From: Bryoerythrophyllum caledonicum
Taxonomy: Eukaryota; Streptophyta; Bryopsida; Pottiales; Pottiaceae
Direction of reading: 5' to 3'
Assembly: GCA_963971425.1 (NCBI GenBank)
Contig: OZ020515.1
Span: forward strand, 37,276,371 to 37,340,370
DNA length: 64,000 nt
A program made the position numbers and the translations under genes. Shown here piece by piece: positions 1 through 64,000 of this stretch; position 1 is the stretch's first letter; each line of letters starts with the position of its first letter. The notes under the pieces are model-generated. The model was given only the letters and a program-made list of their open reading frames with translations, made no database searches and had not been told where the DNA came from.

Positions 1-1049
1 GTAAGTAGAGGCACAAAGGGTGGAGGGAGGGTGGGGCAGCCCAAATCAAGGGGAAGAATAGTGGAAGGGAAGACCCCACAAATTCCAAGAAAAGGGATAA
101 ATAGAAATTTTTAAAAAATAGCATAAAGTGGTGCATGGCAGGGGCTGAGGCGGGGCCCGGGTACTGAAAGAGATGGCACGTGTGAAGGGAAAAAAAAAAA
201 AACGCCGCCTTGTAGTGACGGGCCACCCTCGAGGAGCTGCGCGGGTCCCGCACAAGGGAGTGGGTGAATGACGTGGCCCTTCATTTCTTGAAGGGTCCCC
301 ATTTTGAAGCCCTGCCTTCACCTATAATATTTGAATAATTCAATAAATTCTTTAAAATGAGAGATTTTACCCATTTTGGAAAGAAAAAAATCTCTAAAAT
401 AAGTAAAAAATTAAACTCCACATTTCAACCGTACGGATTTCTAAATTTGTAAATTCATATTTAGCAAACAATTTCTCACTTCATTTGTAGTCATTTGCAT
501 TGTTTTATACCCCCTTTCACTAAAGTATTTATTTGAGCATGATGTACCCCTCGAAATGACCTCAAATTGTGCACACACTTAGCTAACATCATATTCTTTA
601 CATTGGTAATGGTTTCCAACACAATGTACTATAAAAACTAGAAGATATGCTTAGTCAAAGTGAGCTGACTTTGTCGGGCAAGAGGGAAAAAAAACTACTT
701 CTTGCACTTCAAACACTATAATCTTCACATCCGTGCGGTGGATTGCAACTAAAATTTTACAGGATTATTATACATGAGTCTAGTTTTAGATCTTACGGTT
801 AAAAGTTGAGAATTCTTCTAAAAAATGTGATTATTGCGGCCATGTTTGACTATGGCAGTTTTGGACTAGTTTTGGACAGAAATTGTCAAGGAACTTTAGG
901 GGTTAATGTTCTTGGGCCCTACCCCATGCAAGCTAAAGTTCCCCCATACTACCCTGAGTTCTCAAAGGGTTGACCAACAATTCCCCCAAACCTTTCCCAA
1001 GCCAAGACACCATGTGCATGTGGTCCCGGTTACTAACATAAGACCTTAA
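1..1049. other. AT-rich intergenic DNA, no gene seen
   Basis: No open frame here looks like a conserved protein. The short frames near positions 46-321 cross simple A/T runs and a GC-rich patch without recognisable motifs. The stretch ends at the TTAA that flanks the inverted-repeat element starting at 1050. Confidence 0.6.
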
Positions 1050-1850
1050 CCCTTTAGTGCCCAGGAAGCCCGAAATGGGACTCTGGAGGTGCTAAAACTC
1101 AAATTGCATGAAATCCATGAGGAACTACGCTTTGAGATACAAGGTTCAGATTTGCGCACTCATTACACAAACACTCTCCAACAATCAGATCATGATTTGG
1201 AATTATAGAACTCTTGGAAAAGCTAGGAATACAAACACAAAATACACCAAATACACTCAAATACAGTGAATACAGTGAATACTATGCCACATACTATGTT
1301 GTATTTCACACACATGCACATTGATATTGGTCTTAAATTTTGGTTGAACTTTGTCTTTGAGACATTCTTCATTGTTTTGTGATTGTTGATCTCTCTCTTC
1401 ACATACGAAACTTCCGTTTGATTCGTATAAGGTTGGAACATTTTTGTATACAATCAAGTAGAAAAAAGAAAAAAAATCACCAATAATTGTATATAAACAT
1501 TTCCCTTGCATATGATATGTCAATGCAAAGCTATCAACCTAGTGCACATGTGAACCGCTCTAATTCAAAGTAAATTTTTTTTTGCAAGAATCTATTGATG
1601 GTTAAAGTAGTGCACCCTCCAAAATCCATAGTTTTCACTACCAATATACGGTAACTTTAAACACTATAATCTATTCCATCAACCGTTGGATGTTGTGCAA
1701 AATTTCCCCAAAGTTTTAGGTCATGGGTTAAGTTCAATTTTGTAAGGTTAGATATTAATATTAGGCATTGTATTTCCATCAAATCTGGTGCAAAGAAAAA
1801 AATCAGCAGAAATCTTGGTTTTTCCAGAAACATCCCTGGGCGGTAAAGGG
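1050..1850. mobile_element. TTAA-flanked MITE-like element, CCC...GGG termini
   Basis: An 801-bp segment is bounded by TTAA on both sides (1046-1049 and 1851-1854) and begins and ends with matching inverted termini. The left end reads CCCTTTAGTGCCCAGGA; the reverse complement of the right end reads CCCTTTACCGCCCAGGG, so the first 16 bases agree except for two. No transposase is visible. The first ~115 bp recur inverted at about 42530-42649, again beside GGGTTAA, which supports a dispersed family. TTAA duplication plus CCC/GGG ends is the hallmark of piggyBac-type elements; that assignment is inference. Confidence 0.6.
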
Positions 1851-2045
1851 TTAAGATTCTGGGTACCTATCCAGTGTATTTTGGTGACTTTCATGAAAAC
1901 TCTAATGCTTCTTTCCTTTTGCCAAGCTCGTGGGGAGGCGTTTCTCATGATCTGTCAAGTTTCCCATTTCCTAGTTGTTCCAATGTCTTGCCAGCAATGC
2001 TCTTACATTCTTCTTATTTTGGCGCTTTAGCATTGTACTCATCTG

Positions 2046-2690
2046 CCCGGTCACTACACTCAATCCGGGTTTGCGGTGTCAGGGCCCGATTTTAGCCCTG
2101 ACACCGCGAAGACCGGCCCTTCTCCCCAAGCGCCTTTTCGCCTCCTTCCCACGATAACTGCCACTCTCGCCCAACTCTTTTTCGCGCTGCCCGTCTCTCT
2201 TTTCGGCACTTCTCGCCGAAAGCCCCTTCGCCCTTGCCTTCTCCGGATCACCGAAGTCACCTTCTCGCCCCCGCCTTCTTCGGATCACCGAAGTCCCCTT
2301 ATCGGCCCGACACGTGTACTCCAGAATGACCTGCCCTTCTCGGCGGCTTCAAACAGCCATCCACACCATTTCGTACGGCGCCGTCTTTGGCACGATCATT
2401 GTGCCGTGTAGAATCCTTTCGGAAGGGGAGTGATTGTCTGCGCCTGAATTGAGTTCCTCGATCACAATCTTCCCATACAGGACAGGTCGAATCGAGATTC
2501 TAGCGAGACGGCGCCACCAACCGTTGCCGATAACGGGGCAGCAGGGAGGAATTGGAGGCATCAAGGGAGAAAGAAAGAAGCTGGCGTGCAAGAGAAGGGG
2601 CTGGAGGACCTTGATGCCGCGTTTAGGGTTTGGCCCGTATGCAGACTACCTGAAGACACACGGTCACAAGGTTCTTCGGATGCGCGATTC
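2046..2690 (+). repeat. Left terminal inverted repeat of the MULE (~645 bp)
   Basis: Matches the reverse complement of 11093-11696 at high identity over its whole length, with a few indels. The largest is an extra copy of the GGATCACCGAAGTC segment near 2245-2300. It contains a perfect 13-bp hairpin (2073-2085 with 2095-2107). Its inner part carries a degraded duplicate of the transposase N-terminal coding region: the FGPYADYLKTHGHKVLRM segment at about 2625-2690 parallels FGPHADYLKKHGHKVLRM-like coding in the right repeat. Confidence 0.9.
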
Positions 2691-3222
2691 GAAGAATAAC
2701 GCAATCCAAGCTTGTCGCTGATATTCCCTCAGATTGTAGGTCCAGGCTAATCGGTTTAGGCGGCGTAGGCAATAATCATCATCGCCATCACCATCACCAT
2801 CAACATGAAACCCTAATCCAGGCATGGCAAAGTTTTGTGTGGCGGCACCATTTCCAGCACTTTCGAACTGTGTTTTTTGCCCTCTAGCAACATAGCCAGG
2901 ATCTTCAAGCTCTGCGTCAGCGATCGCTGCTTCAAAACTCCAGGATTTTCAAGGCTCTGCGTCAACGATCGCCGACTGAACTTTTCGGTAAGTTCCCTGC
3001 CTTTCTTGCTTTTTATTTAATTCCATTTCGGTAAGTTCTCTGTCATTCTTACTTTCCATTTATTTTCGGTGATGCATACGGGCGGTCCTTCTTCCATTCC
3101 GTTTCAAATGTGGGGCGTTGGAAAGTAAGCTGTGTGAAGGTGTAGGAAATTTTGCAAAGCGTCCAGGTTTAGGGTTTAAGAGTTTTAGGGTTCCCGATAA
3201 TCGTTTCTTGCGATAAGGTTTC
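2691..3222 (+). promoter_or_regulatory. Internal 5' region of the MULE Ulp1-like gene
   Basis: About 530 bp without a convincing coding frame, between the left terminal repeat and the first ATG of the plus-strand gene. It holds a short CAT/CAC microsatellite (about 2775-2803), a plant telo-like motif near 3170-3190, one exact CCGATAA (3194) and one GCGATAA just before the ATG. The promoter and leader of the Ulp1-like gene presumably lie here; no TATA box was assigned. Confidence 0.4.
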
Positions 3223-6200
3223 ATGTTCGGCAATGTCCTCCCTCGCAGGACCGTAAAAATGCCGAAGCGGCCGGTGTGTTTCTGCAAGCCACTGTTTGAT
3301 GAGATCCCGGTGGAGAACAAGAAAGGGATTCCGCCCACCTACAACAAGGAAACGGGGAGGATCGAGCACCTATTCGTCATTGAGAACGACCACATTTGGC
3401 GCGATAGCTGGGAGGTGATGGAGGCGAGGGACCTTATCTTGGAGCTGCATGGACCGGACTCGCCCATCGTACCGCCTGGACAAACCGGCCCCAAGCAGAT
3501 ACTGTGCATTCATTGCAACACGACGCACTAGAAGCACAGGTTCAACCTCCACCGGAACCATGCATTGTGCGAAGGGAAGGGGAAGGAGGGCGTGAAGATG
3601 CCCTCGTATCCCAATTTGGGCGTCAGGGATGTGGCGAACTTTGTGGCACGACTTCGGGATTGCCAGTCGGCGGAAGATGCAATTCAGGTATTCGGCACCA
3701 TAGAGTCGATAGCCACGAAGAGGAGGCCTGGAAAGGGTGCCGATAATGACGAGGAACCGAACAGTCGACGTCGAATTAAGCGCGGGAAGAAGCTGTCACA
3801 AGAGGGCCCTCCGCAGAAGTGTATCGCGGCGGCTTCTCGGAAAAGACCTCCGCCCCCGAAAGCTATGTCTAGTGACGATACTTCTTCCTCGGCAGAGTCG
3901 GGAGGAGATCTCAGCACAGATCATGAGGCCGATAACGCACAGACTCTGACTGTGCATGGCGAGAAGGGCGGTCTTCCGTCCGGGGATGATGCCTCTAGGA
4001 ATTCCGGTGCCGAGAACCCGATGTCGAAAGTCCGGAAGTCGGCACTCGCGCCGGCGCCCAAGAGGGATTCCTCCATCGTCCTCCGGAAGGCGGAGCTTGA
4101 GAAGCAGAATGTACCGAAGAAGGTGGCACAAGCTGAAGAGGCCATGAAGAAGGCGAGATTTGAAGAGTCCACGAAGAAGACAAAGGCATTCCGGCCCCCA
4201 GCAACGGCGAAAAGGCTTACGGGAATGTCTGTGGAAGAGACCGCTATGGCGAGAAGGCATCGATCCCCACCGGTGCAACAGCGGTTCAGAGAGACGAGTA
4301 ATGCCGAGAGACCCTCCGACTCTGACGAAGGAACGCCGATAACCTCGCACAAATCCCCCCAATCCTCGGCCCAGAAGGAAAAGCGACCGCCGCTGACATT
4401 GGCCAATATACTTCGGTTAGACTCTGATGATGGTGCGAATCCCGATAAGCGCCTCATTCTCCCGGCAAAAGGTAGCAGGGAGCAAACTTTGGAGTCGGAG
4501 AGGGCCGAGATGATACGGCAGGTGCAGGAGGACGTTGGACGCCTTTTCCCGTTGAAATTGGTGCCCACCCCCGAAAGTAAGGTACCGATAACGCCACTGT
4601 ATCTACTCCTCAAGCATGGTCTGCTCGACAGTATCACGATGGGCAGTTTACATTCCGAAGATGAGCTGTTGAAGTACGTCTTGTCCTTGATGGAGTCTGG
4701 AGGCAGCTACGGGAGGTTCCACCAGGCTCTCGGTGCCTGCATTTCCGAAGGGGTCGGCTTCGACGATAACCCTGTTTCGCTTCAACAGCTATCAACCCTT
4801 TGCAATCTGGCAAAGAATCCCGATTATAGTACAACGAAAGAGGTCTAGATAGAGGCATCGAGAGGAACGTGGGCAAACATGACGCATATGTTGGAGTGCG
4901 TCCAGTTAGAAGCGGCTTTGCAGGCCAAAAACGACAAACAAAAGCGGTGCAGGGAGAAGTTAGTCAGGATGGAGATGAGTAGATTTGATGCCGAAAGGGC
5001 GGTGGAGACAGAGGCTATTCGATGGGACTTCAACAATCTCTTCGGGTATTGCGCGATGAATGAGATTCTTCGACCATTGCTGCCCCCACTGCCATGGACG
5101 CATAACATTGACGAGGCTCGAGATGTCGTGCACCCTCTAATTTCTATCAGAATCGACATTGCCCCGTCTCCGGCTGCAGCTATGCTGTTGAAGTGTTACT
5201 TCGTTTGCAACGGGTTCTCGCGGGTGTAAGTTTTTCCTTCTCGCCACAAACTTGTCCCTTATTGTGTCTTCTCGTCCCTTATCGTCTCTTATCGTCCCTT
5301 ATCGTCTCTTATCGTCTCTTATCGTCCCTTATCGGTTTACTTGACTCCGTTGTTTTTCAGGGGCCGGAATATGTGCAACCCTAGCGTAATCCCCGGGCCT
5401 GCCAGCATTGAATTGTACGTGGACGCTCCAGTGGAAAATTGGGATGGGCCGTCTCAAATGTACGAAGTCCTGAGTCCCTTCCTCTTCGGAAGGGACGCAT
5501 CCGATATGCACCTCCCGTTCTCAGCGGCGTTCTTGCGGCTCCGCGATAATAAGAACGGCGGGCGAGATTCTGTGTTGCGCTTCATCGAAATGGTCCATGC
5601 TCGCACTGTCGTGGACACGGCAAGGAGTCATCCAGAGGATTTCGATCGATAGTGGTGTGCTGCCGATAAGGGTACCTACGAACACTGGGATACCCTGGAC
5701 GAGAACTGCTTGGCAAGGGAGGATCTGGACTTCATGTATGCCGGCTACGTTCCACGTAAGATTTATCCGATAACCCCGTCATTCATCTAACTGTTTTCTT
5801 CTTCATTTTTGGTATCCCCGTTATTTCCGTGTGACTAAACGATAAGGCTTTTGCAGGCACTGTAGATCCTACCGGGGCACGCAAAAGGGATCTTGCAGAG
5901 GCAGAGGGCAAGAACGCTGTGCCGCGTCTGGTAAAAAGAGAGTGGGATCGGCGAGAAGGGCATCCAGTGACTTCACATGACGAAATTCGGCGGGAGACGT
6001 CTACCCGAACAAGGGACCTTGAGGGTGCAGCCACCCTCTTTCACATGGACGAAGGAACCTCGAATGAATTCCGCGTCCAAAATCGGTTCCCGGGGAGTAA
6101 CGACGACGAAGGATCCCCCGACAAGTGTATGGACGAAGTTACGGAGGAAGCACAAGAGGGGCCTAGCGACGAAATACGTCAGGGAGGTGTTCCCGATAGC

Positions 6201-8210
6201 ATCCAGGAAGAGCCCGCTTCTACAACGGTGAAGTCACCGGGCCGTCCCGCCGATAACCCATCTCCCATGGAGTTTTCGTGGACACAAGCAATAAATGACC
6301 CTACCCTCGGCATTCCGGAGTCTTCACAGTCGCTGATGGGGCTATCTCAATTCGACACCCCTCTTCAGCATGTTGTGTTTGCGAGTACGGAGGAGACGGA
6401 ACCCGACATTAAACCCCACCATCTATCGTTCCCTCTGTCGAGTCAAGGTATTGAAAACCTGGACTCTACTGACAGACCCCCGGTAGTTCCCGAGGCGCCT
6501 TGCGTGACACCCTTGAAAAGTCATCCAATCCCAGAGAAGGCTCCCTCTCCGGACTCCGATTACGCTTCTCCACCAGGGCCTGATAACCCTACTCCTCCGC
6601 CAGAGCCCGAGAACCCTGCTAGCCCGCCAGAGCCCCAGAACCATGCCAGTCCGCCAGAACCCGTTGAGCCTGCTTCAGCGCCAGATCCTGATAGCCCTGT
6701 TCTGATATCTGAGCCCGATAAGCCTGCTCCTTCGCCAGAGCTCGATATGCCTCCTCCTCCGCCAGGACCCGTTCAGGCTCCTCCTCCGCCAGTGCCCGAT
6801 AACCCTTATCTAAAGGAGATGGACCCCGAGGTGATCAGACTGGCATTGCGCTTTATCAAGGAAGCACATGATTCGCAGTTGACCAGTATTTGGGTTTATC
6901 CTGGACTCGAAGAGCGTGTTCAGAACGGTTTTAGGGGAGAACAGAAGGCGGCGTATAGCTGCATGATGGAGAAGAATCGCGGATTATGTACTTCGGACGG
7001 TGTTTCTTGGAAGAAAGAGCCCTCGCTCTGCTACGAAGCCGAGGAGCATGACGCATCCACGATAGAGAAGAACCTCGGAATTATTGTAGAGGTCCTAAAA
7101 CGAAGGTGAGTGTCGTCGTTTATGTTATCGTGTTCTCCGACACTTGTTGTTTATCGGCACCTGTTGTCTAACATCCCCTTTCTTCTGAATTGCAGGCCTC
7201 GTTTTATTCACCCGAAGGACCTCACTGGAGGTATGAGGTTTTTCGGTCCACACCTTCGGCAAGCCGTAGATGTCTCGCTTGCACTACAGGACTGGCATTG
7301 CGTGCTCAAGGACAAGCGGGAAATGGAAGGCATATTTCTAGATTTCCTCCTTAGACATGTCGTCTACAGGGCGAATGAGCATGTTCGAATCCAGTATCAT
7401 CACACGCTCAACTGGTTATCGGCGACCTTGCAGTGCTATCTGGCGGATGAAGGGAAGGGTTGGGATGACATCGTGAGCTTTCTCAGCCGCTCGTTCCGTA
7501 GCACCACCAAGACGCCGAATACCCTAATCGTCCCTTACCACGATAAGGGTCACTGGAGCGTATTCGTCGTGGAGCAAAGGCGAACGTATCACCTGGACCC
7601 AGCGAAAGGCATGCACAAGGGTCGGGAAGTGAACAACTTCATCTTCCTTGTGCACATGGGATGGGCAACCGCGAAGGGCGTGAGGATCGGATCTCGGAGT
7701 TGGACTGAATGGCAGAGTCGATCGCCGATAAGGTTGCCTCTGCCTAGTCAGAAAGAAAATTGGGAGTGTGGTTTCATGGCAGGCTTGGGCTTCTGGCAGT
7801 ACCTTATCGCACGTGGTGGGCGCAAAGAGGCGGAGGAGAAGACCGTGACGGAGACCAAGTATCTGGACTGGGACGGGAAGAAGGCGTACCGATGGTTCAT
7901 GCAAGCGCTGTATACAGAGATTGTCGCACCGCATCCGTTCCACGATGCCCTTAATCTATGTGGACAAGATACGGTGGAGTTCGGAAGCGGAAGTCCGGAC
8001 GTAGTTTTCGTGGAAGCCGGTACAGAGACGACAAAGAAGAAGGAAGTCCCAATTCTCGGTATTTCGGAGACAGTGGGGGATCGTGATCTTCAGGGCTTCA
8101 ACGTGCTCACAAACCCACCAGTGACTCGAGGAAGGCGGAAGAAGTCAACCGCGCCGAAAAGCCCGAAAAAACCGAGAAAATCCAAGGGCACCACCAAGAC
8201 GAAAAAGTAG
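3223..8210 (+). pseudogene. MULE-borne zinc-finger / Ulp1-like (C48) cysteine protease gene, three in-frame TAG stops
   Basis: The phases close with exons 3223-5225, 5361-5755, 5857-7105 and 7196-8210, giving 1,554 codons including three internal TAG codons (3529, 4846, 5650). Upstream and downstream frames continue in phase across each stop, and no splice donors are nearby to remove them. The N-terminus has a cysteine-rich stretch (C-F-C, then C-I-H-C followed by His residues and a Cys) resembling a BED/C2H2-type finger, itself cut by the first TAG. A charged, low-complexity middle is followed by a Pro/Glu repeat (about 6560-6810). Exon 4 encodes the protease: His in GHWSVFVV, Asp in YHLDPAK, Gln in LPLPSQ and Cys in WECGF, the H-D-Q-C order of Ulp1/SENP deSUMOylases. 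A basic tail ends at 8210. The family normally cleaves SUMO; in MULEs such genes can also act in transposon regulation. All active-site residues are present, so only the upstream stops look damaging. Confidence 0.82.
5250..5335 (+). repeat. 10-bp tandem array TTATCGTCYC in intron 1 of the Ulp1-like gene
   Basis: TTATCG starts at 5279, 5289, 5299, 5309, 5319 and 5329, exactly 10 bp apart; a degenerate TTATTG sits at 5259. The last copy is the full heptamer TTATCGG. The array lies within the intron 5226-5360, just upstream of its pyrimidine tract. Ten bases is close to one turn of B-DNA, so the cores present the same face of the helix. The core is the same one found dispersed across the element. 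Confidence 0.9.
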
Positions 8211-8588
8211 GCGATAAGGGGGGGGTGTTGTACACAGGCGATAAACTCTAGGAATTTGTACAGATTAATAGGATGCCGATGTTGTACATTTCATTCATTG
8301 TAAATGACAAATTTTTCAATAGCGTACATAAATGAAATTTGAGACCCCCTTGCAGAGGCCTGTAAGTGGAACTTGGAATCCAGTCTTTGCCAATTATATT
8401 GAATGTTGAGTTTTAACTTCATAACTAAAGAAATATAACTTCACTGAAAATTTCAGTCACTGCATGGAACTTAATCTGTAAGCATATTATCGGCAGTATT
8501 CCACCGATAAGATTACTAATGGTTATCAGTGCAGGTTTGCAGCTGAAATCCTCTACCCTTTATACTCATCCACATCGGAGCCGATAAC
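8211..8588. terminator. Intergenic 3' region between the two convergent MULE genes
   Basis: About 380 bp of AT-rich DNA separates the stop of the Ulp1-like gene from the stop of the transposase gene. It should hold both polyadenylation regions. Three exact CCGATAA/TTATCGG motifs (8487, 8504, 8581) cluster here, the first two as an inverted pair about 10 bp apart. No coding frame was seen. Confidence 0.5.
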
Positions 8589-11324
8589 CTAAGTCGTTTC
8601 TTGAGTTAGTCTTTCGCTAGCTGGAACGGACCTCACCCGAAAACCTCTGGAATCCAGGAAGTCATGCAACCTTCGGAGCCTCATTCCAAGACCGTCTTCA
8701 TTTGTGGGGAGCGGTGCAGCTATCTCCTGGAGTGGATGAAGCATTCCGGCTTCGATTTCAGCCTCCAACCTTGAGAGGGTGGCGTCGGTGTTGCGCAAAG
8801 CTGCATCCAAGTGCCTTGCCAACAACGGTTGCCGATAAGCCTTGTCAAGTAGCTTCAGGACAAGGCGATGCATACGATCAAAGTTGCATACCCATGTCTC
8901 CCCTAATTCTCGAAAGTTGGAAGCCACTGGGATTACATCTCCAGTTTCGGTATCGGAGGGGACACCATTATCGGGGAAGCCCTCGGTATTCGGGTGTCGA
9001 CCATTGTCTTGGCGGAGAAGATTCGTCATTCCTCCTTGGATTGTGCCGCGAAGGGAGCCCAGATATCTAGCAATTTTTCCCTCCGCTAGGTCAGGTCTTG
9101 TCATTTTTAGGACCTTAACCTGGTGCTTACAGATGTTACCTTTCTGGGAATGAACACATTGGCAGACGGCCCATTCGGTGCATGGATTGTATACCGCATA
9201 CATAATGTGTCTCCTATTCGAGGATTTAACGTATGCAGGACCTCCCGACCACTCGGGCAAGGTGACCACATTATCGGGAATTGTATTTGCTTGGTTGATT
9301 GCATTGACCATGATCTGCCGCTGCCTCTTGTTCTTTATAAAACCGTTTAGCTTACACCAGTGACTGTAATCATACTTCTCGATGACATTTCCAGTGAGCT
9401 CATAAATAAGCCAGTCCATCCTTTGGCCGATAAGCTTCCTTTTGGATTGCCGGAGCACTGCTTTCATGTTAGAATGGTATGATTCGATCGCTGCAGTGGT
9501 GTCCTGGCCAGCATGGGGGATTTTCTGGTCTTCCACCACCCACATTTTGATTTTCGGGAGCCATTCTTTGTCGAAGTACTTCCAGTATGCATCAGCGTCT
9601 GGCAAGAGAGCCTTAGCTTCGCTGTAAACGTGCCGCACCCACTCTACCAAATTCCACACCTTATCGCCGGGAGCTCTCGCCGAAGGGTCTTGGAAGTCAC
9701 TAGGTGTCTCTGATACTTACATAAGTGAGCCCACAATTCGCAAGGCTCCGGCCCTCGTCTCCATGTCTTTCAACTTAGCACATGCATTCTTCTGCCACGC
9801 TCGACGAACATGCCAGAGACATAGAAATTGATGCGAGTGCGGCCAAACCTCCCTGCGATAACCCGACAAGCCGATAAGTACAATTCGCTGAAGCCTGTCA
9901 CCCGATAACGTAAGAATGTAAATTTCTTACCGAAAAGAGTTGATCTCATTATCGGCGTTGTCAAGTACGAAGGCACTGGGTCTCCAGTCCGGCCTTATCT
10001 GCACCAACTTCTACTTCAGAGCGCGCATCCAAGGCACGAGATCTGTTTGTTTGGATTTCGCAGTGATCACGAAAGCCACTGGAACATCGTTTCTCCACTC
10101 GACGAATACCATCATCGTGAAGAGCGGATACTGGACACGCAAGCAAGGAATTAAGCGGTATGGGAGTGAGTGCTCCTAATTTTTATACGGACCCTACATG
10201 GAGCACGGTAAAGGTATGTGTACCTTTTTGTTGTTCATTGCGAATGTCCCATCTATAGCAATAATGTTAGCGTGACTGTATTTCAGCATCATGTGCGTCT
10301 GAAATGGGGTTTGAATCCCAATTACGAAGGGTACGTTATCGGCATTCAGCACTCCGTCGACCTTGTTGCCCAGGTCTTGGTAGTAAAAAACCGTACCTCG
10401 GTTTTCTCGGACCCACATTCTCACACTCTCAGCGTCGTTGTCGTGTTTCTTGTATAGTTCTTGCGCACGGACTCCGCATATGTTGCGGATGTCCTCCATG
10501 CTAAGGAAATAATCCCGAGAAGGCGTAAGAATGCCCTCATCCCGTGCCTTCACTACCAGCTTCTGGTGCTTCTGTATTATAGCTGCCATCGGAACTTGCT
10601 CTTCAAATTGCCTCAGAACCCAAAGCCTTACTTCCTCCGATATGTACTTCCGAAAGCGGAGCTTTCTCCTCTGCACATTGTCCTTATCGTGGACGATGAG
10701 GCCCTGTGTGTCGACATGTTCGAAGCAAAAGTACCCTATCTCGGCGATATATGGTAGAAAATAGTACCTCTTTACGTAGAATCGACATTGGCAGCCCACT
10801 TACCGCTGGTATTCGATGTGGCAGTTCCACCGATAGTGCGTCTTCTCGCCGACGTTTGTGGGGTCGTTCTTGTCGCGGACGAAGGTAGTCTCTACATCTT
10901 TTCGGCCAGACTGCTCACCCTCCACGAAATCCGAGACCCTATCCCAGGGAATGTAGACGATAAGCTTGGACTGCTTCCTCTTCGATGATTGCGGATCTTC
11001 TACAAACCTCGTATCATTCTCGGCCTCCATGTTCCACCTAAGACATTTCCACGTCAAAATTCTTGGAGGAGGGTTCTGTAATGAATCGCGCATCCGAAGA
11101 ACCTTGTGACCGTGTTTCTTCAGGTAGTCTGCATGCGGGCCTTCCCGGAACGCGGCATCAAGGTCCTCCACCCCCTTCTCACGCAAGCCAGCCGGTTTCT
11201 TTCTCCCTTGACGCCTCCATTTCCTCCATGCTGCCCCGTTATCGGCAACGGTTGGTGCCGCCGTCTCGCCAGAATTCCCATTCGGCCTGTCTTGGATGGG
11301 GAGATTGAAATCGAGGAACTCCAT
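8589..11324 (-). pseudogene. MULE transposase (MuDR type, SWIM finger) with two in-frame stops
   Basis: Read on the minus strand from ATG 11324. The N-terminal part is a FAR1/MULE-like region with the CxC and H pattern of a zinc-binding domain (C-Q-C-R-F-Y...FCFEH). The catalytic core follows: first Asp in NIIAIDGTF, then after an intron (10131-10223) YPLFTMMV, second Asp in FVLDNADNE, the C/H block LCLWHVRRAW and a Glu in IESYHSNMK. The last exon (9659 downward) carries the SWIM finger CQC...CKH. Introns also occur near 9853-9930 and between about 9721 and 9660; the last junction is not fully resolved. A TAA at 10802-10800 and a TAG at 10013-10011 interrupt otherwise continuous frames. The residues needed for DDE chemistry are present, so the stops are the visible defects. 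Confidence 0.85.
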
Positions 11325-11696
11325 TCACGCGGAGATAAGCACTCCCCTTCCGGCAAGGTGCTACACGGCACAATAGATCGTGCGAAAGACGGCGCAGTAC
11401 GAAACGATGTGGATGACACTTCGCGCCGGCATCCGCCGAGAAGGGCGAGTCATTCTGGAGTACACGTGGCAGGGCGAGAAGGTGACTTCGGTGATCCGGA
11501 GAAGGCGGGGGCGAAGGGGCTTTCGGCGAGAAGTGCCGATAAGAGAGACGGGCAGCGCGAAAAAGAGTTGGGCGAGAGTGGCAGTTATCATGGGAAGGAG
11601 GCGACAAGGCGCTTGGGGAGAAGGGCCGGTCTTCGCGGTGTCAGGGCTAAAACCGGGCCCTGACACCGCGAACCCGGATTGACTGTAGTGACCGGG
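11093..11696 (-). repeat. Right terminal inverted repeat of the MULE (~604 bp)
   Basis: Mirror of the left repeat. The homology stops abruptly at 11093 inside the transposase coding region, so this repeat contains the transposase promoter, its ATG (11324) and roughly the first 77 codons. The same perfect 13-bp hairpin lies at 11635-11647 with 11657-11669. Two exact CCGATAA heptamers (11239, 11536) fall inside. Confidence 0.9.
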
Positions 11697-11706
11697 TACT
11701 CATCTG

Positions 11707-12344
11707 CCTTCAATCTTTAATAAGACTTGTCATAATATTTAAAAGCAGCTTTTGAAAGAGTGTAATATAAGACCATAGCTGGTGCACATCTAGAGGTTTA
11801 AATGTCAATTTTACAAATAAAACACTGCCGTTGTAATGAAATATCTCCACGATGCATTTGCTTTTGAGAAGAAAGTCTATGAGAAAGCTGAACAAGGATA
11901 TTAAAGAGACTGAAAAATGAATGCCCACCTTGGTTTGGGGTTTAGGGTTTAGAGCTGCAGATTTAACAGCAACTTAAACCCTAAACCCTACATCTGAAAT
12001 TTTGGGAGCGGGTTCTCCATGTACGGTTGCAGTTTAGGGTTTAGGGTTCCAGAGATGGGATTTGAGTCGCTTCTGTTAAGAAACTCTGATCCGTCGCTGT
12101 TTACATTACGAGAAGGCAATTGTGTGTATGATTCTCTGTTAAATTTGACAAATGCCTGTTGAAACTGTGAGTGTGTTGGAAACCCTAACTTGCGGAGAGA
12201 CTGTACTCCAACCCTGAGAGGTTATTCGTGTGGATGACATCCTTCCGGCTCTGGCATAAGGGTTTTGGACAAGATGGCAACCAGTTCATGATGTGCTAAG
12301 GTTAATGTGTTCGTTGAAGAGTTTGGGAGCAGCAGCGCTTGACG
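11707..12344 (+). promoter_or_regulatory. Upstream region of the Nudix gene with telo-box clusters
   Basis: No gene in about 640 bp. Plant telomere-like motifs (TTTAGGG and CCCTAAA) occur at 11938-11951, 11974-11990 and 12031-12048, the first two groups in opposite orientation. Such telo boxes are common in the promoters and leaders of plant growth and translation-related genes. The Nudix ATG follows at 12345. Confidence 0.5.
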
Positions 12345-13144
12345 ATGGCGGAGCCGGTGCCTAAAGTGGGAGTTGGGGTGCTGGTGTGCAATGGAAGCCA
12401 TCAAGTCCTGATCGGCAAGAGGCGCTCCTCTCTTGGCCATGGCACCTACGCGTTGCCTGGAGGACATCTCGATTTCGGTAATTCTTCTTCCTTCTTCTCG
12501 TGTCCTTGCAATCTTGTGCATTTGGGCTTCCGCTAATGGGGACTTCAGCAGCTCCATCTAATCATATCAAGCTTCCCAACTGCTTTTTATTCTTATCCTT
12601 GAACATTCATATTGTTTTTGCGCAACTTTTCTGAAGCGTGAATGTTCCTGTGCGTTATTGTGAGAGTGAGTTAAAGTATGTCAGAGAAGTTGTATCAGGG
12701 TTTGCGTTTTCGATGCAAAGATCCTTGAGAATCTTTCTTGACAACTGCATTTGTGTACGAGCAAGAGTGATTTAACCAACGAAATGATGCTTACTGTGTA
12801 AGTAGCTTCTTGTGGTCTGAAATACTTGAAGATTTACCTTTTATGTGGCAGGGGAAACATGGGAGGAATGCGCAGCGAGGGAAGTGAAAGAAGAGACGGG
12901 GCTGGATATTCACAACATAACGTTTGCGTACGTGACGAACACAGTGCTGCGGGACGAGAAGCGGCCCAGCCATTACGTGACAATCTTCATGCGTGGCGAG
13001 CTTGTGGATCCCAACGCAGTGGCACAAAACTTGGAGCCGGAGAAATGTGATGGATGGGAGTGGGTGGAGTGGCCGAGCGGCGTGCCTCAACCGGTGTTCC
13101 GTCCGTTACAGTCCCTCATTGAGAGTAACTACCAGCTTTCATAG
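12345..13144 (+). CDS. Nudix hydrolase, NUDT1/NUDT15-like
   Basis: Two exons, 12345-12477 and 12852-13144, joined through a GT-AG intron, encode 141 residues. The intron splits the Nudix box, which reads GGHLDF then [18 protein letters not shown] once spliced: an exact match to GX5EX7REUXEEXGU, with the REVKEE segment binding catalytic Mg2+. The length and the N-terminal [25 protein letters not shown] strand match small cytosolic plant Nudix proteins related to human MTH1/NUDT15, which hydrolyse nucleoside or isoprenoid diphosphate-type substrates. No targeting peptide is visible. An alternative in-frame TTG lies six bases upstream, but the ATG at 12345 is the natural start. The precise substrate cannot be told from sequence. 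Confidence 0.92.
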
Positions 13145-13619
13145 GACTGCCGGTGCCCGTTTTCCCATGTAGAAATATCATCTCATCATCACCTCAGAAC
13201 GTGCATCGCATGTACTGTGTCTTGAGATCAATGTTATCAGAAGCAATCTAGGGCAGTTAATTGTTACATTATCCAGACTCTTAAGCATCTTTCAACTCTC
13301 TTGTCATTCTGTTTGACAATGTTGGCTGCAGAAGCCGGCTCACGGGAGCCTTATCTTCATTTCTGTATAACATGCTTCAAAGTGTGCAGTGACCAAGCTT
13401 TGGTACCATCAAAAGTGCCCTTGTACGAAGGTCGTTTGTGAGGACCAGAGCTGAGACGGTTCGTCCAAGAAATATGCTGCAGCCTCGAGAATGGTTCTCC
13501 GAATCTTCGAGCTTCGAGGCAACAAGTGAGTGACTTCTTCTCCTTCTTTATGTACCTCCGAGACCCCAGAGTTGATATTAGCCCTTCTCTTGGGTAGGGT
13601 TGTCTGAAAAGACGAACCA
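13145..13619. other. 3' flank of the Nudix gene, no gene seen
   Basis: About 475 bp downstream of the Nudix stop. It probably includes its 3' UTR. Short minus-strand frames here show no recognisable domain. Confidence 0.4.
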
Positions 13620-14471
13620 CTACACTAAAAGTTTCATTTAGTGTAATGGCACGAATAGTGTACTTACCTTAGTACACTAATTGCGAACGAGTTGACAAAT
13701 AGTGTACTAGTTGCAAACAAGTGTACTTTCTCAAAAGATTATTCGATCAAAATTTACTTTATCAAAGATTACTTTATCGGAGTACACTTTATGGAAATTT
13801 AATTTTTTAAAAGCTTACTTTTTCAAGAGATTACTTTTTCAAGTTTTACTTCTTAAAAAGTTTACTTTTTCAAATTTTACTTTTCCAAACATTTACTTTT
13901 TCTAAACTTTACTTTTTCAAAACCTTACTTTTTCAAAACTTTACTTTTTCAAAATTCTACTTTTTTCCAAGTTTACTTTTTCAAATGTTTACATTTGGAA
14001 AAGCTTATTTTTACAAAAGTTTACCTTTTCAAAAGGTAAGTTGTCTTTTTCCCCCGAATTAATGTTTTTCCCTGGTTCTTGTTTTTTTTCAAAAATGTTG
14101 TTTTTTCCTAATTGTTTTTTCCTAATTGATGTTTTCGCAAAAATGTTGTTTTTTCCTATTTGTTGTTTTCCCAAATTGTTGTTTTTTCCTAATTGTTGTT
14201 TTTTCTCAATTGTTGTTTTTTCCAATTTTTTCTTTGTGAGTTTTATTTTTTCTCTTCTTCACCTTTTTGTACACATAATTCTCTTCTACTTTCAATACAC
14301 TAAACGTGCACGAGTAAAAAAGTTAATATTCCAATCTTTACAAAAGTTCACAAATAGTGTAGTAGTTCACATTTAGTGTACTATTTTGTCACTACACTAA
14401 TTGCGTAGTTGACAATTAGTGTATGGGTTCGTATTTAGTGTCCACTACACTAAATGAAACTTTTAGTGTAG
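13620..14471. mobile_element. Inverted-repeat element with T-rich tandem core
   Basis: About 850 bp. The ends carry a perfect ~26-bp inverted repeat beginning CTACACTAAAAGTTTCATTT, itself partly palindromic around TAGTGTA. Motifs of the form (T)AGTGTA/TACACTA are scattered in both subterminal regions. The middle (about 13735-14035) is a run of imperfect 13-15 bp repeats of the type TTTACTTTTTCAAAA, followed by T-rich repeats of the type TTGTTTTTTCCTAA to about 14230. No transposase is visible, so this is non-autonomous. No clear target duplication was found. A related sequence appears inverted at the right edge of the window (from about 63372). Confidence 0.7.
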
Positions 14472-15865
14472 ATGATAAGAGCATCAAACGCTAGCTGTTT
14501 GAAATGTCGTTAGGATCAGTAGCTGACTGACTGAATTTGCACCACATTCAGTGAACACATTACGTCATTATTCTACGCTTGTGGGTGATCTAGGTTCACT
14601 ATTATATTCCCCAGATAAGGAGTTGATCCTTTCGTTATGCTGCAACAGTGAGCAGTGGGCTAGAAAAAGGATTAGCTTCGTAGAAGTGGACCTCTAGACT
14701 CAGGGACATGCGTTCACTGAAATGTGGACTCTTGTGCTTTGCGCTGCAAAGTGGACACAAATGTTTGTGACCGTCCAGTGGTACAAGAGCAAGGTCAGTA
14801 ACATGAGAGTATTTAATGTTCTAGATTTAAAATACAAGAGCCTTCCTTGGTAGCCTGTTACTACATCACACTACGTGTTGAGTTTGTGTAATTCTGCATG
14901 GAAAAGTGACTCCTGCAAGAGGCAATCATGTCCAGTGCCTAAGGGTGCGCATATCATTTCTCGGTATCCCTGCCATGCTACCTTATAGCTATGAATCATG
15001 TAACTTAGCTTGATGTTGACGCTGTCCTTGATCCAGTGGAAACACTACAGTACACTGATTATGATTACTGTATCCACACTATTTGCTTTATAGATGTCAT
15101 AAGTTTTTACTCTTGATGAATATTTTTACCAACTATGCTGACAATGATCTTCAGCGAAAGTAAAAAATTATCGCACTTTCAAATCATAGCGCTTTTTACA
15201 ACAAGCCACCCCAGATGTTACTGATAGCAAATGTTTCTATCGATAACATCATTGACAGCAAAGTCACGCGAGTTCTTACTCGTATTCTTAAAACTTGTGG
15301 TTACATTCGCGCTGAAATTTCACGCAACTAGGACAACCTTTCGTTGCTGCAGATTCGGAATATATAACCGTCAAACGGTCATAAGAATATCTAGCTGAAC
15401 AGTGAGCTAAGTTCAAAGAAACGACAAATTTAGCATATTGAAAAGAATAGTGAACAGGGAGCCCAGTGAAGCTTCACAGCACCATTGCCCAAGTGATTCA
15501 TTCCACGCCTAGTGGGCACATCATGACAGGTCCTAACGTCTTTGGTGAATTCCTTGACTCTGAGCTGAAACGACCGGCGCATACCAACTTCAACAAAGAA
15601 AAGCCTGCTCAATGCAAACATGAATTGCACTAATTAGCCTGCTATGTTCAATGCTGGACACCTTCAACTGAGCCAAAAGCATACATTACGGGACAGTGAT
15701 GAAGACGAAATCTAGTTGCATAGATATTTATAATTAAGACTACAAAATGTAGTGAATGCCAAAAATGTCCACTACTCCATCATTTGCTGTGCTATCGGAT
15801 ACTTCCCGAGCCTGCAATATGTATATATGCCTGTGGAGTAACAATTCCTATCTAAAATGATGTAA
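14472..15865. other. Intergenic DNA between repeat element and DPE1-like gene
   Basis: About 1.4 kb, AT-rich, with no convincing coding frame. The part nearest 15865 should contain the 3' UTR of the minus-strand DPE1-like gene. A loose inverted arrangement of ACTTTTTAC/GTAAAAA motifs around 15095-15205 hints at an eroded small repeat element. Confidence 0.4.
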
Positions 15866-17839
15866 TCACTTGCCATTCGCTACGGCAACAGGCGCTGCCT
15901 TCGCTGCGGCAACAGATGCTGCCTTCGCTGCGGCAACAGACGCTGCCTTTGCTGCGGCAACAGACGCTGCCTTCGCTGCGGCAACAGACGCTGCCTTCGC
16001 TGTGGCAACAGGCGCTGCCTTCGCAGCAGCAGCCGCCTTCTTCTCCTGTTCGGCCAAGAGAAGCGCTCGCGGGTAACGGTTGAAGAGTTTGAGACAATCT
16101 AGCAGCATTTCCTTTTCGGCCTCCAGCTCCGAGAAGATCCCGGACTCGCCGATGCGCCAGGCCCAGTTCCCGGCGACGGTGGCCGGCTTGTTCATCCGGG
16201 CGTCGTCGTCCAGGCCCAGAATGTCCTGCATTGGAATGATCGCGGTAAGCGCAACGGAGGCGATGGCGCACCGGATAAGCTCCCAGTGCACGTCCTTGTC
16301 GCCCTTGAAACGGAGGTAGTGTTTGACGAGCTCCTTCTCTTCCTGGTCGATCTTGGACCACCATCCCACCACGGTATCATTGTCGTGGGTGCCCGTGTAC
16401 ACCACCTGGTCGACCTCGTGGTTGTGGGGCAGATGGGGGTTGACGGAATCGCCACCGAATGCGAACTGCAGGACGGCCATGCCCGGCGCGCGGATGCGCT
16501 TCCTGAGATTCAACACGTCCGCCGTCAGCACGCCCAGGTCCTCCGCGATGATGTCCACCTTGCCCACAGCCTGGCGGATGGCAGCGAAGAAATCCACTCC
16601 GGGTCCCACGATCCACTTCCCCGTCATGGCCGTCTTGGACGCCGCCTCCACGGCCCAGTACGCCGCGAGCCCGCGGAAGTGATCGATGCGAAACTCGTCG
16701 TAGAGCTCGAACGCGCGGCGCATTCGATTCGCCCACCACGAGTAGTTGTCCTTCGCCATCTCCTTCCAGTTGTACAACGGGCTGCCCCAAAGCTGGCCTT
16801 CCTCGGAGAACAGATCCGGCGGCACCCCGCTCACCATAGTCGGCGCGCCGGTCGTGGGGTCGAGCTCAAACAAGCGCCGGTTGGCCCACACGTCCCCGGA
16901 ATGCCCACCGACGTAAATGGGCATGTCGCCCACAATGCGAATCCCACGCGAAGTCGCATACTTGTGTACCGCTTGCCATTGCCGCTGGAACAGGAACTGC
17001 TCCGCGATAAACGTCGTGATGAACCGCTCGTGCTCCTTGCGCGCGGCCGCGAGCGCTGCCGGGTGCCGGTCCCGCAGCGCCTCCGGCCACTCCCACCACG
17101 ACTGCACCCCAACAGCGTTATCAATCGCAGCGAACAACGCCGCTTCCTCGAGCCAGGACGAAATCTTCGGATTCTTCCGGAAACTCTCCAGCTCCACCCA
17201 CAACGCACCCTCGCTCTTCACGAGATTCTCCGCCGCCTTGGCAATCAGCGGGTCCTTCACGCGCGCCACGGCGTCGAAGTCCACGTCCCCGACCGGCGCC
17301 GGGGGCGGCAGGTCCGCCTCGCGCAGCAGCCCGTCGGCCACGAGCTCGTGAAGCGAAATCAGCAGCGTGTTGCCGCAATTGGCGTCCGCGCCCGCGTACG
17401 GCGACCCATCCTCGCCGCTCTTCCGCCCCGGCGGCACCAGCGGCAGCACCTGCCACACGGTGCACCCGGTGGCCTGCAACCAGTCCAGAAACCGCCGCGC
17501 CTCCTCCCCGAGCTCGCCGATTCCGTTCGGCCCCGGCAGCGACGACGGGTGCAGCAGAATTCCGCACCGCCGCTCCGTTTTGGTGAACACCGGATCGTCG
17601 TCCGCGTAGTCCTCCGGCAACCCGTCGCCCAGCTTGAACGCACTGTAATCTATGTTCAGCGGCCCGACCACGTCGACGTGCGCCATGTCGCCGAAGCAAT
17701 TCGTGTCTAGCACCTTCACACTGTTCACCTCCACACAGCTCAGCACCACACCCTCTGCAAGACTACCCATGATGAGTGCAGCCGGACTCGCACGAAGGTA
17801 CAGCGCTTTGCCACAGATTTGCTTCCCACACGCTCCCAT
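15866..17839 (-). CDS. DPE1: 4-alpha-glucanotransferase (disproportionating enzyme, GH77), intronless
   Basis: A single uninterrupted frame of 657 codons. The GH77 core starts near residue 87 (CGILLHPSSLPGPNGIGELG) and continues through WQVLPLVPPG, SPYAGADANCGNTLLISL, GDMPIYVGGHSGDVWANR, nucleophile Asp in FRIDHFRG, acid/base Glu in IIAEDLG and the third carboxylate in GTHDND, to NWAWRIGESG. These are the conserved blocks of the enzyme that moves maltodextrin segments between glucans; in plants DPE1 acts in the plastid on starch breakdown products. Unusual features: no introns, strongly GC-rich codons compared with intron-rich AT-leaning neighbours, and a C-terminal tail of Ala-Lys-rich octapeptide repeats (15875-16030). 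The first ATG (17839) gives a short Cys/Ala-rich leader; an internal Met (17770) is an alternative. No convincing transit peptide is evident, so location is uncertain. Confidence 0.93.
   Translation of the reverse strand: MGACGKQICGKALYLRASPAALIMGSLAEGVVLSCVEVNSVKVLDTNCFGDMAHVDVVGPLNIDYSAFKLGDGLPEDYADDDPVFTKTERRCGILLHPSSLPGPNGIGELGEEARRFLDWLQATGCTVWQVLPLVPPGRKSGEDGSPYAGADANCGNTLLISLHELVADGLLREADLPPPAPVGDVDFDAVARVKDPLIAKAAENLVKSEGALWVELESFRKNPKISSWLEEAALFAAIDNAVGVQSWWEWPEALRDRHPAALAAARKEHERFITTFIAEQFLFQRQWQAVHKYATSRGIRIVGDMPIYVGGHSGDVWANRRLFELDPTTGAPTMVSGVPPDLFSEEGQLWGSPLYNWKEMAKDNYSWWANRMRRAFELYDEFRIDHFRGLAAYWAVEAASKTAMTGKWIVGPGVDFFAAIRQAVGKVDIIAEDLGVLTADVLNLRKRIRAPGMAVLQFAFGGDSVNPHLPHNHEVDQVVYTGTHDNDTVVGWWSKIDQEEKELVKHYLRFKGDKDVHWELIRCAIASVALTAIIPMQDILGLDDDARMNKPATVAGNWAWRIGESGIFSELEAEKEMLLDCLKLFNRYPRALLLAEQEKKAAAAAKAAPVATAKAASVAAAKAASVAAAKAASVAAAKAASVAAAKAAPVAVANGK
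15875..16030 (-). repeat. 24-bp tandem repeat encoding AKAASVAA-type octapeptides
   Basis: About six copies of a 24-bp unit (GCTGCCTTCGCTGCGGCAACAG plus two bases on the plus strand) lie just before the stop of the DPE1-like gene. The unit is a multiple of three, so copy-number change only lengthens or shortens the Ala/Lys-rich tail. The known GH77 fold ends before this tail. Confidence 0.85.
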
Positions 17840-17854
17840 TCATCGTGTTCGTCC

Positions 17855-17862
17855 AATTTATA
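17855..17862 (-). promoter_or_regulatory. Candidate TATA box of the DPE1-like gene
   Basis: TATAAATT on the minus strand, only about 15-20 bp before the first ATG (17839). Transcription usually begins about 25-35 bp after a TATA box, which would put the start at or past that ATG and favour Met at 17770 as the initiator. Inference from spacing only. Confidence 0.35.
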
Positions 17863-19518
17863 ATGGAAGCGAAAGGACGCCCGCCCCATGACCACGTCGA
17901 CTTGCCTCTCATGGACATCTTCAACGCCGTGGATAAATTCTCTGCGCTTACATGCTCTGTCTCACAAAATCTCACCTGGCAAACCAAAGTCTAGGTAAGA
18001 ATTAAAGTCCCAAAAGTGCGCTTCCAAAAGTAAGTCTATCTTCCAAGAAGCTACGACGCTTATCATCTCAGGTGAGCATCCCAAGAGAGCGAGACAGTAA
18101 AGACCATTGCACCGTAAATCTCAACCTCATGTGACATCACTCAGACGTCCACTTGATAGCGATCACTCGCAGGTATGAACCATCCATGAAACCATTACAA
18201 GAGAAACAAACACATCACAGAAACCGTCACCTTGCTAAAACATCACCCAACTCATGAACTCCACGTCCAGCTCCTACAAAAAAACACTGAATGCTGACAG
18301 ACATGATGGAAGAATCATCACCGAATGGAATCGAGGCAAGTGAATCTAGATGAAGTGGCTGTCAAGGCAGGGAATGCGAGAGGCGATGGTGACATGAAGC
18401 TGTTTCAGTACTGAAACCGGGCCCTCTTCATGTAGGGACGACTGTGGACAGTCTCAAGAGCTGGGGACAAGATTCAAGAGCCGCTTGCCATTTGTTTGTG
18501 CTGGTGCATGTGGTGCCCACTTGTCGCTCACGTGTGGACCTGGAGGCTGGGAAGGCGTTATTGGAGTTATTGTCACGTTCTAATATAACAAGATGTGAGA
18601 GTGTGCAGGACACATGGTGACAGCAGAGGAAAGTCATGAGAAAACGTGGGTCTGCTTTCCTAGACCAGCAAGCATCAGGACTTTGTTCGTATATATCATC
18701 TGTTCAAATCTTGGAATAAACATGGTGATTACAAATTTTATATGGTAACAGTATGATAAGAAACATGATGCGAACGATATTGATATCATGAACAGACTAT
18801 TGTACCCAAGAGGCCTGGTAAAGATATGATTTTTATATGCGAATGATATCGTCCCTAGGCCCTTGGATTTTCGTGCAGTAGTGTTTATCCACTTCATTTT
18901 GATAATGTAGGAAATCTTGCAAGGAAAGTGGAATCCGAAACCAAATTATACATTACGTTTCATTTTCTATGAAGTTGGTTTTTTATAAAATCATAATTCA
19001 AATTGTCAATAAAAAGATTGTTTTTCTTGAGGTTGGAAGATTTTAAAATGACAATTTTGCATTTATAGATGCATACGTTGGAAAAAACAGAAACCATTAT
19101 TCAACAACTTTGTGCCCATGAATATTGATACCAAAGCCACAAAATATGGAATTTCTTTTTTCCTAAAAAGTGCTGTATCAAGAATGGTCCACTAGATTTG
19201 CAATTTTAAATATATATATGATATGATATTGGCTCAAATTAACAATGGAAGCCCCAGAGTTTGACAAATCATTCTGAAAAGAAGCGCAAAATTGAATTCT
19301 ATCATGCGTCTGTGACTCTTTACTTCGTACTAAGCATACATGAACAAGCGGTCGCCGCGTCGCAATATTGCGAACGTTTAAGGTTTAGGGTTTAGAGTGA
19401 TCTAACCCTGAACCCTCCATCACTCCATGGCAGTTGTGATGATTTTGCAGTTGGCTAAATTCCATCGCAAATTTAAAAAACAACACAAAATTGGCTCTCA
19501 TGTGAAATACTAATCACT
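17863..19518. other. Intergenic DNA, AT-rich, no gene seen
   Basis: About 1.65 kb between the divergent side of the DPE1-like gene and the 3' end of NOC2. A TTTAGGG/CCCTGAA-type telo-like cluster lies at about 19378-19412. No frame with a recognisable domain was found; part is probably the DPE1 promoter and the NOC2 3' UTR. Confidence 0.4.
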
Positions 19519-22500
19519 CTAATCCTCTCTTCTTCCGCCCCTTCCCCTTCCACCTGACCCACCTCTGCCCCTAAACCCTCCTCCTCTGTTGCCTCCTGGA
19601 GATGACCCACCCCTGCTCTTAAACCCTCCCCTGTTACCTCCAGGCGAAGCCCCTCTCCCACCTCTGTTACCACCTGGAGATGCTCCTCTTCCTCCTCTAA
19701 AACCACCGGGAGATCCTCCTCTTCCTCCTCTGTTACCTCCTGGAGATGCTCCTCTTCCTCCTCTGTTACCACCTGGAGATGCTCCTCTTCCTCCTCTGTT
19801 ACCACCTGGAGATGCTCCACTTCCTCCTCTGTTACCACCTGGAGATCCTCCTCGTCCACCTCTGCTCTTGAACCCTCCTCTGTTACCTCCTCCATCGGCC
19901 ATGGCTTTGGAGGGCGCTTTCTGTTTCCTGGAGTCCGGTTGCTCTTGCTCCTCAGCGTCAGAATCCATCTCTGAACCGCTACCCAGAGACTGGTCGTCGT
20001 CGTCTTCATCGTCTTCGTCCATGTCATCCTCTTCTTCTTCATCAGATGAAGAGAGCGTAAGATCTTCCACAACGTCATCCTCGTCACTGCCATCTGCGTC
20101 TTGGCTGGCCTTCTTCGAGGCTTTCTTCTCAGGTTGGTCCCTGCACAGGAGAATGCACAGCTTAGTGAGCGTAAAGTATTTAGCATAATTACAATGTTCA
20201 TGCGGAGAGAGTCTTGTTACCCTGAAGCTTGCTTGGGAAGTTGTTTGGAAGGCAACCAGTCGTTGCTGAACGCCTTCTCTCCCTCCTCGACCGCCATCTC
20301 GTCGTCGTCTTCGTCTTCGCTGTCCACAACGCGCTCCTTGTCTCCTCCAACCATCACACTGCGACCACAAGAAACGAGCGCTTTAGTCTCTGACAGACTC
20401 ACGTGGGTCATTGAAGTATGAAACACGGAAAGCATCCGGTCCCGTATGAAGAACGAACCTAGACGTATGCAGGGCAGCCTGCCTCTGTGCAGCTCGTTGC
20501 CGCAAAGAAGCAGCATATTTAGACAGAGGACTAGCGCCTGCCTTCCTGTCTTCCTGAACCAAAAACAAGCGTGCTCTATGTCAATGATTACAGTTCGAAT
20601 GCATCACCAGCGAAAAAAGAAGCAGAAAACCAAGTGTGCTCAGTGGGCTCTCCCCCGACGCATTTGCACATGTCAAAACAAACTATCAGACAAGCAGGGT
20701 ATCAGACCTCTAAGAACGAGGCCGCGGCAGAGATGTCCTTCGGGGAAAATGAGACGCCATCCCGCTTCCTCCCCACGTACTCGACGTTGCGCTCAATCTG
20801 AGAAAACTAGCAACAGTCAGTCACCCAATCTATTTCACAGGATGCCATATCACTCGCCACCCATGTTCCGTATCATGGAATGCTACATCCTGCGACATTC
20901 AAGTACACTGCAGCGTGACAAAAATGCATCTCTAGTAGTAAGATCTGACCTGTTCCACCAGCTGCTTGATCAGCTTGCGAAACCTATCCACTTTCACCTC
21001 CTTCAACATGCGCCGAATCTGCACTAGCGGCACCACAGACAGCTCCGGAAAAGCGACGGAGTAACTGTTTTGAGCCAGATGCTCTGTCAGCTGCTCAATC
21101 ACTCCGGTCACGCAATCGTCCTGAAAAGCACGTGTCTTCACAGCTTGCTTAGGTACCTGCAAAAGGAAGATAATAAACTGGTATTCAGATCTCATTCTTT
21201 CTGTGACGACTAGTGATTGTAAGAATTCGCTCTCGACACTTCGACACGTTCAGCAGTAGAGAAGCTTGACTACATTTCAAATACTTCCCTACCTATTTCC
21301 GAAGAATCACCTTCAATAAAGCATATGCCTAATCGATAGTAAGTCTGAGAAAATCCTAAGCAAAAAACTGGTTCTACGTGTATTGTAAAGAGCACTGATA
21401 TCACCTTTATCATAGTTGAGAAGTCGAGTCCCTTTCCGACTCCTCCAGTAGGACTCATGTGCAGGTCTTTAAATTGTAGCATGTCCAAGAGCAGAGACGC
21501 AACTGGGACAAAGGCATCAGTGGCAGCTGAAAGCCTGTTGAGCATGCGCACGCACTGCAGACGGAGTGGGAAATACCGAGCTGTAGGCACCAACCGCGCT
21601 GCCCCATCGATGATCTGCGACAGCGGGTACACCAGTGGACGTAGCTGTTCCTTGTAGGTCGAAAGCACCCTCACCCATACATTCAAGGAATTAATATATT
21701 GCCATCTGTACACCTGCTTGAACGCCTCCTGCACAGCCCCTCCACAACCCCAACAAATCAATCACCGTGCCGTAAAAGCAAAAACCAGCAGCATTCCAAA
21801 CCTACTTACGCAACACATGAGTAACAAAAGCTCATGACGTTTTAAAAAGACGTGTAAGGTCTGTTGATCATGAAATTTACAGCATACCTTGGTTTTCATG
21901 GTCAGGGCATTGCGAAGAACGATAGCCAGCTGCCGGATGAAGATGAAGGCATTCTGGTATGAGGCTCCTGAGTCGATACCATAAATTTCTACAACACAAC
22001 TTGCCATGAAATGTATTCTCGGGAGAGATGTTGGATTGACGAATCTAGAATTGGCAACATACTCCTTGTACATTCCCTTGAGGCAGGCCTCCAAGTAATC
22101 CGATCCTAGACGCAGTGCCATTTCTCGAATGAACATAAACGACAATAAAGGAAGGGCCCCTTCGCCACTGCCCCAGAAATGCAGTGCAACCTGCACATAA
22201 AACCGATGGTAAGTTAGAATCAGGATACCATTCGCTCAAGGATATATCAGTAATCAATCCAAAATCATACCCTTCAGACAAAATCTAAAAAACTGCAGGA
22301 TCATTCAAAAGAGATTGGACTACAACCAGTGCTATATCTCAAGAGCGATACCTTCATGTATTTTCTCGCCAATATAGGGAATGCCGCCAAAAATATAACC
22401 GACGCTTTCAGCCGCCGAACAGTAAAAGCAATCATCTGATTGTCCGTCATTTGGTTCAGAATATGCAAGGCGTTTCCCAAGTATGTCTTGACGAAGGGTT

Positions 22501-24675
22501 CTAGCTTCTTCCACTTGGATAGCTTTTGAACCTCCACGGTTCCACTCTTCTTCTCACTCATTTCCGCCAAGCCAAGCATTTTCTTAAAAATCCCGTCTAT
22601 TTCAACCAGTACGTACAGCATGATCTTATTGAAGACATGACTACTGGAGATGTTGAATTTGGAGCCAAAATCCTCCGATTCTCCATCTCCATAATGGCAA
22701 GCTGTTCGAAAAGCACGCAGAAGATTCTTCAGAGCTCCAATGTGTTGCTTTTCCTTGACAGCAGTACACCAGGTTTCCACCAAAGCTGTTGACAGACTGA
22801 CAGATGTGTCGTCCTCACTAATTTTTTTCCTCTCTTCACCAGCTTCTTCGTCCATTTCTTCCTCATCTCCCTCCTCTTCCTCGTCAGATTCCTACACAAT
22901 CATCAACCTCAATAATTAAGCATAGCATGCTGCTCGGTATTCTAACTGACAGAAACTTGAAATCGGTCTCCTTCAAACAGAAACATAACACCCCCTGTGA
23001 ATTTCCTGATTTGACCACTCAAGCCACGAATCTAGGACTAACAATCGATACTGAACTTTACATTCGAGCACGAAACTCTCAAGTCAACCTAGTGCTCCAA
23101 TCAACTACTGATAGTGGAAGAAATTGGCATGTACCTCTGCATCTTCGTCATCGAATTCCAACAACTCCTTGTCATGCTCTTGCAAGAACTTATAAAACTC
23201 TGGATCCTGAAAACCATAAACCACCCAAGAAACATTTCAGATCAAGATCTTCCACAACCTAGATATGACCGATAGACTAATTGTGTGAAACGGCAAGTTC
23301 AAAACAAAAGACACCTTCAAAATTCTGCAAATGTTGCGTCCTCTTATACACATGCAAACTGATTATCAGTCAAAAAGCTAAGTGATATGTATTCAGTCTC
23401 ATTTCAAGCAATGCTTCAGAAATCTTCAGTGAGGCAATTCCAAAATCTCAGGGAAAGGCGAAGTAATCCAACCTTTTGCTGTAGACGCTCAAGCTGCTGC
23501 TTGTGCTTCGAAACCTCTGACTTCAGTACTTTGTTTTGTGAACCCAATCCTGAGCCACCTTCGTCTTCATCTTCGTCTTCGTCTTCATCATCATCCTCAT
23601 CTAGCGATTCAGGACAGCAACAAGCGATAAGCATACACATGTTGACAAATAAACAGTTTCAATCTAGAGGCGGGGCGCTCATCAGCGTGAGCACCTTCAA
23701 ATAAAATGCTGCGCTAGTAGTGTGAGGGGTATTACCCATATCAGCCTGAAGGTCAGCGATAGCCTTGTCTAACTCTTCCTCTTCATCCTCTTCCTGGAGA
23801 AAATCCAGTACGCTTTAGAAAATTCTAACCACTCGGAAAAAGGGGATAAAATCTTCGACAATTTCAATGTGGAAGAACAGTTACCCCATCAGAAAGCCCA
23901 TCATCCTCTGAAGCCGCCTCGTCTTCTTCGTCCTCTTCATCATCACTCAAATTCTCAAGAAAATCTCCTTGCATCAACTCGTCCACGCTCATATCCTGCA
24001 CCCTCCTGTGAACACAAAGGGAAGTTCAGAAAAAAGATCATCCACCATAATAAACTTATGATCATTCTACATTGCAAACCTAGCTCTAGACCTTTCCAAA
24101 TGGAGAAAATAAAGACATACTTTGGCTTTCTACCGCCTCCATTCTCCTTGCCCTGCTCAGCTTTGGCAGCAGCTTGATCCTCAGCATACCCTGTACATCA
24201 GGAAAAATTCATGTGTTGTACAATCAGAACACGCCTCTACTTGATAGCACTGTCAAGAGCTCGTGAAGTTAAAAACCAATGAAGAATGCCTTCACGTTAT
24301 GTAATCTACAATCACTCGTCACAAGCCGATTACGCACTATGATCCCGGAGGCGAAGAAATTCATATTCATGAAGCTAGACATGAAACTCGTCATCATCGC
24401 ATGAACCAAAAAAAGGTTTTCCAAAGAGAAAGAAGCCACAGCCTCTTGTCGCAAGTCAAACCGAAACCCTGAATCTCAAACCTCGAGAACATCCAGCAGC
24501 CTCTAAGAGCGCAACCCAAGGCTCCAACACCACGACCATCACCTGCAATCAGCTGCCCCGCTTTCTTCTTGCGAAGCGCATTGTTCATGGGCTTGAGCTT
24601 CCGCCTCCGCGCAATTGTGGCCCCTAAGTGCCCCTTCTTCACGAACTTCTTCACGCTCTTCACCGCCTTCCCCAT
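19519..24675 (-). CDS. NOC2: Nucleolar complex protein 2 (NOC2 / REBELOTE-like) with acidic-RGG tail
   Basis: Fourteen exons close in phase: 24675-24543, 24190-24121, 24005-23885, 23793-23736, 23600-23473, 23206-23135, 22891-22352, 22190-21888, 21728-21405, 21156-20950, 20797-20708, 20553-20459, 20358-20221 and 20140-19519, giving 966 residues. A lysine-rich N-terminus and an acidic Asp/Glu region (SVDELMQGDF, DPEFYKFLQEHDKELLEF) precede the Noc2 helical repeat domain (ALHFWGSGEGALPLLSFMFI, YKEQLRPLVYPL, YFPLRLQCVRMLNRLS). NOC2 pairs with NOC1 and NOC3 in 60S pre-ribosome maturation and export. The last exon adds about 200 residues: an acidic/Ser stretch, then a PGGNRGGRGAS-type RGG repeat ending GRGGRRED. 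Noc2 proteins normally end after the basic C-terminus, so this GAR-like tail is an unusual addition, supported by a clean reading phase. Telo boxes lie upstream, as in other ribosome-biogenesis genes. Confidence 0.93.
19560..19895 (-). repeat. In-frame minisatellite encoding RGG repeats of NOC2
   Basis: Tandem copies of about 33 bp (some 45-bp variants) encode GGNRGGRGASP units. The period is a multiple of three. On the plus strand it appears as CTCCTCTGTTACCACCTGGA-type blocks. RGG/GAR domains bind RNA, target the nucleolus and are arginine-methylated in proteins such as fibrillarin and nucleolin. Confidence 0.85.
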
Positions 24676-25160
24676 GATGCCCTACCGCAACAGTCCCTTA
24701 AACCCTAAACCCTGACTGACTCCAAAATCCTCCAAAAATTTAAGAAGAGCCTCCGGCACTGCAAGCAGAGTTAAAAACTAGGCAACGAGGCGTCGCTTAA
24801 ACCCTGAATGCAATCGCCTTAAACCCTAAACCCTTAAACCCTTGGGATCCCTTAAACCCTGACTCCAAAATCCTCCAAATTAGAGAAGAGATTTTTCAAT
24901 GTCGAATCACTACAAGAGTGAGGGATTGTGAGAGGAGGCGTGACCACCAGCAGGCGATGGCGAAGGGTGAGAGCGCTCCTGCCTGCCTGCAGAGTAAGCT
25001 CCGAGCACAGCATCAGCGGCAACGCAAGTTCACTATGAAGTGAAGCCCTAAAGTTTTCGTTTCCAAAACCGTCACTGTGCCTAAAAGTGGTGTCATCTAC
25101 AAAATTTCGTACACTTCAGTTCTAAAATCTATGAGTTCGCCACACAGTGTCGGCTTTCGG
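24676..25160 (-). promoter_or_regulatory. NOC2 promoter/leader region with multiple telo boxes
   Basis: CCCTAAA-type motifs at 24697-24714, 24797-24810, 24819-24842 and about 24850-24860, several as CTTAAACCCTAAACCC. Telo boxes are established elements of plant ribosomal-protein and ribosome-assembly promoters, which fits NOC2. No coding frame lies here. Confidence 0.6.
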
Positions 25161-25705
25161 TGCGTGGTGGTATTAGGTGTGGTGAGACTGTTGGAGAGGA
25201 AGGGGACGACAGTTCCGCAGCCTGGCTCAAACCTAACGAATCAATAGGGGACCCAAAAAGTAGGGACGCGAGGCTCATAGGTGGTCACTTTTGGAGTAAT
25301 TTGCAAATTTGGTGGACTGAGAGCTTCTCCACCGCGGACGAGGATCCCGGTAGACCTGCCCGGTTTGGGGGGTCCGGGTGGCATGACCTCTCCACCACGG
25401 GCCCGGCATATTGTTCACCGCAATATAATGTGGCGGACATTTCCAGATCAACGGGATAATCCCATTATATGGCGGCATCCCTAAAATTTTAACCAGTTGG
25501 GTTAACGAACAATAAACTGACACGTGGAGATTTTACAGTGGTTGCGGCAAGTCTCGGCGCCTTGCAAAATTCCAGTTATGCGGTGCATGAATGCACCCAC
25601 TGCGTAACCCCGGGCCCGGATTCCAGTTTCTGGCAGCGGCCAAATTTCGTTGGTTTCCAAGGCACCGAGTGGAGATGCTCTGACACTTCACTTTCCAAGG
25701 CTAGG
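25161..25705. other. Intergenic DNA, repeat-like, no gene seen
   Basis: GC-richer stretch with short frames on both strands (for example 25160-25459) that do not resemble a protein family. It may be an eroded transposon piece; no terminal structure was identified. Confidence 0.35.
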
Positions 25706-25709
25706 TTAA

Positions 25710-26272
25710 CCCTTTACGGCTGATTATCTTTTTGGCTTGCAAAAATCTACAAGAGTTCTAGATCATGCAAAACAACATTTTTGCACAGGGTACATTTCAT
25801 CACAGCCATACTTCACGGATGTCATTGTAACTCGCGGATGCTTGCACTGATTTCCATGGCGCCGGCCTCAACAGATGCCCATCTTCCTCCACCTCTTTAT
25901 CATTATTTGAGTCTTTCATGGAGGTGGCATGTAGCGTTTGCTATCGAGATTATTGTGCCGAAACGGCCTAATGTGGTCACTTGTTCTTACAGGGTTAAAT
26001 CTGGAAGGCTAATACATGGTCTCTAGGGGGGGTGAAATCACACTATAGCAATGAATGAAGAAAGTTGGCCTGGAATAGTTTAGTGACAAACCTGCGACAG
26101 GTTACAACCATTCTAATGAGACCATTAGCGTGCAAATCAGTATTGTGAATCAATGGTATTTCTGTAAAGTGGGATTGCAATGAAATGTACCTTCTTTGAA
26201 GATGATGTTCTGTATGATATATTACACTTATAGATTCTTCTTAGGCCTTGTGAGTTCTTAGGCTTTAAAGGG
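25710..26272. mobile_element. TTAA-flanked MITE-like element, CCCTTTA...TAAAGGG ends
   Basis: 563 bp flanked by TTAA at 25706-25709 and 26273-26276. The ends are CCCTTTACGGCTGA and, reversed, CCCTTTAAAGCCTAA, matching at about 12 of 15 positions. Shares terminal pattern with the elements at 1050-1850 and 44989-45897. The right-end segment (26155-26276) recurs in tandem, diverged, at 26365-26470, suggesting a nested or duplicated end. No coding capacity. Confidence 0.55.
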
Positions 26273-26276
26273 TTAA

Positions 26277-27239
26277 GTTCATTGAATCCGTGCGCTTACA
26301 ATGAATGCAATGAGAATGTGTGCTAGTCTCTGACGGACAAAATATAGTGGTGTTTACAGTGACAAATCGCAATGAAATGTGCCCTTTATGTAAATGATGT
26401 TCAACATGATCTATCACACTCATGGATTCTCCATGGCTTGGTCAACCTTTGTCGTCTTGAAAGGATTAAAGGGGGACGTTTCATAGTGAGGAGATGAGGA
26501 ATTTCAAATTTGAATCAACATTACACAATTGTTTTTCTTTGTTTGTAATATTCTTGGGCTTTGTGAAACTACAGTTTCTCTTTGATTATGAATTCTTCCA
26601 ATTTCAAAATGCATTCATGTCTTGTTATCCTAAATTTATGGTTGAACCAAAAAATTTACATTATCCATAAAATACATTCTTACCCTAAATTTGTGGTTGA
26701 ATCATAAATTATATTCATATCCATAAAATACAACTAGGAATACTTCATGGGATTTTTTTAATATACTATTTAGTTTATCAAAATGAGAGAAAAAACTTCT
26801 ATTACTGGTGATGGAAGTCAATTTAGTATACAACAATTTGAGGTATTTACAACTGAAAAGTGAAACAAGACCTTTGCAAAATTCCTTCAGGTGATAAGAA
26901 CAGATACCAAAACATTTGGTAGATGATAGAAAGTTAGTTTACATTAGTATTAAAATTACCATGAATTGTTATACTAGGGATTGGTTTTTATGCTTTTCTT
27001 TTGAAATTTGACTTTCTTCTTTAACTTGTAAAATTTGTTTTATACTTTTCCTTCAATATTATATATTAAAGTAAAAGTAATACATATACATGGGGACAAC
27101 TCCTTCTCTGTTTGGGTTATTTCTTCCCAAAAAAATGATTCTATCGCCTCTTTCTTGGATATCAGGTCTCCTCTTTCTTGGATATCAGGTCTCATCTTTT
27201 GTACTCAGACTCTCTAACTTTTGAAGGTTTTGAGTGATT
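26277..27239. other. AT-rich intergenic DNA
   Basis: Contains the diverged duplicate of the preceding element's right end (about 26365-26470) and two 18-bp direct repeats of TCTTTCTTGGATATCAGGTC near 27152-27192. No gene seen. Confidence 0.4.
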
Positions 27240-27254
27240 TTTTTTGTGAAGTGC

Positions 27255-27565
27255 TACCATCATGGCCAATGGGGGGCTTTCTAACGTCCGCCAACAAGAA
27301 AAAGGGAAGAAAAGAAAGATGAATAGGAAGTGGACGGAAGAGAGTCCGACATACCTTTTGGGTTTGGGTCTTTACGCAGATAGATATTGGGATTTTGTCC
27401 ATAAGCAATTTCAGTAGAAGCATTAGGAGGAATTCACGAGGAAGCTGAATGTTGAATATTCTAACAACATTCAACGAGAATGGACCCATTGCCTGGATAA
27501 GTATGACAATTTGAAGACTAAGTACATTGAAGAGAAAGAGAAGCAAAAAAACATATGGAGAAATA
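27255..27565 (+). pseudogene. Myb/SANT-like (trihelix) transposon protein fragment
   Basis: Plus-strand translation gives KMNRKWTEESPTYLLGLGL and, after an in-frame stop, EEFTRKLNVEYSNN, IQREWTHCLDKYDNLKTKY and IEEKEKQKNIW. The tryptophan spacing and the W..CLDKYDNLKTKY block resemble the Myb/SANT-like DNA-binding domain encoded by plant PIF/Harbinger elements and related trihelix proteins. A stop codon and the lack of flanking exons mark it as a relic. Assignment is from motif memory only. Confidence 0.5.
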
Positions 27566-28571
27566 ATCTAAACAAAGAAGAAGTTATTCCCATCCATATA
27601 GTACAAGTTTTTTGACATGTTGTCTCCAATGGAGCAAAGGTAGTTTTGACATGATATCCTATCCCTGTGCAATACCATGTCCAAGTGCAATACCCTGTCC
27701 CCCCACAATAGATCTTCCCAATACGACATCCTATAATCGCAACTTAGGATTTGAGATTTGAAGTTTTGTGCCCTTGACCTTAGTCAAGCCACATTATAAA
27801 GATTCCACTAGTCCTTTAACAACCATTGAGTCCATCACCAAAGAGCACATTTTACAATCCTGTCGAAGCTCTGATCATGCAATTTGAATTTAGTTAGTGA
27901 GCTACATGAGGAGCAATTTGAATGTTGTCAGTGAGTTTGGTATGAGGTGTGACAATTTAGGTTAGATCTATTCATATCATGATAAATAGAACAATGGAAA
28001 ATAGAAGAAAATAAACACCATGAAGAGACAACAATTGCATAACAGAGGTACTATTCTTCAAACGGTTAAGAAATCCAATCTTAAATAAAGACACAACGTA
28101 AATCACAAAATCAAAATCAAAATCAACCCCTTCATTGGCTTGGAAGAGGAGTATGCATGACGAGCACGACGAATCCACCCCACAATCAACCTCCTCGTAG
28201 AAGCCAGTTCCACGCCAGAATATGCCTCCTCTCTCCTCTCGCAGCGATCCGAAACACACAGACTTGCAAAACTAGAGCACCGATGCGAACTCACACTTGC
28301 ACCATCGCCGATTTCCTTCAACAATTTCCTCATCAAAACCACCAGAATGCTCCTTTACTCGCACCTCATCACCCTCACCTCTCACCTCCTCCTCTCGACT
28401 CTCCTAATCGTAAATCCATCAGGGTTTCGCAACGCATTCTCTCAAAGTCAAGGCCTCTTGAGAATCCGCCATGGCCTCACCACTTCGTCGCATCCAGGCG
28501 CCTCCCGTCGTCGCTGAAATTCACTGACATCTGCGCCGTGGTGACAGGCATTTCCAACTGCGAGGTTTTAG
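27566..28571. other. Intergenic DNA and leader of the small membrane-protein gene
   Basis: AT-rich to about 28100, then a C-rich stretch with frames on both strands (28157-28591 plus; 28103-28342 minus) that carry no recognisable domains and probably represent promoter or leader DNA. Confidence 0.4.
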
Positions 28572-28600
28572 GATTTAGGGTTAGGGTTTAGGGTTTAAGG
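28572..28600 (+). promoter_or_regulatory. Telo-box cluster just before the small membrane-protein gene
   Basis: Three overlapping TTTAGGG-type units end about 12 bp before the ATG at 28613, so they lie in the 5' UTR or at the transcription start. Confidence 0.6.
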
Positions 28601-28612
28601 CGATTGTTAGTG

Positions 28613-28945
28613 ATGGCGAGTGAAGAAGAAGGCGTGAGTGATGTGCTGCAGCCGAGTGGGTTTCTGGAGCGGTGCGAGCAGCAGTGGCAGAGGACGGCGG
28701 AGCACGCGCGGACGTACCCCTACGTGTGGGCCTCGTACGCGGTGACATTCGGGGGTTTGGGGATCTACGGGGCGTGGCGGTGGCGAGAGCTCCGGCGGAT
28801 CGAGAGCCAGGTGATGCAGGTGCAACGGGAGCTTCTGAAGCGCGTGCAGCAGGAGGAAGCCGCCGCTGCCAGTCAGGCGTCGAAGCAAACTCATGCCGAT
28901 GAAGTCGCCAGTTCTTCGACTGAGAAAGTTCCTTTGAAATCTTGA
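28613..28945 (+). CDS. Small single-helix membrane protein, function unknown
   Basis: A 110-residue intronless frame with GC-rich codons. Residues 1-33 are acidic and hydrophilic with a W-rich amphipathic segment (FLERCEQQWQRTAEHA). About residues 36-54 (YVWASYAVTFGGLGIYGAW) form one likely membrane helix, followed by a basic WRELRRIESQ segment that favours an internal C-terminal side. The rest is a coiled-coil-like Gln/Glu/Ala region and a Ser/Thr tail. I do not recognise a named family. The telo boxes directly upstream and the GC-rich codons relative to the flanks support it as a real gene. Confidence 0.6.
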   Translation: MASEEEGVSDVLQPSGFLERCEQQWQRTAEHARTYPYVWASYAVTFGGLGIYGAWRWRELRRIESQVMQVQRELLKRVQQEEAAAASQASKQTHADEVASSSTEKVPLKS

Positions 28946-30469
28946 TCCGGATTCAGCGTCGTAGGCACATTCTTTAGCAGCCCCTCCTTCATCGTTGAAA
29001 TAGTCATGGTTGCTTCGCTTTTAATGAAGCGTTTGAGAAGAAGCATCTATCTCTGCGGGAGATGTGAGTGCAATTTTGGAGAGTACATTTTCAAAGCGCG
29101 AATCCTTAGCATCACACTCGAGTTCATGGACTTGGAATTAGTTTCGTTTTGGTAGGAATGTGGTGTCCGGCACTTTATCATATTATCTGAGATTAGAGTC
29201 TTCATTGCTGGATTGATGACTGAAGTTCATAATGTGATTTGAAGAAGACATTGTCTCACGCTTCGTATGCTAAGAGTATGGATTCTGTTGATCCTTTGAC
29301 GTATTTTAGCTTCATTGCACCTTTTAAACTGTTTATGTTGCGTATCGTTCCTTACTGAAATACAAGTCTTGCATTTTTCATAGGGGGGACTCGGTTTTTG
29401 ATGACCAGATAAACGCGTTTCGACTGAAGTGCAGATGATCGCGGCATGACTGGAGACGAGATCAGAACTCGACATATCCAACTTAGGCAGTGGAAAGTCT
29501 AATTCCAACGTTGCTGGTGGACTGGCAACATCGACCCTTTGATGAAGACAAAAACGGTGAAGTAATGCTTGGTGAGCATTCAGCAAGTACATTTTTTCAA
29601 GCCCCAGTTCATATCATGGTTCTAGCAATAGCGAGTAGTAACCTAGAATATTGTATTAAAAAGTTGCTGAGAGAGAAGTATAATATCTATCCATGCACAG
29701 ATCTAATATAATGCCTGAGAGAGTAACAGACAAGCTAATATCATGTAACAACCTCGAGGTGGAAAAGCAGGAATCTTGAAGACATGAATGGGGAAGTAAT
29801 ATATCAAGTCGAGCTTTCATTTCTCCTCAACAACAGATGCTGCTGGAGTACAAAGCGGACTTGGAGTGAAAGAACAGAAGAGGATGGTGATCATGGAAAA
29901 TTATATGAATTATTAGCCCGCACCATCAGGAAAACTTACTCGTCATCAAGGTGAGTTCAGTAACTTCCATCGATACAAATATGCATTGGTTATCCATAAT
30001 CCCGACCAATACCATGAGTCTCTAAAAGCTAGACGTTCAAATACTGTCACAGCTGCAAACTTCATGATCCACAGAGCGTGATCCTACACAATTCTCTCTG
30101 GTGACTCTTCAAACCTGGAAAGGTCAGCATAGGTAGGGACGCTTTGGTAGATAGGCCTTGAACGAGCTCCGCTTTCGGTGTGTGCTGTGACAACCGAGGC
30201 CGGGGCGTTACTGTCACAGCCTTTGACGGCTTCACGCATCAAGATGAGGTATCAGGATCCAGTTTCTTATGACTCTGAACGAAGAAGGTATTTTCCTTAC
30301 AACTACTTTAAAATTTGATTTTCAGAGACTGGCGTGAATGAGGTGTTTATTTGTTCCTCCATTGAGCCTATGCGTATATGAAAGTAGAGAAAAGGATTTT
30401 TTTTTTTTTCCAGAATTAATGTGCCTGATTGGGTGTCTTCATCTAGAACCTTCTGGTCATGACTAACGT
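28946..30469. other. Intergenic DNA, no gene seen
   Basis: About 1.5 kb following the small gene. Short frames (29227-29592 minus, 29490-29711 plus) lack recognisable domains. A poly-T run occurs near 30397-30410. Confidence 0.4.
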
Positions 30470-30472
30470 AGG

Positions 30473-30735
30473 TTAAGGTAAACCCCCCTATGGCCTACAA
30501 GTTAAGCAATGTGCATGTCTGGAGAGCCCAAATAATAATACAGTTATCCTTCAGTTGTAGTAAATAGAATTACAATTTCAACCCAAGTGATTTTGTTTTT
30601 TTTCGATTAAATGTGAATTAATTATGAATTTTCAAAGTGGTTTGCCATGTTTAGCCTGTTATTGTCACTAGGTACCCCCCATAAGCCGACCAAAAGTAAG
30701 GAGTCGTGACCATTTGCAAACCTTAATTTTGAGAT
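30473..30735 (-). repeat. Dispersed repeat, inverted copy of the 32429-32787 family
   Basis: Read on the minus strand it matches parts of 32429-32787 and 44650-44985, including the ATTCATAACTAATTCA-like and TCGAAAAAATATGAAATCA-like segments and the terminal GGGGTTTACCTTAAC. The copy is diverged and internally shortened. Confidence 0.55.
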
Positions 30736-31594
30736 GACTAGTAGTGAATGGTTTGAAATGTGGCGGTGATGGGTTGGACTATCTTAGTGAGATAGAAAAT
30801 ATATGGGGTATTGTCCCACAACTTCTAAGAGGACCTCCACCCACCCTTCAACTTGGTAGATTGTGTGGATAGGGTCAGCGGGTCTTGCCCTAGCGGTGCT
30901 ACATAAGGAGCGGGGACCTGACTAGCGAGGCCATGGCTTGGCTCCGCCCACTCCGCTATCGTGTGGGCTACGGGTCGGGGTTGGCTGCCTTGTCTGCGTT
31001 TGTGCCCATTGGTTCCTTTTTTTAAATAAACTCTTTTCAATCTCAGCTGGTTTGTTGTGGTGTGTCGACTCAATGAGGACAAAAACATTGGATGTGGATT
31101 TTAATGTTGAGTAGGAGAGGTAGCTGCAATCCGGTGAGGCTTGTTGTGACACTCACCGGCGTAATAATTTTAACTTCATCAATTAGTGTCTTGGGGGGGT
31201 ACGAGTGGGGAAGCTCTAAGAATCTATCCAATTCAAATGGTCATTTAGTTCTTGTTACAAATTCAATGTATCTAATGTACTTACTAAGTGCACAATCCAA
31301 GCATGTTTCCATTTAGTATTTTGATCCCATTCATATATTTTCATCCAAAATATCTCATCCATGCTCAAAGATACCAATGCACTTTGAATGCAAACAATAT
31401 TCTTAACTAAAGAAGTTGCCTCAATTTATATAGCAATTTTGTATTGCTAGCGCCATTGTCACTATGGCAATGCGAAGATAAATGTTAGATAGTATATGAA
31501 AGAGAAATCTATGAGAGGAATAGATTCTAGTGAATTTCACTAAGTGATCTCGTACATTTTGCATAAACCAACGGCTAGTCTGACCTAGTCCTTA

Positions 31595-32069
31595 GAGCAT
31601 CCACACTTGCCAGGTTGGGGGGGGGCATGTCAATTGCGGTTGGCGTGCTTTAACGAGCAGGCGAGTCTCCTATCACAAAGCAAACTAGGCCAAGAAGGAT
31701 GCTAGTCTAGCTAGGGCCGCCTCTCCTTCTGGCACGTCGCCATTCTTGAAGTTGCCCAAGATCTACTGCCGGGCGAGGCTTACCTCCCTTTTTAAAGAAA
31801 ATTCCTTCCCTTTTCTCTTGCCACTAAGAGTTGAATAAGAAAGTCTGAGTAAAGTTCACAAAGAACGATGTTCAATAATATAACCTTAGCAGTGGATATG
31901 GGGGTGGGCAACGGTTCTCACATGCCCCAAATACAAGTGGGGGTTCCCGTTGGTTGGCCCACAACCCTTGCAATGGGCATTTTGCCGTGGCGGCCCCCCG
32001 GCTAGCCAAAATTAACCCCGCTCCGGCCTCCCCACCATGACCGGGGGCGGATAAGGGGTGGGAATGCTC
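31595..32069. mobile_element. Tourist-like (PIF/Harbinger) MITE with TTA duplication
   Basis: 475 bp flanked by TTA on both sides (31592-31594 and 32070-32072). Termini are GAGCATCCACAC and, reversed, GAGCATTCCCAC, 10 of 12 matching. GAGCATCC-type ends and TTA duplications are typical of plant Tourist/Harbinger MITEs. The interior is GC-rich with G and C runs; no coding frame. Confidence 0.6.
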
Positions 32070-32428
32070 TTACCTTGACCCAACCAACCAAGTGCACAAG
32101 TGCTGGGCACTGCCCAGGTATTATTCAGCAAGTGGCAAACGACAGAATTCATGTGAGCTTACAAACAACTCTGATATTCAGCAAAAGTTCTTGGAGTGCA
32201 GGCTGAAATAGTACTGGTCTAAGAACATAATTAAAAAAAGTTGAGAAGTTTCTTCCAATGCAATGACTTGATCTGATTAAGAAAGCATGGTCAAAGAGAG
32301 TGTGCCTCTCAGGACGTGCCTCACTCTTGCACAGAGCACAAAGTATTACAGTGTTCACTCTATTCAACGAACCAATGCAAGTGTGCTGGTTGTTAGAACC
32401 GGTACATGTCTGTGCAGATTTGATTCAA

Positions 32429-32787
32429 CTAAGGTAAGCCTCCCCATAACCAAGAAAAACCCATAGCCAACGCCTAAAAAATTGGGGTGTATCCAACCCT
32501 CTTCCATCCCATTACCCCAACCGAGGTCTAAATGGAGGTTTGCTATTAGTCAAGACCCTTACTTTTGGTCGTTGGTTGTGGGGGGTACCTACTGCTTGCC
32601 ACCCACTATACATGGTTGCACAGTTTGAAAATTCATAACTAATTCAATTTTCATCGAAAAAATATGAAATCACTTGGGTTGGAATAGAAATTCTATTGGC
32701 TATCACTGAAAAATAATAGTATAATTATCTCCTCTCTCCATATATACACATTCCTTAACTTGTCGGTTTTAGGGGAGCTTACCTTAG
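32429..32787. mobile_element. MITE-like element, CTAAGGTAAGC termini
   Basis: 359 bp with inverted ends CTAAGGTAAGCCTCCCC and, reversed, CTAAGGTAAGCTCCCC. Two further diverged copies occur in the window (30473-30735 inverted; about 44650-44985 direct). No coding frame, and no confident target duplication. Confidence 0.55.
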
Positions 32788-32893
32788 TGGCGAAAGCTAG
32801 AGGATGAATCCAAATTTCCACGAACAGAGTACATGTTTGATTACAACTCGTCGAAATTTACCCACATCATTAACCACAACCCATACCATTACC

Positions 32894-33104
32894 CTGAATT
32901 TTATGTTTAGTGTAGTGGTACTTTATGATTTAAAAACGCTATGACTTTTTACTTTTGATGAAGATTTTTACTGAGAATACAACTATCTATATTACATGAA
33001 GAGGGTGATCATTGTCAACACGGTTGGTAGAAATGTTCATTGAGAGTAAAAACGTGTAGTATTTGTAAATTATAGAGTGTGCATACACTAAACATAAAAT
33101 TCAG
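32894..33104. mobile_element. 211-bp inverted-repeat element
   Basis: Perfect 21-bp inverted arms, 32894-32914 (starting CTGAATTTTATGTTTAGTG) and 33084-33104. The interior is AT-rich without a frame. The TTTAGTGTA motif in the arms recalls the ends of the element at 13620-14471. Confidence 0.6.
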
Positions 33105-33816
33105 AGTATTTAGATGGTAGGCTAGGTTCCGAAATTAATAATAAACTTGTAGGGTGGTTACACTAAACACCAAGAAGTGTGACCAAGGAAAATTAATTGT
33201 TTGTTCTAATATAGATTGAATCAAAAGTCACTTTATTCAAATGAAACCACTATGACAAAGGCTTGGAAACTATGCTTAAAGGAAAGACAAAAATGATCTA
33301 TTTTCATGGCAACACTTTCATAGCAACACTTCAGGATAAAGCAACCTTAGAGCCGCTTCACACTGTGACCAAGTCGAGAGACTGACTGTCAAAATTTCAA
33401 ACCAAACAATGGTGAGAGGCCAAACTCTTGAGCTAAAAAAAATACAAATTGAAGGAAGTTGGCGGCTTCTCAAAGGAAGTTTTGGTCGGCTAGAAACGGC
33501 AACCCAAGTTCTGCTTGAGAGGTTGTCACCTTGGTGTCAAAACTCTCTAAAAGTGCTGCCATGTAGGCACAATGGAAGACGATGGCATTTGAACTTTCAC
33601 CTCTAGTGTGAAGGTCGAGAAGCCAAACTTTGGCCATTCTTGCGATCTCATTGCTGGAATTCGATAGCCTCTTGACCTTTGAACATAGTGTAAAGCAATC
33701 CAGATCCTTTCACAAAGTGTAAACCATAATGGAGAGACCAAGTTGAGTGACTTATGAGAGAAAATCCTACTCTTCTCGTATTACCAAAATAAAATTAAAA
33801 AAGGGAGAATTTCAAA
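33105..33816. other. Intergenic DNA, no gene seen
   Basis: About 700 bp. A small plus frame (33409-33606) and its antisense frame have no recognisable domain. Confidence 0.35.
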
Positions 33817-33820
33817 TTAA

Positions 33821-34017
33821 TCCCTAAAGGACCAAGTGTTCCCTCGCAGTACAAATTTGTTCACTTTGGCTGCAATTATCTTTCAATTGTACAGTCAAAA
33901 TTCAAAATTTTTTACCACATCATCTCATAAAAGTGATCCTAGAGTTTCATTCTCAAAACATTCATCTTGACAATTTTGAATTAGAGATTCTTCTAAAGTG
34001 CCTTGGTCCTTCACGGG
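33821..34017. mobile_element. Short MITE-like element, CCC(T/G)NNAGGACCAAG termini
   Basis: About 197 bp preceded by TTAA (33817-33820) and followed by TTATAA (from 34018). The left end is TCCCTAAAGGACCAAG and the right end, reversed, is CCCGTGAAGGACCAAG. Fits the TTAA/CCC family in general form, with a degraded right flank. Confidence 0.45.
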
Positions 34018-35725
34018 TTATAAGGCAGTGCAATGATTACCACATGAACTGAATGGGAATAATTTCACCTCGGACGATGGATAGTTCCTCATGCGCATGA
34101 ATATTTATTTAACGAACCGAATCCTCGATTCCAGGAATTACTGCGGAGTGGGCGGCTGCGTGAATATACCACGGACTTCAACCCACTCTGGGCCCACCAT
34201 GCCAATTACTGTATCTAGGATTGGATATGGCCAAAAAAAATAATTATCAACCCCCAAGGACCTTAAAGGGGCATGTGGAAATTGTGGAAGTCCGGACTCA
34301 CTGTTACAACGCCGGCGCTTTGTACTGTAATTAAGGAATTGGTGTGTAGTTTGGGAAAGTATGCCTTTGCAACCATCCCACTCGTGCAAATGATTTTTTT
34401 TTTTTTTTTTTTTTTGAAATAAAAACAAACCAGGTTTGATTGCAAAAAGTCACCTCTCGTGCAAATGATTTACTGCAAGAACAATTGACAAGGCCGGCAT
34501 AAAGATAGGCGTGCATGGAGAGCCTCATTCATGATCCTCCAATCAGATTTTGACCTAGAAAGTTGAACTCGCAAAAAAGGAAAAGCACCGAATCGCACCG
34601 AACCGTGAACGTTGTTAGTAACCCTCGTGACTGACTAAAGTGAGAAAAAAAGTCACCAATCCAACCAGCGCCGGTAATCACGGCGACCTACAACCGCGGG
34701 CCCACGACAATTCTATTGGGAGCAGCGTTGCCGGTGATCCTCGGGCTATGGCAGACAACTTCCAGGACCACGGAGACGACGACCTAAACCCGTCACCTTC
34801 CACCCCCATCTACCCGAGGCGTACACCTATCATGGGGAGTCTGTTTGACGCGGTTTGAGGGCCCTGGTCTAGCAAGCCGCGCTTTTAACTTGCCTGCATG
34901 GCGATGGGGGATCCGAGTCCAGTCGTTGAGAGTGGATCAGCCCGCCGCGGTCGCAGCTTTCTTTTCCCGGGCTGCCTTCTCCTTGCGCTCCTGAGCCAGA
35001 AGCGCTTCGGTTACGTTTCGTGTGGACGGGGACGAGAATAATTCTGTGCGTGTGACCCTATTACGCGCGGCCACGAGGTGCTAGTCGCCTCGAGTTTTTT
35101 ACTCGTGGGAGGCGGGGTTGTGCGCGTGGTCGTTTTTTTTTTTTTTTTAAGTCTGCAGCTACTTGGAGTGGAGTGCACCTTCAACTATGTCGGATTGCTG
35201 CAGTAATACGGCTTATCAGGCTGCCACCGCGTCAATGGCGTGAGTTCTCGGCTACGCGGCGGGCGCTCGTGTCCTGAGGAAGTCGAATTCGTGATTAGTG
35301 GAGAGAACGAGGATTTTCTGAAAGTGAGAGCTGTGGTTGTGACGAGGGGGAGCTCTTTAGGTGTGGATTGTAACGTGCATTGCGTGTTTCGTGATAGCAA
35401 CCGTTTCGCGCTGTATCTGCTTGCCTGGTTCTTTGGCGTGGAGGCGCTCGGAGAACGTCTGCGCTTGTGAACGTCTTGGAAGGATTTGGAGGCTTTTGGA
35501 AAAGAAAATTGGAGTGGAGTTTTGGAAAATTTGCTGGTGTTTTTGAGGATCTTTTCCAGCAGCCAGAGTGGTTAGAGGAGTGGAGACTCTGTGTTTTTCA
35601 GGAAGTGGAAGTTTGTGCGGGCGGTGATAAATGTGTTGAGACGGGCTGGATTGCAGCACGGAAAGTGCTGTGGAAGTGTCGTGCGGAGGACTCGCATTGC
35701 TTCCGTGAGGCGTGCGTTTGTAATC
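34018..35725. other. Intergenic DNA and long 5' region of the PQ-loop gene
   Basis: Holds a 25-nt poly-T run (about 34387-34413), a GC-rich patch (34640-35100) with weak frames on both strands, and a T-rich tract near 35130. From about 35200 the DNA is G-rich and leads into the PQ-loop gene, probably as its promoter and leader. No domain-bearing frame was identified. Confidence 0.4.
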
Positions 35726-38344
35726 ATGTACGGATTACATGGCGAGGCTGCCTGTGGATGCAAGGCGGGAGCGATCTTGTGGATAGAGGCGTGGTTTGGA
35801 GATTGCGTCTATTCTTACTGGGAATTAACGTCTTTCTACCTCGGATTGTCGTCGCTTCTGTTCTGGTTGGTAGCTCAGGTGCCGCAGTTTATCAGCAACT
35901 GGCGCCTGCAGAGTGCGGACGCTCTTTCCCCGTGGTTCCTCTTTCAATGGCTTGCGGTGCGCATCTCTTCTCTCCTTTGTTGCTCTTTTCCGAACTTCTC
36001 TTTGTTTGGTACAGGATGTGCAATGTCTGGAATGCCGTTGTCACGTGGAATGGATGATGGTACTTTCTCTGTTATACAAGATAGTTTTGTTGGAGAGAAT
36101 TCCGCAGTCGAGCAGTGCTGCAGGTCCGACCTACAGTGCTGCTATGGATGGAACGAAGAGAGATTGTTTCGCTTCTGGATAGGCATTAGAGTGCATAGCG
36201 TAACTTGTTGTAACGTTTCAAGGACAGGGCTAGCCGGAATGGTAGTCCAGTTTTTGCATTGTGAGAACGATTTTCTGCCCCGTTTATGTTTTAGTTTAGT
36301 TTAAACAGACCTTTGATGACCTCCCTTGTAGTGCTGAAACGCCACGAATTTATGTGAAGGTTTGAAACTAGATGTGTTGTTCCTTAGCATGGTTCTGACT
36401 GAAAATCGCGTAACTCGCTGTTTTGCTAACTCGCTGATTTTGTAATTGTCACATGTAGGGAGATACTTTCAACTTCCTCGGCTGTCTTCTGACCGGTGAC
36501 CAGCTTGCAACTCAAAATTTGTCTGCCAGCTATTTTATGTTCGCCGATTTTGTAATTATTAGCCAGGTGAGTTCTCCTTATCTGCTACTACCGGTATCCA
36601 GATAGCATTAGTGCAGTTTTATTTCAAAACCTTGAAGGCGATGGCACTGGTCACTCATGCTTTCAATTCAATTACTAGTTGCTCGCTCGACTGTCTCTGA
36701 CTTGGTTCTTGGTTTTTTGTTTTACCAGTACGTGTATTATCTACAACCGTGTTACCTCGAAAAGGAATCGGTGCAATCTAAAGATGAGGTCAAACAGCTG
36801 ACTGACGGAGGCTCAGAGGTGGTTTGCTCTTCAGCAGTTTCCCCGCCTGGTTCGTCAGGTAAAAATTTTAAATGTAGTAATGTCTACATGTTTCACACAG
36901 TATGTTTTAGTTATTTGTTAAAATTTGGCTCATGTATGACAAGTTTAGTTTCGACGTCATTCTGCATAGATCAACACAAATCAGATGATTCTCACTGTTG
37001 CTTCAGTGTTATGTGGATTGCCTTGGAGGTTGGCATCCTCTTGAAATTACCACTGCAGTTTCTGTTGCATGACCGCATTACGATTGGCTAACCAAGATGT
37101 TGTAATATGTATGGGATACAGAAGTAGGTCATTCCAGAGATATTGAGAATGCTGGGGACGAATGCTGGCAAAAGCATTTAGCAGAATATCTTCGTGGAGA
37201 GGCAACACCTCTGCTGTCAAATCAGGCATGTGTTGTCAAAAGTTCTGAGGGTGAGAATGGCATTGTACCCGCTTCAAATGCCTTCCAATCTTCTTCTATG
37301 AGCAAGCAACTACGACGTGTTATTATGCAGTATGGCTTGGAGTATGGTCCTCCTACCGGTCCACTTCTCAGAATACACCACAGACCTCTCAGAAAACATG
37401 GTAAAGTCGTTCGGCGAGTGGTAGCGGCTGCAGTCGTTGGTCTCGCTGGCGTCGTTTGTCTTGGAGCTGCTACTCTAGGTGTTAGATCGAGCAATCAGTC
37501 TGCTATCAGCGCAATGGGACTGTCAGTTGGAAGGAAGTTGCTTACCATTTGTAAAGATCCAAGAACATCTTGGATTAGGGATACTGGAACTCTTATTGGG
37601 TAATGCGTCTTATTCAAAGCGCCTTTCCCTTGCTTTTTATGTGTACCGCACTTGCTTGGCACTTTTTCCTTTTTGTACTTTAAGTTACGAAAGCATTTAG
37701 TCAGTGAAGAACTCATCTTTTGAGGTTTGTTCCTGCAGATGGGCATCTGCATCATTGTACCTTGGATCTCGAATATCACAAGTGGCTAAGAACAACGAAC
37801 GCGGCTCTGCAGAGGGCTTATCACTTGCTATGGTTTTCTGTGCAATTTCGGCTAATTTAACCTATGGCATCTCTATCTTTATGCGGCTTTACTCTTGGTA
37901 TGTGCTTCCACCCAGCGATATCTCCTTAATGATGTTGATTGTCAAAAGTAATGTACCTAGAGAGATCTGTAAAGAGCAGTAAAGAACTGATATGATCTTA
38001 CATGCTTGTGGATTCTTTACTCTACATCTAACTCACTCGCCTTCCGGCTGTGCAGGCAAGAGTTCATTGCCAAGGCACCGTGGTTAGTGGGGAGCTTGGG
38101 AACTGTTTCCCTCGACATTATCCTACTTCTACAGGTTTGTATTATCTGTCTTAAATGCTAGTATCCGTTTTTAAGTTCGTAATAGATGCAAGTATCGCTT
38201 ATGGCGAGCTGTGCTTGTTGTGGCTCATCATCACGCAACAACTCACTCAAGTTTTATCGTTTTTCTTTCCAGTCGCACTATCTCGCTTACTACGCTCAAA
38301 CAAGGAAGGACAAAGTGAGCGAGTACACCCCGTTGCTGGCATGA
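35726..38344 (+). CDS. PQ-loop repeat membrane transporter
   Basis: Seven exons close in phase: 35726-35956, 36459-36566, 36729-36858, 37122-37599, 37739-37897, 38056-38134 and 38273-38344, giving 418 residues. The first PQ-loop is in exon 1 (SLLFWLVAQVPQFISNWR, then ADALSPWFLFQWLA), followed by a GDTFNFLGCLLTG helix. A loop of about 110 hydrophilic residues precedes a second hydrophobic half with the partner motif YLGSRISQV and GLSLAMVFCAISANLTYGIS. The layout of seven helices in two halves matches the vacuolar/lysosomal PQLC2/Ypq-type cationic amino-acid exporters of plants, fungi and animals. The second motif has SQ where PQ is usual. The start at 35726 is chosen because it begins the conserved N-terminus; an upstream in-frame ATG exists at 35591. 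Substrate is inferred from family only. Confidence 0.88.
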
Positions 38345-38806
38345 CCACATTCAATGGCAACTTCAGTCAACATGTACATGCTTGTATTTGTATCACGAGG
38401 AAGTCCAAAATTGGGATTTCATCTTAGTTGACAGGATTTAGATTTTTCATCGATTTATCCACAACGGAAATTGTATGGCAGCAAACAGATGTGTACTAGC
38501 TCTTGCCATCTCAGCAAGGCAGGATGAAAATGCAACCAGTGCTTGGAAGGTCTCGAATCGAAGACCATGCCAGTGAAATTTGTGTCTACTGAATCAATAT
38601 CCTGTTGGTGATATAGAAAGTGAAAAGCTGTCGCATTCAAAATAACGATTCCAATTCCATTTAGAAAATAACGGAAAAAGAAAAGAGTACTGTTTGTAGC
38701 CCCTAAAGCTAAAATAAAAATCTTCAGAGTCTCCTACTGTAATATCGAGAGAGACACCATCGCCTTATGGCTATTTATTGGCCCCTTCTACGGAAAGCGA
38801 GCTACC
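38345..38806. terminator. Convergent 3' region between PQ-loop gene and P4H1
   Basis: About 460 bp separate two stop codons on opposite strands. AT-rich, no frame of note; should contain both polyadenylation regions. Confidence 0.45.
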
Positions 38807-41165
38807 CTACTCAAAAGATCGCTGCCTCATCCATTTGGTAGACGACCACTTTTCTCCAGACAAAACTTTGCACCCGCCATGAAGACTTGAAGCGTCGACT
38901 GTCCCGTCCAGCTTCTGCACATGTAGTGAAATCAAAGACTGAGCGTTGTTCTTGGAGTGAAGAAGATATAATCCTGAACAGATGGTAAGAACGAAAAAAC
39001 AACAACAGAGTACTTACTATGCTCCAGAACAGGACGGCATCACCTCGCTTGGGTTTCACACAGACGCCCCTTCTCATCACCCCACCGCAGCTGCACTCTT
39101 TGTCTCCAGCCTGAGTTCAGAAAGGGTCAAGGGATGAGCGACAACACATAGATAGATGTAAACCGCAGGAGTTTGAAGACTAGTACATACGCTTGGGAAA
39201 ATGGTTTCGCCCCCCTCGACTCCCTCGGTCAAGTACATGAGCATTGTGGCCACGCGCTGCCCACCCCGTTTTAAATTGAACTGCGAGAGAACATGCGCAT
39301 TGTGAGTCAATGAGGCAACTCAAGGGCGATACGGGGCGACGAGAGACAATAATACCTCGTCCGAAAAGTAGTCGTGATGCGCCTTGTAATATTGCTGGGA
39401 TTCGTACCTGGTCAGGGCCACAAATTAGAGTTTTTCCAATGCAGTGCTTGTTCAGCGGTGTAAATTCGAACAGCTGTGAAAGACAAACCCTTGGACTATG
39501 GAAACACTCAACACTTGTGGAAGGTTAAAAGCAAGGAGTGTTGACGAGATCATTTGTGGAAAAATGCAGGACACACTCACCGCAACACTTGGAGCAGCTC
39601 CCCATTCTCGACAGGTACCATAGAATAGGCTGCAATCCGAGCTTCGATATCCTGAAAACCAGATCCATGCAACAAAATGAACGCGCAAGTTTAGAGGGTG
39701 CAAGATGATAATGCTTCCACCAGATGTCTTACAACCACAACGAGACAAGACCTGTTTTTCTCACCTGAATACTACGATGACGGCGGTCATTCGAGTTCAG
39801 GAACATCCCAGTGCTTGTTCGAACCTTACTCTCTATTCCCTGTTGGCAGTATCAACCCGGGTTTCGTATATGAAATAGATCCATGTAGTGCACACAAACT
39901 ATGCTCAGCAGACGTGGGAATTCACTTGTAAGCAGGTCGAGAGTAGATTTTAACAGGTAGGCAAATCACTACACTTGGATCAATTATGTACCAGGAGACA
40001 TAACACAAACATAGTGCAATTTTCATAGAGGATAGCTAGTAGTTGGGATACGTGCCTTGCCTGTGTTAGCATCCACAACTGTTGATTTCACGAGCCTTGG
40101 ACGGGCAAGATTGATCAGGTGATCACATTCCTGCACATAAAAGCTTCAGTTATTTGAACTTTTGACGATCCAGGACAGTATGACATACGAAAAGCTAGTA
40201 AAGACAATCTTACAAAATACAAAAGAGCAGGCGCCCGTGCCACTGAAAGAATGCGAAACTTCATGACTACTATGGTTGTGGCATGCGACAATAATCATTT
40301 TGCAAGAACATCTGATGGAGCAAGGAAATCGACGTACATCAGCACTGAGAAAGTTGTGCAAAAGAATGATTCGTGGTTGCCAGCTGATGATCTCTTGCTT
40401 GATCTGTATTTTCAAAACAACATGGAAGAGTGTAATGAGTGTTACAATGAAGAATACTCAGATCCTGGCTGCCTTCTGTCGAGCAAAACTGTTGGCATGA
40501 GGACACTTAATTTATATGAGAAAACCACCTACCAGTCCAACACGCAAAGTTCTTGCGCCTTCGTCATTTTGCCAAAGGGATAATCCTGCAGAGCACGGAC
40601 AGCTTAGGTGTATTACTACATCGACTTCTCCAGAACTCCATACAACACACAAGTCTCTCCCGATGTGTATCATTCCTCTGGTGTAACAATCATAATAATG
40701 AAGAACAAGTAGTGGTTTGACTCACCCGATACAAATGTTTCGTTTTCGGAGTCTGAACCGTCCCTCTTGAGTTTGTAAATTCCAGATCCTGCAGGCATTC
40801 TAAGTCAGTGTAGGATCAAGTGATGTTGTACGATTGTCCCCACTCTGTTAAACTCACTACGAATACATTTAAAAGCCATAAACCCAACCATTATCAGATG
40901 TGGCATTCGAGCAGAAAACCACAAGTTATTACAAACTAAGTTATGACATTTCTTCAAAATGGGATACGTACCACTACTTTCTTCTAGTCTCTTCAAGAAC
41001 GCAAGCTGTAATACCGCTCCTGCAATACGGTACATGTGTTAGAAGCCGTAAAAACGTGATAACAAACACACACTATGAAATGAAAATTTCACACTTACCA
41101 CCAGCCATGCCGATCGTCACAAATGTAAGGAGAACGATGACGTATTTGGAGGGACCCGTCGTCAC
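38807..41165 (-). CDS. P4H1: Prolyl 4-hydroxylase, P4H1-like; start codon unclear
   Basis: Twelve exons: 41165-41099, 41019-40972, 40788-40726, 40585-40533, 40403-40338, 40130-40056, 39839-39765, 39651-39581, 39407-39356, 39280-39191, 39110-39018 and 38914-38807, about 286 residues. The N-terminal anchor (YVIVLLTFVTIGMAGG) is followed by SWQPRIILLHNFLS, VRTSTGMFL and the 2-oxoglutarate/Fe(II) core: His and Asp in KAHHDYF, GGQRVATMLMYL, distal His in SLHGGC and the 2OG-binding Lys in SGEKWSSTKWM. This enzyme hydroxylates proline in extensins and arabinogalactan proteins in ER/Golgi. Length and order match Arabidopsis P4H1. Odd: where the initiator is expected there is GTG, with an in-frame TAA two codons upstream; either a 5' exon supplies the ATG, GTG is used, or translation starts at the internal ATG (about 41110). 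The intron after exon 6 begins with GC rather than GT. Confidence 0.88.
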
Positions 41166-41979
41166 ACCTTAACAAGCTCCCTGTGCAAAAATGCTTTGTC
41201 TCATGCTACTCCTGAGAATCACCGTAACATGGCCTGTCACAGACCAAACACCAAGGCAGCCATCATGAACCATAACTAGAAATCTCTTCACTCCACAATA
41301 CTCATCCAACTCAGTTGCTACTACAAATCCTCATGCAGTTAAATTCATAATTCACTAGCATCACAAAAACCAATCCAAAACTACAACAACAGCGACAATA
41401 AAATGCAGTAAAATCCAATGAAAGTGATAAAATGCAGCAGAATACCTTCACGACACACCCAACCTCAGAAATTTATGTCCTGGGATCAACACAACCCCGC
41501 AACTAAACTACAATCGATCCTGGTTTCCACAATTGTTGCCGATTCCGAAACTCTGGCACCCAGCAATCCGTGCGCACGAGAGTGGGAAATGGAGGCAGTT
41601 TGCGAAGTTGGTGAGACAGGGTTTAGACGTCGAGGGATGGTGAGATCGGACACGAAATTGGCGTGGCGAGTCGGTCGTCTCCTCTCTCTCTCTCCAGTCT
41701 CGCTCCCCAAACCCTAGAAAATGGGAGTGGCGGTGTTAGTCGCCGACGGAGACGTCCTGTTTTGTGACGGAAAGTACGTCGACGTTGACGGAGACGGGGG
41801 GCGGTTCGTATTCTGACGGAGATGGAGGACGACAACGTAAAAAAGTGACTGGGCTGTGCTCTTGCTGCTGATGACATGCTCTGGCGCGATACTGGAGCAC
41901 CGTGGTATCGACCACCGGGTATCGGGCTCTCCTCTTTAGTCACCCTCAATAAGCTCATGCACATGTGTGTGGATGAGCC
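41166..41979 (-). promoter_or_regulatory. Upstream region of P4H1
   Basis: About 800 bp without a conserved frame. If P4H1 has an upstream 5' exon carrying its ATG it should be here; an acceptor-like TTAAG at about 41167 could join such an exon in phase. A CCCTAGAAAATGGG patch lies near 41710. Confidence 0.35.
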
Positions 41980-41989
41980 TGCGTTAGGG

Positions 41990-42267
41990 GGCTAGGGCAA
42001 ATTGACCCCCTCGCTGGGACTTACTTGAGGGGGCCATGAGGTGGTGGGGCCAAACATGGCCTCTATTTTGTTTTTGGATGGGGCCCTATTTATGACAAGG
42101 AAGGGCCCTCCAAGGTAAACAATCGCCGTAGGCCCCAAATTTGTCAAACAAAATCCAAGAAAAGCCTCTGGACACTCCAAAATAAGAGGGCCAAAAAAAT
42201 GATCCCATACAATTAAGACGGGGCCCACCTCTAGTAAGTCCTAGTGAGGGGGTCAATTTGCCCTGGC
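41990..42267. mobile_element. Mutator-type MITE, 278 bp, with 10-bp target duplication
   Basis: Inverted ends GGCTAGGGCAAATTGACCC and, reversed, GCCAGGGCAAATTGACCC continue in agreement for about 35 bp. Flanked by TGCGTTAGGG (41980-41989) and TGCATTAGGG (42268-42277), a 10-bp duplication with one change. No coding capacity. The terminal sequence differs from the large MULE at 2046-11696, so a different autonomous partner is implied. Confidence 0.75.
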
Positions 42268-42277
42268 TGCATTAGGG

Positions 42278-43380
42278 CCCCAACGATTGGTGGTGGGCCC
42301 CACTAAAGAAAAGGTAAATTTGGATTAAAATTTAATAGTATTAATTGGTTCTTAGTGTAGAAGCGTTGGGAGCTCTTTGGGAACAGGGGAAACGCGTTGG
42401 GACCGATGGGGAACGCCGGAGAACATATTTGGGAACACAGTGGAGAAATCTGGCGAACAACATGGGAACTCATTGGGAACGCCATGGGACGTTGTAGTAA
42501 TAATATGGTTAAAAAGGTAAATCAGAAGAGGGTAAGTGCGCAAATCTAAAATTGGTTTATCGAAGGCTAATTCCTCATGGATTTCATGCAAATTGAGTTT
42601 TAGCACCTCCAGAGTCCCATTTCGGGCTTCTTGGGCGATGAAGGGTTAACAACCTCAGAAATGCAGTTTTCTTGTAGTGTTAGGAGGCTTGGATTGACCT
42701 TCAAGGTAGTAAATATGACTGGATAAACACAGTTTCAACAATGGATGACAATATGCTTGATGGATGAAAATCCATTTCACATGAAATTTATCATCCGATT
42801 GAGGTCGTTAGGGTTTGGAGGAGAATAAGGGTTCAATGCCCTTCCTCTTCTCAGTCTTTCATATATTTTTCAATATAGAGTTTGTTTGTAGAAATGGATA
42901 GAAGGTGTATTAGATTGTTTTTGTGTATCAAAAGGCATTTTGAGGTGAAGTTAGGCCAATTTGGGCCTGGTTTCACATGTTTAGAATGAAGTATACCTTT
43001 GTTTACAACCCTAATGTGTGTTTTGACTGATGTCCGCCTGTACAAATGAGATCTATAATGTTTTGAGTGATTTTTGGGAGTTTGAAGTTGTGGGTTGTGT
43101 AAATCAAGAGTGTCTTGCACTAGATTTGACCTAGATCTAGCCAATCTTTACAACCCTAATCCATTTCTAAGCATATTTAGGGTTTTTACGTTTAAAAAAG
43201 GGTGTACATTTGATTCTAGAGCACTAGAGATCCGCTGAGAAATGTCTGGGGAGTCATACAAAACCCTAAGACCAAAACCCTGACTTGTCCGGACAAGATT
43301 GAAGTGTTGGTCTGTGGGCTAGACCTAGCTTTAAAACACTTGGGACCTCAAAATTGATTGGGTCTAGTTTAAACCTCTAG
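42278..43380. other. Intergenic DNA with an inverted fragment of the 1050-1850 element
   Basis: 42530-42649 matches the first ~115 bp of the element at 1050-1850 in reverse orientation, ending GGGTTAA at 42643-42649. A GGGAACGC/GTTGGGA-type short repeat run is at 42365-42490. No gene seen. Confidence 0.5.
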
Positions 43381-44640
43381 AAGTGAATAAAAATCTACCT
43401 ATCAACATCTCCCCATCCCCCCTTCAGAAACATAACCTGCTCTATCTTTTGGTTCTCACTCCATCTCTAATACTCGGCTTCCTCCTTGCTCCTTGCACAA
43501 TTAGCTACTTTAGCAACTCCAAGCTACCATTAGACCTCCAAAGGACAACGTCTATGTTTTTAAAGAATGAACTTCAAAATTATTGTTAATATTGACAACA
43601 TAGACATTTACAAATAATGAACTTATTCCAATTCTAAATGTAGGATTGAGTTATGTACTACGAGAAAAACATAGCAAATTTATGACATTATCTTTGACCT
43701 TACGGATTGGAAAATTATAGCCTTCGAGACAAAGCTCTATGGTCTTTTTCACCTTAATTGTACAAGGTCAACACTCTAAGTTGTTGTGATGAAATAGATT
43801 GTTTGCAATATACAACGTTGCAATTTTTCACTGTAAGGTACTCGTCTAATAAAACATTAGTATATTGACGGTGCTTAAAGTATTTAATACTTGTGTAACA
43901 ACAATGGGTAGTTTGGAAAGGTTTTTGGACAAGTAATAAATGCATTCTTTGAGTGAAATGTGCAATTCCTTATCAAAAGAGTGGTATTTGTCACACTTCT
44001 TTCCATAGTATAAAAAATATTTTTTAAGTAGGACCTACACATCATATCAAATTTGGAAGGAAATGAAGAATACTTATTTATGACATGTTTTATGTACAAA
44101 AATATATATTTGTAATGCTTCTATTGAAAAATCACACTTAAAATGTTTATAAAATATGCGTATTACATATGAAAATCATCCATCAAGAACTCAATAATTC
44201 ATGTAAAGAATGTTCAAGGTACATCACAATCAAATTATCCATGTGGCCATGATCTCTAATCTCTATACAACAAAATATTGTCTGTTTGGCGATCCTCGAC
44301 AGTTCTGTGCAAGAATCCATCGAATGACATTTGGATAGATGAATCTGTCTCCATGACATCTAAAGTAAAGAAAGGATATCTAGAGTAATCTATGCATACA
44401 TAAAATATACAATGGGTGTATAAAATTTAATGTTTTAAGAGGTATGTAATGAGAACATTTCATTTTTGCATTTACATATGTTTACTTATGCCATCAAGGA
44501 TGACAAAAGATAATAAAGTAGGAGATGGCATACTGGATCACACCTTCTCACCTTTAAGAAAAATCCAAATGTAAAATAACATCAAACAACATACCTTTTC
44601 TAAAAATAGAAATATAATGGTAGCACCAAGAACAAGTATG
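43381..44640. other. AT-rich intergenic DNA, no gene seen
   Basis: About 1.3 kb of strongly AT-rich DNA. Small frames (43383-43589 plus, 43754-44099 minus) have no recognisable features. Confidence 0.35.
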
Positions 44641-44649
44641 ATAATCCCT

Positions 44650-44985
44650 AGTAACCAATACAAACATATATTGGATAGCTATAAAATTGGAGTTTATCCA
44701 AGCTACTTTCATCTCACCCATTCAACTCCAAATGGATATTTGCGATTTGTCAAGATCCTTTACTTTTGGTTGATGCTGAAGGAGGATACCTATTGACACC
44801 CACCAGCTTAACATGGCAACACAACTCAAAAATTCATAATTAATTCACATTTCATCGAAAAAATATGAAATCATTTGGATTGGAATTTTTATTCTATTGG
44901 CTATCACGTGAAAAATGGATGTAACGTGTTCTTCTCCCTCTTTATATGCACATTTCTTAACTTGTTGGTTGCAAGGGGTTTACCT
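44650..44985 (+). repeat. Third copy of the 32429-32787 repeat family
   Basis: Aligns with 32429-32787 in the same orientation through blocks such as ATTCATAATTAATTCA, TCGAAAAAATATGAAATCA and TTCTATTGGCTATCAC, and ends GGGGTTTACCTTAA. It abuts the next element exactly at the TTAA 44985-44988, so one inserted beside or into the other. Confidence 0.55.
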
Positions 44986-44988
44986 TAA

Positions 44989-45897
44989 CCCCTTAGGGAT
45001 CGTGACAATTTTTCACCCAAAACACTTCAAAATTGTTGATTTTGGTGCAATGAGTAAGGAAGGAAACATAACCTTATATTTACAGTTTTGACCTTAGGAT
45101 CTCAATTAAGACTTACTAAGTAACATACTCACAAAAAATTCATACACTTTGAGCACACGAATTGAGAGATTATAGTGTTTGAAGTCAAGAAAATGGTTCA
45201 TTTTCTTCCTTGCGTTGAGTGAACCAACAGACTTTGACCTCACTTGGTATCAAATTTTTGTACTATATAAGGTCTTGATCCTTTATCATGTGTTAAGCAT
45301 GATGTTAATTCCCTATTCACCAATTTTTAGAGGTAGAGGAGGAGTATAGCACATTCAAAACAAGTGTGCAAGAAGTGGAGGTTCAAAAATTTCCATTTCA
45401 TGTTTTATTTTTCTCTAACTTAATATGTTTTAGAATGATAATCCAAACGGTCGATAAGAAGGTTCTCACCACATATTGTTGTTGAAAAACTAAAAAAATG
45501 AAAAATATGGAGATCCCTAGGGTTTATGTAGAAAAGATGAAGTTTTTTCCCCGCCTACCCAAAATGTGTAAAAATGTTTAACTTGGGATAAAATGTTATA
45601 TTACACTAAAGACATGAATTTTTTTTGACATTTTCAAAGAAGGTAATACTCCCTATAAGAATGAAAAATCTCAATGTCAATAGAAACTTCTAACAAAATT
45701 TTGGAGTTGCCCGGAGTCCTAACTTTGAGTGGTACTAGCTTTGAAACCACAAATCCAAAAATAATAATAAAAATACCTCCACAAAGCTCTTATCAAAGAC
45801 AATCCAATACACAAATTTCAAAAGATTATTTTCCAACTTTTAGGAACGTGCCCAAAATCAAAATCGTCCTCCGAAGGGACACTTTGTGCTTTAGGGG
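44989..45897. mobile_element. TTAA-flanked element, CCCC...GGGG ends, 909 bp
   Basis: Flanked by TTAA at 44985-44988 and 45898-45901. Ends CCCCTTAGG and, reversed, CCCCTAAAG. The interior aligns in direct orientation with about 62170-63000 over most of its length (for example CACTTCAAAATTGTT, AAGCATGATGTTA and GTGGAGGTTCAAAAAT), establishing a dispersed family. No coding frame. Confidence 0.6.
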
Positions 45898-45901
45898 TTA
45901 A

Positions 45902-46556
45902 AACACATCTTTTTAATAAAAAATAGCCGGATAAAAGTGGCATGAAGAGCAAATATGCTCTATTGATAATCGATGCCCATAAGGAGAGTTTATATCTCGT
46001 ACAGTAATAACTAGGAATTTAACACAAGCTAAAGATGCCTCCCTCCCTACTTCATTAATTTAACTAATGAAAATCATAAGTGTTAAAGTTGGAAAAATTG
46101 CAGAAATTACAGGGCTGTAAATAGGAGCAAGGGCGATAAAACGTTGCGTCGGGAGTAAAAATTGGCTGGGTAAAATACAATTTAAGGTTTAGGGTGATTG
46201 TTATGGATGAATACTAGCAAGACCAATGAAAAGACTGGATGAATATTGGCTGAAATGGATGAAATGTTATTCATTATTGAGATCAAATTTGAAAATAATA
46301 ACACTATATGTATTATGATTTTTCTGCTCTCTGGTCCTCCATCATGATCGTGGTCACTCCTCGAAACCCTAATGTTGTCCCGCACGAGGCACTGCTACCT
46401 ACTTTGCCTTCCGAATCCACCCACCACGCTTCCGCCATCGCTCGCGTCCCGTCAGCTTCCGCGGAGCTCACTTCACGTCTATGCCGTTCCGGGGACAACC
46501 TGCTTCTCTGCAAGTAGTACCTCGACTCACACCCTCATAGTGGCGGATCCTACGCC
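45902..46556 (+). promoter_or_regulatory. Upstream region of the NIPA-like gene
   Basis: AT-rich until about 46300, then mixed sequence with CCCTAA at 46372. Overlapping plus and minus frames at 46308-46517 have no domain. Probably promoter and leader of the gene starting at 46557. Confidence 0.4.
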
Positions 46557-49370
46557 ATGTGGGAGGCTGTCATCCTCACGGTTGCAGCCGCAGCCGGAAA
46601 CAATGTCGGCAAGGTGCTGCAGAAGGAAGGCACCAAGGGCCTGCCTCAGCTGTCCCTGGATCGCAAGGTACGTTTTCAATCTGCAGGGTTTTAGGGTTAA
46701 GGGGGAGAGAAGGAAAAGATGAATTGAACAATAAGAGAACATGTGCTGCAGCTTCTCATGGGCAGGGTTGTTGGACATCTAGCTGCTCATGATGTGGGTT
46801 AACATGAAGAATGCTAGGTTTTCCCATGTGATTTGGGTTTTTCCACTGAGCACATGTAACTTACTCTTTAGCAAGCTTGTTGTGGATCCAGGTTTTACAA
46901 AAGTATGGTGGCAGCCGAACGTGGATAACCGGTGTCGCAATAGATGTTGGAGGGGCGCTTCTGATGCTGAAGGCCGTCTCTCAGGCTCCTGTGAGTGAGT
47001 GTTTTGTTTTGACGATTATTCTCATACAGTGTTTGCAGGTAGAGAAATTACAGTTGATGTTGTGCGTTAGAGAGAACGCAGCTGGTATTGTTAGATTATG
47101 CCTAATGATTTGTTTCTTGTTGATGTAGGTATCTGTAATTCAGCCAGTGTCAGGCTGTGGCCTTGCAGTGCTCGCTGTGTTCTCCCATTTCTACTTGCAT
47201 GAAGTGATGCATGGACTGGATTGGGTCGGGGTCATTATGGCCAGTTTGGGAACCGTAGGTATGTTTTTTTCTCACCACTGGAAAGTCGATTGTTGTGTTG
47301 TTTTGTTTTGTGAAGTGCTAAGATGTGATTTTTGAATCATCTTCATACTTTTTACTGCTGATCGATCCTACCTTTTTTGTTCATTACATGCTCTTACATA
47401 TCACTGTAATATGAAGACGTTTCTTTCTGATTTCAGTCGATTGGTAGTTCTTCGTTCCGTTTCTTTGTGAGTTTGACATTATTTAATATCCTCAAAGCTC
47501 GATGAACGATGAACAGAGCCGAGGCTTTGACCATATGCATCTGTGAAGTGCATATTCATTGTAGGTGTAATATGGAGTGTAGCTTTGTCATGTGGTTGAT
47601 GTGCGACATTGGAACCATCAGTGATTGGAGCATTGGCGGAGGAGCAAAAGGATACAAAGATCTCCTTGGGCAGATCATTGCTGTTTCTTTTCTGGCTGGC
47701 ATTGTTTTTTGTACGTGTCTCCTCCTTTTCTCTAGAGTGCTGTCACTTGTACGCTATGGTTACGTCCAATGAACATGTGGTCTAAGTCAAGTATTCCGTA
47801 CTCTGATTGAATTTCATATAAAGTTCAACTATCTAGAAGCTTGAAAGTTGTCCGTCTTGCAGTTAGCTTGGTTGGATTTGGAGTTTTTAAACGAGTGGTT
47901 GGTTTGAGAGTGACAGGGGATTATTGATTGCTTGGCAAGATCAAGGAAAAAACGACATCAGAAGCATGATGAAGGAGATATTCAAATGGTATGCAACGTT
48001 GCATTCCGAATCTAGCTTCTTTTTCATGAATTACATGTCAGTGATCTGTCTGATCTTCCATCAGTCTCTTTTTTGATGTAAGTGTTAAACTAGAGTTTGT
48101 TGTAAGACCCTTATATGTTGGTAATAATATGGCTCAAAGAGGCTATGTTGAGAATTTTTTTGAAGTCTGCTACTGAGCTTACTAACTTCGGAGAGCACTG
48201 ACAAAATTGGGCACTTGGGGTGCAGAGGGATATTGATGTGATGGAGGAACTCGCTGCTGGCCTTGAGGCAGGAGCGTGCTTTGGGTGAGATATTACGTTA
48301 TCTCTAATTATTTGCTTTCTCCAAATCAAGCAGTTGAAAGTATTCATCATGAGCATAGGATATCTGCTCTACCTAGAAACATTGGAATGTGTGGACTAGT
48401 TAAATATCCTGCTCGAGAAACCAATATTCTAAGCACTTTAGATGGGGTTTGGTTGTGGCAGGATGTCCGCATCCGTGTGTAAAGTTGGTTTCATGCTTGC
48501 AGAACGCGGTATGTCCCAGTGGTTTGTGCCCGCTGGTATTGCTGTAGGTATATGCTGCAGTAGCAGTGGCTTCTTCTGTCAGGTACTTTGCTTTTCTCTG
48601 AAGATTCCCTAGCGTTTTGGTCTACTTTTTACCTCTCTTCTACCCGTTCTCATTTTCTGTGCTCTATTATATCAGTCAGCGGAGGCAATCAGTTGATAAT
48701 AGTTCACATTCTGTTCGGTCTGCCCATTGATTTTGAAAGTATGCTTAGAATATTTGACAACTAGTAGGCATTATCTCAGGGCGTGTGCAGAGATGGTGCA
48801 CGTCTGAGTTGGAGATAAAAGGAGCCCCTAATCTTTCTGCTTGTGATTTGAGCATGATTTTCTAGCAACAGGTTACCATTGAACACAATCAAGTGCCATG
48901 TAGTGGTTACTGAAACTCGGGTGTGTTGAAAAACAGACGAGGGGTTTGAAGAATGGGAGAGCAGTAGTGGTCTCCACATGTGCCGCTGTTGCTTCAATCA
49001 TGACCGGTGTCCTGGTTGGTTTGTGTGCACTGGGCGAATCTCTGCCTGCTTCAACCAGCGGCCGATTGATGCTGCTTTTCGCATGGTGAGCCTCCAACTC
49101 TCACACCTCATTTTTCTTCATCAGATGTATTATCTTGCCTCTCCTTAACCAGTTTTGACATTTGGCACCTGCAGGGCGTTAATCGTGTCGGGCATAATCG
49201 TGCTTCTGCTGTCAGAGAAAATAGCTCTCATGCTACCACGATCACTACGCCGCGTCTTGAAGCCAAAGGCTGCCCCACAGAAGCCCTACATCCGAACTTC
49301 AACTGGCTCGTCCTCTCGCCGAGACGTCGGAACCAGCGGACCACTCCACGTGAAAGTATCATCTTCGTAG
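46557..49370 (+). CDS. NIPA-like magnesium transporter (DUF803)
   Basis: Nine exons close in phase: 46557-46667, 46892-46990, 47129-47258, 47622-47710, 47917-47988, 48226-48284, 48462-48582, 48937-49085 and 49175-49370, giving 341 residues. It starts [22 protein letters not shown], the first helix of the NIPA/DUF803 family, and continues with [37 protein letters not shown], a charged cytosolic loop ([13 protein letters not shown]), [38 protein letters not shown] and [18 protein letters not shown]. About nine membrane helices are expected. Relatives move Mg2+ and related divalent cations across plasma or endosomal membranes; plant members resemble Arabidopsis NIPA8/NIPA9. Compared with typical members the basic Pro/Ser tail after the last helix is long. 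Transport activity is inferred from family. Confidence 0.93.
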
Positions 49371-49948
49371 CATAGATAGATAGGAGCTCACCATCCCATT
49401 TGTAGATTCAGGCCTTCCCATCATTCTTCGCATCAAGTAAAGTGCCTTCATGCACATACAGAAAAATCGCTGCATCAGACAATGTGCTCATGTCCTCAAA
49501 CCCTCCTGATGCAAGTCTCATGAAATGTCTTTATCTCCTTGGTAATAAAAATCGACAACCAATTTTTCTGAATATGTGATGCCTGATCTTCACTTAGCCC
49601 ATGTTTGCATGAAATCTGTCCCTAATGATGTCTGCTCTTCCAATAACATCAGATCCGAATTAAGGCCCAGATTAATCGCTTCAAACTCAGTTAGGACTAG
49701 ACTATTTTAAGGTTAAGTTTTTTCCGAAGTATATGCAGAGTGTCGGAGCTGATTGTGAGTACTCACGGTGCTCACTTTGATGGGCAGTTTGTTAGAATAA
49801 TAAAATAGGTAGTGAATGAGAGTTTTGGTGTTGGTTGATGGGAGGGAGGGAGTGATGTGATGGTGCATTGGAGTTCCAGCGCAAACCCTTGTTGAGGGGA
49901 GAGTGTTTGTGACGAGTTGGGTGTGATTTTGCAGTAGTTTGGGTTGCA
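49371..49948 (+). other. Intergenic DNA between NIPA-like gene and COG7
   Basis: About 580 bp containing the 3' UTR of the upstream gene and the promoter of COG7, both on the plus strand. No separate gene seen. Confidence 0.45.
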
Positions 49949-52900
49949 ATGATGCTGGATCTGGCGTCGTTCGGGGACGACAAGTTCCAGGCCAAGTCGT
50001 GGGTGAACGCGGCGTGCAAGGCGCGGCACCCTGATGACTCGCTTGACAAGTACCTGGGCGACCTGGAGATGAAGCTGCAGCTCATGGCGGAGAACATCGC
50101 CGCGTCGCTGGAGGAGCAGAGCGCGCAGGCGCTGCTGCGCGTGCCGCGCGCGTCGCGCGACGTCTTCCGCGTGCGTGACGACGCGCTCTCGCTCCGATCC
50201 ACCGTCTCCGCCGTCCTGCACAAGCTCCAGCAGGTGGGTTTTGCTCTCCTCCTCCTCCTTCCTTTTCTTAGGTTTAGGTTGTTGCTGAAATTGGGTTTTT
50301 GGGTGCAGGCGGAGGGCACCTCGGCCGAGTCTGTGGCAGCTCTTGCGCGCGTAGATGCCGTGAAACAACGGATGGAATCCGCACACGAGACACTCCAGGT
50401 GAATTTTTCCTTTCAAAACTTTTCTTCCAGAATTATGGATTTCCAATTCAGATCCTGCCAAGGCGATGTGTAAACCATAATGTTGTGAAGGACTGGCTAA
50501 CCGCATTGTCTACCGCTTTAAATCTGAGTTCAAATTGCATATTTTGAACTCTTGTTGTTACGCTTCTTCTTTCAACTATGTCTGTCATCAGTAACACATG
50601 GTTGTGCACACTAGAGTCTGGCATGAAGATTTTGAGCAACATACCGATGTTGATGCTCTTAGGTTTCTAGATCGTGATTGACGATTTCAGACACTGGTTC
50701 CGTGCAGGATGCTGCAGGGTTGGCGAAGCTGAGCGCCAGCGTTGAGGATGTTTTTGCCAGTGGGAACCTCCCACAGGCCGCGGAGACTTTGGCTCAAATG
50801 CGCCGCTGTTTGGCAGTCGTTGGAGAAGTAAGCCTGTCTAAAATATTGCATCATTGCCCAGCACTTTGGCTTATGTTCGAACCTGGACTGGCACTTGCTA
50901 AACAGTCATTGCTTTAACCGTGTAACAGTTCAAATTTGTAGCACGCGAACCAAAATGAGATTCGGAGTCGGTATTTGTTGAGATGACAGGATAGTATCAT
51001 ATGTGACAATGTTGTAACGTGGTGACCATGTAGGTGCCAGAGTTTGCCAATGTGAAGCGGCAGTTGGAGGGACTCGAGGATCGGTTAGAGGGCATGGTGC
51101 AGCCACGGCTTGCGGATGCGCTTACTCAAAGAAAGGTTGCTGGTCTTCGACCCTTGCATGTGAATACTATGTTGGATAGCTCAACCTTGTGCACAGTAGT
51201 GTCACCGTGCTGCACAAATTGAACGAATCTTATTTGTTTCCCAGGTATTTCGATCATGGGAGTGAGTAGTCGCTAAGTAAACCCCACGTTTGATGTGTTC
51301 TATTCAGGTGGAGAGTACTCAAGGGCTTCGGGACATCCTCATTACTGTGGGTCGATATAAGTCACTTGAGCAGCACTACACGCGTGTGAGAATGCGTCCC
51401 TTGAAGCGCTTGTGGGAAGATTTCGAGGCTGCAAAAGCAGGCATACCTCTTGCCAAGCCGGCAGCTACAGACAACGTCATGGCAGGTGACCGAAGGCCTG
51501 CAACCATGTCGTCCTCGGGTAATGGCTTAACAACATCGTTCGCGGAGTGGTTGCCACATTACTACGATGAAGTCCTTCTTGTGCTTGAGCAAGAACTAAA
51601 GTGGTAAATACAACTCTGGTGGCCTTGTAGTGGCGTTTCTGCAAACAGTTTATTGTATGTGTGAGGAATGTTGGCTCTTGTTTTGGTATGTCAGTGACGT
51701 TTTTCTATTTCACTCGCCCTCATATTACCTGTTCGATGTTTGCATCTTGCACTCATGTGGAATACTATGCTGAACAGGTGCATGGTAGCATTTCCGGAAG
51801 ACTACCAGCTGTTGGTACCGAGGTTATTGATCGAGATTATGAATTCAATCTCTGCCAGCTTTGTTGCTCGTATTGACACCTTCACATCAGAGGCCACTGC
51901 AGCATCCAGAGCGTTGAGTGGAGGTACTATTCTAGCGAATGGACCCAATTGTAAAAGATTTGTCTTCTCGCATTAGAAACTCATCGTATGAATTAGATCT
52001 TTGGATGCACCTTGTTTGATTCATTCATCCTATCAAGGTCGCCTGTGTTTCTTTCCATACATACTCTCTCTGTCTCATAATTACGCACCCATTTGACTCC
52101 TGACATCTAGACGTGGTGAGTCAAATGGATGCTCAATTCTGGGACGGAGGGAGAGTATGTTGTTATTTGAGATGTACATCTTTGTTGTTTTTCAGCTTCT
52201 TGTCACTTTCTTTACTCTGGCATGAAAGATTATGGTGCTCGAATAATTGTCTCGCTCTTGGTGGATCAGCTCAAGTGCCAGGCAGTGAGATCTCTGGAGA
52301 AGTGAACGGTCGAGTCTCAACTCTGGGTTTACTCATCGGACTACACAGCGTGTCAGAATCTTTTTCAAAGAATGTGTTGCACTTGCTTTCTGCATTCGAC
52401 GTGGCTGAACTGGCAAGGGTACTCCAAGCAATTTACCAACCGTTTGAGGGATATAAGCAGAGGTAATATTTTCAATGAATTATCTGAGCTGAGGTTATGT
52501 TCTAAAATCTGTCGTTAATATGAGACAGATAATAATTCGAGTTGAGTAATTTTTTCACCTGATGTGATGTGACGTGATATTCCAGATATGGCGAGCTTGA
52601 GCGTGTCCAACTTTTGGGTGAGGTTTCGGCATTAGAATTGCGTGGAGCCGTTTCACGGGGCTTTGGTCAACGTGGAGTGGAGCTCAGTGAAACAGTGCGC
52701 AGGATGGAAGCATCAATCCCTGAGATAACCATCGCACTGGAGGCGGCAGTGGAGCGGTGTATCAGCTTCACTGGAGGGGTCGAAGCGGAGTCTTTACTGC
52801 GCACTCTTGACGAAGTCATTCTTCATTACCTGGCTAGCTTGTTGGATATTCTCAAGTCATTGCGTTCCATCTGCGGAGTTGATCGGATTTTGGACTTCCT

Positions 52901-54557
52901 CGGGTCAAGTGACCTATCAAATCTGAAGAAGGACGCAGGACTCCTGGATGGAACTGTCAAGAAAGAAGGGGGTGCCGCAGCGTCAGATGTTGTGCCTGAA
53001 GAGGAGGAGTGGTCAATCGTGCAAGGGGCACTCCAGCTTCTTACAGTTGCTGAAGGCCTCAGTAGCCGGTCAGCTGTGTTTGAGGCCTCTCTCCGGGCAA
53101 CTCTGTCTCGTCTGAGCACCAGTTTGCAGCCCTCTCGTGTGTTAACCAGCTCTCTCCCTTTCACAGTTTCTGAGAATGAGGAATCGGATGACGCTTTTGC
53201 TGGGCCGATGGGTCTTGATATTGCTATTTTACGCTTATTCAGTGCTCCTGAGAAGGCAAGACGGCTGGCAGGCTTGTTGGAACAGGTACTAGTGCTTTTC
53301 CAAGCTTTCTTTCTGTGTAGCTTATGAAGTAATTCTGCCAACTTTATGTGTGAGCTACTGACATCTCCTGTTATGATAGCAGGTGAAGGACCCACAGTTT
53401 CATGCATTGCCCCATACATCACAAAGGGTAGCCGCATTCACAGAGGCAGTGAACGAACTTGTCTATGAGGTTCTCATGTCGAAAGTGCGGACGAAACTCT
53501 CTGATTTGGCGCGGGAGACGGTATGGAACGAGCAGGAAAAAGAGAATCTATTCAACCTACCGAGCTTCAGCGCTTATGCATCCGAGTACGTCACCAGCAT
53601 CGGAGAGTACTTGTTAACGCTTCCTCAGCAGTTGCTCCCATTAGCAGGGAGCGGAAGTCCCGAAGGCGTAGACGAGGGTTCCGACGATGCACAATATTTT
53701 GCAACAGAGTGGATGTTCAAGGTAACGTCGGCTCATTTTTTGCCCGTTAACACCTCCTCAAATATTTCCATTTTGGCTTCATGACTCAATGGGCTTCTTG
53801 GCTAGGTGTTTAGCACTAGAGATACCGTTAAAGTCCAACAATGTCTATGCTTTTTCCCTCTTATTTTCTCAGCTTTCCTCCTCTAAATAGTAATTAAAAA
53901 TGGAAGAGCACAGTGGTCGCACTATATTAGACGTGGTGATTCATCCCAAGGCAAACTAGCTTTGTCTTGAGTTGAAAAACCACCAAACTCTTACACCTCT
54001 CAATGAAGAGATCACCAAATTCTTCCACTATGTAGAGAGGCAAAACTCATAGTACTAAGAAGAACAAAAGGATAAAATTCACAATATTTTGATGGAATTT
54101 AAGGATAACTCTATCATCTAGATTATGTTCCAATAAAATTCATCTGGGTCGTTAGGATATGAGAGGGGCTAACTGGAAATTTCTATTCAGGCGTGCTTTC
54201 ATCAACAGGATTCAATAATGGCTTGATCCGGCAGCTGTTATGGCTCTCTTGCATTTTAACGATTGATCTATGTGCAAACAGGTTGCGGAAGGAGCGATAG
54301 CTGCTTACATAGAGCAAATCAGAGGAATTCAAGCGCTGAGTGAGCGAGGTGCACAGCAACTCTCTGCTGACATTGAGTATCTGAGCAACGTGCTCTCCGC
54401 GCTTTCTATGGCCACTCCACCAGTCCTCCACACTTTCCAGGTGTGTGTGTCGGCCCCTCGCAACAAGCTTGCTGAGCTTGCAGAGCAGGATGGGATTGAC
54501 AATGCAACTTTCCGGCTGGTTTGCAAGATGCGGCAAGTCAAATTAGAATCAGCGTAG
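49949..54557 (+). CDS. COG7: Conserved oligomeric Golgi complex subunit 7
   Basis: Ten exons close in phase: 49949-50233, 50309-50398, 50708-50827, 51034-51135, 51308-51603, 51778-51923, 52270-52462, 52586-53285, 53383-53721 and 54282-54557, giving 848 residues, close to plant COG7. Diagnostic stretches include FQAKSWVNAACKARHPDD, LEMKLQLMAENIAASLEEQ, LLRVPRASRDVFRVRDDA, ARVDAVKQRMESAHETLQ, VEDVFASGNLPQAAETL and FAEWLPHYYDEVLLVLEQE. COG7 belongs to lobe B of the eight-subunit COG tether that captures retrograde vesicles at the Golgi; the N-terminus is coiled-coil, the remainder alpha-helical rods. Two consecutive ATGs start the frame (49949 and 49952). Intron 6 carries a Stowaway-like foldback element at 52064-52155. 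Intact, presumably essential. Confidence 0.95.
52064..52155. mobile_element. Stowaway-like MITE in COG7 intron 6
   Basis: 92 bp flanked by TA on both sides. The ends are CTCTCTCTGTCTCATAATT and, reversed, CTCTCCCTCCGTCCCAGAATT, the CTCCCTCCGTCCCA signature of plant Stowaway (Tc1/mariner) MITEs. Almost the whole element is one imperfect palindrome folding on CATTTGACTC...GAGTCAAATG. It is far from either splice site. Confidence 0.75.
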
Positions 54558-55341
54558 TGTAGCTTTCGGATTGATTGAACAATGTTACATAAATTCACAT
54601 CGAATGTCGCATTCCTTTCTTGTGTTATATTGGATCACCGACCTCGCTTTTTGACTGTCTGGAGGGTGTCCCCTATTTTGATGCTGACAAATGCACCTCA
54701 GGTTGTGGGACTTTTGAAGTGGATACTCGCCGAGTGCATTGTTTAGCTTTGCTCAACACCTTGTCCACTGCCTTGGGATTGAAATGGCCTCCCACATATG
54801 GATTGGCTTCAGCTTTGCCTTTTTGCTAATTCACCTGAAAGTAGGAAAGTTTCCAGCCCGTCACGAAGTCAGCATACCCTTAGCAATTGAACAAAAAACA
54901 CAGTATGCAGTATTGAATACGATTATACATCAATCTGTACATACAGATTCTTCACGTAGTCTCTGACAAGAAGTTTGATCTACGTATGTTGTTTCACTCA
55001 TCCATCGCAAGATGCAACTACAATAATTTATCAAAAAGCTGATATTAATAAACCAGGTTGTTCACCAAAGACTACTGTTTTATAAACCGACAGAATTACT
55101 CAATCAACAAAAAGGGTATCTATCTTCTCGGGATTTTGGATTGGCTTCAGGCCTGTAACAATCTCCAGGAGAATCGCACTTGACTGTCAACTGACCTGTT
55201 CTGAGATACCTGCCCAATCAATGTTGTCACTAGCAGACATGGATTATTGATGGTCATCTAGTCTTGGAAAATATCTGAGATGGTCATTCTTCGCCACAAT
55301 AGGCCTTTCATGCTCGTTACAAACCATTTATCGTGACAAGA
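54558..55341. other. COG7 3' region and intergenic DNA
   Basis: About 780 bp without a convincing gene. It should contain the COG7 3' UTR. Confidence 0.4.
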
Positions 55342-55489
55342 TTACAGACCTGAAGTTGCAACCGCATTAACAACCAGAAACGACGACAATAGACGATTGA
55401 ATGGTAATGACCAAGAGAGTGTCAGGCATCGGTACAATGTACAAATTGATGGCATATCATCGACATGGAAGTGGTAGAAAACGTACTCT

Positions 55490-55641
55490 TGGTCGGAACC
55501 CACCTTGGAGATACCAAAATCACCGACCTTGGTAGTCAGGATTATTCTCCTGGTTACCAGGATGTTCTCGCTTTTCATATCCCTGTGAAACATCTTAGGA
55601 TTACAACCAGTGTGCAAGTACTCATGCCTTGATACAAACAT
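55490..55641 (-). pseudogene. Receptor-like kinase fragment (catalytic loop to DFG)
   Basis: Minus-strand translation contains EYLHTGCNPKMFHRDMKSE, then NILVT and KVGDFGISKVG: kinase subdomains VIb and VII with the HRD and DFG signatures and the plant RLK-type EYLHTGC...HRD spacing. HRDMKSEN in place of the usual HRD(I/V)K..N is a small deviation. No other kinase exons were found around it, and it lies between the 3' ends of COG7 and the SPX-EXS gene. Most likely a relic or captured exon. Confidence 0.6.
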
Positions 55642-56136
55642 AGGTTTTACCTATGTTTACATAGATTTACTGAAACAATCATATGATTTATACAATGTTG
55701 AAGGTTGAAGGGGAGTTTTCTGACCTACATTGAAACTTATGAATGTTCAAAGTTTCAGAAAAAACAATAGTATGTCTTGCTATATATAGAAAAGGGTGTA
55801 CTGTAGTTTGCAACTCCCCCGTGAGAATCTTCAAATTATAGCAGTCTTCATCTTCTGTGATGGGTACTACGAAGCTAGAAAAAGTATGGTCACATGTTAA
55901 ATGTAGAGGATAGTACTGGTCTCCGCGCTCAAACAACATGCGCCAGAAACTCGTCACTTGTCCTCCAGATGTATACAAAGCATGACCTAATTTGGACCTA
56001 CCTATTCAAGGGCTTTCAAATGTGGGCTTTCACTTTACCCCACAATAGCTAACTAGGCCCAAGTAATCAGAGGACATTGTGGCATGCACTTTGTGCAGGA
56101 CCACACTGGAGGCTAGAATTGTGGGAGTAGTCACCT
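55642..56136 (-). other. Intergenic DNA with an unassigned minus frame
   Basis: A 96-codon minus frame (55978-55688) has no recognised domain. The part next to 56136 should be the 3' UTR of the SPX-EXS gene. Confidence 0.35.
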
Positions 56137-59100
56137 TCAGAGTAATGCACGTTGGCCAGACTCATCAAAGGGCAGCGGAACACTTTTGACTGCCCTATAT
56201 TTACCAACGTTGTTAAGGTGCTCATTCTCCAGTCTGCATCATCCAATCACGTACAACAAATTTTTTATCAACCCTAAAGCCCAGTGAGGTCATTGATTAT
56301 ATCCAGGAAATGAATTCTCAATCATAAGCCTCCACAAAGTTCAAGGACATGATGTTCTTGCCACCAATTTAGTGAAGGCAGCCTTCTTGAAGATTATAGC
56401 AAAGATCTTAATGAGTAAATAATGTACCTGTAGAAGTTCCAGTGGCCACGCCGAATCACCTCCAACGCAGCGAAAGCGCCGTCCCAACCAGGTCGACTAA
56501 GTCCAGGGATAAAGTTGAACCCTTGGACTGATGATAGCCATGCAATTCTTAGTACGATATTCACACCCTACACATATTAAATCATTCCAGACGCATAATT
56601 AAACAAGGGAACAAGGGATTAAGCCGTGGGAACGTAGAGTCACTACCATAACAGAACCTGGCAACTGGTAATTCAAATGCGCGTAGTAATCGGTAATGAT
56701 GTAACTTACCATAGAAATAAAGTAGAGGTACTTTTTCTTCAAGATGAGCTGGTCTCTGAGCCACGGATTCTGTGAACGGCGTTGCAGCAGACCCCAGTCA
56801 ATGACAAGGTCCCAGTAGAGCTGATATAGCATTGCGATTACTGAGAAGATGACGAACAGAACCAGCCAGAACGTGGTTTCTGTATCCACATATCGTGTTC
56901 TGATCGCAACAGCGATCAGTGCTGAAGCATATTTGCCGGCATTCCAGAGCTGAACTTCGTCTCTGTCGTCATAATACCGTCTCAGGCACTGCACAAGGCC
57001 AACGTGATATTCCTAAAATGATTCGTAACCTGCTACTTTTAAAATCAAATAGATACCGTTTCTCCAATGTAGACTGGTTCGTGAGATTATTAGAAGAAGA
57101 AGAGTTCAAATTCTACGTGTTGGAGAATATTGAGAGCACTGAATTTATCCAGTGCAAGGGTCTCACCTGCAGGAAACGCCACCAGTATGGTATCATGGAG
57201 AAAAAGTACTTCAAGCCTAAAAACGGGTTCTTGGTGCCACAACCACCATTTACTCGGTCGAGAAAAAACCCACTTGAGTAATAACAGAGCATGAATTGAA
57301 TGTTTCGAAACAGAAAAATTTGACTTGTCAGCTGGTCCCCCAAGAAAAAATCGGCCAAGATAACCTGGAAATCATGTGAGCACACGGCGAAGCTCAATTA
57401 GCTCATCTCGTTGGCAATAAAAGTTTAATGTGAGTTGGTAAAACAAAAGTTACTCTAAAACAATTTTCGAATAAAATCAAGCTTCTATTCCTCAAAATTC
57501 CTCAGAGCTAGGTGTAAGTTAGCATCTTTAAACCCATACAAGTGGTAATATCGATTCCAAAGGTTGGAGTATTACGTATCATGTACCTTGTAAGCCGGTG
57601 CAAGAATGAGACGTCCCAAGCATCGAAGGAAAAATTTCCGCGATGATGCATACAGTACGTTGACTGGTGCAAAAAGGACAATTAGAAACACCTGCAAGCG
57701 CGGTTGTCAAGTTGCAAATCCAGTAAATACTCAATGTGAAGCATGGACTGTGGTGAACCGAATGATATAAATTTCAAACTTCAGCAAAAGAAAAACAGGA
57801 GACTTGTCGACTATGACGAGTCATTTTACCGGAGTGGCTAGGAAGAAACCATACCAAGACAGAAGCGAGTGGAATGATCTCAGATACACGAAACCTAGGA
57901 GCCTCGTTGGTGCTGATGTACAGATGAGCATTCATGGCGGCCAGCACCAAGGTTGTGAATCCACTGGCAAGACACAGAACCTGCCGGTACCTCAGCTCTG
58001 TGCCCGGCCGATGCTCAAATATGAAAGGGTAGTTGATGCGGGTTTGCCGCCACGCATAGATATTCCACGCGTACAAATAAAAATGCAGAAGCACCAGACC
58101 AAGGGAGCTGATAATCACCAACAACGAATGTATATCAGACCAGTGGTTCGTTCTATTATGCAGCAGTGAAATCCCGAGGGAGCTGGAGAAAAATGTGAGC
58201 AGGAAGCGCGATCTGATAAACACAGAATCACCTGAAAACAAAGAAGACGGTGTCCATGTATCTGACGTCTCCCCGTGCTCGGACCGCCGGGGAAACACGG
58301 AGCATTACAATAAATATGGCCAGAAGTAACATCGATATGCCAGTAAATATACCTGCAGCAAAATTCACACTTAGCTAGAGATTCTTAAACTCAATTTTAC
58401 CAAGAGTAGATTGCCATCAATGGCTAAAGATACATGCTAACACCCAGGTGGAATTCTTGAAGAACTTCTAATGCATGCCACTCAAATTCAAGGACTAAAT
58501 TAGATTGGGTTCACAGTCACTAATAAACAGTAATATCATGTTCGACATATACCAGCAAAGAATGTTGTCATGTGCCCAGAATGCTGCTTTTGAGGCCTTA
58601 ACTTGGCCATGGCTTTCCGTCGATCATGTGACGAAAAATTCTTTGTGAATATATCCTCCACTCTTACCGTTACCTTGGATATCTACAAGTCAACAAGAGA
58701 GCAAACATTATGAGTGAGAAGCTAGAGTTATGCCTCAAAAGTCTTGTGGGAGAAGAACGGCGGGAAAGAGGGCGTGCAATTCTACAGTGGCAAACAAAAG
58801 ATCATAGTGAATATACACAAGAAGAGCGGATCGATGTACCTACCTTGTTTGAAGTAGCAAAATAAGAGCGCTCAACCTCTTTGAGAAACACAGGGGCTAG
58901 TCTCAATTTCACAGCCTTGTCATACTTCTTCATGATTTTGGCGAAAGCCACTAGATTCATGGAGCTGCACACATTCAATATGTGAAAAAGCACAAATTTA
59001 GTGATCACTCGATGCCAGGTTTCAAGTGAAGAAATGAAATGTCTAGCCGATAGAATTATGCTAACAATTGATCGACTGTCACTGTTTTTTTGCATCAACT

Positions 59101-60775
59101 AAAACTCAACGTCCAAGCCCGGATTACCTGTAGCTTTTGAGAAGGTTAAGCCCCCGATAAAACTCAACGAAAGCATTAATCAGCATTTTTTCTGAGGTCA
59201 CGAGCTTCTTCTTGTTGAGACTCATGTCAATCATATCCTGAATGATGGATTTCCGCTCCTTAAAGATGCTCCTGAGCTTAGAACGCTGAGCCTCGTCATC
59301 TTCATCTTCATCATCCTCACCTTTATCGATAGTCAACCTGTGTTCAGTCTGAGAATCCTGCTGTAAGCGAGAACGGAATGGACTACTCTCACTGCCGTTC
59401 GTTGCATGGCTGTGGGAGCCAGTCTTGCGAAGCTGAGGTTCTGAGCCGAAACTTTTCTGAGGATACAATTTAGAAGCAGCAGCAGGTGCATACTCCGGCC
59501 CGTCGCTTTCCTCCGCTTCTTCAAACGACACTGTCTTCTTCTCGGTCTCTTCAACTTCTTCACTTAAAGTATCGAGTTCCTCATGAGCTCCGCTTAATAC
59601 CCTAGGAAGACGCTCACTGGACTTCTCTCTTCCAACCGACTGGATAGGTGAACTTTCATCTCCTTGAAACGACACCGACAAACCTAAGAGATTATCACTT
59701 CAAAGATTTAGCCGTTGAGTATGCAAAAGAAAGACCTAATTCAGGACGTTCGCTACTCGCTCAAGAAAATCCAAATGTCAAGAGAGAATTTCACAAAAGT
59801 AAAAGAAGCTTCAGTGGACCAAGAATGCATAGGACTCAAATGAGAACTAGAATGTCATACACACCGGCGACATCATCGGCCTCATCGTCGTCATCGTTAT
59901 CATCAGTATTGTCGTCGTCGCTGTCGTGATCCTTCGCTTTCGACCCGAACATTTCCTTCTGCCGTGCGTGTTCTTCTCGGAGCTTGAACAGAGTCAACAG
60001 CTGCTCGTCCAGGCGCTTCCCACGAGCAATGTACTGATCCTCTTTCATCTTATAAAATTTGTTCACCTTGTTGAATTGCGCATCCAACCGCTTAAAGAAT
60101 TGTCTGTCTTCTTCGCTCGGCTGAAGGGGATCCAGCAGCTCCGTCTCATACTGCTCAAACTGAGGATTCCCAAGACAATCTTCGTCTCTCCTGTGCACCT
60201 GCCGAGATTCAAGTCGCTCCACATTACTTTCCTCACTATCGTCACCACAAGTCTCGCTGAAGCAATATCAACTCGAAGCCAAAGACTTCAACTATACCTT
60301 CCCCTAAACAAGATGATTTCAGTCTTATGCAAGCAATCTATCAAGATATGGCGACAAGCTGAAAACACTTGACTTAACGGCCTGCAAATAATCACAACAA
60401 TTTCCAAGAATTTTTCAACCTAGTATGTGCGCAAATCGTACAAACAAAAATCACATCCCGTCAAGACTATCATACCACAAGGAAATCGTCGGGCTGCACA
60501 GGGTTGAGCGACATCCTCCCGCTAGCACCGGCACGCTTAATCTGGTTTCCGACATTGTGCTTAAACGTGGAGATATGCGTCATTGTTCGCGTCACCGTTT
60601 GGGTAAGAGTCTCCGTTCGTGTCAAGGCCGCCGCGCCACCGACGTTCTGACTCCTTCGCCTCTCCCGGTCTTCTATGACCTTCAGGACATCCCTCTTCAG
60701 AGCCTTGTAATTGCAGTACGCGTCCTTCCATTCCGGCACCAGCGACTGCTCCAGCTGCTTCGCAAACTTCACCAT
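56137..60775 (-). CDS. PHO1: SPX-EXS protein, PHO1/XPR1-like phosphate exporter
   Basis: Twelve exons close in phase: 60775-60476, 60252-59865, 59683-59128, 58964-58844, 58682-58553, 58352-58232, 58212-57855, 57691-57587, 57364-57167, 56988-56710, 56567-56428 and 56233-56137, giving 930 residues. The SPX domain begins [20 protein letters not shown] with NYKALKRDV, continues with [20 protein letters not shown] and closes with [17 protein letters not shown] and [12 protein letters not shown], which binds inositol pyrophosphates. A long acidic/Ser insert (about residues 205-350) sits within SPX. Membrane helices start near [15 protein letters not shown], and the EXS domain contains [40 protein letters not shown] and [28 protein letters not shown], its standard ending motif. 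The family exports phosphate across plasma or Golgi membranes. Start at 60775 is the first ATG and fits the conserved MVKF. Confidence 0.94.
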
Positions 60776-62169
60776 AGCTCTCAAACTCCGCTCGCTTCTC
60801 CGACCAGACAGTACACTAATTCAAAAACATACAGCACATATCACAGCATACGCGTCCCCGCCTAAAGAATCGCAGCTTCGGTGCCAACACCATACTTTCT
60901 CTCCCTCTCTCCTCCCTCCGTCTCTAAAAACCGAATCAAGAAATTTATTGTTCAATCCGTTGAAACTATCACGATGAACAACCCACAACGAATCACAAAC
61001 TGCTCCTAATCAAGACGTCTAGTGCAATCGAGTCGTTCACTTGATGAATACTCCGCCGCCGCAGGCGAATCGTCGAGAGAGCACCTCACGGATGCGATTG
61101 GATCACTGAACAAAGCGAGGGTTGACATGATTGCGGAGAGAGTGTCAGACGTGATTGTTGTGGAACATCATTGCGAGTACAAGTAAGTACAAGATTCCGC
61201 ATCTGCGTCCGTGCTGGGGGCCACACTCGGCCCCCGATTCTGAATCTTAGAAAAGCAGGTGAACCTTGTGGTGTAAAAGGGGCGTGCCAGCTCCGCTTTG
61301 ACTCGAGCGGCGGGCGGCGTGGTGGACGCTAATTGGTTTTCGGGAGCGAGATTTGGGTTTTGCTAACACGTTCGAGCTCATCTGTGACTGAGTGGAGGCG
61401 GGGATTGCGGTCATAGGGCGGGAGTAGGTTGGCGATTCGGGGAGTCTATGGCCGCGACCTGATCCCTTCAGTCCGGAACCGTACATTCAGGTACGTATTT
61501 TACTCCATACAATACAAAATATGTATGAAGTTTGGCAAGACTTACAGCTTTGGATTGAAGATTCTTCAACTAACATCTTTCATTTGGAGGTCATTTCAAT
61601 CAATATGAACCTTATCATGTTCAAATATGACACCATATATGTAGAATAATGTGGCAAGCAGTGGCGCTTCTTACTTTTAAGGGTTAAAGGCGTGTTGGCG
61701 GCAACCCCTCGATACTAACTCCAACTTACAACACAGGAGTTAGCTAAGCTCACCGTCTAGGGTGTTAGCCGAGCTCACCACCCTTGTAGGTCGGCCGGAT
61801 GCGTAGGGTACCTCGGTTTAGACCATCCCTACTCCTCTGCAAACCGAGCGGATAGGGGAGTCTTCACCGGGGTGTATCCCCAATCAGACAGTCCACCAGT
61901 TGAGCCTCTGGGTTGGCCTCTAGATGGTCCATTGCTGTGAGTGCAGCGATAAGAGCCCTCGCACCGGAAGAAGGTGATTTGACGCTCCCATGAACTTTTC
62001 CACCTACTACATTGCTTGTTGTCCCAACTACAAAAGGAGACACAGTTGGAGACACGTTGCCCTGTGTGCTCATTGCAAAGTGGTGGGGTCTTTTCCGTGT
62101 GTGCTCCCGAACTATTATGGGGATCTAAAATTAACAGTGTAAACCATAACCAAGTCTACAATCGGATCT
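60776..62169. other. Promoter of the SPX-EXS gene and intergenic DNA
   Basis: The first few hundred bases should be the SPX-EXS promoter and leader. Minus frames at 61486-61247 and 62073-61864 are short and carry no recognisable domain; the latter may be a transposon fragment. A GGGTTAA motif lies at about 61680. Confidence 0.4.
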
Positions 62170-63010
62170 CTATAACCCCAAAGGTATTGTGACAGTTTCA
62201 CACCAAAAACACTTCAAAATTGTTAGATTCTAGTGGAATAAATTAAGAAGGAAACAAAAACTTTTATTTCTAGTTTTGACCGTAGGATCTCAAATATAAC
62301 TTATTAAGTAATATACTCACAAAATATTATTAACTTTGACTGCACAAATTGAAAGAGCATTGTGTTTAAAGTCAATTAAATGGTTCATTTTGTGTTCAGT
62401 GGATCAGCAGACTGTGACTTCACTCCATGGTGTCAAATTTTGCACTACGCAAGGTCTAACTCCATCACCATTGTGTTAAGCATGATGTTAGTTCCTTATA
62501 CACCAAATTTTAGAGGTAGAAGAAGGGTGTAGTATATTCAAAACAACTATGCAAGGAGTGGAGGTTCAAAAATTGCCAATTTTCATTTTAATATTTTGTG
62601 AATTTAATATGTTTTGATTTATAATCCGAATGGTCAATAAGAAGGTTTTCACTACATATTGTTTAGGAAAAAAAAAGTCAAAAATATGAAGATCTCTAAG
62701 TTTTATGTGCAAAAGAAGAAGTTTTTTTTGGTACTTTGTCCATTTGTGTGTGACAATGTGTGAAAATGTTTGCCTTGGGTTATTATGCTATTTTTCACAA
62801 AAGACAAAATCTTTTTTTGACAATATGAAGGGAAAAAATATTACTTGCTAGTGTTGGAAATCTCACATTCAATAGAGTGTCCTAGCAAAAGTTCTTGGAG
62901 GTGCCCAAAATGCCCGCTCTCCCCATTTGAAATTCAAAACCCTATAACTTTTTCATTATATGTCAGATTTAGGAAAAAATTGTAATCATCCTTCGAAACT
63001 GCGATCACAT
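62170..63010 (+). repeat. Second copy of the 44989-45897 element family
   Basis: Aligns in the same orientation with 44989-45897 over about 800 bp, with many substitutions and small indels. The left end reads TATAACCCCAAAGG, so the flanking TTAA is degraded, and the right terminus is not recognisable. An older copy than the one at 44989. Confidence 0.6.
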
Positions 63011-63371
63011 TAATGTTTGAGACCTCTTCATCAGCAAGGGGCGTCACTGAATAAGTATCAATTGCAGCTTATTTATTTGCAGGTGCCGTAACAGACTCCT
63101 TGCAATTGCACTCTTCACATGCCGACTCTCTGGACGCAAGATCATCCTTCAAATCCCTGTTTGGTATCTTCTCCTCAAGTGATTCAACCTGATATTTCCG
63201 CTCCTTAACCTCTCCATCAAACACACTGAACTTCTCAGCTTGTGGGAGCCAGGTGACTACACCAAAGATGGCTTTTAGTGTAATGGACAGTAGTAGTAAG
63301 AACTCCGGCCTTCAAAAAAGGTTGGCGTGAATAAAGTGTCTGGTCGTTCCTAACACTATATCAATGTCTAG
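63011..63371. other. Intergenic DNA, no gene seen
   Basis: About 360 bp. Contains a TTTTAGTGTAATGGACAG motif near 63277-63295 that matches the subterminal region of the element at 13620-14471. Confidence 0.35.
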
Positions 63372-64000
63372 AGGAGACTAAATACGAACCCATGCACTAA
63401 TTGTAAAGTTTACAAATAGTGTAGTGACAGAACTATGCACTAAATGTCAACTACAACACTAAATGTCAATTCTAGTAAATAGTGGAACATAAGGTTTTTT
63501 ACTTGTGGACATTTAGTGTATGAAACCTAGAAAATGATAATGTGTACATTTCAAGCATCAAAGTAAAGAAGATTTTGAGTGCATGTAGAAAAACAAGAAT
63601 TTGCAAGAGAAATATTGGGAAAAATAAAACGTAGACATGGAACAAATCCCAAATATTGGACAAAGAAGAATGTACACATGGAGGGAAAATGAAATGCAAG
63701 TACAAGGTTGGAAAAATAAGAACTTCAAAAGTGAGAAAAGAAAGGAATATTTGAAAAGGAAAAAAAACATAAATATTCAACTAGTACACAATAAATATGG
63801 AAATGTACACCAAATACTCATTAGATATTCATTAAATATGCATTAAATATTCAAATACACATTGAAATACAATAGAAATTCATTAATTATTCTTTAAATA
63901 TACAAATATACATTCATTATTCTTGAAATATACAAATATTCTATAAATATTCTATAAATATACAAATATTCTATAAATATACAAATATTCTATAAATATT
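63372..64000 (-). mobile_element. Partial inverted copy related to the 13620-14471 element, then AT-rich tandem repeat
   Basis: From 63372, blocks such as ACTAAATACGAACCCAT, GCACTAATTGT, AATAGTGTAGTGACA and CACTAAATGTCAACTAC match the reverse complement of 14345-14455. The distal part has no counterpart in the first copy. From about 63840 to the window edge the DNA is a tandem array of AAATATACAAATATTCTAT-type units. The sequence runs off the window, so the far end is unknown. Confidence 0.5.

Follow-up and report, generated by a model that had tools for sequence, protein, structure and literature searches.

Why should a single heptamer, CCGATAA, recur throughout one MULE and be nearly missing from the DNA around it? 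The element lies in a window of 64,000 nucleotides (the whole stretch of DNA that was analysed), where the following features were delineated.

2036-2045 and 11697-11706: direct repeat TACTCATCTG flanking the MULE, read as target-site duplication
2046..11696, no strand assigned: full-length MULE copy of 9651 bp, with TIRs and target-site duplication
2046..2690, plus: left terminal inverted repeat (TIR), ~645 bp, with ACGATAA and CGAGAA variants besides the heptamers at 2299 and 2527
3223..5226, plus: accessory gene exon 1, whose N-terminal part resembles a C2HC/BED zinc finger (by eye only)
5227..5361, plus: accessory gene intron 1 (GT...AG), rich in the motif
5254..5334, minus: 10-bp tandem array in intron 1, unit GTCCCTTATC, six TTATCG in the window copy
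5362..5756, plus: accessory gene exon 2, in-frame TAG at 5650
5858..7106, plus: accessory gene exon 3
6564..6806, plus: 27-bp coding minisatellite, consensus unit containing CCCGATAAC
7197..8210, plus: accessory gene exon 4, possible (weak) Ulp1/SENP-like C48 protease domain, H-D-Q-C order by eye
8589..11324, minus: intron-containing MULE transposase gene, with a SWIM-like CxC..CxH by eye
11083..11696, minus: right TIR, with heptamers at 11239 and 11536

TIRs and a target-site duplication within the 8-11 bp range (TACTCATCTG on both sides) mark the element as a MULE, as does its transposase domain: joined exon pieces matched PF10551 (E 9.6e-9, 36 bits against a cut-off of 27.6), and single exon pieces gave no match. 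The TIR arms are in register over 225, 82, 40, 231 and 59 nt. The window copy carries two in-frame TAG codons in accessory exon 1 (3529 and 4846) and lacks about 276 bp near 10797 in the transposase gene; we read this piece, which holds two more motifs in copy L031, as part of an intron with its acceptor. In the genome, at least 40 TIR matches with an identity of 95% or above (window included) and at least 109 transposase copies were scored, the latter comparison covering the best-scoring candidates and leaving families between about 46% and 89% identity outside it.

The CCGATAA word in the element and in the genome

Exact counting gave 30 heptamers in the element (20 CCGATAA and 10 TTATCGG), at the positions given in the preliminary description save one, listed at 7735, whose true start is 7725. 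Across the other 54.3 kb of the window, the copy at 59154, which had been taken for the only one, is joined by a second, TTATCGG at 13774. The core CGATAA/TTATCG occurs 49 times inside the element, 19 of them beyond the heptamers (close to the earlier estimate of about 18), and 13 times across the other 54.3 kb. Within the element the cores are evenly spread, with 3, 4, 4, 10, 3, 6, 5, 5, 6 and 3 in ten equal bins and a widest gap of 667 bp. The five 9.65-kb tiles to its right contain 1, 0, 0, 0 and 1 CCGATAA, and 20.9 kb of DNA to the left of 14 TIR copies contain no CCGATAA and three CGATAA.

Base composition is ruled out as the cause of this excess by dinucleotide shuffles of the element, which yielded a mean of 1.07 CCGATAA (SD 1.05, maximum 6 in 1000), while the most frequent 7-mer of any kind averaged 8 per shuffle and never exceeded 11 in 200 shuffles. 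Abundance of the word in the genome is likewise ruled out, as 28,103 copies in 437.36 Mb amount to 0.62 per 9.65 kb, and the element is therefore enriched about 48-fold. The concentration first noticed by inspection thus withstood both the shuffled and the genome-wide comparison.

The motif is degenerate, about G-V-CGA-D-AA-S, CCGATAA being one form of VCGADAA with flanking G and S. First-base variants in the element number 30 for CCGATAA, 12 for ACGATAA, 7 for GCGATAA and none for TCGATAA, a form found 0-3 times per copy in the six copies L036-L041; fifth-base variants are CCGAAAA (10), CCGAGAA (10) and CCGACAA (2). Such base-specific tolerance resembles a protein footprint. Helical phasing of the dispersed sites was unconvincing when 21 periods between 9.5 and 11.5 bp were tried, with a single value of 5.1 at 11.1. 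The fixed-spacing pattern CCGATAANNNNNNNCCGATAA had no match in contrast with 2 for its reversed control. Clusters of the form CCGATAAN{0,25}CCGATAA numbered 410 versus 77 for the reversed control; among the matches listed, these were by eye mostly the 27-bp coding repeat, transposase exon or intron array of this same MULE family, and therefore revealed no clear second family using the word.

Plant factors can read GATAA words, and the core is one of them. CCGATAA could accordingly be the site of a host transcription factor (e.g. GATA-core or MYB-related), accumulated as promoters, enhancers or insulators that sustain expression, as regulation commonly acts through sites in TIRs and introns and binding by the element's own proteins is a prediction from sequence. 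However, the genome as a whole shows no enrichment of the word (28,103 versus 37,651 for the reversed word AATAGCC), coding exons are covered throughout the element, which a transcription activator would hardly need, and the counts at six further MULE loci of the host are 0, 0, 2, 2, 0 and 0, as expected of a family-specific reader. We consider a host factor unlikely.

Sequence classes that carry the word

Site-by-site classification bore out the earlier statement that copies lie in exons, introns, both TIRs and the spacer. The motif was found in both orientations and in genes of opposite strands. The 30 CCGATAA heptamers are as follows.

2299..2305, minus: left TIR
2527..2533, plus: left TIR
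3194..3200, plus: upstream of accessory gene
3740..3746, plus: accessory exon, A-D-N
3929..3935, plus: accessory exon, A-D-N
4336..4342, plus: accessory exon, P-I-T
4442..4448, plus: accessory exon, P-D-K
4585..4591, plus: accessory exon, P-I-T
5329..5335, minus: intron 1 array
5663..5669, plus: accessory exon, A-D-K
5767..5773, plus: intron 2
6250..6256, plus: accessory exon, A-D-N
6715..6721, plus: accessory exon, P-D-K
6796..6802, plus: accessory exon, P-D-N
7151..7157, minus: intron 3; changed in 3 of 4 aligned copies
7416..7422, minus: accessory exon, W-L-S-A
7725..7731, plus: accessory exon, S-P-I-R
8487..8493, minus: spacer
8504..8510, plus: spacer
8581..8587, plus: spacer
8832..8838, plus: transposase gene; GCGATAA in at least 4 of 5 aligned copies
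8968..8974, minus: transposase gene
9271..9277, minus: transposase gene
9427..9433, plus: transposase gene
9871..9877, plus: transposase gene
9902..9908, plus: transposase gene
9949..9955, minus: transposase gene
10336..10342, minus: transposase gene
11239..11245, minus: right TIR
11536..11542, plus: right TIR; CCGAAAA in 4 of 4 aligned copies

Accessory exons hold 11 of the 30 heptamers, and the transposase gene (exons and introns pooled) holds 8. When the accessory exons were subjected to 3000 synonymous codon shuffles, the heptamer appeared 1.35 times on average and at most 6 times; protein sequence and codon usage therefore do not explain the 11 copies. The exon copies also fall in different reading frames, as had been claimed (A-D-N, P-I-T, W-L-S-A and others), and together these observations reject an explanation at the protein level. 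An RNA-level signal is disfavoured by the two orientations and by the copies in introns and spacers, which, with the TIRs and opposite-strand genes, favour double-stranded DNA. The initial placement of the constraint at the DNA or RNA level is thus supported by the shuffles, the genome density, the diverged copies described below and the synonymous codon shuffles.

Density of the CGATAA core is 30.7/kb in introns, 7.7/kb in the spacer, 4.8/kb in the transposase gene, 4.0/kb in TIRs and 3.2/kb in accessory exons; for VCGADAA the values are 36.8/kb in introns, 11.9/kb in TIRs, 9.9/kb in the spacer, 8.0/kb in the transposase gene and 6.9/kb in accessory exons. These densities bear on the proposal that the word is a transposase-binding site, many internal copies helping a MURA-like transposase to find, coat or pair the ends. 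Both TIRs carry sites, VCGADAA is denser there than in accessory exons, transposase gene or spacer, and at least 2 heptamers are kept in the terminal 755 bp at 22 of 30 TIR loci. Yet introns are denser still, the CGATAA core in TIRs falls below that in the spacer and the transposase gene, and transposition needs the ends but not the exons. We regard this proposal as improbable, more so than a host factor.

Persistence in diverged copies

To compare the window element (E) with related copies at 10-12% divergence, we used L038, L039, L040 and L041, of which L039 and L041 are 11-12% diverged. In all four, the CCGATAA total exceeded context-matched neutral decay: 28 versus 13.4 (maximum 22 of 400) from E to L039, 22 versus 11.2 (maximum 20) to L041, 17 versus 8.5 (maximum 14) to L040 and 16 versus 8.4 (maximum 15) to L038. 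For VCGADAA, the neutral simulation reached the observed number in 5/400 runs (L038) and 1/400 (L040). Control words also outlasted the simulation, with mean z values of 0.96 and 0.94, and rate heterogeneity therefore inflates the scores; despite this inflation CCGATAA came 2nd (z 4.7) and 4th (z 3.8) among 109, and in L041 CCCCTTC and AAGAAGG outscored it.

Tests on single sites were less decisive than that on the total. Retention was clearly above that of CG-matched words in one of the four diverged copies only, L040 (15/18, p 0.001), compared with 20/30 in L039 (p 0.06), 15/30 in L041 (p 0.26) and 10/18 in L038 (p 0.48); in the reverse direction, p was 0.054, 0.029, 0.21 and 0.001 for L039, L041, L038 and L040, respectively. 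Fewer ATAA-core sites were variable in [ACG]CGATAA than among other A/T (7/196 vs 401/4372, p 0.0046), and the same was seen for the exact word (4/120, p 0.023) and VCGADAA (21/352, p 0.041). The motif CG was less variable for [ACG]CGATAA (14/98 vs 305/1161, p 0.008), with no significant drop for the exact word (10/60 vs 309/1200, p 0.13) or VCGADAA (p 0.19). Synonymous third positions inside motifs were less variable at a borderline p of 0.098, and GAT to GAC changes were commoner in motif Asp codons (3/10 sites vs 1/42), opposite to the expected direction. Some substitutions between copies exchange accepted forms, such as CCG to GCG at 8832 and GATAA to GAAAA at 11536. Both turnover and the retention of single sites keep up the motif total, and the conservation that the preliminary description proposed to look for in related copies is seen for totals and less decisively for individual sites.

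Motif-bearing tandem repeats change length in one intron and one exon. The intron 1 array varies from 1 to 9 TTATCG in 10 of the 12 copies (window included) with the intron matched, and one other locus has 11 CCGATAA spaced 27 bp apart in the 27-bp coding repeat. Tandem slippage does, then, multiply the word at these two places, as expected if slippage, gene conversion, composition or codon bias had multiplied it without any function. This explanation is largely refuted and in our view quite improbable: exon copies stand in varied contexts and frames, dinucleotide and synonymous controls do not yield them, all four diverged copies contain more of the exact word than the neutral model gives, and the unaligned DNA of the compared copies appears to lack it. 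The word also contains a methylatable CG (CCG in its commonest form), and a host could read it as a mark for silencing or excision, its copies persisting as the signal spreads with the element. Loss of such a mark would benefit the element, yet CCGATAA exceeds neutral expectation, which leaves very little room for this view.

A possible reader and known systems

On the enrichment, the degenerate code, the exon excess over protein content and the total maintained against mutation, we place about even confidence in the reading that CCGATAA is a code in double-stranded DNA, addressed to a binding protein that the TE encodes and that probably counters silencing, with binding and demethylation as predicted steps. 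The VCGADAA-type word would be a degenerate site for a sequence-specific double-stranded-DNA-binding protein. This reader would probably be encoded by the element, most likely as the accessory protein (with its zinc-finger look and possible Ulp1-like end) with the transposase as a possible alternative. A CGATAA core roughly every 200 bp would mark the element's whole body as its own target, and the reader would act over that full length, most likely by removing or blocking host silencing (DNA methylation), in the manner of VANC proteins acting on Arabidopsis VANDAL elements. We infer protein binding, the TE origin of the protein and its anti-silencing effect at this level of confidence.

Accessory exon 1 matched no Pfam family above cut-off. 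Exon 4 aligned with PF02902 at E 0.048 (13.9 bits, below the cut-off of 20.7) and with SENP2 at E 0.093, and its single-sequence fold prediction (mean pLDDT 36.3, pTM 0.24) was too poor for a structure search. DUF1985 and DUF287 were absent from the four accessory exons in a Pfam search to E 10, whose filters drop most matches above ~0.1 and could pass over a very divergent form.

Different words occur at four of the six further MULE loci of this genome, where they lie in repeats that appear to be noncoding. Two of these four have homologous accessory proteins (26%, E 2e-17 in a single comparison), and the accessory protein part encoded at 3532-4845 of the window showed no meaningful similarity to the L043 accessory protein (best E 0.02). 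Tentatively, and with less confidence than in the reading above, MULEs of this genome, which their type and the gene content suggest to be that of a plant, may use short family-specific DNA 'passwords', each recognised by the accessory protein of its own family; the CCGATAA family would have written its password everywhere, coding exons doubling as a dense anti-silencing target array. If so, VANC-like sequence-specific anti-silencing would have been invented repeatedly, with unrelated proteins. Codes within exons would mean that coding sequence is selected to carry an address at the DNA level, and a short specific address with its reader would suit targeted epigenome editing.

The maize Spm/En TnpA is a TE-encoded protein that recognises many short words in its own element and counteracts methylation. 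Many short-word copies in the element are thus shared; Spm/En differs in belonging to the CACTA superfamily and in that its 12-bp TnpA sites are restricted to subterminal regions. The PATC of C. elegans, periodic A/T clusters, extend across whole genes and give protection against silencing and, unlike CCGATAA, are neither a family-specific word nor a transposon code.

Among the literature matches listed for CCGATAA as a word, none looked related by title, none of those listed in a broader survey concerned this word by title, and those for Mutator-like anti-silencing with a short motif and DNA methylation consisted of two VANDAL papers alone. That a transposon's own protein can counter silencing in a sequence-specific way is already known from these Arabidopsis MULEs, VANDAL21/VANC21 and VANDAL6/VANC6 (PMC5735166, PMC10398659). 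Another such case, apparently unrelated and with a code that can be read, at least 109 transposase copies and other-word MULE loci within one genome, would make it testable whether this is a general arms-race strategy. VANDAL families differ in motif and binding protein, VANC21 binding sites are noncoding, and motif-bearing tandem repeats lie in VANC21 and VANB21 introns and upstream of VANA21 (PMC5735166). The element described here is likewise a MULE with a short family-specific word highly enriched relative to the genome, with length-variable, motif-bearing noncoding tandem repeats in accessory-gene introns, peptide repeats in the accessory protein, and separate words in separate MULE families. 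Unlike the VANDAL elements, it has ~645-bp TIRs and an accessory product, known from sequence alone, that is at most weakly Ulp1-like and without DUF1985/DUF287; its word is VCGADAA rather than YAGTATTAY or AGTTGTCC/AC and, instead of being confined to noncoding DNA, also fills exons, TIRs and spacer besides introns.

Structure of the MULE copy and abundance of CCGATAA

The element at 2046-11696 (9651 bp) is a MULE, as it bears TIRs of ~645 bp, is flanked on both ends by the direct repeat TACTCATCTG and encodes a transposase matching PF10551 (E 9.6e-9, exon pieces joined). An accessory gene, delimited from reading frames and GT-AG sites, lies on the strand opposite the transposase gene.

Features of the element (window coordinates)
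2046-2690, left TIR
3223-5226, plus strand, accessory gene, predicted exon 1
5362-5756, plus strand, accessory gene, predicted exon 2
5858-7106, plus strand, accessory gene, predicted exon 3
7197-8210, plus strand, accessory gene, predicted exon 4
8589-11324, minus strand, transposase gene
11083-11696, right TIR

The accessory product has an N terminus of C2HC/BED-like appearance by eye (no Pfam match), a 9-residue repeat and a possible C-terminal Ulp1/C48 domain with weak matches (PF02902, E 0.048, under the cut-off; SENP2, E 0.093); the predicted fold of exon 4 was too poor to be informative (mean pLDDT 36). Three in-frame stops interrupt its gene in the window copy (3529, 4846 and 5650), and ~276 bp of the transposase region present in four other genomic copies (L031, L032, L033 and L035) are absent near 10797; therefore, this copy is probably not autonomous. 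The missing segment was read as part of an intron plus its acceptor, and the alignments on either side of it overlap by 5 bp. A near-perfect 16-bp inverted repeat with arms 9 bp apart (GCGGTGTCAGGGC...GCCCTGACACCGC) sits near both element ends, at 2070-2110 and 11632-11672. Among the candidates scored, the genome contains at least 40 TIR matches of 95% identity or higher (491 first-look candidates) and at least 109 transposase matches at 89-100% (828 candidates).

An exact count gave 30 copies of CCGATAA in the element, 20 on the plus strand and 10 on the minus strand, and 2 in the rest of the window. The positions listed in the preliminary description were all correct except 7735, which is actually 7725; the outside copy that it reported at 59154 was confirmed, and a second one, TTATCGG at 13774, had been missed. 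The excess that it described held against both shuffled and genome-wide controls. When the element was shuffled 1000 times with its dinucleotides preserved, the heptamer occurred 1.07 times on average and at most 6 times, and in 200 shuffles the commonest 7-mer of any kind never exceeded 11. The host assembly (437.36 Mb, 894 contigs) contains 28,103 CCGATAA, the reversed word being commoner (37,651). Because this average amounts to 0.62 per 9.65 kb, the element is ~48-fold richer than its own genome. Outside the element, 54.3 kb of the window contain 13 copies of the core CGATAA (0.24 per kb), and 20.9 kb of genomic sequence to the left of 14 TIR loci contain 3 CGATAA and 0 CCGATAA. The dense tiling is real, strong and unusual. 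Elsewhere, at the start of a contig (G000:C1:2012-10206), CCGATAA is repeated with a 3358-bp period, probably as a tandem repeat of another kind.

CCGATAA is one form of a degenerate motif. ACGATAA (12), GCGATAA (7), CCGAAAA (10) and CCGAGAA (10) are frequent in the element, TCGATAA is absent, and every remaining single-base variant occurs 0-3 times. When the 88 VCGADAA sites were aligned, the preceding base was G in 50 and the following base G or C in 68; VCGADAAS is found 68 times versus 4.1 expected from its rate in the 52 kb that follow the element on the right. This pattern of base tolerance looks like a protein footprint. The sequence stretches of six further copies (L036-L041) contain 0, 1, 0, 3, 2 and 3 TCGATAA, respectively.

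Distribution over exons, introns and tandem arrays

The density of CGATAA per kb is 30.7 in introns, 7.7 in the spacer/UTR, 4.8 in the transposase gene, 4.0 in the TIRs and 3.2 in the accessory-gene exons. By frame, the exon cores read D-N or D-K ten times and I-T or I-R three times, and two are reversed. Synonymous codon shuffles that kept protein and codon usage (n=3000) yielded a mean of 1.35 CCGATAA (maximum 6) versus 11 observed, and 8.4 VCGADAA (maximum 19) versus 32 observed. Since these shuffles fall short of the observed counts, exons bear the motif at the DNA level, in agreement with the earlier claim that the constraint does not act on protein.

Some motif copies lie in tandem arrays. 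Intron 1 contains a 10-bp repeat in which most units contain TTATCG; among 12 copies, window included, a match was obtained in 10, with 1-9 TTATCG over a matched stretch of 90-190 nt, and none in L038 and L040. In exon 3, a 27-bp coding repeat (6564-6806) bears CCGATAA in the frame P-D-N, and L032 is one unit longer than the window. Eleven CCGATAA at 27-bp spacing also occur at G000:C1:34000161-34000437.

Maintenance of the motif among copies

Eleven other copies (L031-L041) were compared as ~10-kb stretches, some of them cut or interrupted and L037 with a run of N. Nine contain 23-32 CCGATAA; L038 has 20 and L040 has 19, and only about half of each aligns. DNA that does not align to the element served as an internal control. 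CGATAA was absent from such stretches in L034 (2336 bp) and L036 (1765 bp). In L037 (505 bp), L038 (644 and 3892 bp) and L040 (4339 bp), these stretches were counted together with the 276-279 bp transposase segment that the window lacks, giving 2 CGATAA in total per copy; because this total equals that of the segment alone in L033, the stretches themselves appear free of CGATAA. Both words of the segment are readable in L031. In L038, the 3892-bp unaligned stretch adjoins the genes of the element, and the most frequent 7-mers at this locus (CACGAAG, 26) suggest that a tandem repeat lies somewhere in the locus.

We then compared the diverged copies L038-L041 (88-90% identity in aligned bases) with a neutral simulation using trinucleotide-context substitution rates (400 runs per copy). 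The preliminary description had asked whether the motif is conserved in related copies, and for totals this was borne out: CCGATAA numbered 28 versus 13.4 predicted in L039, 22 versus 11.2 in L041, 17 versus 8.5 in L040 and 16 versus 8.4 in L038, exceeding all 400 simulations in each. For VCGADAA, the observed number was reached in 0, 0, 1 and 5 of 400 simulations, respectively. The close copies L033 and L035 showed a smaller CCGATAA excess, matched by 2 and 3 of 400. Rate differences along the element inflate these scores, as 109 control words had a mean z of 0.96 in L039 and 0.94 in L041; among them CCGATAA ranked 2nd (z 4.7) and 4th (z 3.8), respectively, outranked in L041 by words including CCCCTTC and AAGAAGG.

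Single-site retention, measured against CG-matched words, was less decisive. From the window element to the diverged copy it was clear in L040 alone (15/18, p 0.001; L039, 20/30, p 0.06; L041, 15/30, p 0.26; L038, 10/18, p 0.48), and in the reverse direction it reached 15/17 in L040 (p 0.001), 15/22 in L041 (p 0.029), 20/28 in L039 (p 0.054) and 11/16 in L038 (p 0.21). Taken together, the simulated totals and the site-by-site comparison show that the motif total is upheld by retention plus replacement of sites. Of the window sites lost in L039 (10) and L041 (15), 3 and 4 changed by one C-to-T or G-to-A at the CG, and 2 and 3 by first C to T, as would be expected of old methylated copies.

Site variability was scored over 29 loci, namely L031-L035 and 24 of 30 TIR loci (the window itself and five duplicates of fetched copies being dropped), with sites non-independent among related copies. 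The ATAA core was less variable than other A/T positions for [ACG]CGATAA (7/196 vs 401/4372, p 0.0046), the exact word (4/120 vs 405/4460, p 0.023) and VCGADAA (21/352 vs 392/4233, p 0.041). The CG was less variable for [ACG]CGATAA (14/98 vs 305/1161, p 0.0076), and not significantly so for the exact word (10/60 vs 309/1200, p 0.13) or VCGADAA (37/176 vs 281/1080, p 0.19). Two results count against maintenance: synonymous third positions within motifs were only marginally less variable (4/30 vs 401/1460, p 0.098), and GAT-to-GAC changes were commoner in motif Asp codons (3/10 vs 1/42 elsewhere). A non-selective origin of the word is disfavoured by the controls, and we consider it very improbable.

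Candidate function and comparison with known systems

We suggest a mechanism that is plausible from sequence, in which a protein encoded by the element would read the motif as a DNA-level address, and this reading would probably serve anti-silencing; we give this proposal about even weight. That a host factor reads the word instead seems unlikely, and that the word is a transposase site more doubtful still.

For comparison, six other MULE loci of this genome (L042-L047) were taken from at least 138 PF10551 matches (best 150 of 384 candidates scored). These contain 0, 0, 2, 2, 0 and 0 CCGATAA and 9, 4, 8, 5, 2 and 9 VCGADAA, respectively. Four of the six have words of their own. These lie in apparently noncoding repeats on either side of the transposase, outside ORFs as read, and the sole control for their number is an order-2 Markov model, under which each word would be expected ~0.1 to 1 times at a locus.

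Words of four other MULE loci (locus coordinates)
L042, 2319-2720 and 6195-8050: AATACCCGTCAC (18 ACCCGTCA), with the left and right sides forming in part inverted repeats of one another
L043, 2513-2820 and 6575-7428: AATACCCATCAC (9 ACCCATCA) and AATAACCATCGC-like (13 CCATCGC)
L044, 2937-3096 and 6214-6370: AATACCCGTCA, more modest (4 ACCCGTCA; 6 ACCCGTC)
L045, 3437-3595 and 6810-7035: AAACGTCAC, more modest (7 AACGTCAC; 6 ACGTCAC)

The two remaining loci show a simple repeat of CCCCGT (L046) and no clear word (L047). Accessory proteins encoded opposite the transposase in L043 (954-1703) and L044 (1491-2249) are homologous (26% identity, E 2e-17, single comparison) and Cys/His-rich at the N terminus by eye, with nothing above the cut-off in a Pfam search; they are candidate readers of the words of those loci. 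Part of the window accessory protein (3532-4845) had no meaningful similarity to that of L043 (best E 0.02).

Among known systems, VANDAL/VANC anti-silencing in Arabidopsis comes closest (PMC5735166, PMC10398659, PMC6446971). There, the word YAGTATTAY in noncoding DNA of VANDAL21 is bound by VANC21, which binds exon probes much less (PMC5735166), and the VANC6 word is AGTTGTCC/AC; VANC targets evolve by way of intronic and upstream tandem repeats, and methylation loss extends across the whole element. In contrast, the motif of the present element fills exons, and Pfam detected neither DUF1985 nor DUF287 in its accessory gene; for these two reasons, the element is not assigned to the VANDAL/VANC system. 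On the sequence evidence it would act in a similar way. The words of L042-L045 lie in apparently noncoding repeats flanking the transposase, the layout described for VANC targets.
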